Part shown: piece by piece, positions 1 to 38,487 of the stretch
How positions within the stretch are numbered: position 1 is the stretch's first letter
Layout of the letters: each line of letters opens with the position of its first letter
Assembly: GCA_947468085.1 (NCBI GenBank)
Contig: CANIKY010000021.1
Coordinates: 1 to 38,487 of the forward strand
Source: Paracoccaceae bacterium
GTDB lineage: Bacteria > Pseudomonadota > Alphaproteobacteria > Rhodobacterales > Rhodobacteraceae
Direction of reading: 5' to 3'
DNA: 38,487 bases
Position numbers and translations under genes: made by a program
Notes under the pieces: generated by a model
The model's input: only the letters and a program-made list of their open reading frames with translations
What the model was told of the DNA's origin: nothing
The model's database searches: none

Positions 1-97
1 CCCCCCCAATCAGGCTGAGCGTGAGGGTCATCACCAGCCATTTCAGCCATTGCAGCGCAGGCGGCAGGGCTGTGTCATCCTCTGGAGGTTCGGCCAT
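1..97 (-). CDS. DUF6476-like small membrane protein, N-terminal part
   Basis: A minus-strand frame starts with ATG at 97-95 and stays open to the window edge, giving 32 residues. It begins MAEPPEDDTALPPALQWLKW and continues into a hydrophobic stretch (VMTLTLSLIGG) that looks like the start of a membrane helix. From memory of the family, this acidic start followed by LQWLKWLV is typical of the short DUF6476 proteins that lie divergently from RluA-type pseudouridine synthases in Rhodobacteraceae. Its start codon overlaps that of the divergent synthase by two bases, so the two genes share their 5' regions. The function is unknown and the gene is cut by the window edge. Confidence 0.65.
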   Translation of the reverse strand, partial: MAEPPEDDTALPPALQWLKWLVMTLTLSLIGG

Positions 98-1154
98 GGT
101 TTTCTCTTCTTTCTCAGACGACTTGGGCGATGACGAGGCAATCTTGATCACCATCCCCCAAGATGCCCCCGCGCGCCTTGATAAGGCCCTTGCCGGGCTT
201 GTGCCAGAGGGCGCGGCCCTGTCGCGCAGCCGTCTGGCGCGGATGATCGACGAAGGTGCTGTCAGCCGTGACGGGGTGTCTGTCACCGATGGCAAGGCCA
301 AGGTGGTGATGGGCGAGGTTTACCGCATCCAGCTGGACCCGCCCGAACCTGTTGAAACCCTGCCCGAAGATATCCCGCTGACTGTCATCTGGGAAGACGG
401 CGACCTGATCGTGATCGATAAACCCGCCGGCATGGTGGTGCACCCCGCCCCGGGCAGCCCGCGCGGCACATTGGTCAACGCCCTGCTGCATCATTGCGGC
501 GACACGCTGTCCGGCATCGGCGGTGAACGCCGCCCGGGCATCGTGCACCGCATTGACAAGGACACCACCGGATTGTTGGTCGTGGCCAAATCCGACCGCG
601 CCCATCACGGGCTGGCACGCCAGTTCGAAGACCACTCGGTCGCACGCCGCTATCTGGCCGTGGCGCATGGCACCCCCTCCGCATCGGACCCACGCCTGAG
701 GGGTTTGCGCGGGATTACGATGGAGGCGGGCGGAATTCTGCGCATCGCCACCGAACTGGCCCGCCACAAAACTGACCGCCAGCGCCAAGCCGTGGTCTGG
801 AACGGCGCGGGCCGCCATGCTGTCACCCGCGCCCGCGTGATGGAGGATTTTTCGGGCGGCGCGTCCCTTGTGGAATGCTGGCTGGAAACGGGGCGCACCC
901 ATCAGATTCGCGTGCACATGACCTATGCGGGCCATGGCTTGTTGGGTGATGGCACCTATGGCGGCACGCGGCGCTTGGCACCCAAGGTTTTCGGACCAGA
1001 GGCGGCAGAGCTTGCCAACACCTTCCCCCGCCAAGCCCTGCACGCCGCAACCTTGGGGTTTGAGCATCCGGTGACAGGCGAAAATCTGTCGTTTACCTCG
1101 CCGCTGCCCGCTGACCTGACGGCTTTGATTGTAGCCCTGCGGGGGGCGGCTTAA
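96..1154 (+). CDS. rluD: RluA/RluD-family 23S rRNA pseudouridine synthase
   Basis: This 352-residue enzyme isomerises uridines of large-subunit rRNA to pseudouridine in the cytoplasm. An S4-type RNA-binding domain covers roughly residues 20-85 (RLDKALAGLVPEG...SRSRLARMIDEG). The catalytic domain follows with the family signature HRIDKDTTG at 151-159, Asp154 being the expected catalytic aspartate, and a C-terminal TGRTHQIRVHM segment. The length fits RluD. I chose the ATG at 96 because GGAGG lies at 84-88 with 7-base spacing and the S4 domain follows soon after; an upstream in-frame start at 21 would overlap the divergent gene. RluC-type target specificity cannot be excluded from sequence alone. 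The next gene, rpoH, starts about 200 bases downstream, an arrangement common in this family. Confidence 0.9.
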   Translation: MVFSSFSDDLGDDEAILITIPQDAPARLDKALAGLVPEGAALSRSRLARMIDEGAVSRDGVSVTDGKAKVVMGEVYRIQLDPPEPVETLPEDIPLTVIWEDGDLIVIDKPAGMVVHPAPGSPRGTLVNALLHHCGDTLSGIGGERRPGIVHRIDKDTTGLLVVAKSDRAHHGLARQFEDHSVARRYLAVAHGTPSASDPRLRGLRGITMEAGGILRIATELARHKTDRQRQAVVWNGAGRHAVTRARVMEDFSGGASLVECWLETGRTHQIRVHMTYAGHGLLGDGTYGGTRRLAPKVFGPEAAELANTFPRQALHAATLGFEHPVTGENLSFTSPLPADLTALIVALRGAA

Positions 1155-1265
1155 GGCCCATGCCGCGGCCCTTTTGTGCAAGGGCGAACGAAAACCGCTT
1201 CATCGGACGTTAACATCTTTGTGATGACGTCAGCCGTGTTCGCAACGACATAGATCAAGGCGGGG

Positions 1266-1293
1266 CTTGAACCTGTGGGGCAAGCTTCTTACG
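1266..1293 (+). promoter_or_regulatory. possible heat-shock (sigma-32-type) promoter before rpoH
   Basis: CTTGAA at 1266-1271 is followed after 16 bases by CTTACG at 1288-1293, about 60 bases before the rpoH ATG. CTTGAA is the -35 element used by RpoH-type sigma factors, and rpoH genes are often autoregulated. The -10 match is poor, so this is tentative. Confidence 0.25.
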
Positions 1294-1355
1294 TTCCAAC
1301 CACACGTTTTCGGGGGCGCAATCGCACCGGAGAGTTCTGAAAAGGGGGCGTCTAT

Positions 1356-2252
1356 ATGAGCACCTATGCCAATCTGCCTGCACCCAGCCCCGAACAGGGG
1401 CTGAACCGCTATATGCAGGAAATCCGCAAGTTCCCGCTGCTGGAACCGCAAGAAGAATACATGTTGGCCAAGCGTTGGGTCGATCACCAAGACACCCAAG
1501 CCGCCCATAAAATGGTCACCTCGCACCTGCGATTGGCGGCCAAAATCGCCATGGGCTACCGCGGCTATGGCTTGCCGCAGGCTGAGGTCATTTCCGAAGC
1601 TAATGTGGGCCTGATGCAAGCCGTCAAACGGTTTGATCCCGAAAAGGGTTTTCGGCTGACGACCTATGCCATGTGGTGGATCCGCGCCTCGATACAGGAG
1701 TATATCCTGCGGTCTTGGTCGTTGGTGAAATTGGGCACAACCTCGGCCCAGAAAAAGCTGTTTTTCAACCTGCGAAAGGCCAAGGCCAAGGTTGGCGCGC
1801 TAGAGGAAGGCGATCTGCGGCCTGAAAATCTGGCGCTGATCGCCAAAGACTTGGCCGTAAGTGAGGCAGAAGTGACCTCGATGAACCGGCGCTTGTCGGG
1901 CAGCGATGCGTCTTTGAACGCAACTGTCGGCTCGGACGGCGAAGGCACAACCCAATGGCAGGATTGGCTGGAAGACGAAGACAGCGATCAGGCGGGTGAT
2001 TATGCGGAAAAGAATGAATTCGACACCCGCCACGCCTTGTTAATGCAGGCCATGTCAGCGTTAAACGAACGCGAAAAAGACGTGCTGCAAAAGCGCCGTC
2101 TGGCCGAGACGCCCATCACGCTGGAGGAGTTGTCCGAAAGCTATAGCGTCAGCCGCGAACGCATTCGCCAGATCGAAGTGCGCGCCTTTGAAAAGCTGCA
2201 GACAAAGATGCGCGAGCTGGCGATGAAAAAGGGCATGGTCGTGCCAGCCTAA
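1356..2252 (+). CDS. rpoH: RNA polymerase heat-shock sigma factor RpoH (sigma-32)
   Basis: This 298-residue sigma-70-family factor directs RNA polymerase to heat-shock and stress promoters. Region 2 is clear: [22 protein letters not shown] near residues 17-38, then [48 protein letters not shown]. The RpoH box that separates RpoH from other group 3 factors is present as QKKLFFNLR at 132-140. Region 4 ends in a helix-turn-helix ([29 protein letters not shown]). Length matches the family. Many Rhodobacteraceae carry two rpoH genes; the position next to an RluA-type synthase is the usual one for one of these paralogues. The ATG lies about 200 bases after rluD, so it probably has its own promoter. 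Confidence 0.95.
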
Positions 2253-2328
2253 AACGGCTGGGCGGTCTTGGTTGCAACCCTGCCCGCCCGCGCGTATCAC
2301 CGCGCCCAATCCATCGAAGGAGCGGACC

Positions 2329-3021
2329 ATGAATATGCTCGACACGTTTATCAAACCGATGCACCCTGAAGGGCGCAAATTTGTTGGCATCTTTGGCGTG
2401 ATCACCTTGGGGCTGTTTTGGCTTTGGGAACCGCTGGGGTGGATCGGTCTTGGCCTGACGATCTGGTGCTATTACTTCTTTCGCGACCCAAAAAGGTCGG
2501 TGCCCTTGGGCGATAGCTTGGTTTTAAGCCCTGCGGACGGGATCATTTCGCTGATCGAACCCGCTGTACCGCCGCCAGAACTTGGCATGGGGCCGCTGCC
2601 GCTGACGCGTGTTTCGGTGTTTATGTCGGTCTTTAACTGCCATGTGAACCGCATGCCCGTGGGCGGCAAGATCGAGGTGATATCCTACCGTCCGGGTACT
2701 TTCGTGAATGCCTCGCTGGACAAAGCCTCGGTCGATAACGAACGCAACGCGCTGTTGATCGGCATGGAGGATGGCACCCGTGTCGCCGTGGTGCAGATTG
2801 CGGGCCTGATTGCCCGACGGATCGTGTGTTTCACCAAGCCGGGTGCGGCGTTAAGGGCAGGCGACCGCTTTGGCTTGATCCGCTTTGGCTCGCGCTTGGA
2901 TGTTTACCTTCCCGCTGGCGTGGCCCCCATGGTGGCGCTTGGCCAGACAATGATTGCGGGGGAAAGCATCCTTGCGGACCTGTCTTCGTCCGCGCCCGCC
3001 CGCCCAGCGCGGAGCGTTTGA
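2329..3021 (+). CDS. psd: phosphatidylserine decarboxylase proenzyme (short PSD-A type)
   Basis: This 230-residue enzyme converts phosphatidylserine to phosphatidylethanolamine at the inner membrane using a pyruvoyl group made by self-cleavage. Two hydrophobic segments sit near the N-terminus ([16 protein letters not shown] and [17 protein letters not shown]), followed by FRDPKR and the conserved SPADG. The self-processing Gly-Ser is visible in RFGSRLD near the C-terminus. The short length fits the PSD-A class common in Alphaproteobacteria. I start at ATG 2329 because AAGGAG stands about 7 bases upstream; an in-frame start 57 bases earlier has no such site. One base separates its stop from the start of pssA, so the two consecutive steps of the pathway are coexpressed. 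Confidence 0.93.
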
Positions 3022-3022
3022 T

Positions 3023-3796
3023 ATGCCAGAGCCGCGCGGCCCCTCGGAGCTGAATCTCGTTCAGCTTTTGCCCAATCTGATGACGATTGCGGCGATGTGT
3101 TCGGGGCTGACGGGCATAAGGTTTGCCACCACCGGCCAGTTCGGCGCGGCGGTGGCGATGATCTTGGTGGCGGCGCTGCTGGACGGCCTAGATGGCCGCG
3201 TCGCGCGCCTTTTGCGCAGCGAATCCGAGATTGGGGCAGAGTTGGACTCGCTGGTGGATTTCGTCAACTTTGGCGTGGCGCCGGGGTTGATTGTTTACTT
3301 GTGGGGCCTGCACGGTGTGCAAAGTGGTGGGTGGATTGCGACCTTGATTTACGCCACCTGCTGCCTTTTGCGTCTGGCACGGTTCAACATCGGAAACCGG
3401 TTGCACAGCGACAAAGTGGCTGAGGCTGCTGGTGAAAAGCAGGCGGCAGACTTCACGGGCGTGCCCTCTCCGGCAGGGGCGATGCTGGCGATGTTGCCGA
3501 TGTATGTGTCTTTCATGCTGCCTGACGCCCCGCAGGTGCCGTCTTGGGTTTTGGCGATTTATATTGTGCTGATCGGCGGGCTGATGATCAGCCGCATTCC
3601 CACGCCCTCGTTCAAATCTGTGACGGTCTATGCCGACAGCGTGCGCTTTGTTGTGGTGGGCTTTGTGGCGGTGGTGGCTGCCCTATTAACCTTTCCGTGG
3701 CAGACCATGGTGGCGGTAGCGGTGGGATATATTCTGATTTTGATCAAATCGGCGTGGCAGTTTCGCAAGAATCGCAAAGGTTTGCGCGGGCTTTGA
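3023..3796 (+). CDS. pssA: CDP-diacylglycerol-serine O-phosphatidyltransferase
   Basis: This 257-residue integral membrane enzyme makes phosphatidylserine from CDP-diacylglycerol and serine, the substrate for the adjacent Psd. The CDP-alcohol phosphatidyltransferase signature is complete: DGLDGRVAR, eight residues, G, three residues, D, three residues, D (ending in GAELDSLVD). Several hydrophobic helices follow, and the protein ends in a short basic tail (FRKNRKGLRGL). The ATG at 3023 follows the psd stop by one base, and GGAG at 3011-3014 serves as ribosome binding site inside psd. A longer reading starting inside psd adds only a basic, non-homologous extension. Together psd and pssA make the phosphatidylethanolamine branch of membrane synthesis. 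Confidence 0.93.
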   Translation: MPEPRGPSELNLVQLLPNLMTIAAMCSGLTGIRFATTGQFGAAVAMILVAALLDGLDGRVARLLRSESEIGAELDSLVDFVNFGVAPGLIVYLWGLHGVQSGGWIATLIYATCCLLRLARFNIGNRLHSDKVAEAAGEKQAADFTGVPSPAGAMLAMLPMYVSFMLPDAPQVPSWVLAIYIVLIGGLMISRIPTPSFKSVTVYADSVRFVVVGFVAVVAALLTFPWQTMVAVAVGYILILIKSAWQFRKNRKGLRGL

Positions 3797-3862
3797 CGGG
3801 TTGCGCCTTGAACGACGCCCCCGTTCTTTCTACGGTTGGCCAAACCTTGGAAGGAGATTTTC

Positions 3863-4855
3863 ATGTCAGCCGTTAAATGGGGCGTGCTTGGTGCCGCCAA
3901 ATTTGCCCTTGATCACATGGCCCCGGCCATCCACGCAGCCTCTGGCGCGCAGCTTTACGCGCTGGCGACCCAGTCGCCTGAAAAAGCCGCGGGGTTTGCG
4001 GCCTTTTGCCCCGGCCTAAAGGTGCATTCCAGCTACGAGGCACTGCTTTCTGACCCCGAGGTTGAGGCCGTCTATATTCCCCTGCCCAACCACTTGCATG
4101 TGGAATGGACGCTGAAAGCCTTGGCCGCTGGCAAACATGTGCTGACCGAAAAGCCCATCGCCATGAAAGCCGCCGAGATCGACAAGATCATCGCCGCCCG
4201 TGATGCCGCCAAGAAACTGGCCGCCGAGGCCTATATGATCGTCTTCCATCCCCAATGGCTGCGCGCCAAGGAACTGGTCGAACAGGGCGCAATTGGTACT
4301 GTCACCCATGTCGATGCGGCGTTTTCTTATGACAACCGCGCCGATCTGGGCAATATCCGCAACCGCGCCGATGCGGGCGGTGGCGGCATTCGTGATATTG
4401 GCGTTTATACCTATGGCTCGGTACGCTTTGTGATGGGCGCGGAACCTGTCGAGCTTCAAAGCCGCATCCGGCGCGAAAATGACGTCGATGTCTGGGCGCA
4501 AGTGACCAGCGTGATGGCAGGCCCGAAGGGCAAGTTCACTTATTCCGCGATGACCTCGATGCGGCTTTATAATCGGCAGGAAGTGGTGTTTCAGGGCGAC
4601 AAGGGCATGATCCGCGTTGCCAATGGGCCGTTTAACGCCGGCGTGCATGATCAAGCGCAAGTGGAACTGCACCAACCCGGCGGCAAGCTGTCGATTGATC
4701 GTTTCCCCGGTGTGAACCAGTACAAGCTGCAGGTCGAAGCCTTCAGCCGCTCAGTCCGCACGGGTGCGCCCTATGCCTGCCCGCTGGAATTTGTGCGTGG
4801 CACGCAGGCGATGATCGACTGGGCCTTTAAGGTGGAAACTGCGGTGGCAATTTAA
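3863..4855 (+). CDS. Gfo/Idh/MocA-family NAD(P)-dependent oxidoreductase
   Basis: A 330-residue soluble dehydrogenase. The N-terminal Rossmann fold shows WGVLGAAKFA in place of the usual GxGxxG, then YIPLPNHLHVEWTLKALAAGKHVLTEKPIA, which contains the EKP motif whose Lys takes part in catalysis in this family. The C-terminal alpha/beta domain includes GGGGIRDIGVYT, which probably carries substrate-binding residues. GGAG at 3853-3856 precedes the ATG at 3863. Family members oxidise or reduce sugars, inositols and related compounds. The neighbours (pssA, a Host_attach-like gene) do not indicate the substrate, so none is assigned. Confidence 0.88.
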   Translation: MSAVKWGVLGAAKFALDHMAPAIHAASGAQLYALATQSPEKAAGFAAFCPGLKVHSSYEALLSDPEVEAVYIPLPNHLHVEWTLKALAAGKHVLTEKPIAMKAAEIDKIIAARDAAKKLAAEAYMIVFHPQWLRAKELVEQGAIGTVTHVDAAFSYDNRADLGNIRNRADAGGGGIRDIGVYTYGSVRFVMGAEPVELQSRIRRENDVDVWAQVTSVMAGPKGKFTYSAMTSMRLYNRQEVVFQGDKGMIRVANGPFNAGVHDQAQVELHQPGGKLSIDRFPGVNQYKLQVEAFSRSVRTGAPYACPLEFVRGTQAMIDWAFKVETAVAI

Positions 4856-4867
4856 GCTTTTTGGGAG

Positions 4868-4892
4868 GGGGCCAAGGCACAGCTTTGGCCCC
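4868..4892 (+). terminator. hairpin after the Gfo/Idh gene, weak terminator
   Basis: GGGGCCAA (4868-4875) pairs with TTGGCCCC (4885-4892) across a 9-base loop, 12 bases after the stop codon. No T-tract follows, so it may act with Rho or only stabilise the transcript end. Confidence 0.4.
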
Positions 4893-4917
4893 TAACCCAA
4901 CCTATCTTGCGCAAGAT

Positions 4918-4931
4918 TTGTTTTAGATCAA
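4918..4931 (+). promoter_or_regulatory. FNR/FnrL-type binding site
   Basis: TTGTT-TTAG-ATCAA matches the FNR consensus TTGAT-N4-ATCAA at nine of ten positions. Its centre at 4924.5 lies about 61 bases before the start codon of the next gene. If it activates from -41.5, transcription would begin near 4966, and a -10-like TTCTAT lies at 4957-4961/2. FnrL is the oxygen-responsive regulator of Rhodobacteraceae. This is a prediction from sequence only. Confidence 0.45.
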
Positions 4932-4960
4932 CGCATAGGCCCCGATCTGCTGACATTCTA

Positions 4961-4981
4961 TCCTCCAACCCTGTTGGAGGA
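4961..4981 (+). promoter_or_regulatory. perfect 9-bp hairpin that buries the Shine-Dalgarno of the Host_attach gene
   Basis: TCCTCCAAC (4961-4969) is the exact complement of GTTGGAGGA (4973-4981) with a 3-base loop. The right arm contains GGAGG (4976-4980), 5 bases before the ATG at 4986. If transcription starts upstream of 4961 the ribosome binding site would be hidden in the stem. If it starts near 4966, as the FNR-type box suggests, only part of the stem is transcribed. Confidence 0.6.
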
Positions 4982-4985
4982 TCCC

Positions 4986-5327
4986 ATGAAAAAACTGCGC
5001 ACCCTGTATCTGATTGCATCTGAAGACGAGTTCCGTCTGGTGCAGACCCATGACCCCGATTGGGCGCTGATTGCCAGCCATAAGGCGGGTGCCGATGCGC
5101 ATCATTACATCCATGACATCATGGACGCTTTGGCGGCCGAATGGGCCAGCGCCAAGCATGACCGCATCGTCATTGCTGCTGGCCCAAAGCTTTTGGGCGA
5201 GGTGCGCGCGCATCTGCCCAAGGCCCTGCGGGCCCATGTTGCGGCCGAACTGCATAAGGATCTGGCCAAGATCCCCCTGCATGATCTGCCGTCTCATTTT
5301 GCCCAAGTCGCTGAAACCTTGGCTTAG
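4986..5327 (+). CDS. Host_attach-family protein (short form)
   Basis: A 113-residue soluble protein. The C-terminal half (RIVIAAGPKLLGEVRAHLPKALRAHVAAELHKDLAKIPLHDL) matches the conserved core of the Host_attach family ('protein required for attachment to host cells'), where a P-x-x-LGExRxHL motif is followed by a KDLxK helix. The family is usually around 140-150 residues, so this is short; the N-terminal part MKKLRTLYLIASEDEFRLVQ replaces the usual first strand. The family name comes from an Agrobacterium phenotype, and the biochemical role is unknown, though the fold resembles release-factor-like domains. The ATG at 4986 has GGAGG 5 bases upstream. Its stop overlaps the 3' end of convergent pepF by four bases. 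Confidence 0.75.
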   Translation: MKKLRTLYLIASEDEFRLVQTHDPDWALIASHKAGADAHHYIHDIMDALAAEWASAKHDRIVIAAGPKLLGEVRAHLPKALRAHVAAELHKDLAKIPLHDLPSHFAQVAETLA

Positions 5328-7153
5328 GCCTCCATCGCCTCCAGCTCGTCGATAAAGCCCGCGATCATCGACAACCCGCGATCCCAGAACTTGGGGTCGC
5401 TGGCATCAAGGCCAAAGGGCGCGAGCAGGTCTTTGTGGTGTTTTGATCCGCCAGCTTTGAGCATGTCGAAATACTTATCCTCAAACCCTTCCATCCCGTC
5501 GGCATAAACCGCATAAAGCGCATTCACGAGGCCATCGCCAAAGGCATAGGCATAGACGTAGAAGGGCGAGTGGATGAAGTGCGGGATATACGACCAGAAG
5601 GTCTGATAGCCTTCCATAAACTCAAACACCGGCCCTAAGGATTCGGCCTGAACGCTCATCCAAAGGGCATTGATGCCTTCGGGTGTTAACTCCCCATCGC
5701 GCCGCGCGGCGTGAAGTTTGCATTCAAAGTCGTAAAAGGCGATCTGGCGGACGACTGTGTTGATCATGTCTTCCACCTTGCCCGCCAGCAGGGTCTTGCG
5801 TTCGGCCTTGGTTTTGGCCTGATCCAAAAGCTTGCGGAAGGTCAGCATCTCGCCAAAGACCGAGGCCGTTTCGGCCAGCGTCAGCGGGGTTGATGACAGA
5901 AGTTCGCCCTGTCCTGCCGCCAGAACCTGATGCACGCCGTGGCCCAATTCATGCGCCAGCGTCATCACATCGCGCGGTTTGCCAAGGTAGTTGAGCATGA
6001 CGTAAGGGTGCACTGTCGTGACGGTTGGATGGGCGAAAGCGCCGGGTGCTTTGCCGGGCTTCACGCCGGCATCAATCCAGCCCTTGGTAAAGAAGGGGGC
6101 GGCCAGATCGGCCATGCGGGGGTCAAAGGCGGCGTAGGCCGACGACACAGTTTGCACCGCCTCGTCCCAGCCCACCAGCCGCGGGATTTCTTCGGCCAAG
6201 GGCGCGTTGCGGTCCCAGACCTGCAGCTTGTCCAGCCCCAGCCATTTGGCCTTAAGCGCGTAATAGCGGTGCGACAGTTTGGGATAGGCTGCCACCACAG
6301 CGTTGCGCAGCGCCTCGACCACTTCGGGTTCGACATGGTTGGACAGGTGCCGCCCTGCTTGGGCCGAGGGCATTTTGCGCCAGCGGTCGTGGATTTCTTT
6401 TTCCTTGGCCAAGGTGTTGGTGATGCGGGCGAAAAGCTTGACGTTTGCGGCGAACACATCCGCCAAGGCATGGGCCGCCGCTTCGCGCTTGGTGCGGTTG
6501 GCGTCGGTCAGAAAGTTCAGCGTGGCTTCTAGTGACAATTCTTCCGGCTCGCCCGCCACCTTGAACATCAAGGCGGCTATCGTCTCGTCAAACAGCTTGT
6601 TCCAAGCCGACGCGCCCACGACCGAGGTGTCGTGTAAGAACTGCTCCATCTCGTCTGACAACTGATGCGGGCGCATGGCGCGCATGCGGTCAAACACCGG
6701 CTTATAGCGGGCGAGGGCGGCGTTTTGCGCCAAAAGGTCGGCCAGATGGTCTTCTTCCAACCGGTTGAACTCCAGCGTGAAAAACACCAAAGCAGCGGTG
6801 AAATCGGTGATCTGGCCTTCGGCATCGGCCATGAACTTGGCGCGGTCGGCATCAAGCGTGTTTTGGTAGTAACGCAGACCTGCGTAAGACATGACGCGCC
6901 CGCCAATGGTCTCGATCCGCTCGTAGGTTTGCACGCAGTCCAGCATCTGATCGGCCGACAGGCTGGCAAGCTTGCCCTGATAGCTTGCCCCAAAGCCCGC
7001 GCAGTTTTCTTCCAGCCACGCCATGTCGCGGCCAAATTCGGCGCTGTCGGGGCTGGGGTACAGGTCGGTCAGATCCCAATCGGGCAGGTTCGCAAAGCTG
7101 CCTGCGGAACCGGCGGCGTTGGCGTCAAGGACGTGGCGGAATTTGGGGAACAT
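5324..7153 (-). CDS. pepF: M3-family oligoendopeptidase F
   Basis: This 609-residue cytoplasmic zinc metallopeptidase degrades short peptides. The zinc-binding motif is HELGH at 401-405 within MTLAHELGHGVHQ, and the downstream glutamate helix reads LTLAETASVFGEML. The substrate loop region is recognisable near the C-terminus as YIPHFIHSPFYVYAYAFGDG. Length is as expected for PepF of the M3B subfamily. The start at 7153 has GAGG about 6 bases upstream on this strand. It is convergent with, and overlaps by four bases, the Host_attach gene. The gene upstream on the same strand ends 113 bases away with an intergenic repeat between, so independent transcription is likely. Confidence 0.93.
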   Translation of the reverse strand: MFPKFRHVLDANAAGSAGSFANLPDWDLTDLYPSPDSAEFGRDMAWLEENCAGFGASYQGKLASLSADQMLDCVQTYERIETIGGRVMSYAGLRYYQNTLDADRAKFMADAEGQITDFTAALVFFTLEFNRLEEDHLADLLAQNAALARYKPVFDRMRAMRPHQLSDEMEQFLHDTSVVGASAWNKLFDETIAALMFKVAGEPEELSLEATLNFLTDANRTKREAAAHALADVFAANVKLFARITNTLAKEKEIHDRWRKMPSAQAGRHLSNHVEPEVVEALRNAVVAAYPKLSHRYYALKAKWLGLDKLQVWDRNAPLAEEIPRLVGWDEAVQTVSSAYAAFDPRMADLAAPFFTKGWIDAGVKPGKAPGAFAHPTVTTVHPYVMLNYLGKPRDVMTLAHELGHGVHQVLAAGQGELLSSTPLTLAETASVFGEMLTFRKLLDQAKTKAERKTLLAGKVEDMINTVVRQIAFYDFECKLHAARRDGELTPEGINALWMSVQAESLGPVFEFMEGYQTFWSYIPHFIHSPFYVYAYAFGDGLVNALYAVYADGMEGFEDKYFDMLKAGGSKHHKDLLAPFGLDASDPKFWDRGLSMIAGFIDELEAMEA

Positions 7154-7231
7154 GGCGACCTCTGAGTGGCTTTGCTTCTATGTAGGGGGGCTGGGGGTGA
7201 ATGGAAACCTCGTTTTAGCGGAAAGGGAGAT

Positions 7232-7254
7232 GGATATTTGGGCAAGTATGAAAG
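7232..7254 (+). repeat. dispersed intergenic repeat, copy A (tail only)
   Basis: GGATATTTGGGCAAGTATGAAAG lies between the ligase-like gene and pepF. It shares the ATTTGGGCA..ATGAA core with copies near 9143, 22454 and 30054 but lacks the upstream GC-rich hairpin seen in those. Confidence 0.5.
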
Positions 7255-7266
7255 GGGAAGGGTTGG

Positions 7267-8046
7267 TTAGGTGTGTTGGGCCAAGAGGGCAGACAGGGGC
7301 GGCACGTCGCAGGCTTGCACAACTTTCGCCCATGCGATCACCCGCCCGCCCACAAGGTCGATGCCCGATTTGCGGCGTGCATTGGGGGTGATGCCGTCGA
7401 AGGCCAGTTCGAACACTTGGGTCGGGGCCACTTGCCGCAGGGGGCCAAAGCGGTCGGTGACATGTGCTCGCGCCCAAGCCAGAAGGGCGGGGGTTTGCGG
7501 CAAGGTCACGCGCAAGCGGGTCAAAGGCACCAAGGTATTGTCATGGGGCAGGGCAAAGGTGGCTTCGGGGCCGGAGGGGTCGATGAGGGTCAAGATCGCC
7601 AGACAGCGCCCGGGGGTTTGGGGGCCGGTTTGGGGCAGGGCCAGTTTGGTGCGAAAGGTGCCGGTGGCGAGGCGGTTCAGAATCGTGCGTGCTTTGGGTG
7701 GAAGAGTGCGAGAAAGGGCCAGATAGGCTGGGGCTGAGGTAAGGCTGGCCAGTGCCTCGGTTAAGGTTGGCGCGGTGGCGGTGGTGGGTGGGGGTAAAAG
7801 AAGGGCTGCGAGTTCGGCCTTGTCTGGGCAGGTTTTCAGGCAGGCTTCGATCAGGAAGGCCGGGGTGTTGGTGGCTTTGGCCACCCAGTCCAGCAAGGTG
7901 GCGGGTGGGGCCAAGCGTTTGGGGCGTTGGCCGGATAACAAGCGCAGGGCGGTTGCGCCGTCTTCGGGGCCGACTTCGGCCTGATAGGCTGCGAAGGCCT
8001 GCGGCTGCGGTGCGCCTTGGGCGACAAGGCGGGCAAAGCGGATCAT
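7267..8046 (-). CDS. DNA-ligase-like protein lacking the adenylation domain
   Basis: 259 residues. Residues 1-140 resemble the N-terminal DNA-binding domain of the ATP-dependent 'cisplatin damage response' ligases (MIRFARLVAQ, ALRLLSGQRPKRL, AALLLPPP, ILNRLATGTFRTKL). Residues 145-259 resemble their C-terminal OB-fold domain (ARAHVTDRFGPLRQVAPTQV, FELAFDGITPNARRKSG). The roughly 270 residues that should lie between, with the KxDG nucleotidyltransferase centre, are absent, and no KxDG occurs anywhere. Full ligases of this type are about 510-540 residues. The frame is intact, and the ATG (8046) overlaps the stop of the upstream exonuclease as ATGA, so this looks like a maintained coupled gene rather than debris. 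It cannot ligate by the known mechanism. The helicase and PdeM partners usual for such loci are not next to it. Confidence 0.8.
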   Translation of the reverse strand: MIRFARLVAQGAPQPQAFAAYQAEVGPEDGATALRLLSGQRPKRLAPPATLLDWVAKATNTPAFLIEACLKTCPDKAELAALLLPPPTTATAPTLTEALASLTSAPAYLALSRTLPPKARTILNRLATGTFRTKLALPQTGPQTPGRCLAILTLIDPSGPEATFALPHDNTLVPLTRLRVTLPQTPALLAWARAHVTDRFGPLRQVAPTQVFELAFDGITPNARRKSGIDLVGGRVIAWAKVVQACDVPPLSALLAQHT

Positions 8047-8996
8047 GAAAGCGCCTGCGCTGACAGGCCTTGGGCGCGCAGCCATTGGGCGAAAGGGCCG
8101 GTGGAGCCGTGCAGTGTATAGACCTGTTCTGCGCCTGTGGCTGTCACTGCCGCGTTCAATCCCGGCCAATCGGCGTGGTCCGACAGCACAAAGGCCGCCG
8201 ACGTCCCCTTGCGTCGTGCCGCCAGCGCCATCCAGCCAGAGGCTGCCCCCACCTGATGCGGGCCCAAAGCCAGCGCCCAATCCGAAGCCATGGCATTGGG
8301 CGTGGCGATCACCAGCGCCCCTTGGGGCGGCGGGGTGTTCCCCAGTGGCATGGTGGGCGGCAGGCGGTAGCCTTGGCGGCGCAAAACCTCGGTCACGCCT
8401 TCTACCACGGGATGGGTGCAGATCGGGCCTAAACCCGCCAAACCTGCCATCAAGCGCTGTGCCTTGCCAAAGGAATAGGCCAGCAGCACCGAGGCCACCC
8501 CGCGCGCTGCATTGGCCTGCCACCAAGCGGCGATCTGGCCCATCACCTCGGCCTCGCGCTGCCAGTGAAAGATCGGCAGGCCAAAGGTGGTTTCGGTCAG
8601 GAAGGTGTGGCAGCGCAGCGCCTCAAACGGCTCGCACAGCGCATCGGGCGCGGTCTTGTAATCGCCCGAGGCGACCCAGACCTCTCCCCCCCGTTCGATC
8701 CTGATCTGGGCCGATCCGGGCACATGGCCTGCGGGATGAAAGCTGACAGTGACACCACCAATCTGGCGCGCCTCGCCATAGGCAATCCCTTCGGCCGCGA
8801 TCTTGCCCAGACGGTGGCGGATGACGGGCAGGGCTTGATGGGTGCACAGATAGGTTCCCATACCGCGGGCCGCGTGGTCAGAATGGCCGTGCGTGATGAG
8901 CGCGCGGGGCACGCGGCCCATCGGGTCAATGTGAAAATCCCCATCTGGGCAAAACAAGCCTTGGGGAGTTTGGATAACAAGGGGCGCGCGCGTCAT
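8043..8996 (-). CDS. ligase-associated DNA damage response exonuclease (MBL fold)
   Basis: A 317-residue metallo-beta-lactamase-fold nuclease of the family found beside bacterial ATP-dependent repair ligases. The metal-binding motif HGHSDH is at 36-41 (RALITHGHSDHAARG), followed by HPAGHVPGSAQIRIE and SGDYKTAPD, the usual second histidine and bridging aspartate regions, then LSDHADWPGL near the C-terminus. The family is related to SNM1/beta-CASP type nucleases and is thought to process damaged ends. It is the first gene of a two-gene minus-strand operon with the domain-deleted ligase-like protein, joined by an ATGA overlap. No strong Shine-Dalgarno is seen before the ATG at 8996. Confidence 0.9.
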   Translation of the reverse strand: MTRAPLVIQTPQGLFCPDGDFHIDPMGRVPRALITHGHSDHAARGMGTYLCTHQALPVIRHRLGKIAAEGIAYGEARQIGGVTVSFHPAGHVPGSAQIRIERGGEVWVASGDYKTAPDALCEPFEALRCHTFLTETTFGLPIFHWQREAEVMGQIAAWWQANAARGVASVLLAYSFGKAQRLMAGLAGLGPICTHPVVEGVTEVLRRQGYRLPPTMPLGNTPPPQGALVIATPNAMASDWALALGPHQVGAASGWMALAARRKGTSAAFVLSDHADWPGLNAAVTATGAEQVYTLHGSTGPFAQWLRAQGLSAQALS

Positions 8997-9142
8997 CTTG
9001 CAAAGTTAGCGCAAAGGCCGGGGAGGTTTCATCCGCATTCTGCGGCAAAACAGCGCCGTTTTGCATTTTTTCAGTGCACTGTTTGGGGTCAAAGCGCGGG
9101 GCAAGGGCGCGCCCTTGTGATGGGTTTGTCCACACCAGTCAT

Positions 9143-9193
9143 GAGCGTGCGCCCCCCGCACCCCCCCAGAGTATCTGAACCCAGATGAAAGGA
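9143..9193 (+). repeat. dispersed intergenic repeat, copy B
   Basis: A short GC-rich hairpin (GTGC/GCAC around a C-run, from about 9147) is followed by a C-rich run and the tail GAGTATCTGAACCCAGATGAAAGG ending at 9192. This is the same layout as copies C and D: hairpin, C-run, then a degenerate ATTTGGnCA..ATGAA tail. Confidence 0.5.
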
Positions 9194-9194
9194 G

Positions 9195-10130
9195 TTAGGT
9201 TTGGGGAGAAAACAGCGCCACGCAGTCGGCGATGAAGGCAGCGCGGGGCAGGGGGCGCTCCATCAGGATTTCGTGTTCAGCGCTGGGGAAAAGCCTTAAG
9301 CGGCCGGACTTCCATGCCTTCATGCGGGCGTGGATGGGGTGCGTGTCGACGATACGCTCCAGACTGCCCAAGGCACATAGGCAGGGTAGGGGCGGTGAAG
9401 GCAGTTGGCGCAGCGCGTGGCATTCGGCCAAGGCGGCGCGCAGCCACCCAAAGCTGGGGCCGCCAAGCGACAGGTCTGGGTGCGCTTGGGCTTGGGCGCG
9501 CATATAGTCCCAATGCCCAGCGTCGCGCGTCAGAGAGTTTCCTGCGAAGGGCGCTTCCAGCACATAGGTCATGGGGCCGGTGCCCGGGGCATAAAAGTGG
9601 TCGAACGACAGATAGCGCGAGGCGATGGAGAGGGCATTGGCCATCGGCCTTGTCCAAGCTGACAGCAAAATCCCCCACATCGGTGCCGAAAAAGCCACGG
9701 CTTCAAACGGCAGGCGGCGGATCAGGGCGCGCAGGCCGATGGCACCCCCCATCGAATGGGCCAAAAGGAAATAAGGCTGGGGCAGGCCTTGGGCCTTGGC
9801 AAAATCAAGAATTGCGTCAAGGTCTTCTTGATATTCGCCAAAATCGCCGACATGGCCGACCTTTGGGTCTGCCAAGGCGCGGGCCGACATGCCTTGTCCG
9901 CGCCAATCCAACGTCAGCGTGGCAAAGCCCGCCTTGGCAAAATCAGCGGCAGTGCGGCCATATTTTTCGATATACTCGGTGCGGCCCGGCAGCAGAATCA
10001 CGGTACCTTTGGCAGCATCTGTCGCCCAAAACCCTGCGCGAATGCGTGTGCCGTCAGAGGTTTTGAGCCAGACTGCACGCCCATCCATCGGGCCTTGCGC
10101 CAGAGCATTGTCCAGCGGTGCGGCATTCAT
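9195..10130 (-). CDS. alpha/beta hydrolase, lysophospholipase/monoacylglycerol lipase-like
   Basis: A 311-residue alpha/beta-fold serine hydrolase. The nucleophile elbow is HSMGG at 125-129 (Ser126), preceded by the oxyanion-type LLPGRTEYIEKYGR and DWRGQGMS, which are typical of the PldB/monoglyceride-lipase group. A catalytic Asp is likely in the GSLERIVDTHPIHARM region, and the His in FPSAEHEILME near the C-terminus. No signal peptide is visible, so it is probably cytoplasmic and acts on lysolipids or acylglycerols. Its ATG overlaps the stop of the SCP2 gene (ATGA), so the two are translationally coupled, which suits a shared lipid substrate. The exact substrate is not determined. Confidence 0.88.
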   Translation of the reverse strand: MNAAPLDNALAQGPMDGRAVWLKTSDGTRIRAGFWATDAAKGTVILLPGRTEYIEKYGRTAADFAKAGFATLTLDWRGQGMSARALADPKVGHVGDFGEYQEDLDAILDFAKAQGLPQPYFLLAHSMGGAIGLRALIRRLPFEAVAFSAPMWGILLSAWTRPMANALSIASRYLSFDHFYAPGTGPMTYVLEAPFAGNSLTRDAGHWDYMRAQAQAHPDLSLGGPSFGWLRAALAECHALRQLPSPPLPCLCALGSLERIVDTHPIHARMKAWKSGRLRLFPSAEHEILMERPLPRAAFIADCVALFSPQT

Positions 10131-10414
10131 CGCAGGGCCTGCCCTAGTTTCATCGCCAAGGTTATAGGCCCCTCTAGGGCTAATTTTCCTGACATATAGG
10201 CTGTGGCGGCAGACATCTCACCTGCCAAAAGGGCTTGGAAAACGTCAGTTGTGGCTGTTAGCGTCACTTCGGCTGGATCATCGCCCGCACGCACACCCGC
10301 AGCATCCACCATGATCGCCCCTTCGCCCAAAAAGACAAACTTGGCCACACCGTCAAAGCCCGCGCCCAGCTTGCCTGACAGGGCTTTCATCGCGGCGTCG
10401 ATCACTTTGCTCAT
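10127..10414 (-). CDS. SCP2 sterol-transfer-family lipid-binding protein
   Basis: A 95-residue protein made almost wholly of an SCP2 domain (FDGVAKFVFLGEGAIMVD, EVTLTATTDVFQALLAGEMSAATAYMSGKLALEG). SCP2 domains carry a hydrophobic tunnel that binds fatty acyl chains or sterols. The ATG at 10414 is chosen because GGAG lies about 8 bases upstream and because a longer in-frame reading runs into the promoter of the divergent TPR gene. It is the first gene of a coupled pair with the lysophospholipase-like hydrolase. In bacteria such stand-alone SCP2 proteins have no firmly established role; lipid handling is inferred. Confidence 0.85.
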   Translation of the reverse strand: MSKVIDAAMKALSGKLGAGFDGVAKFVFLGEGAIMVDAAGVRAGDDPAEVTLTATTDVFQALLAGEMSAATAYMSGKLALEGPITLAMKLGQALR

Positions 10415-10478
10415 CAAAGGCTCCATTCTTTCGAGGGCAGCACTGGCGTTTGCCGCGCTATACGCTAGTTTGACCCTT

Positions 10479-11039
10479 ATGAAAGCCCTGCGCCAGCTTG
10501 CCAATGGTATCGTTGTGGCCGTTCTGCTGTTTGGGGCGGGACTGGCACCGGTTTGGGCTGATTCTGCGCGGCTGGATCGGCTGTTTTCCCAACTTCAAAG
10601 CGCCGATGAAGCTGATGCCGCAACCATCACGCAAGACATCTGGCTGGAATGGTCAAAGTCCGGGTCAGCCGCGATGGATTTGCTGCTAAAACGGGGGCAA
10701 AAAGCCTTGGCTGCGGGCGACATTCCAAGTGCTGTGGACCACCTGTCTGCCTTGATCGACCACGCGCCCGATTTTGCCGAAGGCTACAACATGCGTGCCA
10801 CCGCCTATTTCCAGATGGGTGAGTTGGGCCTGTCGCTGGCCGATGTGGCCAAGACCCTTGCGCTGAACCCTCGCCATTTTGGCGCCCTATCCGGCCTTGG
10901 CATGATCTTTGAGGAGCTGAACGAGCTTGACAAGGCCTTGGAGGTTTACCGTGCGGCGCTAAAGCTCAACCCGCATCTGGCAAGCGTGCAAGAGGCGGTC
11001 AAACGCTTGGACGCGCAACTGGGCGGGCAGGAGCTGTAA
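10479..11039 (+). CDS. secreted TPR-repeat protein
   Basis: A 186-residue protein with an N-terminal signal peptide (MKALRQLANG, hydrophobic core IVVAVLLFGAGLA, likely cleavage after PVWA). At least three tetratricopeptide repeats follow, visible as ALAAGDIPSAVDHLSALIDHAPDFAEGYNMR, YFQMGELGLSLADVAKTLALNPRH and FEELNELDKALEVYRAALKLNPHL. TPRs mediate protein-protein contacts, here in the periplasm. The ATG at 10479 gives a proper signal sequence; an earlier start would place 92 residues over the divergent SCP2 gene. The stop is immediately followed by the GTG of the helicase, so the two are cotranscribed. Similar TPR-helicase pairs are, from memory, common in the family. The partner is unknown. 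Confidence 0.85.
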   Translation: MKALRQLANGIVVAVLLFGAGLAPVWADSARLDRLFSQLQSADEADAATITQDIWLEWSKSGSAAMDLLLKRGQKALAAGDIPSAVDHLSALIDHAPDFAEGYNMRATAYFQMGELGLSLADVAKTLALNPRHFGALSGLGMIFEELNELDKALEVYRAALKLNPHLASVQEAVKRLDAQLGGQEL

Positions 11040-14000
11040 GTGCACGAACCTTCACGGGTGATGGCGGTCCTTGGGCCGACCAATACCGGCAAAACCCATT
11101 ACGCCATCGAAAAGATGCTGTCGCACCGCACTGGCGTCATTGGCCTGCCGCTGCGCCTTTTGGCGCGTGAGGTTTATGAGCGCATTGTCAAGCTGCGCGG
11201 CCCTTCGGTGGTGGCGCTGGTCACGGGTGAAGAACGGATTGTGCCTGACCACCCGCTCTACTGGGTGGCCACGACCGAGGCGATGCCGCTGGAGATTGGT
11301 GCAGACATTGTGGTTGTCGATGAAATCCAGCTTTGTGCCGACCCTGAACGCGGCCATGTCTTTACCAACCGACTGCTGCACGCGCGCGGATTGTTGGAAA
11401 CGCTGTTCTTAGGGTCTGACACGATGCGCCCTGCCATTGCGGGCCTGATCCCGGCCGTGCAGTTTATGCGCAAAGAGCGGATGTCCACCCTGACCTTTGC
11501 AGGTTCGAAAAAGATAAGTCTAATGCCAGAACGCTCGGCAATTGTCGGATTTTCGGTTGAAAATGTCTATGCCATCGCGGAATTGATTCGCCGCACCAAG
11601 GGCGGCTGTGCGGTTGTGATGGGGGCCTTAAGCCCGCGCACGCGCAACGCGCAGGTTGCGATGTATCAAAACGGCGAGGTGGATTATCTGGTCGCGACCG
11701 ATGCCATCGGCATGGGGCTGAACCTTGATATCAAACACGTGGCCTTTGCCTCCACTGCCAAATTTGATGGGCGCAGGATGCGAATGTTGACTGTGCAAGA
11801 GATCGGCCAAATCGCGGGCCGCGCCGGACGGCACACCGAAAACGGCACCTTTGGTGTCACAGGTGAAGCGCGGCCTTTTGACGAGGAAGAGATCGAGGCC
11901 ATCGAAGCCCATCGATTCCAACCTGTGCGCAAACTGATGTGGCGCAATGCTGATCTGGATTTCGCCTCGGCCGAGCGGTTGATACGGTCGCTGGAAAAGC
12001 CGACCTTTGACCCTTGGCTGTCACGCGCCCGCGATGCCGATGATGTCTTGGCGCTGAAATACCTGTCAGCCTTGCCTGAGGTCATCGAAAAACTCACCGG
12101 TCCGCAGCGCGTGCGCCTGCTTTGGGATGTCTGCCGCGTGCCCGATTTTCGCAGCGCATCGGATAACGAACACTTCTCGCTTTTAACCCGCCTTTTTGAA
12201 TTTCTGACCGGTCGTGGTCTGTCGCAGACGCGAATCCCCTCGGATTGGTTGAAAAAAGCCATTGAACGCATCGACAAACCGGGCGGCGACATTGACACCA
12301 TCTCAAAACGTCTGGCCTATATGCGCACTTGGACTTATGTATCCCAGCGTAAAGGCTGGCTTGAGGATGAAAGCCATTGGCGCGAGGAAACTCGTGCGGT
12401 AGAAGATCGCTTGTCAGATGGCCTACACGTGGCGCTGACGCAAAGATTTGTTGATCGGCGCACCAGCGTGTTGCTGCGGCGGTTGAAGCAGAAGGAGACC
12501 CTCGTGGCCGAGGTGAATGACAAAGGCGAAGTCACGGTAAGTGGCGAATTTGTGGGCAAACTGGACGGGTTCCGGTTCCGGCAGGACGCGACCAAGTCGC
12601 CAGAAGAGGCGCAGACCCTGCGGCAGGCGGCTCTTGGGGCGCTTAAGCCCGAGTTTCACCTGCGCGCGGACCGCTTTTATAACGCGCCAGACACCGAGAT
12701 GGATTATTCCACCCAAGGTGGCCTGATGTGGGGCAGTTCTGCCGTGGGCAAGCTGGTCAAAGGGGCCGAGGCCCTGCGCCCGCAGGTTGAAGTCTTTGTC
12801 GATGAAGAGGCTGGCCCCGATGTCGCCGACAAGGTCCGCCGTCGGGCGCAGCATTTCATCGACCGCAAAGTTTCGGCGCTTTTTGAACCCCTTGCCGCTA
12901 TGTCGCGCGATGAGGGGCTGACGGGTCTTGCCCGCGGCTTTGCCTTCCGCCTTGTCGAGGCGATGGGTGTCATCCCGCGCGAGGATGTGGGCGAAGACGT
13001 CAAGGCTTTGGACCAAGACTCCCGTGCTGCGCTGCGCAAGCACGGCGTGCGCTTTGGCCAGTTCACCATCTTCTTGCCTTTGCTGTTGAAACCCGCCGCC
13101 ACCCGCCTGCGCCTTGTGCTGTGGAGCTTGTGGTCGGGCCTGCAAGAGTTCCCCGAAAGCCCCCCACCCGGTTTGGTGACGATCCCCAACTTGGCCGAAG
13201 TGCCGCGCACCCATTATACGCTTTCGGGCTATCACCCCTCGGGCACACGGGCGATCCGGATTGATATGCTGGAACGTTTGGCTGATATCTTGCGTACGAA
13301 AGACAGCCGTGCCGGCTTTGAAGCAACGCCCGAGATGCTGTCGATCACTGGGATGACGCTGGACCAATTTGTCGATCTGATGGCCGGTTTGGGGTATAGA
13401 GGCGACAAGGGCGAAAGGGCCAAGGCCAAAGCCGCGCCTGTCGTCGAAGTTAAGGTTGAAGAACCGGTGTCGCTGAACCCGGTGCCGGAAGAAGTGTCCT
13501 TGATCAACCCCGTGATCGAAGAGCCTGTGGCAGAAGGTGACGCTGAAGCAGAATCCCAAGCGATCCCCGAGATGGAGACGTATTTCACCTTCACTTGGGC
13601 CCCCAAACCGCGTCCGCGCCCCGAACGGCCCGCCCGTCCTGAACGCGCCCCGCGCCCCGAGCGCAGCGGCGAACCGCGTGGTGACCGCGCCCCCCGTCCA
13701 GATCGCGGCCCGCGGCCCGATCGTGGCCCAAGCAAAGACCCGGCCCCCGTGATCGAAGGGGAAACCCCGGCGGTAGAAACTGTCGCCACTATTCCCGCCA
13801 CCGAACCGCGCCCGCGCCGCGAAGGCGAGCGTGGCGGATATAAGGGCGACAAACCCCGAGATGGCCAAGGCGAAGCGCGTTCCGACCGTAAACCGCGTCC
13901 GAAAGATGGCGCGCGTGACGGTGGCCGCGAGGCTCGCGAAAACCGCGACGGCGCAAAGCCCGATGCCAAACCTCAGCGCAGCTTTGAAGCCCGTCCGCCG

Positions 14001-14069
14001 CGTGTGGAAAAGCCGATCGACCCAGACAATCCCTTCGCCATCCTTGCGGCGCTTAAACTGCAGAAGTGA
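11040..14069 (+). CDS. SUV3-like DExH RNA helicase with charged, disordered C-terminal tail
   Basis: A 1009-residue superfamily 2 helicase. Motif I is GPTNTGKT (12-19) and motif II is DEIQ (94-97), the diagnostic SUV3/mitochondrial degradosome variant of the DExH box. Domain 2 shows TDAIGMGLNLDIKHVAF and QIAGRAGR (motif VI). A central region and a SUV3-type helical C-terminal part extend to about residue 800. The last 130 or so residues are low complexity, rich in Pro, Arg, Glu and Asp (repeats such as RPERPARPERAPRPER and RPDRGPRPDRGP), likely disordered and RNA-binding. The GTG at 11040 directly follows the TPR stop, with GGAG about 8 bases upstream; an ATG 18 bases later is an alternative. 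It probably unwinds structured RNA for processing or decay. It is cotranscribed with the S4 protein downstream. Confidence 0.9.
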   Translation: MHEPSRVMAVLGPTNTGKTHYAIEKMLSHRTGVIGLPLRLLAREVYERIVKLRGPSVVALVTGEERIVPDHPLYWVATTEAMPLEIGADIVVVDEIQLCADPERGHVFTNRLLHARGLLETLFLGSDTMRPAIAGLIPAVQFMRKERMSTLTFAGSKKISLMPERSAIVGFSVENVYAIAELIRRTKGGCAVVMGALSPRTRNAQVAMYQNGEVDYLVATDAIGMGLNLDIKHVAFASTAKFDGRRMRMLTVQEIGQIAGRAGRHTENGTFGVTGEARPFDEEEIEAIEAHRFQPVRKLMWRNADLDFASAERLIRSLEKPTFDPWLSRARDADDVLALKYLSALPEVIEKLTGPQRVRLLWDVCRVPDFRSASDNEHFSLLTRLFEFLTGRGLSQTRIPSDWLKKAIERIDKPGGDIDTISKRLAYMRTWTYVSQRKGWLEDESHWREETRAVEDRLSDGLHVALTQRFVDRRTSVLLRRLKQKETLVAEVNDKGEVTVSGEFVGKLDGFRFRQDATKSPEEAQTLRQAALGALKPEFHLRADRFYNAPDTEMDYSTQGGLMWGSSAVGKLVKGAEALRPQVEVFVDEEAGPDVADKVRRRAQHFIDRKVSALFEPLAAMSRDEGLTGLARGFAFRLVEAMGVIPREDVGEDVKALDQDSRAALRKHGVRFGQFTIFLPLLLKPAATRLRLVLWSLWSGLQEFPESPPPGLVTIPNLAEVPRTHYTLSGYHPSGTRAIRIDMLERLADILRTKDSRAGFEATPEMLSITGMTLDQFVDLMAGLGYRGDKGERAKAKAAPVVEVKVEEPVSLNPVPEEVSLINPVIEEPVAEGDAEAESQAIPEMETYFTFTWAPKPRPRPERPARPERAPRPERSGEPRGDRAPRPDRGPRPDRGPSKDPAPVIEGETPAVETVATIPATEPRPRREGERGGYKGDKPRDGQGEARSDRKPRPKDGARDGGREARENRDGAKPDAKPQRSFEARPPRVEKPIDPDNPFAILAALKLQK
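13600..13735 (+). repeat. imperfect PRPER/RPDRGP coding repeats in the helicase tail
   Basis: This stretch encodes short tandem units of the type (R/A)PRPER and (A/G)PRPDRG, with matching DNA-level repetition of CGCCCC(G/C)-type units. It forms the arginine-proline-rich core of the helicase tail. Confidence 0.6.
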
Positions 14070-14399
14070 TTGGCCGGGCCGGGGGCAAAGACTACCCCCT
14101 TTGACAGCCCCAAACTGCGGCTGGATAAATGGCTATGGCAGGCGCGCTTTTTCAAGGGGCGCGACCTTGCCGCCGATCTGGTTCTGGGGGGGCATCTGCG
14201 CATTAACGGCCAAAGATGCACAAAACCGGGGCATGGCTTGGCGGTTGGGGATGTTTTGACCTTTGCGCAAGGCAACCAGATTAGGGTCGTGCGGGTTTTG
14301 GCTCTTGGCCAAAGGCGCGGCCCTGCGCCCGAAGCCCAAACGCTTTTTGTTGATCTTGACGCGCCAATGGGTGCCGATAGCGCATCCTCCCTTGAATGA
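14070..14399 (+). CDS. S4-domain RNA-binding protein, Hsp15-like
   Basis: A 109-residue basic protein with one S4 domain near the N-terminus (LRLDKWLWQARFFKGRDLAADLVLGGHLRINGQRCTKPGHGLAVGDVLTF). In E. coli the relative HslR (Hsp15) binds the 50S subunit carrying stalled nascent chains. The stop of the helicase (TGA at 14067-14069) is followed directly by TTG at 14070, which I take as the start because no ATG or GTG precedes the S4 domain in this frame. The ribosome binding site is weak (GCAGAAG), suggesting coupling to helicase translation. The C-terminal half is short and not conserved to my eye. Association with an RNA helicase supports a role in ribosome or RNA quality control. Confidence 0.82.
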   Translation: MAGPGAKTTPFDSPKLRLDKWLWQARFFKGRDLAADLVLGGHLRINGQRCTKPGHGLAVGDVLTFAQGNQIRVVRVLALGQRRGPAPEAQTLFVDLDAPMGADSASSLE

Positions 14400-14453
14400 T
14401 GCCTACACCTCGTTTACTCAGTCTATGCTGCGATTTAAGGATGGAATAGCCCC

Positions 14454-14792
14454 ATGACCTATGTGGTGATCGATAACTGCATTGCCTGCAAATACACCGA
14501 CTGTGTCGAAGTCTGTCCGGTGGATTGTTTTTACGAGGGCGAGAATATGCTCGTCATCCATCCTGATGAATGCATTGACTGCGGCGTGTGCGAACCTGAA
14601 TGCCCCGCCGACGCCATCCGTCCTGATACAGAGCCGGATATGGACCATTGGGTTACCTTCAACCGCAAATATGCCGAGCTTTGGCCCGTGATCGTGACCA
14701 AGAAAGACCCGCTGCCCGAGGCTACCGAACGGGACGGCGAAAAGGACAAGCTGAAGTCCTATTTCTCGGAAGCCGCAGGCTTGGGCGGCTGA
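14454..14792 (+). CDS. fdxA: 7Fe (3Fe-4S/4Fe-4S) ferredoxin FdxA
   Basis: A 112-residue low-potential electron carrier. Cysteines at 9, 17 and 50 fit the 3Fe-4S cluster, and 21, 40, 43 and 46 the 4Fe-4S cluster, the same pattern as Azotobacter ferredoxin I with a one-residue shift. Two further cysteines (12 and 25) also match that protein. The acidic C-terminal extension ([23 protein letters not shown]) is typical of the alphaproteobacterial FdxA group. It lies 54 bases after the S4 gene and upstream of carD, a gene order I recall as conserved across Rhodobacteraceae. Its redox partner is not evident from the window. Confidence 0.93.
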
Positions 14793-14882
14793 TTCGCCCT
14801 CGAAACCTGCGATGTTTGGGCAAAATTGTTGAAAACTTTCCGCCGATTGTGCCAAAGGCTGCGTTTCTTTCCTTCGTGGTTC

Positions 14883-14911
14883 TTGGAAATTCGCAAATTT
14901 TGTGTTATAGT
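14883..14911 (+). promoter_or_regulatory. strong housekeeping promoter upstream of carD
   Basis: TTGGAA (14883-14888) and TATAGT (14906-14911) are separated by exactly 17 bases, in an AT-rich patch that stands out from the surrounding GC-rich sequence. Transcription should start near 14918, leaving a leader of about 147 bases before carD. Confidence 0.7.
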
Positions 14912-14917
14912 ATGGTT

Positions 14918-15027
14918 ACAAATAATGAAGGATGCCTGAAACCCTGTCACAGCAATTGGCTGAGGGAAGGTTTTTCCGACAAGGAAGAGGGTGCATGACA
15001 GCGGGACTTCGGGCCCGCTTCTCTCTT
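14918..15027 (+). ncRNA. candidate small RNA or attenuated leader upstream of carD
   Basis: From the predicted start near 14918 about 110 bases run to a GC hairpin (AGCGGG at 15000-15005 with CCCGCT at 15014-15019) followed by the pyrimidine-rich TTCTCTCTTT. This has the shape of a short terminated RNA or an attenuator in the carD leader. It holds only a 4-codon reading frame at 14925 and no match to a riboswitch I know. Existence as an RNA is inferred. Confidence 0.35.
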
Positions 15028-15064
15028 TGCGTTGGGTTAGGCGAAGCCGCATAGGAATGACACC

Positions 15065-15574
15065 ATGACCAAAAACAAGAAGCCTGACTTTCATCCCAAC
15101 GACTTTGTTGTCTATCCTGCGCATGGCGTGGGCAAGATCGTGTCGATCGAAGAGCAAGATATCGCCGGCATGCGGCTTGAGCTGTTCGTCATATCTTTTG
15201 AAAAAGACAAAATGACCCTGCGGGTGCCTACTCACAAAGCCACCGACATTGGGATGCGCTCGCTCTCTTCGCCGGATCTGATCTCGAAGGCGCTGGAGAC
15301 GTTGAAAGGCAAGGCCCGTGTCAAGCGCGCCATGTGGTCGCGCCGCGCGCAGGAATACGAGCAGAAGATCAACTCTGGTGATCTGATGGCTATTGCTGAA
15401 GTGGTGCGCGACCTGCACCGCACCGATGACCAGCGCGAGCAATCCTATTCAGAACGCCAGTTGTACGAGGCGGCGCTGGAACGCCTGACCCGCGAAGTGG
15501 CGGCGGTTGCTGGTGTCGATGAGGCTGGCGCGCAAAAGAAGGTCGGCGAAGTGCTTGTCGGCCGCGCCGCCTGA
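15065..15574 (+). CDS. carD: CarD-family transcriptional regulator
   Basis: A 169-residue regulator that binds the RNA polymerase beta subunit and stabilises open complexes, affecting rRNA and many other promoters. The N-terminal RNA-polymerase-interacting domain reads DFVVYPAHGVGKIVSIEEQDIAGMRLELFVISFEKDKMTLRVPTHKA near residues 12-58. The helical C-terminal domain follows (RRAQEYEQKINSGDLMAIAEVVRDLHR, then SYSERQLYEAALERLTREVAAV). Length fits the alphaproteobacterial CarD group. AGGA lies 9 bases before the ATG at 15065. It has its own strong promoter and a strong terminator downstream, so it is likely highly expressed as a single gene. Confidence 0.95.
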   Translation: MTKNKKPDFHPNDFVVYPAHGVGKIVSIEEQDIAGMRLELFVISFEKDKMTLRVPTHKATDIGMRSLSSPDLISKALETLKGKARVKRAMWSRRAQEYEQKINSGDLMAIAEVVRDLHRTDDQREQSYSERQLYEAALERLTREVAAVAGVDEAGAQKKVGEVLVGRAA

Positions 15575-15591
15575 TCGCTTTTTTTCGGCAC

Positions 15592-15618
15592 AAAGGCGGC
15601 CTTTTGGGGCCGCCTTTT
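15592..15618 (+). terminator. Rho-independent terminator after carD
   Basis: A perfect 10-bp stem joins 15592-15601 (AAAGGCGGCC) and 15608-15617 (GGCCGCCTTT) around a 6-base loop and ends in TTTT. It lies 18 bases after the carD stop. Confidence 0.85.
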
Positions 15619-15709
15619 GCATGTCGGGAATGCCTGCCAAAGTGTCTGCCGTGTCTGGCCATTTTTCCCCGCCCAAGCTACCCGTTGCCCATCTGCACCG
15701 GAGGCAAGA

Positions 15710-16720
15710 TTGACCCATAGGCCCGCCACTCTCACCGATATTCGCAGCCTATTGGCGCAGTTGCCCTTGGCCGATTCGGCCGCCACCCAAGCGGCTTTGA
15801 CCCGCAATGGGCAGTTGACCAAGCCGCCCGGCGCTTTGGGCCGACTGGAAGATCTGGCCATCTGGCTGGCGGGCTGGCAAGGCACAGATACCCCCCGCAT
15901 CCAAGCGCCGCAGATTGCGATCTTTGCGGGCAACCACGGGGTTGTGGCGCAGGGCGTGTCGGCCTTTCCACCGGAAGTGACCGTGCAGATGGTCGCCAAT
16001 TTCACCCACGGTGGGGCTGCCATCAACCAACTGGCCAAGACATTCGGTGCCACGATGACCGTCAACGCCATTGATCTTGACCGTCCAACCGCCGATTTCA
16101 CCCAAAGCGACGCGATGAGCGAGGCTGACCTGATGGCAGCGTTGCTGGTGGGTTGGGATGCCGTAGACCCCAAAGCCGACCTTTTGGTTCCCGGTGAAAT
16201 GGGGATTGGCAACACGACTGCGGCCGCTGCAATATCCTTTGCTCTGTTTGGCGGTACTGCGGAAGATTGGGTCGGGCGGGGCACGGGGGTAGATGACGCT
16301 GGCCTTGCCCGCAAGGCCAAGGCTGTGAAGGCGGGGGTAGGCCGGCTGACCTCGCGCGATCCTTTGGCTGTTCTGGCAGCGGTGGGGGGGCGCGAGATTG
16401 CTGCCATGGCGGGGTCCATGCTGCGCGCACGCACCTTGCGCATTCCAGTCATTCTGGACGGATTTATCGCCTGTTCCGCTGCAGCCATCCTGCACACATC
16501 CGCTGCTGGTGCTTTGGATCACTGCGTCGCAGGCCATGCCAGCGCCGAAGCGGCCCATACCCGATTGCTGTCCGCGCTAAGCAAACAGCCCCTGCTGTCG
16601 CTCGGTCTGCGCTTGGGGGAAGGGTCAGGTGCGGCCTTGGCGATCGGCATCGTGCAGGCGGCAGCCGCCTGTCATTCTGGGATGGCGACCTTTGCCGAGG
16701 CGGGCGTCGCCGCAGGCTAA
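15710..16720 (+). CDS. cobT: nicotinate-nucleotide-dimethylbenzimidazole phosphoribosyltransferase
   Basis: This 336-residue enzyme activates 5,6-dimethylbenzimidazole to alpha-ribazole phosphate for the lower ligand of cobalamin. The conserved [44 protein letters not shown] and C-terminal [13 protein letters not shown] segments are all present. The last two carry the glutamates that act in catalysis in Salmonella CobT (Glu174 and Glu317). I take the TTG at 15710 as start because GGAGG lies at 15700-15704 and the homologous N-terminus begins there; the only upstream ATG in frame lies inside the carD terminator. No other cobalamin gene and no B12 riboswitch is adjacent. It converges with the 884-residue protein gene. 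Confidence 0.93.
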
Positions 16721-16733
16721 GGGCGGGGTCAAG

Positions 16734-16759
16734 GCCTTAGCCCTTTAAGGCCCTAAGGC
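16734..16759. terminator. hairpin between convergent cobT and the 884-residue protein gene
   Basis: GCCTTAG (16734-16740) pairs with CTAAGGC (16753-16759), and the loop contains CCTTTAAGG, itself self-complementary. It lies in the 32-base gap between two convergent genes and overlaps the stop codon of the minus-strand gene. It may terminate both transcripts, but lacks a clear T-tract. Confidence 0.4.
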
Positions 16760-19407
16760 ATTGAAAGTGTGATGATCCGATTGCCTTTTTGGTATTTCAC
16801 CGCATCGCTCGTGATACCCGCAATCCGGCCGCCTTCGACCGAATCGCCCATTTGCACCTTCTTCACCTGCCCACTCATCATTCTGATCATCGCATAGCGG
16901 TTGGCTTGTGTGCCAAAGATGCCTAACAGGGCAACCCGATTGGTCTTAAGGGCGTTGACCTCGGTCGCTTGCTTGGCGACCGAAGCATTCGTGGGCAAGG
17001 TTGGCGCAAGCGTTTCTACCTCGGCCTCGGGCTCGGCTACGGGAAGTTCGGGGGCGAGTTGGTCCTCGGTCGGGGCTTGGTTCAAGGCGACGGCCAAGGC
17101 ATCGTCAATTCCTTTAGACACATCTGCCGGCCGCGCGGGCGGTATGGGCGAGGAGGCCAGCGCAAATCCTTCGGCCAAGGGTGCCTTTGACGCAGGGCTG
17201 GACGTGGTCAGATCGGCGGGGCGGGCTTGGGGCCGCAAGCTGGCAAAGCGGCTCTCCGGGGCAACATTCTCAGGGTCGGTTGGAGCCACGGTCACGGGCA
17301 CCAGATCAACGGGCCGCCCAAGCGGGCGTTTGCCAGCCAAACTGGGGTCTTGCACCACGACAGCCTCTTCTATCGCGACACTTGGCACCAAATCTTTCGG
17401 CCGTGCTGGGGGTGCCGTGGATGGTTTTCCGGCAAGGGTCAAATCGCCCCCTGGCGCCATGACATCTTCCGACAAGGCGGGTGGGCTGGCTGGTGAGGGA
17501 TGTAAGGCAAGATTTGCCCCGTAGGGCGGCGGCGATGGCGGAAGGATCGGCGGCGTATCGGCCGCCCCCTGCAGGTCAGGCAATGCGATGGGATCTTGGC
17601 TGACGGGCGGGGTATCGACGCCTGTCGGAAAGCTTCCATCCTTTCCAGAGCTTAGTGCAGATGCGGTTGGAATGTTTTCTGCCACAAGGGCGGCGGTTGG
17701 GGCTGGGCCATCTGGGGGCGTCAGGGGCAGGCCCGCATCCGCAGTGTCAACGCTTTGGTCATCGGCAAGGGCCTCATCTTGCGCGCTGGGCACTTGAGAG
17801 GGTGTGGTTTTGGGTGTGGTGCTTTGGTTTGCTGTAATGGCGGCGGTGGAATCATCTGACAGCCCCGTGGCAGGGGCGGGAGCAGGGGTGCTATTTTGCG
17901 CCTCGTTCGTCCCAAGACTTAGGCTGGCCCAGATGGCGACTGCCCCTAAAAGGGCCACCAAAACGGCGGTCACGACCAAGACGACAAAGCGGCGCTGCTT
18001 GGGCGTTACGCCGTCCCTTGCGCTGGTGATCCTGCCAAGGGCGGCGCGGGTGCCAGCCAAGGCTACCGCGCTGCGCGACCTGCCCTTTGCTGGATTTACT
18101 GGAAGCGGTTGCCACGGAAGCGCTGCTGAAGGGCGGGCAATAGCGGTTGTCTTGGGCAGAGGTTTGGCCGCAGCCGGTCGCGCCACCCCTGTGCGTGTTG
18201 CCCCTGCCCGCGCCATTGGCGATGGGCCAAGGGCCTGCAGGCGGGCGTCGCGTGGCGCTTTGGCCTTTACCGAAGCCGCCACAGGTGCCCCCTTTTTTAA
18301 GGCCGGTGAAGGCTTTGGGTCATTGTTTGGACGCGGGTCATCGTTATCTGAATCCACGTCGACCAACATCGGAGCCTCGGGCGCTTCTGCTTCGGACGCA
18401 GGGGCTTGGTCGGGGGGTACCACAGGTTCCTGCGGCACGGCGGCGGCGTCCTTTGAGGATTGGGCCGGTGAAGGTTCGCGCACTACTGCCTGTGCCGAAT
18501 CGGCAGGGCCAGCCTCGGCTAAGACACTTTCGACTGGGGCACTTTCAACCGGGGCAGTTTTGACTGGGGCAGGATCGATTGTGGCAGGTTCGACTGTGGC
18601 AGGTTCGGCTATGGCAGGATCGACTGTGGCAGGTTCGGCTATGGCGGGTTTTGCCGCCTCTGCTTCCCGAAAAGGCCCCAAGATGGGTGCGGGCAGCTCC
18701 TTGGATGTGGTGGCAGGGGGCGGATCGTTTGAGGCGTCCGCCGCAGGGACCGGATCCAATACTGCAACTGCAACGGCGGGCGCGTTGGTTTTGGCGGATG
18801 CCGCTTGGTCAACATCGACGGTGGGTGGCGTTGCGGCGCTGGCCTTGGCCTTAGGTGCATCTCGCCCCACCACGCGCACGGCTTCACTGTCTCGTTCGAC
18901 CGTCTCATCCTTGGCCAAGATAGATTTTGACAGCCGCGACTGCCCAAAAAGCGGCTCACCCAGAAAAGTCCCCGCCTCGGGTACGGCAACAAAGCACACA
19001 GGGTTGAACCTGTGGTCGCGCGCGAAGGTTTCAGCCTCTTCCAACGTTTCTTTGGCAACCACCGCCACTTGCACGCCGGTTGCGGTTTCGCACCAGTCAT
19101 AGGCCAATTCGTCCAGCCGGTAGGGGGTCAATCCTTCCAAGGCGGCGCCAATTCGGCGCGTGCGGGTCCACGGCTCTGCCACGGGGGCTGTGACTTTGGT
19201 GTACAGGATTTGCGCGTTTGGCAAGATCAGCTTGGTCGTTATGCCGCGCGGCGATAGGCCAAGGGCTGTAGAGCGCATGAAGGCCAAAGCTTCCCCGAAA
19301 TCGGGCGCCTCTAGGGATGCATCGCCGACTTTTGTCCAGCCCCGCGACGTGCGGTGCAGCAAAGCGATTACGCTTGAGCGAAGATCAAGGGCAAAGGAAG
19401 GTTTCAT
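16753..19407 (-). CDS. single-pass membrane protein with PilM/GspL-like N-terminus and PilP/GspC-like C-terminus
   Basis: 884 residues, function unknown. Residues 1-165 form a globular region (MKPSFALDLRSSVIALLHRT, IGAALEGLTPYRLDELAYDW, VQVAVVAKETLEEAETFA) that reminds me of the actin-like PilM/GspL fold. About 300 Ala-Pro-Glu-rich residues follow, including pentapeptide repeats. One membrane helix lies near residues 474-497 (FVVLVVTAVLVALLGAVAIW), then another 310 low-complexity, Pro-rich residues. The last 70 residues (RVALLGIFGTQANRYAMIRM, GQVKKVQMGDSVEGGRIAGI) resemble the beta domain of PilP/GspC. The arrangement suggests an inner-membrane protein spanning to the periplasm, as in secretion or pilus assembly platforms, but no such genes lie nearby. 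Similar proteins are, from memory, often misnamed as translation initiation factors because of their composition. Confidence 0.7.
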   Translation of the reverse strand: MKPSFALDLRSSVIALLHRTSRGWTKVGDASLEAPDFGEALAFMRSTALGLSPRGITTKLILPNAQILYTKVTAPVAEPWTRTRRIGAALEGLTPYRLDELAYDWCETATGVQVAVVAKETLEEAETFARDHRFNPVCFVAVPEAGTFLGEPLFGQSRLSKSILAKDETVERDSEAVRVVGRDAPKAKASAATPPTVDVDQAASAKTNAPAVAVAVLDPVPAADASNDPPPATTSKELPAPILGPFREAEAAKPAIAEPATVDPAIAEPATVEPATIDPAPVKTAPVESAPVESVLAEAGPADSAQAVVREPSPAQSSKDAAAVPQEPVVPPDQAPASEAEAPEAPMLVDVDSDNDDPRPNNDPKPSPALKKGAPVAASVKAKAPRDARLQALGPSPMARAGATRTGVARPAAAKPLPKTTAIARPSAALPWQPLPVNPAKGRSRSAVALAGTRAALGRITSARDGVTPKQRRFVVLVVTAVLVALLGAVAIWASLSLGTNEAQNSTPAPAPATGLSDDSTAAITANQSTTPKTTPSQVPSAQDEALADDQSVDTADAGLPLTPPDGPAPTAALVAENIPTASALSSGKDGSFPTGVDTPPVSQDPIALPDLQGAADTPPILPPSPPPYGANLALHPSPASPPALSEDVMAPGGDLTLAGKPSTAPPARPKDLVPSVAIEEAVVVQDPSLAGKRPLGRPVDLVPVTVAPTDPENVAPESRFASLRPQARPADLTTSSPASKAPLAEGFALASSPIPPARPADVSKGIDDALAVALNQAPTEDQLAPELPVAEPEAEVETLAPTLPTNASVAKQATEVNALKTNRVALLGIFGTQANRYAMIRMMSGQVKKVQMGDSVEGGRIAGITSDAVKYQKGNRIITLSMP
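18536..18655 (-). repeat. 15-bp coding minisatellite, eight units
   Basis: Eight consecutive 15-base units of the form (G/A)(T/G)GGC(A/G)GG(T/A)TCG(A/G)CT on the plus strand encode Ala-Glu/Asp-Pro-Ala-(T/I/P) pentapeptides of the large membrane protein. Units 18596-18610 and 18626-18640 are identical. Such arrays can change copy number by slippage without shifting the frame. Confidence 0.8.
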
Positions 19408-19573
19408 GCGACGTGTCTATAACTGCCATCAGGTAATCGGTAACACTGCCCCGGATTCTTAATGACCCTACAGCAGGAAATCGCCGATTGAAAGCCAAAG
19501 CCCAAAGACTAAGCTGCACAAACCTGCGTCAGGGGCAAAGGATGCCGCTGAACCACCTTTAAAGGGGACCTTG

Positions 19574-20266
19574 ATGCGCCTTTTGATCCGCTTTGCCGTG
19601 ATGGCGGCCTTGCTATGGCCCGTGGCCTGTATGGCTGAGGGGGTTGGCACTTTGACCGTGACAGGCATGGCCACGGTTCATGCTGTGCCAGATCAGGCTA
19701 TTTTGTCGCTGGGTGTCACCACAACCGGCTCTACCGCGGCGGCGGCAATGGCTGCGAACAATGTGGCTGCCTCTGCGATGATGGCGCGGCTGATTGCAGC
19801 CAAGGTGGCAGACCGAGATATGCAAACCACAGGGCTGTCGCTGAACCCAAACTGGGTGATGAATGCTGCAGGCACAGCCCAAGAGATCCAAGGTTATATT
19901 GCCAGCACGATGCTGACAGTGCGGATAGCCGCGCTTGAAACGGCAGGATCGGTGCTGGATGCGGCGATTTTGGACGGGGCGAACACGTTGAACGGCCTGA
20001 CCTTTGGCTTGTCTGACCCTCACCCGATTGAGGATGAGGCCCGCAAGGCTGCCGTTGCCGATGCCGTGGCGCGCGCGCAAGTCTTGGCTGAGGCTGCGGG
20101 CGAAGATTTGGGCCGGATTCTTTCCATTACAGAAGGGGGTGGTGGGCACCAGCCCATGCCTATGCCTATGCTTTACAAAGCCGCAGCAGACAGCGCTGTG
20201 CCTTTGGCGGCGGGCGAGGTTGGGGTTTCGGCTGAGGTGACGATTGTTTGGCAGTTGGTGCCGTAA
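19574..20266 (+). CDS. SIMPL-domain (DUF541) periplasmic protein
   Basis: A 230-residue exported protein. The N-terminus is a signal peptide (MRLLIRFAVMAALLWPVACMA, likely cleaved before EGVGTL); the cysteine does not sit in a proper lipobox. The SIMPL/DUF541 core begins GTLTVTGMATVHAVPDQAILSLGVTTTG and includes MQTTGLSLNPNW, YIASTMLTVRI and DEARKAAVADAVARAQVLAEAAGEDLGRILSI. Related proteins (E. coli YggE) lower oxidative stress by an unknown mechanism, and others form oligomeric channels or rings. AAGGGG lies 6 bases before the ATG at 19574. The gene is divergent from the 884-residue membrane protein gene and convergent with metY. Confidence 0.88.
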   Translation: MRLLIRFAVMAALLWPVACMAEGVGTLTVTGMATVHAVPDQAILSLGVTTTGSTAAAAMAANNVAASAMMARLIAAKVADRDMQTTGLSLNPNWVMNAAGTAQEIQGYIASTMLTVRIAALETAGSVLDAAILDGANTLNGLTFGLSDPHPIEDEARKAAVADAVARAQVLAEAAGEDLGRILSITEGGGGHQPMPMPMLYKAAADSAVPLAAGEVGVSAEVTIVWQLVP

Positions 20267-20269
20267 ACT

Positions 20270-20296
20270 TTGGGGCCGCCCGACAGGCGGCCCCAA
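20270..20296. terminator. bidirectional hairpin between SIMPL gene and metY
   Basis: TTGGGGCCGCC (20270-20280) is the exact complement of GGCGGCCCCAA (20286-20296) with a 5-base loop, 3 bases after one stop and 18 bases from the other. No long T-run is present on either side. Confidence 0.6.
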
Positions 20297-20313
20297 GCCA
20301 TGATTGCAGAACT

Positions 20314-21594
20314 TTAGGCCGTTGCAGCCGTCAACGCCTGATCCAAATCGGCGATGATGTCGCGCAGATCTTCGATCCCGATCGACAGGCGCACCACGTT
20401 CGACGAGGCCCCCGCCGCAGCGCGCTGCTCGTCGCTTAGCTGGCGGTGCGTGGTGGAGGCCGAGTGGATCACCAAGCTGCGCGTATCGCCCAGATTGGCG
20501 ACATGGCTGAACAGTTTCAGATGGTCGACCAGCTTGACGCAGGCGTCATAGCCGCCCTTGACGGCAAAGGTGAACAAAGCCCCCGCCCCACCCGGCACGA
20601 TCATCTTCGCCAGATTGTGATAGGGCGACGATTTCAGGCCGGGATATGTGACAAAATCCACGCGCGGATCGGCCTCTAGCCATTCAGCCACCGCTTGGGC
20701 GTTTTGCACATGACGCTCCATCCGCAAAGGCAGCGTTTCGATGCCCATCAGCGTGTAATGCGCCCCTTGCGGGTTCATCGTCATGCCCAGATCGCGCAGA
20801 CCCACCGCGATAGAGTGGAAGGTAAAGGCCATGCCCCCCAAAGCCGCGTGAAAGTTCAGTCCGTGATAAGCAGGCTCTGGTGCTGCCAGCGAAGGGAACT
20901 TGCCCGAGGCCGACCAGTCAAACTTGCCGCTGTCCACAACCACACCGCCGGTGACCGTGCCATTGCCGGTCAGGTATTTGGTGGCCGAATGCACCACCAA
21001 TGTCGCGCCGTGTTCGATGGGGCGGCACAGGTAGGGCGTGGCGGTGGTGTTATCAACGATCAGCGGCAGGCCGTGCTGGTTGGCCACGCGGGCGATTGCA
21101 TCAAGGTCTGATACAGCGCCACCGGGATTGCAGATGGTTTCGCAGAACAAGGCGCGGGTGTTGTCGTCAATGGCCGCAGCAATCGCCTTGGGATCGTCAA
21201 AATCCACCAGCTTGGCCGACCAGCCGAACTTGCGGATTGTGTTGGTGAATTGCTGGATGGTGCCGCCATACAGCTTGGTTGAGGCGACCACATTGGTACC
21301 CGGCTGCATCAGGGGAAACAGCGCCATGATCTGTGCCGCGTGCCCCGAAGAGCAGCACACAGCCCCCGCGCCCCCCTCCAGTGCGGCAACGCGGTTGGCC
21401 AAGGCCGACACGGTCGGGTTGGTCAGGCGCGAGTAGATATAGCCCACCTCTTGCAGGTTGAACAATTTGGCCGCGTGATCGGCATCGCGAAACACATAGG
21501 CCGTGGTTTGATAAATCGGCACCTGCCGTGCGCCAGTGGCGGGGTCGGGCTCGGTGCCGGCGTGGATGGCGAGGGTGTTGAAGCCTAGGGTCAT
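20314..21594 (-). CDS. metY: O-acetylhomoserine sulfhydrylase (aminocarboxypropyltransferase)
   Basis: This 426-residue PLP enzyme of the Cys/Met metabolism family makes homocysteine from O-acetylhomoserine and sulfide. Typical features are YSRLTNPT near the N-terminus, the PLP-binding lysine in HSATKYLTGNGTVTGG, and the insertion FDWSASGKFPSLAAPEPAYHGLNF that separates MetY from the shorter MetZ/MetB group. The C-terminal GDTRSLVIHSASTTHRQL fits the same group. The ATG at 21594 has GGAGG 6-10 bases upstream on this strand; longer readings have no such support. I looked for SAM-II and SAM/SAH riboswitch features in the 250-base divergent region and saw none. Confidence 0.94.
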   Translation of the reverse strand: MTLGFNTLAIHAGTEPDPATGARQVPIYQTTAYVFRDADHAAKLFNLQEVGYIYSRLTNPTVSALANRVAALEGGAGAVCCSSGHAAQIMALFPLMQPGTNVVASTKLYGGTIQQFTNTIRKFGWSAKLVDFDDPKAIAAAIDDNTRALFCETICNPGGAVSDLDAIARVANQHGLPLIVDNTTATPYLCRPIEHGATLVVHSATKYLTGNGTVTGGVVVDSGKFDWSASGKFPSLAAPEPAYHGLNFHAALGGMAFTFHSIAVGLRDLGMTMNPQGAHYTLMGIETLPLRMERHVQNAQAVAEWLEADPRVDFVTYPGLKSSPYHNLAKMIVPGGAGALFTFAVKGGYDACVKLVDHLKLFSHVANLGDTRSLVIHSASTTHRQLSDEQRAAAGASSNVVRLSIGIEDLRDIIADLDQALTAATA

Positions 21595-21848
21595 GAGGTC
21601 CTCCGGAAAAAATGAATGAACCAAGGCTAGGGCAAGGGCGGCTTTCGGGCAACGGGGAAAGCAAAAGGATGGGGAATAGTCAGGATTAAACAGGCCGTCT
21701 TTTGGGTGGCCATGCCACTTGGCGCGGCCGAGTGTCAAAACCTTCGCAAGGGGGCCAACGCGTAAGCGCTTGCCTTAGGCGATGTGTTTGGGCATCTGTC
21801 GCAAATAGCGGCTTTGTCCGTGCTTTTTTTCGGTTTGGACGGCCAGCC

Positions 21849-22439
21849 ATGACCTATGATATCTTCCTTGCCCTTTTATCCTTTGCCTTTGTCACGTCGA
21901 TCACGCCGGGGCCGAACAATCTGATGCTGATGGCCTCGGGGGCGAACTTCGGCTTTCGCCGCAGCTTGGCCCATATGTTTGGCATCAGTTTGGGCCATGG
22001 GCTGATGGTGTTTTTGGTGGGCTTGGGGCTAGCGGGGATATTTGAGGCTTATCCGCCTGCCAAGCTGGTGCTCAAGGGGCTGTCGGTGGCCTATATGCTG
22101 TGGCTGGCTTGGAAGATCGCTCATGCGGCGGCCCCCGGTGCAGGGAAGGCCGGGGGAAAGCCCCTGACCTTTGTGCAGGCGGCAGCGTTTCAATGGGTGA
22201 ACCCAAAGGCTTGGGCCATGGCTTTGGGGGCGATCAGTGCTTATGCCACGGGCGGGATCGGGTCGGTGCTGATCGTTTGCGTGGCCTTTTCCTGCGTCAA
22301 CTTGCCGTCGATTTCCGTTTGGGTGCTGGCGGGCGAGCAGATGCGCCATCTGCTAACTGATCCGCGCCGTTTGGCCATTTTCAACTGGACGATGGCGGGG
22401 CTATTGATCGCCTCGCTTTGGCCGGTTTTGCATATGTGA
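21849..22439 (+). CDS. LysE/RhtB-family amino-acid exporter
   Basis: A 196-residue inner-membrane protein with about six hydrophobic helices. The start (MTYDIFLALLSFAFVTSITP then GPNNLMLMASGANFGFRRSL) carries the family's TPGPNN motif, and QWVNPKAWAMALGA is the second conserved segment of LysE-type translocators. Family members export amino acids or homoserine derivatives. It is divergent from metY, so export of a methionine-pathway intermediate is possible but not shown. The ATG at 21849 is the first start that gives a membrane protein; there is no strong Shine-Dalgarno. Confidence 0.88.
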   Translation: MTYDIFLALLSFAFVTSITPGPNNLMLMASGANFGFRRSLAHMFGISLGHGLMVFLVGLGLAGIFEAYPPAKLVLKGLSVAYMLWLAWKIAHAAAPGAGKAGGKPLTFVQAAAFQWVNPKAWAMALGAISAYATGGIGSVLIVCVAFSCVNLPSISVWVLAGEQMRHLLTDPRRLAIFNWTMAGLLIASLWPVLHM

Positions 22440-22453
22440 CAGGTTGCGAGAAG

Positions 22454-22503
22454 CGGGGGCCAGCCCCCCGCACCCCTTGAGCATTTGGGCCAAGATGAAG
22501 GGG
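22454..22503 (+). repeat. dispersed intergenic repeat, copy C
   Basis: A hairpin (GCGGGGG with CCCCCGC, starting at about 22454) is followed by ACCCC and the tail TTGAGCATTTGGGCCAAGA then TGAAGGGG. This is the fullest copy of the family in the window and lies between the convergent LysE and phnM genes, where it could end transcription. Confidence 0.6.
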
Positions 22504-22514
22504 TTTGGGCAGCG

Positions 22515-23732
22515 TCAAAGGGAAAAGGGCACAGCTTGATAGGCCACACGACCTGCGACAAGGGTCAGGCGGGTGGCAGGAGCTTGCCCCTCGGGCCAGT
22601 CTAAAAGCACGAGGTCGGCGCGCTGGCCCAAGGCAATTGTGCCGCGGTCTATCAGGCCAAGGGCGCGGGCGGGATTGGTGGATATCAGCGGCCAAAGCTG
22701 GGCCAGCGTGCCGCGCCCTTGCGAGAGCAGGCGCGCCATCGCCGACAGCATCGCGGGGTAGAAGTAGTCAGACGCAAGAATATCGCAAAGCCCGCGTTCG
22801 ATCATATCGCCCGCCCCCGGCGAACCAAGATGGCTGCCACCGCGCGCGGCGTTGGGGGCACCGAAGATAATCCAATCGCCCAAGTCGCGGGCGGTTTGGG
22901 CCGCTTGGATGTTCATTGGAAATTCGCTGATCTTCGCGCCCAGATCGTGGTAGTAGCGGCGGGTTTCGGACCGGCTGTCGTCATGGCTGAGCATGGGGGC
23001 GCCCGCCGCACGGCCCATAGCGGCGACCTGATCCATGACACCTTGCACTTTGGGGCGGCGCTGCCAGATGGACCCGATCAAGCCCACAAAGTCGCTTTGG
23101 CTGAGGCCAGATCGTTTGCCCCGATCCGCCATTTTCGCAGCAAAACCGGGGCTGTCCATATCGACCACCGGAAAGGCCGGGTCATGGTCAAACGGGCGGT
23201 CTTGCAAGGCTGTGCCGGGGTGCAGCACCGCCATCGAGGTGTGGTCGTTAAAGGCGATTGAGGGCAACAATGGCCCCGCTAGGGCGCGTTCGATCAGGGC
23301 AAGCGCCTCAAAGCAAAACGTCTCCCACCGCAGTTGCAGGCGGTTTTCCACTGTCAAACGCGGGGCCAACGCCAAAAGCCCGTCCAGTACAGCGTTCCCC
23401 ATGGCGACCGATCGCAGGCCCGGTTCCCACGACAGGGTAAGGGCGTGGTAGGCAGTGGCGATGCCATTGGACGCCAACTGGCGGTCGGTTTCCAAAAGGG
23501 CGGCATGGAGGGGAAAATCAACGCCGGGGCGCGGCATCAACTGCCGCTCGAACGCGTCGCCGTGAATGTCGACAAGGGCAGGGGCGAGGATTTTGCCACG
23601 CCCGTCGATGACGCGCGCGCCGTCGCGCGGGCCATCAAGGCCGCTGATCCGGCCATCTTGCACGCGCACGGACACCTGTTCAACCGCCAAAGGCAGAATG
23701 ACGCGTGCACCTTCAATGACATAGGGTTTCAT
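22515..23732 (-). CDS. phnM: alpha-D-ribose 1-methylphosphonate 5-triphosphate diphosphatase
   Basis: This 405-residue amidohydrolase-fold enzyme removes pyrophosphate from the triphosphate intermediate of the C-P lyase pathway. The metal-binding HGD is in APALVDIHGDAFERQLMPRPGVDF, and further conserved segments include GIATAYHALTLSWEPG, FNDHTS, LSHDDS and EFPMNIQAA. The ATG at 23732 has AGAGG upstream. It stands alone here, without phnGHIJKL, transporter or phnN genes, so the remainder of the C-P lyase pathway must lie elsewhere if it exists. It converges with the LysE gene across repeat copy C. Confidence 0.92.
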   Translation of the reverse strand: MKPYVIEGARVILPLAVEQVSVRVQDGRISGLDGPRDGARVIDGRGKILAPALVDIHGDAFERQLMPRPGVDFPLHAALLETDRQLASNGIATAYHALTLSWEPGLRSVAMGNAVLDGLLALAPRLTVENRLQLRWETFCFEALALIERALAGPLLPSIAFNDHTSMAVLHPGTALQDRPFDHDPAFPVVDMDSPGFAAKMADRGKRSGLSQSDFVGLIGSIWQRRPKVQGVMDQVAAMGRAAGAPMLSHDDSRSETRRYYHDLGAKISEFPMNIQAAQTARDLGDWIIFGAPNAARGGSHLGSPGAGDMIERGLCDILASDYFYPAMLSAMARLLSQGRGTLAQLWPLISTNPARALGLIDRGTIALGQRADLVLLDWPEGQAPATRLTLVAGRVAYQAVPFSL

Positions 23733-23814
23733 GCGGTCCTCTGGCAACGGATTGGACGTCACCCGTGACGCCCGCCTGTAACAAATTCATGACAAAGCGG
23801 CCGCCGGGCAGCGT

Positions 23815-23979
23815 TTAGTCGGCTTTCTTATCAGCCTTGGCCAAGGCTGCGGCTTTCATGCGGGCCAAAAGCGCTTCCTTGGTGTCGCGCCCGCCGCTTT
23901 GAGTGCTTTGGGTGCCTTTTTCCAGATGGCGCGGGATGCCCTTGCCGAATTTTGCATTGCCGGACTTGCTGTAATCCAT
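23815..23979 (-). CDS. small conserved hypothetical protein, 54 residues
   Basis: A short frame begins MDYSKSGNAKFGKG and ends LLARMKAAALAKADKKAD. It is very hydrophilic, with a central GTQSTQSGGRDTKEALLARM segment. AGAAAGG lies about 8 bases before the ATG at 23979, and the stop is TAA at 23817-23815. Small proteins with the same MDYSK start and a KxALLARMKAAA end are, from memory, frequent in Rhodobacteraceae and have no known function. The only other stretches here are antisense frames with poorer character. It may form an operon with phnM, about 80 bases downstream on the same strand. Confidence 0.72.
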   Translation of the reverse strand: MDYSKSGNAKFGKGIPRHLEKGTQSTQSGGRDTKEALLARMKAAALAKADKKAD

Positions 23980-24054
23980 GATCTTGGCCTTTCTGGGGGC
24001 TTATGGACCGCGCTTTTGCCTGAAGATGGCGTAACCCACAAGGTGCCCCGCTTG

Positions 24055-25197
24055 TCAGCGCCGTTTGCCCAAAGCCCCCGCTGTCAACAGGCTGACCAGC
24101 ACAAAGGGCAGGGCGATGCCGTAAGCCGTGCGGATGCCCCAGCCATGGGCGACATAGCCCAAGATCGGCGGGGCGAGCAGGAAGATCATGAACGAAAACT
24201 GTGCGAGGGCCGCGATATTCAGGGCCGAGGCGCGGTCGTTGCGCTGGGCTGCGGCGGACATGGCCAAGGGAAAGATGGCCGAGGTGCCAAGCCCCATGGC
24301 CGCAAACCCCACCAGCGACAAGATCGGCCAAGGCGACAGCACCACCGTCACACAGCCCAGCCCAAGGGCGACAAACAGCACCCGCGCTAGGCCGGCCGGA
24401 GAGAACCGCTCGACCACGCCGTCCGCGTAAAACCGCATCAAGCCTTGCAGCACGGCGAAAGAGGCCACGGCGATGCCTTGATAGAACTCATCCGCGCCAA
24501 AGGCGTCGCGCATGTAAATGGCCGACCAATCCATGCTGGCGCCTTCCAACAGCATGGCAGGGATGGTGACAGCAACCAAAAGCAAGATAGCCAAAGTGGG
24601 GGCAACAAAACGTGGCGAGGATCCATCGCCCGTCACCCCGCGCGGCGGCGAGGGGGTGTAATCATGCAAGGCCAGATAGCTGCCCACAGCCACCAGCGGC
24701 ACCACCAACGCCAAATGCAATTGTGGGCTGATGCCGAAACTTGCGATTTGTGCGCCAAACAGGCCGGCAGAAAAGAACCCGATGCTCCAAAACGCATGGC
24801 TTCGGTTCATGATCCGGCGGCCCAGCAAAAACTCGGTCCGGTCGGCCTCGGCGTTCAGCATGATCTCTATGCAGCCGATCACCACGCCCACGGGCAGCAG
24901 CATGAGGAACAAGATCAAGGGCGTTGGCGCATGGACCGCCAGCGCGTAAAGGGCGGCCAAAAGGGGCAGCGCCCAAGGCAGCAGGCGTCCATAGCCGATC
25001 TTGTCCAGATAGGGACTGGCGAAGGTAAACGACACTAGCGTGCCTAAAGGTGCGCCGATCAGCCCAAAGCCCAGCGCCGCCGTCGACACGCCCATGCCCG
25101 ATTGCACATCTGCCAAGCGGGGAAAGATATTGCCCATGGCAAAGGAATAACAGGCGAATCCCGCAAAGACGCGGTGAATGGGCGAAAACGAGATCAT
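24055..25197 (-). CDS. MFS transporter
   Basis: A 380-residue protein with about twelve hydrophobic segments, e.g. GFGLIGAPLGTLVSFTFASP, LLPWALPLLAALYALAVHAP, LILFLMLLPVGVVIGCIEIM. The stretch NAEADRTEFLLGRRIMNRSHAFWSIGFFSAG, with the ELGRR-like and HAFWSxG features, points to the YbjJ-like group of major facilitator proteins. The substrate is unknown. It is divergent from tmm with a 180-base gap that carries the tmm promoter. No other gene on its strand is closely linked; the small 54-residue gene begins 76 bases downstream of its stop. Confidence 0.87.
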   Translation of the reverse strand: MISFSPIHRVFAGFACYSFAMGNIFPRLADVQSGMGVSTAALGFGLIGAPLGTLVSFTFASPYLDKIGYGRLLPWALPLLAALYALAVHAPTPLILFLMLLPVGVVIGCIEIMLNAEADRTEFLLGRRIMNRSHAFWSIGFFSAGLFGAQIASFGISPQLHLALVVPLVAVGSYLALHDYTPSPPRGVTGDGSSPRFVAPTLAILLLVAVTIPAMLLEGASMDWSAIYMRDAFGADEFYQGIAVASFAVLQGLMRFYADGVVERFSPAGLARVLFVALGLGCVTVVLSPWPILSLVGFAAMGLGTSAIFPLAMSAAAQRNDRASALNIAALAQFSFMIFLLAPPILGYVAHGWGIRTAYGIALPFVLVSLLTAGALGKRR

Positions 25198-25301
25198 GGG
25201 CGCGGTCCTTTTGGATAGCGCCCTTGGTAATCACTTCGCCTGCCACCGCAAGCCCGAATGCCGGTTTAAATCACAGGTTCGTTTCACGTCAGGAAGAAAA
25301 A

Positions 25302-25330
25302 TTGACACTCAGCATAGGGTCTGGATAGGT
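25302..25330 (+). promoter_or_regulatory. probable promoter of tmm
   Basis: A perfect -35 hexamer TTGACA (25302-25307) is followed after 17 bases by ATAGGT (25325-25330), about 45 bases before the tmm ATG. The -10 element is weak, as expected for a regulated promoter. Confidence 0.5.
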
Positions 25331-25376
25331 TACGCCCAAGGCCAGATTCGCACGGCCCAAGCTTAGGGAGAGTTCC

Positions 25377-26720
25377 ATGAAAAAAAGAGTTGCCGTCATA
25401 GGCGCGGGCCCATCGGGTCTGGCACAACTGCGCGCCTTCCAGTCGGCCAGCGCCAAAGGGGAGGAGATTCCCGAGGTTGTCTGCTTTGAAAAGCAGGGTG
25501 ATTGGGGCGGGCTTTGGAACTATACATGGCGCACGGGCTTGGACGAATACGGCGAACCGGTGCATTGTTCGATGTACCGCTATCTGTGGACCAATGGCCC
25601 GAAAGAAGGGTTGGAATTCGCGGATTACTCGTTTGAAGAGCATTTTGGCAAGCAAATCGCGTCTTACCCGCCGCGCGCGGTGATGGTCGATTACATCGAA
25701 GGCCGCGTGAAAAAAGCCGGCGTGCGCCCATGGATCCGCTTTCGCCATCCAGTGCGCTTTGTGAAGTATAATGAGGCCAAGGGCAATTTCACCCTGATGG
25801 CCCATGATCTGGTGGCCGATCGGATGTATGAGGAAGAGTTTGACAATGTGATTGTCGCCTCTGGCCACTTCTCCACCCCCAATGTGCCGGAATATCCGGG
25901 CTTTGGCATCTACGGCGGCCGTGTGCTGCATGCTCATGACTTCCGCGACGCGATGGAGTTTCATGACAAGGACATTCTGCTGCTCGGCTCGTCCTACTCG
26001 GCCGAAGACATTGGCAGCCAGTGCTGGAAATACGGTGCCAAGTCGGTGACTGTGGCTTACCGGAATGCACCGATGGGCTATGACTGGCCGTCAAATTTCA
26101 ACGAAGTGCCCGCCTTGGACCATGTCGACGAGACGACCGCCTATTTCATCGACGGCACCTCGAAAAAGGTCGATGCGATCATTCTGTGCACCGGCTACAA
26201 GCACCACTTCCCCTTCCTGCCCGATGATCTGCGCCTGAAAACCGCCAACCGCTTGGCCGCCGCCGACCTGTATAAGGGCGTGGCTTGGGTGCATAACCCC
26301 AAGCTGTTCTATCTGGGCATGCAAGACCAGTGGTTCACCTTCAACATGTTTGACGCCCAAGCGTGGTGGGTGCGCGATGCCGTCATGGGCAAGATCGCCC
26401 TGCCGACTGAAAAGGCTGTGATGCTGGACGATGTGAAAGACCGCGTGGCGCGTGAGGATGCAGGCCAAGACGCACATGACGCCATTCATTATCAGGGCGA
26501 CTATGTGAAAGAGCTGATCGCCGAGACGGACTACCCCGCCTTTGATGTCGATGGGGCCTGCGATGCTTTCTTTGAATGGAAAGAGCATAAGAAGGCCGGA
26601 ATCATGGCCTTCCGCAACCATGCCTATAAGTCGGTGATCACCGGCACGATGGCGCCAGTACACCACACGCCGTGGAAAGATGCGCTGGAAGATTCGATGG
26701 AAAGCTATCTGAAAAACTAA
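25377..26720 (+). CDS. tmm: trimethylamine monooxygenase
   Basis: This 447-residue flavin-containing monooxygenase oxidises trimethylamine to trimethylamine N-oxide with NADPH and oxygen. The FAD motif is GAGPSG (9-14), the FMO-type segment is [16 protein letters not shown], and the NADPH motif is GSSYSAED. Tyr207 falls at the same number as the tyrosine reported as important in the Roseovarius Tmm structure. The aromatic segment [17 protein letters not shown] is typical of bacterial Tmm rather than of general FMOs. The length matches Tmm. GGGAGAG precedes the ATG at 25377. A strong terminator follows, so tmm is transcribed alone. The rest of the window supplies the next steps (Tdm, Dmm), supporting the assignment; related enzymes also oxidise dimethyl sulfide. 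Confidence 0.95.
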
Positions 26721-26736
26721 GCTTTTCAGCCTCTTC

Positions 26737-26770
26737 AAAAAGCCCGGCGCCACGACGCGCCGGGCTTTTT
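26737..26770 (+). terminator. strong Rho-independent terminator after tmm
   Basis: A perfect 14-bp stem joins 26737-26750 (AAAAAGCCCGGCGC) and 26757-26770 (GCGCCGGGCTTTTT) around a 6-base loop, 16 bases after the tmm stop. Confidence 0.92.
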
Positions 26771-26818
26771 GCTGCGCATTTGGGCAAAATGGGGCGATTG
26801 CTGCGGCCGTCAGGTAAA

Positions 26819-26832
26819 CAATTTTTCCGCCA
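26819..26832 (-). promoter_or_regulatory. possible operator, TGGCGGAAA-type
   Basis: On the minus strand this reads TGGCGGAAAAATTG, sharing TGGCGGAAA with one of the two repeats at 37180-37210. It lies in an AT-rich patch about 130 bases before the permease start. A regulator site is a guess from this sharing. Confidence 0.2.
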
Positions 26833-26963
26833 GATAAAATTTTCTAGCGTTGAATCGTCCTTCGTGCTTTTAATGTTGCATCTGGGCTTGAGGCTCGGTG
26901 CGAATGACCCTTGGCCAACCTCAGGCTGCGGGCGAGCAAAAACATGACGGGAGAGGGTTAGAT

Positions 26964-28736
26964 ATGACGATGGAAACGAGCGCGGGTGGCCAAGGCCAAC
27001 TGGTGCGCGCCTTAGATTGGAAGGGCGCTTTCTGGGTTGCGGCCGGTGTGCCGCCCTTGGTGTTGTTCTCGATTGGTGGGATCGCGGGCACGACCGGAAA
27101 GCTGGCTTTCTTGGTGTGGATCATTTCGATGGTGATGGGCTTTTTGCAAAGCTTCACCTATGCCGAAATGGCCGGTATGTTCGGCAACAAGTCGGGCGGG
27201 GCTTCGGTGTATGGGGCGACAGCATGGCTGCGCTATTCCAAACTGGTGGCACCCTTGTCGGTTTGGTGCAACTGGTTTGCATGGAGCCCGGTTTTGTCCT
27301 TGGGCTGTTCGATTGCGGCCGGGTATATCCTGAACGCTTTGTTCCCGATTCCTGCGGCTGACAGCGCCATGGTGCTGGAGTGGGTCACCGCCCACGCCGC
27401 CGATTACACCGCCGCTACGCAGTCGGTGATGGATTACATCGCCGCAAATGCAGGCACAGCGCCTGCGGATGCGATCACGGCTGTCGCTTCGGCGGATGCT
27501 GTCGCAGCCTTGACCCCCGCTTTCCGCACATGGGAAGCGGCAAGCTTTGCTGTCCCCGGCGTGGGTACGCTGCATTTCAACGCGACCTTCGTGGTTGGCG
27601 TGGTCTTGATGCTGATCATGTTTGCCATCCAGCACCGCGGCATTGCCAACACGGCCTCGGCGCAAAAGTGGCTGGCCATTATCGTGCTGGTGCCTTTGCT
27701 GCTGGTGGGCCTTGTGCCGATCGTCACGGGCGCGATTGACAGTACCAATGTCATGGGCCTTTTGCCCCCCACTGCCGCCTATTCGGGTGTCGATGGCACA
27801 TGGAACAATGGTGGCTGGACGCTGTTCTTGGGTGGTTTGTACATTGCGGCGTGGTCGACCTATGGGTTTGAAACCGCTGTGTGCTATACATCTGAACTGA
27901 AAAACCCCAAAACTGATACGTTTAAGGCCATCTTCTATTCGGGCCTGCTGTGCTGCGTGTTCTACTTCCTGATCCCTTTCGCCTTCCAGGGCGTTCTGGG
28001 CCAATCTGGCATGTTGGCATCCGGCATCGTTGACGGCACCGGTGTGGGCGAGGCTTTGGGCAATATGGTCGGTGGTGGCAACACTGTCACCCAGATCTTC
28101 GTGATCTTGATGATCTTGGGCCTGTTCTTGGCGATCATGACCGCCATGGCCGGATCGTCGCGTACGCTTTACCAAGGATCGGTTGACGGCTGGCTGCCCA
28201 AGTATCTGGCCAAGGTCAACAGCCACGGCGCACCTACTGGGGCAATGTGGACGGACTTTGCTTTTAACGTCGTCTTGCTTGCGCTGGCGTCGGATGTGTC
28301 GGGCTATTTCTATGTGCTCGCCATTTCCAACGTCGGCTATATCACGTTCAACTTCTTGAACCTGAATGCCGGTTGGATCCATCGCATCGACTCGGGCCAC
28401 ATTGCGCGGCCTTGGAAAGCACCGAACTTCCTGCTGGGCGTAAACACGCTGCTTGCCTTTGTTAACGCGCTGTTCTTGGGCGCGGGGGCCAAAGTGTGGG
28501 GCTATTCCAACGCGCTGACGTCGGGGGCGATATTTGCCGCCCTGATTATTCCGGTTTTTGCCTATCGGCACTGGGTGCAGGACGGGGGCAAGTTCCCCGC
28601 ACAGGCTATGGCAGAACTTGGGCTTAAAGACGGCGATCTGGGTCCGCGCAAGGCAGGCATGCTGCCCTATCTGACCCTGCTGGCAGGTTTGGCTGTAGTT
28701 TTGTGGTCGAACTGGTTTTTCCAGCTTCCGGCCTAA
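26964..28736 (+). CDS. APC-superfamily permease, probably for a methylated amine or amino acid
   Basis: A 590-residue inner-membrane transporter with about twelve to fourteen helices. The N-terminal segments GVPPLVLFSIGGIAGTTGKL and SFTYAEMAGMFGNKSGGASV show the APC-family GxG and E-M-A features. A periplasmic-type loop of about 100 residues follows helix 3 (VLEWVTAHAADYTAATQSVM). ELKNPKTDTFKAIFYSGLL and AMAGSSRTLYQGSVDGWLPK are further typical parts. GGAGAGG lies 8 bases before the ATG at 26964. It is flanked by terminators on both sides, so it forms its own unit between tmm and dmmD. Transport of methylated amines or of a glutamate derivative is inferred only from this position. Confidence 0.85.
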   Translation: MTMETSAGGQGQLVRALDWKGAFWVAAGVPPLVLFSIGGIAGTTGKLAFLVWIISMVMGFLQSFTYAEMAGMFGNKSGGASVYGATAWLRYSKLVAPLSVWCNWFAWSPVLSLGCSIAAGYILNALFPIPAADSAMVLEWVTAHAADYTAATQSVMDYIAANAGTAPADAITAVASADAVAALTPAFRTWEAASFAVPGVGTLHFNATFVVGVVLMLIMFAIQHRGIANTASAQKWLAIIVLVPLLLVGLVPIVTGAIDSTNVMGLLPPTAAYSGVDGTWNNGGWTLFLGGLYIAAWSTYGFETAVCYTSELKNPKTDTFKAIFYSGLLCCVFYFLIPFAFQGVLGQSGMLASGIVDGTGVGEALGNMVGGGNTVTQIFVILMILGLFLAIMTAMAGSSRTLYQGSVDGWLPKYLAKVNSHGAPTGAMWTDFAFNVVLLALASDVSGYFYVLAISNVGYITFNFLNLNAGWIHRIDSGHIARPWKAPNFLLGVNTLLAFVNALFLGAGAKVWGYSNALTSGAIFAALIIPVFAYRHWVQDGGKFPAQAMAELGLKDGDLGPRKAGMLPYLTLLAGLAVVLWSNWFFQLPA

Positions 28737-28756
28737 GGCAAAACCCAACGCTACCG

Positions 28757-28787
28757 AAAAGGGGCGCCGCTTTGGCGCCCCTTTTTT
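28757..28787 (+). terminator. strong Rho-independent terminator after the permease
   Basis: A perfect 12-bp stem joins 28757-28768 (AAAAGGGGCGCC) and 28774-28785 (GGCGCCCCTTTT) around a 5-base loop and ends in six T. It separates the permease from dmmD. Confidence 0.92.
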
Positions 28788-28897
28788 CATCTGGCGGTGG
28801 GTTTGTTTGCTGACAAGAAAATATGTTGCACTTGAGTATTGCTTTTTGCGTAAGCGCCCTACAAACTTCGGCCAAATCTGAACCTGCGGGGGGAACT

Positions 28898-30034
28898 ATG
28901 ACGAATTCTTGGCGATTCTCGACTTTGGGCGACCGTCATCGGGCTTTGGGGTCCAATCTGGAAGATTGGTCGGGCATGGGGACGGCGTGGTCTTATGCGG
29001 GCGATCCGGATCTGGAATACATGGCCATCCGCACCAAGGCGGGCTTGATGGATGTGTCGGGGCTGAAAAAGGTGCATATCACCGGGCCTGCTGCCAGCCA
29101 TGTGATCGAGCGTGCCACCACCCGCAACATGGAAAAGCTGATGCCGGGTAAGGCAGTTTACGCCTGCATGCTGAATGATGCTGGCAAGTTCGTGGACGAT
29201 TGCGTGATCTACCGCTTTGGGCCGGACACCTTCACGGTCGTCCATGGCTCGGGCCAAGGGCATGAGCAGTTGACGATGGCGGCCACGGGGCGTGATGTCT
29301 CGGTGCGCTTTGACGACCAGCTGCACGACCTGTCGCTGCAAGGGCCGCTGGCGGTGGATTATCTGGAAAAGCACATCCCCGGCGTGCGCCAGCTGCCCTA
29401 TTTCAGCCACATGGGCACCAGCCTGTTTGGCAAGCCCATCACCTTGTCGCGCACCGGCTACACGGGCGAGCGCGGCTATGAGATTTTCTGCCGTGGCCAA
29501 GATGCGGGCCTGATCTGGGACCGTATTCTGCAAGAAGGCGCCGCCATGGGGATCATCCCGTGCCGCTTTACCACGCTGGATATGCTGCGCACCGAAAGCT
29601 ACCTGTTGTTCTTTCCCTTCGACAATTCGGAAATGTATCCGTTTGAAAACGAAGGCCCCGGCGATACGCTGTGGGAACTGGGCCTTGATTTCACTGTCTC
29701 GACCGGCAAAGTGGGGTTTCGCGGGGCGGAAGAGCATTACCGCCTGAAGGGCCGCGAGCGGTTCAAAATCTCGGGTTTGAAGCTGGAAGGCAAGAACGCC
29801 CCCGGCAACGGCGCCCCTGTCATGCAGGGCGGCAAGCAGGTCGGTGTTGTCACCCAAGCGATGTATTCGCCGCTGAACCACCACACCGTGGCCATCGCCC
29901 GCCTGCCGGTCGATTGCGCCAACAACGGCACCGAACTGGTCGTGAATTGCGGCACGCATGGGGCGATCAAGGCCACCAGCCATTCGCTGCCCTTCTACGA
30001 CATCGACAAAAAGCGCCGGTCCGTTCAGGGCTAA
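28898..30034 (+). CDS. dmmD: dimethylamine monooxygenase operon protein DmmD, GcvT-like
   Basis: A 378-residue aminomethyltransferase-fold (GcvT-like) protein, probably tetrahydrofolate-binding. Recognisable parts are DLEYMAIRTKAGLMDVSGLKK at the N-terminus, HDLSLQGPLAVDYLE, LSRTGYTGERGYEIFC, and a C-terminal domain with KVGFRGAEEHY and VGVVTQAMYSP. In Ruegeria pomeroyi the four-gene dmmDABC set is needed to convert dimethylamine to monomethylamine plus formaldehyde; DmmD would pass the one-carbon unit to tetrahydrofolate. The ATG at 28898 follows GGGGGAACT; an in-frame earlier start adds 25 poorly conserved residues. It resembles the C-terminal half of Tdm in this same window. Repeat copy D lies between it and dmmA. 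Confidence 0.87.
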   Translation: MTNSWRFSTLGDRHRALGSNLEDWSGMGTAWSYAGDPDLEYMAIRTKAGLMDVSGLKKVHITGPAASHVIERATTRNMEKLMPGKAVYACMLNDAGKFVDDCVIYRFGPDTFTVVHGSGQGHEQLTMAATGRDVSVRFDDQLHDLSLQGPLAVDYLEKHIPGVRQLPYFSHMGTSLFGKPITLSRTGYTGERGYEIFCRGQDAGLIWDRILQEGAAMGIIPCRFTTLDMLRTESYLLFFPFDNSEMYPFENEGPGDTLWELGLDFTVSTGKVGFRGAEEHYRLKGRERFKISGLKLEGKNAPGNGAPVMQGGKQVGVVTQAMYSPLNHHTVAIARLPVDCANNGTELVVNCGTHGAIKATSHSLPFYDIDKKRRSVQG

Positions 30035-30053
30035 GGCAAAGGCCCATTCCCCG

Positions 30054-30110
30054 CTAGGACGCGTTGCGCGGACCGTGCCTCCGGCGGGGATATTTGGGCA
30101 CATATGAAAG
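30054..30110 (+). repeat. dispersed intergenic repeat, copy D, inside the dmm operon
   Basis: CCCCGC (30051-30056) can pair with GCGGGG (30084-30089) over an internal GC-rich loop, followed by the tail GATATTTGGGCACATATGAAAG (30089-30110). It occupies most of the 95-base gap between dmmD and dmmA and may modulate read-through. Confidence 0.55.
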
Positions 30111-30129
30111 ACGTGAAGATAGGCAAGAT

Positions 30130-30747
30130 ATGAGCAAGACGATCTTCCCCCAATCGATCAAAAGCCGCCCCGTTTATGCCACGCTCGAACCGCGCCCCGG
30201 CAAGGCCCATCTCGTCATTGCCGACGGCGAGGGGGCCGATGCTTTGGGCGATCTGCTAGACAAGGCCCCCGACCGCGCGGGGATGCTGGGGGCGATGCAT
30301 ATCCTGTACACGCCCGGCCCGAATGGCACCGACCTGTGGGCCAAGGTGCAGGGGTTTGGCGCGGCCCAAACCTACCGCGCGCCGACCATTCCGGCCATGC
30401 TGCCGCGCCTCAGCAAGGTGGTGAGCGAAGCGCATATGGGCACCCAGTTCTATGTGACCGGAACCGAAGGCCTGATGGGGCAGGCCGAGCGCGAGATCAT
30501 GATGACTGGCCTGCCCTTTGGCGCCATCCAGAAAGAGCACCGCGGATCGACCCTGCGCCGCGTGCAATGTGTGCATTGCAAGGGCATCACCGAGAACGTG
30601 GCGCTTGATCCTTTCGCGTGCAGCCATTGTGGGTTGCACCTGTTTGTGCGCGACCACTACTCGCGCCGGATCGCGGCATTTCAAGGCGTCAACATCGATG
30701 CCGAAGACCCGGGCCTTGTGCCCGCAGCGGTGGAGCGGTTCAAATGA
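30130..30747 (+). CDS. dmmA: dimethylamine monooxygenase subunit DmmA
   Basis: A 205-residue protein matching the DmmA family. The N-terminal part (KSRPVYATLEPRPGKAHLVI) leads to a C-terminal metal-binding ribbon with two Cys-x2-Cys pairs: VQCVHCKGITENVALDPFAC then SHCGLHLFVRDHYSRR. This looks like a rubredoxin- or zinc-ribbon-type site. In dimethylamine monooxygenase it works with the DmmB reductase and the DmmC haem-binding component in electron delivery. The ATG at 30130 is 95 bases after dmmD. Its stop TGA overlaps the dmmB ATG (ATGA), so the two are translationally coupled. Confidence 0.87.
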   Translation: MSKTIFPQSIKSRPVYATLEPRPGKAHLVIADGEGADALGDLLDKAPDRAGMLGAMHILYTPGPNGTDLWAKVQGFGAAQTYRAPTIPAMLPRLSKVVSEAHMGTQFYVTGTEGLMGQAEREIMMTGLPFGAIQKEHRGSTLRRVQCVHCKGITENVALDPFACSHCGLHLFVRDHYSRRIAAFQGVNIDAEDPGLVPAAVERFK

Positions 30748-31706
30748 GCGGTGGGGCAAAGCTTCAGGTTAAGGTGGCCGAAGTGGTCGTGGTCAACGAC
30801 CTGATCAAGCGCTTTCGCTTTGTCGCGCGCGATGGGGCGGCGCTGCCGTCGTTTTCGGGCGGATCGCATGTTGTGGTGGAAATGGACGACCACGGCACCC
30901 GCCGCCTGAACCCCTATTCGCTGATGTCGGACCCGGCCGATACCTCAGGCTATGAAATCTCGGTCCGGCGCGATGATGTGGGGCGGGGCGGGTCGCTGTA
31001 CTTGCATAACCATGTGCAGGCGGGGATGCAGATGGTGCTTAGCCATCCGCTCAATTTCTTTGGGCTGGACACGCGGGCCAAAAAGCACCTGATGATCGCA
31101 GGCGGCATCGGGATCACGCCGTTTTTGTCGCAGATCAAGCAGTTGGGCCTTTTCGGGGCCAAGTTCGAACTGCATTACGCCGCGCGCAACCGTGCCTTGG
31201 GGGCCTATATGGGTGACCTTAAGGCCGCGCATGGCGATAGGGTGCATCTGTATTACGACGATGACGGCATGGTGATTGACCTCAAGGGGCTGTTAAACCG
31301 CCAGCCCATCGGCACGCATCTGTATGTGTGCGGTCCCAAGGGGATGATCGCTTGGGTGCGCAAAACCGCCGAAGCCGCCGGATGGCCGCCCCATGCGGTG
31401 CATTTTGAAGAATTCTTGGCCCCCGGCACCGGCCTTGCCTTTACGGCGGAACTCGCCGTCTCGTGCAAGACCATCACCGTGGGCACGCACCAATCGCTGC
31501 TAGAGGCGATTGAGGCTGCGGGTGTGGATGCGCCCTATATGTGCCGGGGCGGGGCCTGTGGGCAGTGTGAAACGTCTGTGCTTCACTGCGATGGGGCGAT
31601 CTTGCACCGTGACCATTGGCTAAGCCAAGACGAACAGGCCGAGGGTGCCAAGATCATGCCCTGTGTTTCCCGGTTCGAGGGCAAAACCCTTGTACTGGAC
31701 CGATAG
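30744..31706 (+). CDS. dmmB: dimethylamine monooxygenase reductase DmmB
   Basis: A 320-residue PDR/VanB-type reductase. It has a flavin-binding barrel (RRLNPYSLMSDP), an NAD(P)-binding domain (MIAGGIGITPFLSQIKQLG and YVCGPKGMIAWVRK), and a C-terminal plant-type [2Fe-2S] ferredoxin domain with CRGGACGQC and a final cysteine in KIMPCVSRF. It passes electrons from NAD(P)H to the oxygenase components. The ATG overlaps the dmmA stop as ATGA. dmmC starts 9 bases after its stop with AGGAGG just ahead. The domain order fits oxygenase reductases such as VanB. Confidence 0.9.
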   Translation: MSGGAKLQVKVAEVVVVNDLIKRFRFVARDGAALPSFSGGSHVVVEMDDHGTRRLNPYSLMSDPADTSGYEISVRRDDVGRGGSLYLHNHVQAGMQMVLSHPLNFFGLDTRAKKHLMIAGGIGITPFLSQIKQLGLFGAKFELHYAARNRALGAYMGDLKAAHGDRVHLYYDDDGMVIDLKGLLNRQPIGTHLYVCGPKGMIAWVRKTAEAAGWPPHAVHFEEFLAPGTGLAFTAELAVSCKTITVGTHQSLLEAIEAAGVDAPYMCRGGACGQCETSVLHCDGAILHRDHWLSQDEQAEGAKIMPCVSRFEGKTLVLDR

Positions 31707-31715
31707 GAGGACCAG

Positions 31716-32786
31716 ATGAGCCTGGATTTCAAACCCGACCTTGGCGATTTCTTCAAAGAAGAAACCTTCCGCGACGATTTCACCTTCAAGAACTCTCCCG
31801 CATCTATTGCGCGCTTTCCCTTTCCATTCGACCGCGACGAATACATGTATTCGGTCAATATGGAGCCCCATGTGTCTGGCCGCCCCGGATCGGTCTTTGA
31901 AAAGACCTTTGATGTGGACGAGCATTACGTCAGCGAAATGATCGACCGCGCCAAGGTGCTGGCCGAAGACCCGCTGCGCTGTCAAAGCCTGCCGCATATG
32001 ACTTTGGCGGGCTGGGACTTGTTGGAACTGATCATGGACAGCACTGCGCGCGATTATCCACAATGGTTTTCGCTGCATAAGAACGCCAACCAGTGGCACT
32101 GGATCAACCGACCGCTGGGGATTGACCAGAAGTTTACTTTCTTGGACGGGTCGACCCTGCCTTACGGGCCGATGGAATACATCACACGCCAGATGCAGGG
32201 TGATTTCTCGTTGCAAGACGAGCGCGATGGCAACCTGTGGATGGATGCCGGCATGATCACAACCCAAGCCGATTGGTCGTTGGATTTCGACGTGGGGATG
32301 AATTTCATGGAATGGCACGCGCCCGTGCCCTTGGCCCATGAAAAGCAAGTCTTTGACCGCGCGTTGAAATTCCTGCTCAAGCTGCAAAACGGATCGCCCG
32401 TGCGGCGGTTTAACTGGACGATGACGGTGAACCCCTTGCTGGATACCGCGCCCGAGACTTATCCCAAATGGGGCCCGACCAAGGCCTCGCTGACACCAGA
32501 AAACTTAGGCTCCAAGCAGCACCTGCGGGTAGAGTTGCAAGCGCTGTTTCGTCTGCCGCGGTCTAACGCCATAGCCTTTTCGATCCGCGCCTATCTGGGC
32601 AAGTTTGAAGAACTGGTGACCATGCCCAAATGGGGCCGCAGATTGCACCGCGTGCTGCGCGACATCCATCCCGAGATTGCGGCCTACAAAGGCTTTGCGC
32701 GCAACCAACCCGCGATGGTGGAATGGCTGGCCAAATATGACGATGGCAAGCCGACATCTGCGGGGTGGTGGCCAGAACCGGAATGA
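31716..32786 (+). CDS. dmmC: dimethylamine monooxygenase haem-dependent N-demethylase subunit DmmC (DUF3445)
   Basis: A 356-residue protein of the DUF3445 haem-dependent oxidative N-demethylase family. Characteristic segments are ARFPFPFDRDEYMYSVNMEP near the N-terminus, QSLPHMTLAGWDLLELIMDS, DYPQWFSLHKN and LFRLPRSNAIAFSIRAYLGK. As the oxygenase component of DmmABC it would bind haem and hydroxylate a methyl group of dimethylamine, giving monomethylamine and formaldehyde. AGGAGG lies immediately upstream of the ATG at 31716. It is the last structural gene of the dmmDABC run, and the regulator gene starts 10 bases after its stop. Confidence 0.88.
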   Translation: MSLDFKPDLGDFFKEETFRDDFTFKNSPASIARFPFPFDRDEYMYSVNMEPHVSGRPGSVFEKTFDVDEHYVSEMIDRAKVLAEDPLRCQSLPHMTLAGWDLLELIMDSTARDYPQWFSLHKNANQWHWINRPLGIDQKFTFLDGSTLPYGPMEYITRQMQGDFSLQDERDGNLWMDAGMITTQADWSLDFDVGMNFMEWHAPVPLAHEKQVFDRALKFLLKLQNGSPVRRFNWTMTVNPLLDTAPETYPKWGPTKASLTPENLGSKQHLRVELQALFRLPRSNAIAFSIRAYLGKFEELVTMPKWGRRLHRVLRDIHPEIAAYKGFARNQPAMVEWLAKYDDGKPTSAGWWPEPE

Positions 32787-32796
32787 CGATCATATT

Positions 32797-33795
32797 ATGA
32801 CCAAGCCTTTGAAGCTTGGGTTCTTGATGTTCCCGGGCTTTCCGATGGCGTGCTTGACCTCGGCCATCGAACCGTTGCGCGCGGCCAATGAGATCACGGG
32901 CACCCATGCCTTTTCTTGGGTTCTGCTGGGGGAAACGGCTGATCCTGTGCGATCGTCAGCCGATGTGCGGTTTACCCCCGACGATGTGCTGGATCGCGCA
33001 CAGGGCTTGGATCAGGTCTATCTGCTCTCCCCCCCCACAGGGGCCTTTAGCGACCCCAAACACACGCCCGCAGTGCTGCGCCGACTGGACCGCGCCGGGG
33101 TGACGATGGGCGCATTTTCAGGCGGGATATTCCCCCTTGTGCGCGCAGGCTTGATGGAGGGCCACCGCTGTTCGGTGCATTGGTGCTACGAGACGGCCTT
33201 TAAGGCTGAGTTTGCCCATGTCGCCGCCGAAGAAACTGTGATCGTGCGCGACAGGCGGCGGATCACCGCTTCGGGTGCTGGGGCGGTGTTTGATCTGATG
33301 CTGCGCCTGATCGAGGAACGCTTGGGCCGCGAGACGATGACCGAAGTTGCCTGCTGGTTCCAGCACCCCTTTGTGCGCGATGAAGATGCCCGCCAAAAGG
33401 TGCCTGTCCAAGGCGCGGGTGGCACGGCCGATGCCCTGCCCCAGCCTATCCGCGAGGCGATCCGCCTGTTTGATGCCCATATCGAGGACCCTTTGCGCAT
33501 TCCCGATGTGGCAGAGGCGGTCGATATGTCAGAGCGCAACTTTGAACGCCTGTTCAAGCGCCAGACGGGGCAAAGCCCGCTGCGCTATTACCGTTTGGTA
33601 CGCTTGGCCAAGGCGCGACAAAGGGTGCTGTATTCGGATGATTCGCTGGCAGAGATTGCCGCTTCGGTGGGCTATCCGCGCTCTGGCCCGATGGCACGGC
33701 ATTATGCGCAGGCCTTTGGCGTCAGCCCACAGAATGAACGCAAGGCCTTGGCAGGGTTGCGCGGCCTTTCGGGGGCTTTGCCGCCCGAGAGGTGA
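32797..33795 (+). CDS. GATR transcriptional regulator (DJ-1/PfpI-like plus AraC domain)
   Basis: A 332-residue regulator of the glutamine-amidotransferase-like AraC subfamily (GbdR/CdhR/ArgR type). The N-terminal sensor begins LKLGFLMFPGFPMACLTSAI then EPLRAAN; the nucleophile-elbow position reads GAFSGGIFPLVRAGLMEG, so the catalytic cysteine of true amidotransferases is missing, as in other GATRs. The C-terminal helix-turn-helix pair reads LRIPDVAEAVDMSERNFERLFKRQTGQSPLRYYR and SLAEIAASVGYPRSGPMARHY. GATRs respond to quaternary amines, betaines, carnitine or sarcosine in other bacteria, so methylated amines or their products are likely ligands. It starts 10 bases after dmmC. No strong Shine-Dalgarno is seen before the ATG at 32797. 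Confidence 0.88.
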   Translation: MTKPLKLGFLMFPGFPMACLTSAIEPLRAANEITGTHAFSWVLLGETADPVRSSADVRFTPDDVLDRAQGLDQVYLLSPPTGAFSDPKHTPAVLRRLDRAGVTMGAFSGGIFPLVRAGLMEGHRCSVHWCYETAFKAEFAHVAAEETVIVRDRRRITASGAGAVFDLMLRLIEERLGRETMTEVACWFQHPFVRDEDARQKVPVQGAGGTADALPQPIREAIRLFDAHIEDPLRIPDVAEAVDMSERNFERLFKRQTGQSPLRYYRLVRLAKARQRVLYSDDSLAEIAASVGYPRSGPMARHYAQAFGVSPQNERKALAGLRGLSGALPPER

Positions 33796-33846
33796 TTTTT
33801 CGCAGAAAAATCGTTTGGGTGCCCACGATTTTTCTGCGAAAAATCA
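33793..33846. terminator. 22-bp perfect inverted repeat joining two convergent stop codons
   Basis: The left arm 33793-33814 is the exact complement of 33825-33846, with a 10-base loop (TTGGGTGCCC). Each arm is itself dyad-symmetric (GATTTTT-CGCAG-AAAAATC), giving four GATTTTT units. The arms begin with the TGA stops of the GATR gene and of the EamA gene on the other strand. A bidirectional terminator is the simplest reading. Confidence 0.85.
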
Positions 33847-34677
33847 TCCGACCGCCAACCGCCCAAGTCCAATAAAGATCAAGGTAATACCAATCCCTTG
33901 CGCGGGTTTTACTTTCTCGCCCAGCACAGCCCAAGCCAGCAAGATCGTCACAACCCCGAACAAAGACGACGCAACCGACGCGTAACTCGCCTGCGCCAAT
34001 CCGCCTGCGACGATCACAGACGACAGCGCCAGCCCGTCCAGACACCCCATCGCCAGCAAGACGGGCCAGCGTTTCAGCGCGGCCACGATGCCCTTGGGCC
34101 GCATGGCCAGAATGCCCAAGGCCAAGACCGCGCCGCCCGCCCGTGCTAAGCTGGCCGCTTGCATCGGGTCAACGCGCCCTGCCGCCTCTTGCCCAAGGGC
34201 AAAGCTGGTGGCCATGCCCAGACAGGCGGCCAAGGCCAAGGGCAGTGCTGCAGGGTGCGGGCGCTGGCTGTCACTTTGCCCCGTGATCGCCACCACCGCC
34301 ACACCCGCCACAATCAACCCCGCCGCCAGCCATTCCACCCCGCTGACCGGATGGCCGCGCAGCAGTTCAAACCCCAAGGCGGGCAGGGGGTAGGCCCCGA
34401 TCACGGGAGCGACCAGTTTTGCAGGGGCGCGGGCGAAGGCGGCATACAGTGCCAAACTCGCCCCGAAATAGGCGCAGCCCGAGGCCAGCGCCAAGGCCAG
34501 CGTTGCAACATCAGGCAGCGCTTTGGTCCAGCCAAAGGGCGCCGTGACCAAAGACGCCACCACCATCACAATCGCCAATTGCGGCAGCACCTGTGCGCCT
34601 GGGGCAATACGGCGCACCAAAAGGTCATGCGTGCCCCAGCCTAAGGCAGCGATTAATCCAAGTCCTAGGGCGAGCAT
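33844..34677 (-). CDS. EamA/DMT-family transporter
   Basis: A 277-residue membrane protein with about ten hydrophobic helices in two homologous halves (ALGLGLIAALGWGTHDLLVR at the start of the first, ALALGILAMRPKGIVAALKR before the later helices). The C-terminal segment VASSLFGVVTILLAWAVLGEKVK carries the conserved E-K at the end of an EamA repeat. DMT proteins export metabolites or amines; the substrate is unknown. The gene sits between the GATR gene and tdm, in the middle of the methylated-amine block but on the other strand. Its stop lies in the shared 22-bp inverted repeat. Its 94-base divergent region with tdm could hold both promoters. Confidence 0.88.
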   Translation of the reverse strand: MLALGLGLIAALGWGTHDLLVRRIAPGAQVLPQLAIVMVVASLVTAPFGWTKALPDVATLALALASGCAYFGASLALYAAFARAPAKLVAPVIGAYPLPALGFELLRGHPVSGVEWLAAGLIVAGVAVVAITGQSDSQRPHPAALPLALAACLGMATSFALGQEAAGRVDPMQAASLARAGGAVLALGILAMRPKGIVAALKRWPVLLAMGCLDGLALSSVIVAGGLAQASYASVASSLFGVVTILLAWAVLGEKVKPAQGIGITLIFIGLGRLAVG

Positions 34678-34771
34678 GTCTGACCTTCCCGCTTGTGCCG
34701 GGCGCAGCCCGTGTTATTCTTCACAATGAACAAGTTTTACGACGAATGAAATCGTCCCTGCGAGAGGTCCC

Positions 34772-37141
34772 ATGCTCGACAGTCCCTACCCCAAGGTCAT
34801 CCCCGGCCCACCACGGCCCAGCCGCATCCTGACAACCCGCGATATGCAGCGCAAGTCTGGAATTGAACGCTATGAAGTGCCCGGTGGCGGGGCCTTGATG
34901 GTGGCCATCGACGTAGGCGATCAGATCACCGTCACCAACCTTGAAGGCGGCCAAACGGCCGAGCTTTTGGCCGCCGATGCCACGGGGCAGATTGACCCGA
35001 TGCTGCTGGGTGTTGCGGGCGATTGTTTGGGCGAGGGGCTCAAAGCCCTGATCACCGCGGGCGGGTCGGGCATGGGCCGCTTGCGGGCGGGCTTGGTCAA
35101 GCGCGGGATTGATTTGGGCCGTGCCAAGGCGTTGCGGCTTTTTGGCGCTGAAACGCCTGCCAAGGAGGAGGCGACATTTCAAGCGCAGCGTGCGGGCCAT
35201 GTGATCCTCGCAGCCCCCGGTGCGCCCATGTCGCCCCATGACCAATCCACCTTGACGCCGCTGATCTTGACCATCCGCCGCGCCAATCCGGCTTGGGCCG
35301 CGCTGCATGACCTGCCCGAACCCTTGGCCGACCCCACGCTGGATCTGCGCGTGTCTTCGGCCACGGCGCGGGCCTATCATGTCAAGGCGGGCGACTATAT
35401 CCAGATCATTGATGTTGATGGCCGCCAATGCACCGACTTTCAGTGCTTTTCGGCCCGCAAGCTGGACAAGGGCATTCAGCACGCTTTGGATGTGACCACA
35501 TCGCGCACCCTGATGGGGCACGCCTATTCCATGCCCGGCCTGCATGCCAAATACTACGATCAAGATTGGGAACCCTTGGTCGAAGTGATCCAAGACACGG
35601 TGGGTCGCCATGACGCCTTTGCTATGGCCTGTGCCAGCAAATACTACGACGAAATCGGCTATCCCGGCCATGCCAATTGTTCGGATAACTTCAACGGCGC
35701 GCTTGCCACGCATGGCATTGACGGTCGCCCCGGTTGGATGGCGGTGAACTTGTTCTTCAACACCGCCATTGACGCGCACGGCGTTCTGGTCAGCGACGAA
35801 CCGTGGAGCCGCCCGGGCGATTACGTTCTGTTCCGCGCCCTGACCGATCTGGTCTGTGTGAACTCTGCCTGCCCCGACGATACCTCGCCCGCGAACGGCT
35901 GGTATCTTTCTGATATCCATGTGCGCACCTATTCGGGCGCTGAATCCTTTTCGCGCGCGGTCGCTTGGCGCGCCACACCCGAGGCAGAGCCAAAGATGAC
36001 CAAAGAAACCGCCTTTCACCCCGCCACCGCTGCGCGCACCCGCAACATGATCGACTACCGCGGCTACTGGCTGCCCAATGCCTATGCCGCGGCAGGCCCG
36101 ATTGAGGAATACTGGGCTTGCCGTCAGGCGGCTGTGGCGATTGATCTGTCGCCCTTGCGCAAATTTGAAATCACCGGCCCTGATGCCGAGGCGTTGATGC
36201 AATATACCCTCACGCGGGATGTCAAAAAGTTGGCGGTGGGGCAGGTGGTCTATTCGGCCATGTGCTATGAACATGGCGGCATGATTGATGACGGCACGCT
36301 GTTTCGTCTGGGGCGCGACAATTTCCGCTGGATCGGTGGCGATGATTTTGGTGGCATCTGGCTGCGCGAGCAGGCCGAAAAGCTGGGGCTTAAGGTCATG
36401 GTGCGCTCTAGCACCGACCAGTTGCACAATCTGGCGGTGCAAGGCCCCAACAGCCGCGAGATTATGAAACGCATCATCTGGACAGCCCCCACCCAAGCCA
36501 CGGTAGATGAACTGGGCTGGTTCCGCCACACGGTTGCGCGCCTGCACGGCTTTACCGGCGCGCCGCTTGTGGTGTCGCGCACCGGGTATACGGGCGAGTT
36601 GGGCTATGAAATCTTCTGCCACCCCAAAGATGCCGTGGCGGTTTATGACGCCGTGATGGAGGCCGGTGCCGATCTGGGAATTCGCCCCATGGGCCTGCTG
36701 GGGCTGGATATGGTGCGCATCGAAGCTGGTCTGATTTTTGCCGGTTACGACTTTTCCGACGAAACTGACCCGTTCGAGGCGGGCATCGGCTTTACCGTGC
36801 CGCTGAAATCCAAGCCCGACGATTTCATTGGTCGTGAGGCATTGATCCGCCGCAAGGACCACCCCGCGCGCAAATTTGTCGGGATCGAGGTCGATGCCGC
36901 CACCGATGTGGGCCACGGCGATTGTCTGCACATCGGGCGCGCGCAGATTGGCGTGATCTGCTCGGCCATGCGCTCGCCCTTGCTGGGCAAGCAGATTGCG
37001 CTGGCGCGGGTGGATGTGGCGCATTGCGAACTGGGCACAGCGGTTGAGGTCGGCAAGCTGGATGGCCACCAAAAGCGCCTGCCTGCCGTGATCACTGCCC
37101 TTTCGGCCTATGATCCTAAGAAAACAAGGCCGCAAAGCTAA
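34772..37141 (+). CDS. tdm: trimethylamine N-oxide demethylase (aldolase) Tdm
   Basis: This 789-residue two-domain enzyme splits TMAO to dimethylamine and formaldehyde. Residues about 1-390 are a DUF1989-type domain with conserved cysteines in GRQCTDFQCF, HANCSDNFNG and CVNSACPDD, which probably bind zinc. Residues about 410-789 form a GcvT-like tetrahydrofolate-binding domain (DYRGYWLPNAYAAAGPIEEY, HNLAVQGPNSREIM, VSRTGYTGELGYEIFC, LGLDMVRIEAGLIFAGYDFS). DUF1989 fused to GcvT is the architecture of Tdm from Methylocella silvestris and R. pomeroyi. GAGAGG precedes the ATG at 34772. The folate domain would capture formaldehyde released by the first. The product is the substrate of the DmmDABC system upstream. 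Confidence 0.92.
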   Translation: MLDSPYPKVIPGPPRPSRILTTRDMQRKSGIERYEVPGGGALMVAIDVGDQITVTNLEGGQTAELLAADATGQIDPMLLGVAGDCLGEGLKALITAGGSGMGRLRAGLVKRGIDLGRAKALRLFGAETPAKEEATFQAQRAGHVILAAPGAPMSPHDQSTLTPLILTIRRANPAWAALHDLPEPLADPTLDLRVSSATARAYHVKAGDYIQIIDVDGRQCTDFQCFSARKLDKGIQHALDVTTSRTLMGHAYSMPGLHAKYYDQDWEPLVEVIQDTVGRHDAFAMACASKYYDEIGYPGHANCSDNFNGALATHGIDGRPGWMAVNLFFNTAIDAHGVLVSDEPWSRPGDYVLFRALTDLVCVNSACPDDTSPANGWYLSDIHVRTYSGAESFSRAVAWRATPEAEPKMTKETAFHPATAARTRNMIDYRGYWLPNAYAAAGPIEEYWACRQAAVAIDLSPLRKFEITGPDAEALMQYTLTRDVKKLAVGQVVYSAMCYEHGGMIDDGTLFRLGRDNFRWIGGDDFGGIWLREQAEKLGLKVMVRSSTDQLHNLAVQGPNSREIMKRIIWTAPTQATVDELGWFRHTVARLHGFTGAPLVVSRTGYTGELGYEIFCHPKDAVAVYDAVMEAGADLGIRPMGLLGLDMVRIEAGLIFAGYDFSDETDPFEAGIGFTVPLKSKPDDFIGREALIRRKDHPARKFVGIEVDAATDVGHGDCLHIGRAQIGVICSAMRSPLLGKQIALARVDVAHCELGTAVEVGKLDGHQKRLPAVITALSAYDPKKTRPQS

Positions 37142-37179
37142 GGGCGCTTGCGGCTCACGTCTGGGTGATCTGGGCTGAG

Positions 37180-37210
37180 TGGCCGGAAATAAGACTCGAA
37201 TGGCGGAAAT
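37180..37210 (+). promoter_or_regulatory. paired direct repeat upstream of the mgdA/soxB-like gene
   Basis: TGGCCGGAAAT (37180-37190) and TGGCGGAAAT (37201-37210) place their GGAAAT cores exactly 20 bases apart, two helical turns on the same face. This spacing suits an AraC-type regulator such as the GATR in this window. The site lies about 60 bases before the start codon at 37269. Confidence 0.35.
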
Positions 37211-37268
37211 TGCGCTATGCAGCTGGGTTGCCTGCGCTAACTTCGACTTAAGCAAACGGAGATCAAGA

Positions 37269-38487
37269 ATGCGCTATTCCGGCTTTCGGATCCTTAAAGA
37301 GGCGCTTACGGGGCACAAGGGCTGGGGCCACGCTTGGCGCGACCCTGAACCGCAGGCGTCTTACGATTACATCATCATAGGCGGCGGCGGGCACGGGTTG
37401 GCTACGGCCTATTATCTGGCCAAGGAATTCAAACAGGCCCGCATTGCCGTGCTTGAAAAGGGCTATCTGGGCGGCGGCAATGTCGGGCGCAACACCACGA
37501 TCATCCGCTCGAACTATCTGCTCGACGGGAACGAGCCTTTCTATGAATTCTCGCTGAAACTCTGGGAAGGGCTAGAGCAAGATTTCAACTACAACGCCAT
37601 GGTTAGCCAGCGCGGGATCATCAACCTGATCCACACTGATGCTGCGCGTGATGCGGCGACCCGGCGCGGCAATGCGATGTTAATGAACGGCGCGGATGCG
37701 GAACTGCTCAACCGCGATCAGGTTCGGGCGATGTATCCGTTCTTGAACTTTGACAATGCGCGCTTTCCCATCAAAGGCGCGTTGATGCAGCGGCGCGGTG
37801 GCACGGTGCGCCATGATGCCGTGGCTTGGGGCTATGCGCGGGGTGCTGATGGGCTTGGCGTGGACTTGATCCAGAACTGCGAAGTCACGGGCATGCGGAT
37901 CGAGAATGGCAAGATCTTGGGTGTTGAAACCTCTCGCGGGTTTATTGGGGCTAAGAAGGTCGGCGTGGCGGTGGCGGGGTCGTCTTCCAAGGTTATGGCC
38001 CATGCCGGAATGCGCCTGCCGATAGAAAGCCATGTGCTGCAAGCCTTTGTCTCGGAGGGGTTAAAACCGCTGATTGACGGCGTGATGACCTTTGGCGCGG
38101 GGCATTTTTATGTCAGCCAGTCCGACAAGGGCGGCTTGGTTTTTGGCGGCGACATCGACGGGTATAATTCCTACGCACAGCGCGGCAACCTGCCTGTGGT
38201 GGAAGACGTGATCGAAGGTGGCATGGCCCTGATGCCCATGATTGGCCGTGCGCGTCTGCTGCGCTCTTGGGGTGGGATTATGGACATGTCGATGGACGGA
38301 TCGCCCATCATCGACAAAACCCATATCGACGGGCTCTATTTCAACGGCGGGTGGTGCTATGGCGGCTTTAAGGCCACGCCCGCCAGCGGATGGTGCTTTG
38401 CCCATCTTCTGGCCAAAGACGAACCGCATGTGACGGCCAAGGCCTATCGTTTTGATCGCTTCCTTAAGGGGTTGATGATCGACGAAA
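37269..38487 (+). CDS. FAD-dependent oxidoreductase, N-methylglutamate dehydrogenase (MgdA) or sarcosine oxidase beta (SoxB), partial
   Basis: The frame starts at ATG 37269 (CGGAG at 37256-37260) and runs open to the window edge for 406 codons. The FAD-binding motif is YDYIIIGGGGHGLATAYYLA, followed by EKGYLGGGNVGRNTTIIRSN, the covalent-flavin-type SoxB signature, then QRRGGTVRHDAVAWGYARGA and LYFNGGWCYGGFKATPASGW. MgdA and SoxB share this sequence closely at about 415-420 residues, so only a few residues are missing. Position after tdm and the dmm genes favours MgdA, which oxidises N-methylglutamate to release the methyl of monomethylamine. SoxB of heterotetrameric sarcosine oxidase is the alternative. 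The next genes beyond the window (mgdBCD or soxDAG) would decide. Confidence 0.88.
   Translation, partial: MRYSGFRILKEALTGHKGWGHAWRDPEPQASYDYIIIGGGGHGLATAYYLAKEFKQARIAVLEKGYLGGGNVGRNTTIIRSNYLLDGNEPFYEFSLKLWEGLEQDFNYNAMVSQRGIINLIHTDAARDAATRRGNAMLMNGADAELLNRDQVRAMYPFLNFDNARFPIKGALMQRRGGTVRHDAVAWGYARGADGLGVDLIQNCEVTGMRIENGKILGVETSRGFIGAKKVGVAVAGSSSKVMAHAGMRLPIESHVLQAFVSEGLKPLIDGVMTFGAGHFYVSQSDKGGLVFGGDIDGYNSYAQRGNLPVVEDVIEGGMALMPMIGRARLLRSWGGIMDMSMDGSPIIDKTHIDGLYFNGGWCYGGFKATPASGWCFAHLLAKDEPHVTAKAYRFDRFLKGLMIDE

Follow-up and report, generated by a model that had tools for sequence, protein, structure and literature searches.

The window (the whole 38,487-nucleotide stretch of DNA that was analysed, from a Paracoccaceae bacterium) encodes a LigB-type DNA ligase protein that has kept both outer domains of its family and lost the adenylation domain between them. 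As firmly as sequence allows, we regard this short protein as real, old, maintained and non-ligating by the known mechanism: it recurs throughout the window's genus in the absence of any detected ATP-ligase adenylation domain, and its gene carries the mark of purifying selection, in line with the maintained, non-ligating protein put forward in an earlier note on this DNA.

Domain layout and occurrence of the short ligase

The gene occupies 7267..8046 of the minus strand (stop codon at 7267-7269), and its open reading frame (7270-8046) encodes 259 aa without an internal stop. NCBIfam profiles matched the product in two pieces with a hole between them, which correspond to the two ends of the LigB-type models: PRK09247 (E 4.1e-25) found its best stretch at protein residues 16-133 (profile positions 22-150), and TIGR04120 (E 2.3e-18) at residues 170-239 (profile positions 436-507 of 526). 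The whole-protein scores were far under the curated cut-offs (88.7 vs 543 bits for PRK09247, 66.5 vs 400 bits for TIGR04120), and a Pfam search of the protein gave no match at E<=1. The AlphaFold (AF2) model (mean pLDDT 92.2) comprises two confident domains with the ligase DBD and OB folds, and was aligned structurally (VIA) to ATP-dependent ligases over residues 1-259. Read from the N-terminus (all features on the minus strand), the PRK09247 profile and the model delimit an all-helical DNA-binding domain (DBD) at residues 1-135 (7642..8046), with nine helices between residues 2 and 128; a variable linker (residues 136-147, 7606..7641) stands in place of the adenylation domain, and the C-terminal OB domain (residues 148-243, 7318..7605) includes a decayed catalytic motif VI (residues 232-243, 7318..7353; RFPRxxRWRxDK in full-length ligases).

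When 13 short proteins were aligned with 20 full-length ones, the entire adenylation domain, KxDG included, fell into a gap of the former, and the adenylation-domain motifs I (KxDG), III, IV and V were absent from 13/13 complete short proteins. The profiles, this 33-protein alignment and the reading frame thus confirm the earlier note, which had described an unbroken frame with DBD and OB kept and the KxDG-bearing domain missing, and had correctly placed the junction near 7600-7640. Motif VI, which is needed for adenylylation, has largely gone from the 13 short proteins (R232 in 1/13, F233 in 0/13, P234 in 3/13, R238 in 2/13, R240 in 2/13, D242 in 6/13 and K243 in 0/13, vs 19-20 of 20 full-length ligases at the same positions); its R235 is still present in 10/13, and two OB loops, GHGRR and AYSG, are missing. 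Because the adenylation domain and motifs I-V are absent and motif VI is decayed, we consider it close to certain that the short protein would be unable to ligate by the known mechanism.

The occurrence of the short form was assessed in 61 genomes (the window's own and 60 relatives), 16 of which belong to the window's genus, a Rhodobacter-like group. It was matched in 16/16 examined genomes of this genus, at 38-100% identity to the window's protein; 13 copies are complete, all of them with open frames at identities down to 36%, and in three genomes (G006, G013, G014) the gene is cut by contig ends. The ATP-ligase adenylation domain (PF01068, E<=0.001) was detected in 0/16 genomes of the genus, in 12/21 sampled same-family genomes of other genera and in 6/24 genomes of other families. 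A locus scan recovered 52 loci, among which the short form is represented by L087-L099 and the contig-end piece L117, all from the window's genus; the remaining 38 have frames of at least 495 aa, except for L116, which is cut by a contig end. Two of these short-form loci, L098 and L099, come from recorded strains instead of MAGs (Stagnihabitans tardus CYK-10 and Rhodobacter sp. KR11, respectively); their proteins have a shortened DBD: the OB part alone matches the profiles, and the DBD gives no match.

Since the short form recurs in 15 further genus genomes (three only as contig-end pieces), a chance open reading frame or a misassembly is ruled out, including the assembly error across the junction that the earlier note had allowed for. 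Domain-less homologues, which that note had proposed to look for, are present in every genus member, and its opposite case, a gap private to one genome among close relatives with full-length ligases, did not occur.

A profile search of 394 family genomes (393 genera) gave, among the matches listed, 205 genomes matching at 1e-12; the two genus members in this set gave full-span matches (1.6e-117 or better), and the best listed match from any other genome was 3.1e-30. Nine family genomes had the exonuclease that neighbours these ligases and no profile match: PF01068 was present in six of them, G198 had no ligase beside the exonuclease, and G069 and G254 stop at contig ends.

Origin, selection and other inactive ligases

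In a tree of the adjoining exonuclease (54 rows) the window's genus forms one clade (support 100/99), sister to G036 (99/94, or 100/94 with another row set), in which the ligase adjoining the exonuclease is full-length with KWDG. As the genus is monophyletic and its sister has a full-length ligase, the in-frame loss of the adenylation domain looks single and ancestral to the genus; the deletion is old and genus-wide, so that the recent event offered earlier as the dull explanation does not fit.

Selection was estimated as pairwise dN/dS (NG86, 8 pairs), with a codon bootstrap on 4 pairs. The short ligase gave 0.20-0.30 and the exonuclease 0.09-0.20, i.e. the ligase value is about 1.4 to 3 times that of its neighbour, and the bootstrap upper limits were <=0.55 for the whole protein, the DBD and the OB (4 pairs), which amounts to purifying selection across the homologues. 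Of four regions compared, the linker gave the highest pN in most of the 8 pairs; the tail was also highly variable in most pairs and was conserved in the closest one.

The residues themselves tell of both loss and gain. Invariant in 13/13 short proteins are D75, A77, E78, L82, L126, G129 and R132 on the DBD side, and W191, R199-P202 (RFGP), V211, R224 and G228 on the OB side. A new residue has become fixed at three sites: R125 (13/13; K in 20/20 full-length ligases), N222 (13/13; S in 20/20) and R225 (12/13; H in 20/20). Among the family-conserved positions (those shared by 18 or more of the 20 full-length ligases), 12/31 in the DBD and 11/50 in the OB are retained in at least 12/13 short proteins, and 18/31 and 20/50, respectively, in at least 7/13. 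The mean net charge of the DBD is +1.5 in the short vs -1.1 in the full-length proteins (single short DBDs range from -3 to +7), that of the OB is +3.4 vs +4.8, and the short forms contain fewer K+R. We read this pattern as a change of job, in which an old constraint would have been partly released, the core held and a new constraint added. Because most family-conserved DBD and OB positions have changed and K+R are fewer, DNA binding by the short protein may be weakened or altered.

Catalysis appears to have been lost elsewhere in the Rhodobacteraceae by another route. Locus L102 (JAUXPG010000294.1, a Gemmobacter sp. MAG) encodes, beside an open-frame exonuclease, a LigB-like protein of full length (522 aa), in which HFGG replaces KWDG, RSMWLT replaces EGLMLK and motif VI is lost; like the window's genus, this protein carries RRKSG. 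In a screen of 150 family LigB genes, drawn from 198 matching genomes in order of decreasing similarity to L102, KWDG was found in 149, the exception being L267 of G079 (also L329; contig 25, 7350-8909), which has AWDG (catalytic lysine lost) and broken motifs IV (VGLMLS) and V (RWRWP). This ligase/exonuclease pair may be decaying, since the G079 exonuclease loses its reading frame close to the C-terminus. Two in-frame stops were observed in L264 (G284) and one in L321 (G258), both with the LigB KWDG kept; these are pseudogenes or sequence errors. Mean identities to the intact set for DBD/adenylation domain/OB were 39/40/48% for L102 and 50/45/63% for L267. A global erosion of the adenylation domain is thus not clearly seen, and in both proteins it looks like a folded domain with lost motifs.

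As the exonuclease tree places G079 sister to L110 (ligase with KWDG) and L102 outside both (96/86 and 99/96), L102 and G079 probably represent two further independent inactivations, that of L102 coming from one MAG. Contrary to this topology, a tree of the DBD and OB columns set L102 beside the short clade (97/99 split). The exonuclease data reject a grouping of the genus with L102 (p-AU 0.0089), and the ligase data reject neither short forms with G036 (p 0.186) nor L102 with L110 (p 0.071). We take the position of L102 in the ligase tree for long-branch attraction; taken alone, the ligase data may be compatible with a shared origin of the loss in L102 and the short clade.

The partner exonuclease and the rest of the set

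The upstream neighbour of the short ligase gene (8043..8996, minus strand) encodes a ligase-associated MBL/beta-CASP exonuclease of 317 aa (TIGR04122, 393.8 bits vs a cut-off of 325), and the two genes adjoin wherever the contig allows. They share an ATGA stop/start overlap (8043..8046, minus strand), which confirms the coupling first noticed in the window; the recurrence beside the exonuclease extends across the genus, with the same 4-bp overlap in 11/13 complete loci. In L098 and L099 the genes do not overlap and are separated by 96-119 bp; this gap (L098 3905-4000, L099 3717-3835) is alike in one frame (NPLA..GGASCPSRPPR), perhaps as a dispersed repeat.

The exonuclease of the genus has changed as well. 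A loop that reads ALAARRKG in the window (residues 257-264; 8205..8228, minus strand) and xxRGxRRR in most relatives takes the form AL(A/T/G)ARR(K/R)G in 14/14 readable genus members and in 0/38 others; RGxRRR was read in 26/38 of the latter, the remaining 12 having another form or being unread by the pattern. The genus exonucleases (14/14) are also without the C-terminal tail: 21-22 residues follow HG, vs 26-66 in 37 others (the out-of-frame G079 left out). Otherwise the enzyme is largely kept, as 56/70 of the columns conserved in 26 relatives persist in at least 90% of the 14 genus members.

As a marker of ligase activity the tail fails: it is missing from 14/14 genus members and short in L102, but L112, with an intact ligase, has an equally short one (26 residues after HG), so that the link between tail and ligase activity is only suggestive. 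G198 (L175, contig 216) retains the exonuclease but has neither an adjacent ligase gene nor PF01068 in the genome, and seems to have lost the ligase partner altogether; hence the exonuclease does not need an adjacent ligase everywhere. As the loop and tail of this exonuclease are ordinary (a sample of one), ligase loss by itself does not yield the changes seen in the genus, and the exonucleases of L102 and G079 also have an ordinary loop. The exonuclease changes appear to track the short ligase within the genus, as a correlation only.

The presence of the helicase, phosphoesterase and exonuclease was scored by profile cut-off (TIGR04121, TIGR04123 and TIGR04122, respectively). Across the 16 genus genomes the Lhr-type helicase passed the cut-off in 13, was divided between two contigs in two (the window's own genome among them) and was not found in one; the PdeM/MPE-type phosphoesterase was over the cut-off in 15/16; and the exonuclease passed the cut-off in 14, was truncated at a contig end in one and was not found in one, where the short ligase sits at the contig start. 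Helicase and phosphoesterase are encoded elsewhere in the genome, away from the short ligase/exonuclease pair. LigA was recovered in 15/16 genus genomes (it is absent only from a 75%-complete one) and is the only DNA ligase there among the types searched (PF01068, PF01653). In G020, G022, G025, G027 and G029, which have helicase and phosphoesterase over the cut-off and neither an exonuclease over the cut-off nor PF01068, the four-gene set comes apart into two pairs. The window also encodes (11040-14069, plus strand) a helicase-like protein of 1009 aa, which we take to resemble SUV3-type RNA helicases; its C-terminal tail is long and charged, with many R, P, E and D residues.

Possible roles of a ligase that cannot seal

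According to PMC10140301, LigB typically shares its operon with Lhr, a phosphodiesterase and an MBL-fold protein (citing Ejaz & Shuman 2018), the LigB/Lhr/MPE/exonuclease set has no known role, and exonuclease-LigB fusion proteins occur in Opitutus terrae and in Dry Valley metagenomes; MPE is reported near lhr genes in 276/319 bacterial genomes (PMC8301817). The short form shares with the LigB-type ligases (TIGR04120 'cisplatin damage response', PRK09247) common descent, DBD, OB, the adjoining exonuclease, and a helicase and a phosphoesterase in the genome, and differs from them in the missing adenylation domain and motifs I-V and the decayed motif VI. The fusions join the same two partners, but are described in that text with the ligase catalytic domain, which is lacking here.

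We lean towards the view that the short protein, derived from a ligase, serves the nuclease as a DNA-binding subunit without catalysis while LigA does the sealing, and consider this pairing of nuclease subunit and hand-off to LigA its most likely use. The sequences show that LigB lost its adenylation domain in frame in the genus ancestor and that DBD and OB have since been kept by purifying selection, with the gene overlapping that of the exonuclease in most members. On this reading the two domains, though deprived of the active site, would continue to bind damaged or nicked duplex DNA and would hold the exonuclease on its substrate; LigA would seal the finished nick. The loss of one domain with its flanks kept suggests that part of the enzyme's job is holding DNA, not sealing it, and a recruiting or clamping of the exonuclease, as the earlier note imagined, is suggested by the gene overlap, the genus-specific exonuclease changes and the published fusions (PMC10140301).

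The short protein could instead have LigA, the replicative NAD ligase, as its main partner and act as a hand-off platform or end-holder comparable to catalytically dead DNA ligase IV, the proximity of the exonuclease being inherited gene order. LigA is indeed the only ligase domain found in the genus genomes, and there is precedent in the literature: yeast Dnl4 that is catalytically dead still promotes imprecise joining, likely through a mechanism in which Cdc9 takes part (PMC3694833), inactive Lig4 gives a Lig3-dependent rescue (PMC11754673), and a non-catalytic role of catalytically inactive DNA ligase IV is also the topic of PMC9638927. The changes, however, were seen in the exonuclease (the partner that the comparison covered), and we hold this alternative unlikely. 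The parallel is also partial, as the inactive ligases IV described there are laboratory point mutants, whereas the short form is natural, genus-wide and lacks a whole domain.

Slightly less likely still is a partnership that is only structural (folding or stability of the exonuclease), with DNA binding abandoned. The gene overlap, the faster evolution relative to the exonuclease, the change at most family-conserved DBD and OB positions and the shortened DBD of L098 and L099 would all agree with it, but the DBD core, including G129 and R132, is held in 13/13 and the net charge of the DBD is not lower. A nick shield, which would cover nicks against premature sealing while the nuclease works, would explain why the protein retains the two outer domains of the ligase clamp but no active site; nothing specific speaks against it, but the nick-holding domain itself is gone, and we judge it improbable. 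Decay, whether of a truncated gene on its way out or after a recent in-frame deletion, finds some echo in the faster evolution, the many changed conserved positions and the relative G079 (dead ligase, exonuclease C-terminus out of frame), but is very hard to reconcile with open frames in 13/13 divergent copies, a dN/dS well below 1 and newly fixed residues. We give almost no credence to a split ligase whose adenylation domain, encoded elsewhere, would act in trans on the kept DBD and OB, as it is contradicted, at HMM sensitivity, by the lack of PF01068 (E<=0.001) in all 16 genus genomes and by the loss of motif VI.

The reduced ATP-dependent ligases described in PMC10140301 and PMC4220977 keep the core and have no extra DNA-binding domains, as exemplified by LigC, with its catalytic core (PMC10140301), and by the bacterial core-only ATP-dependent ligase of PMC4220977. 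Core-only ligases (LigC, LigE type) are likewise a natural domain reduction, but the short form is their reverse: here the core was dropped. Our literature search, with poor reach into subscription journals, found no natural ligase without an adenylation domain. More tentatively, natural pseudo-ligases of this sort might indicate that the selected role of LigB is, or can become, the non-catalytic holding of DNA for a nuclease; the Rhodobacteraceae would have given up catalysis on at least three occasions (one domain removal and two motif destructions), and the short form of the genus would represent a novel type of nuclease subunit.

With a 259-aa protein and its partner at hand, nuclease targeting and sealing become directly testable against each other. 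The genus discarded ligation and kept the rest of the set, separating the two functions for the experimenter; therefore, the remaining role of the set in these bacteria needs no catalysis by LigB.
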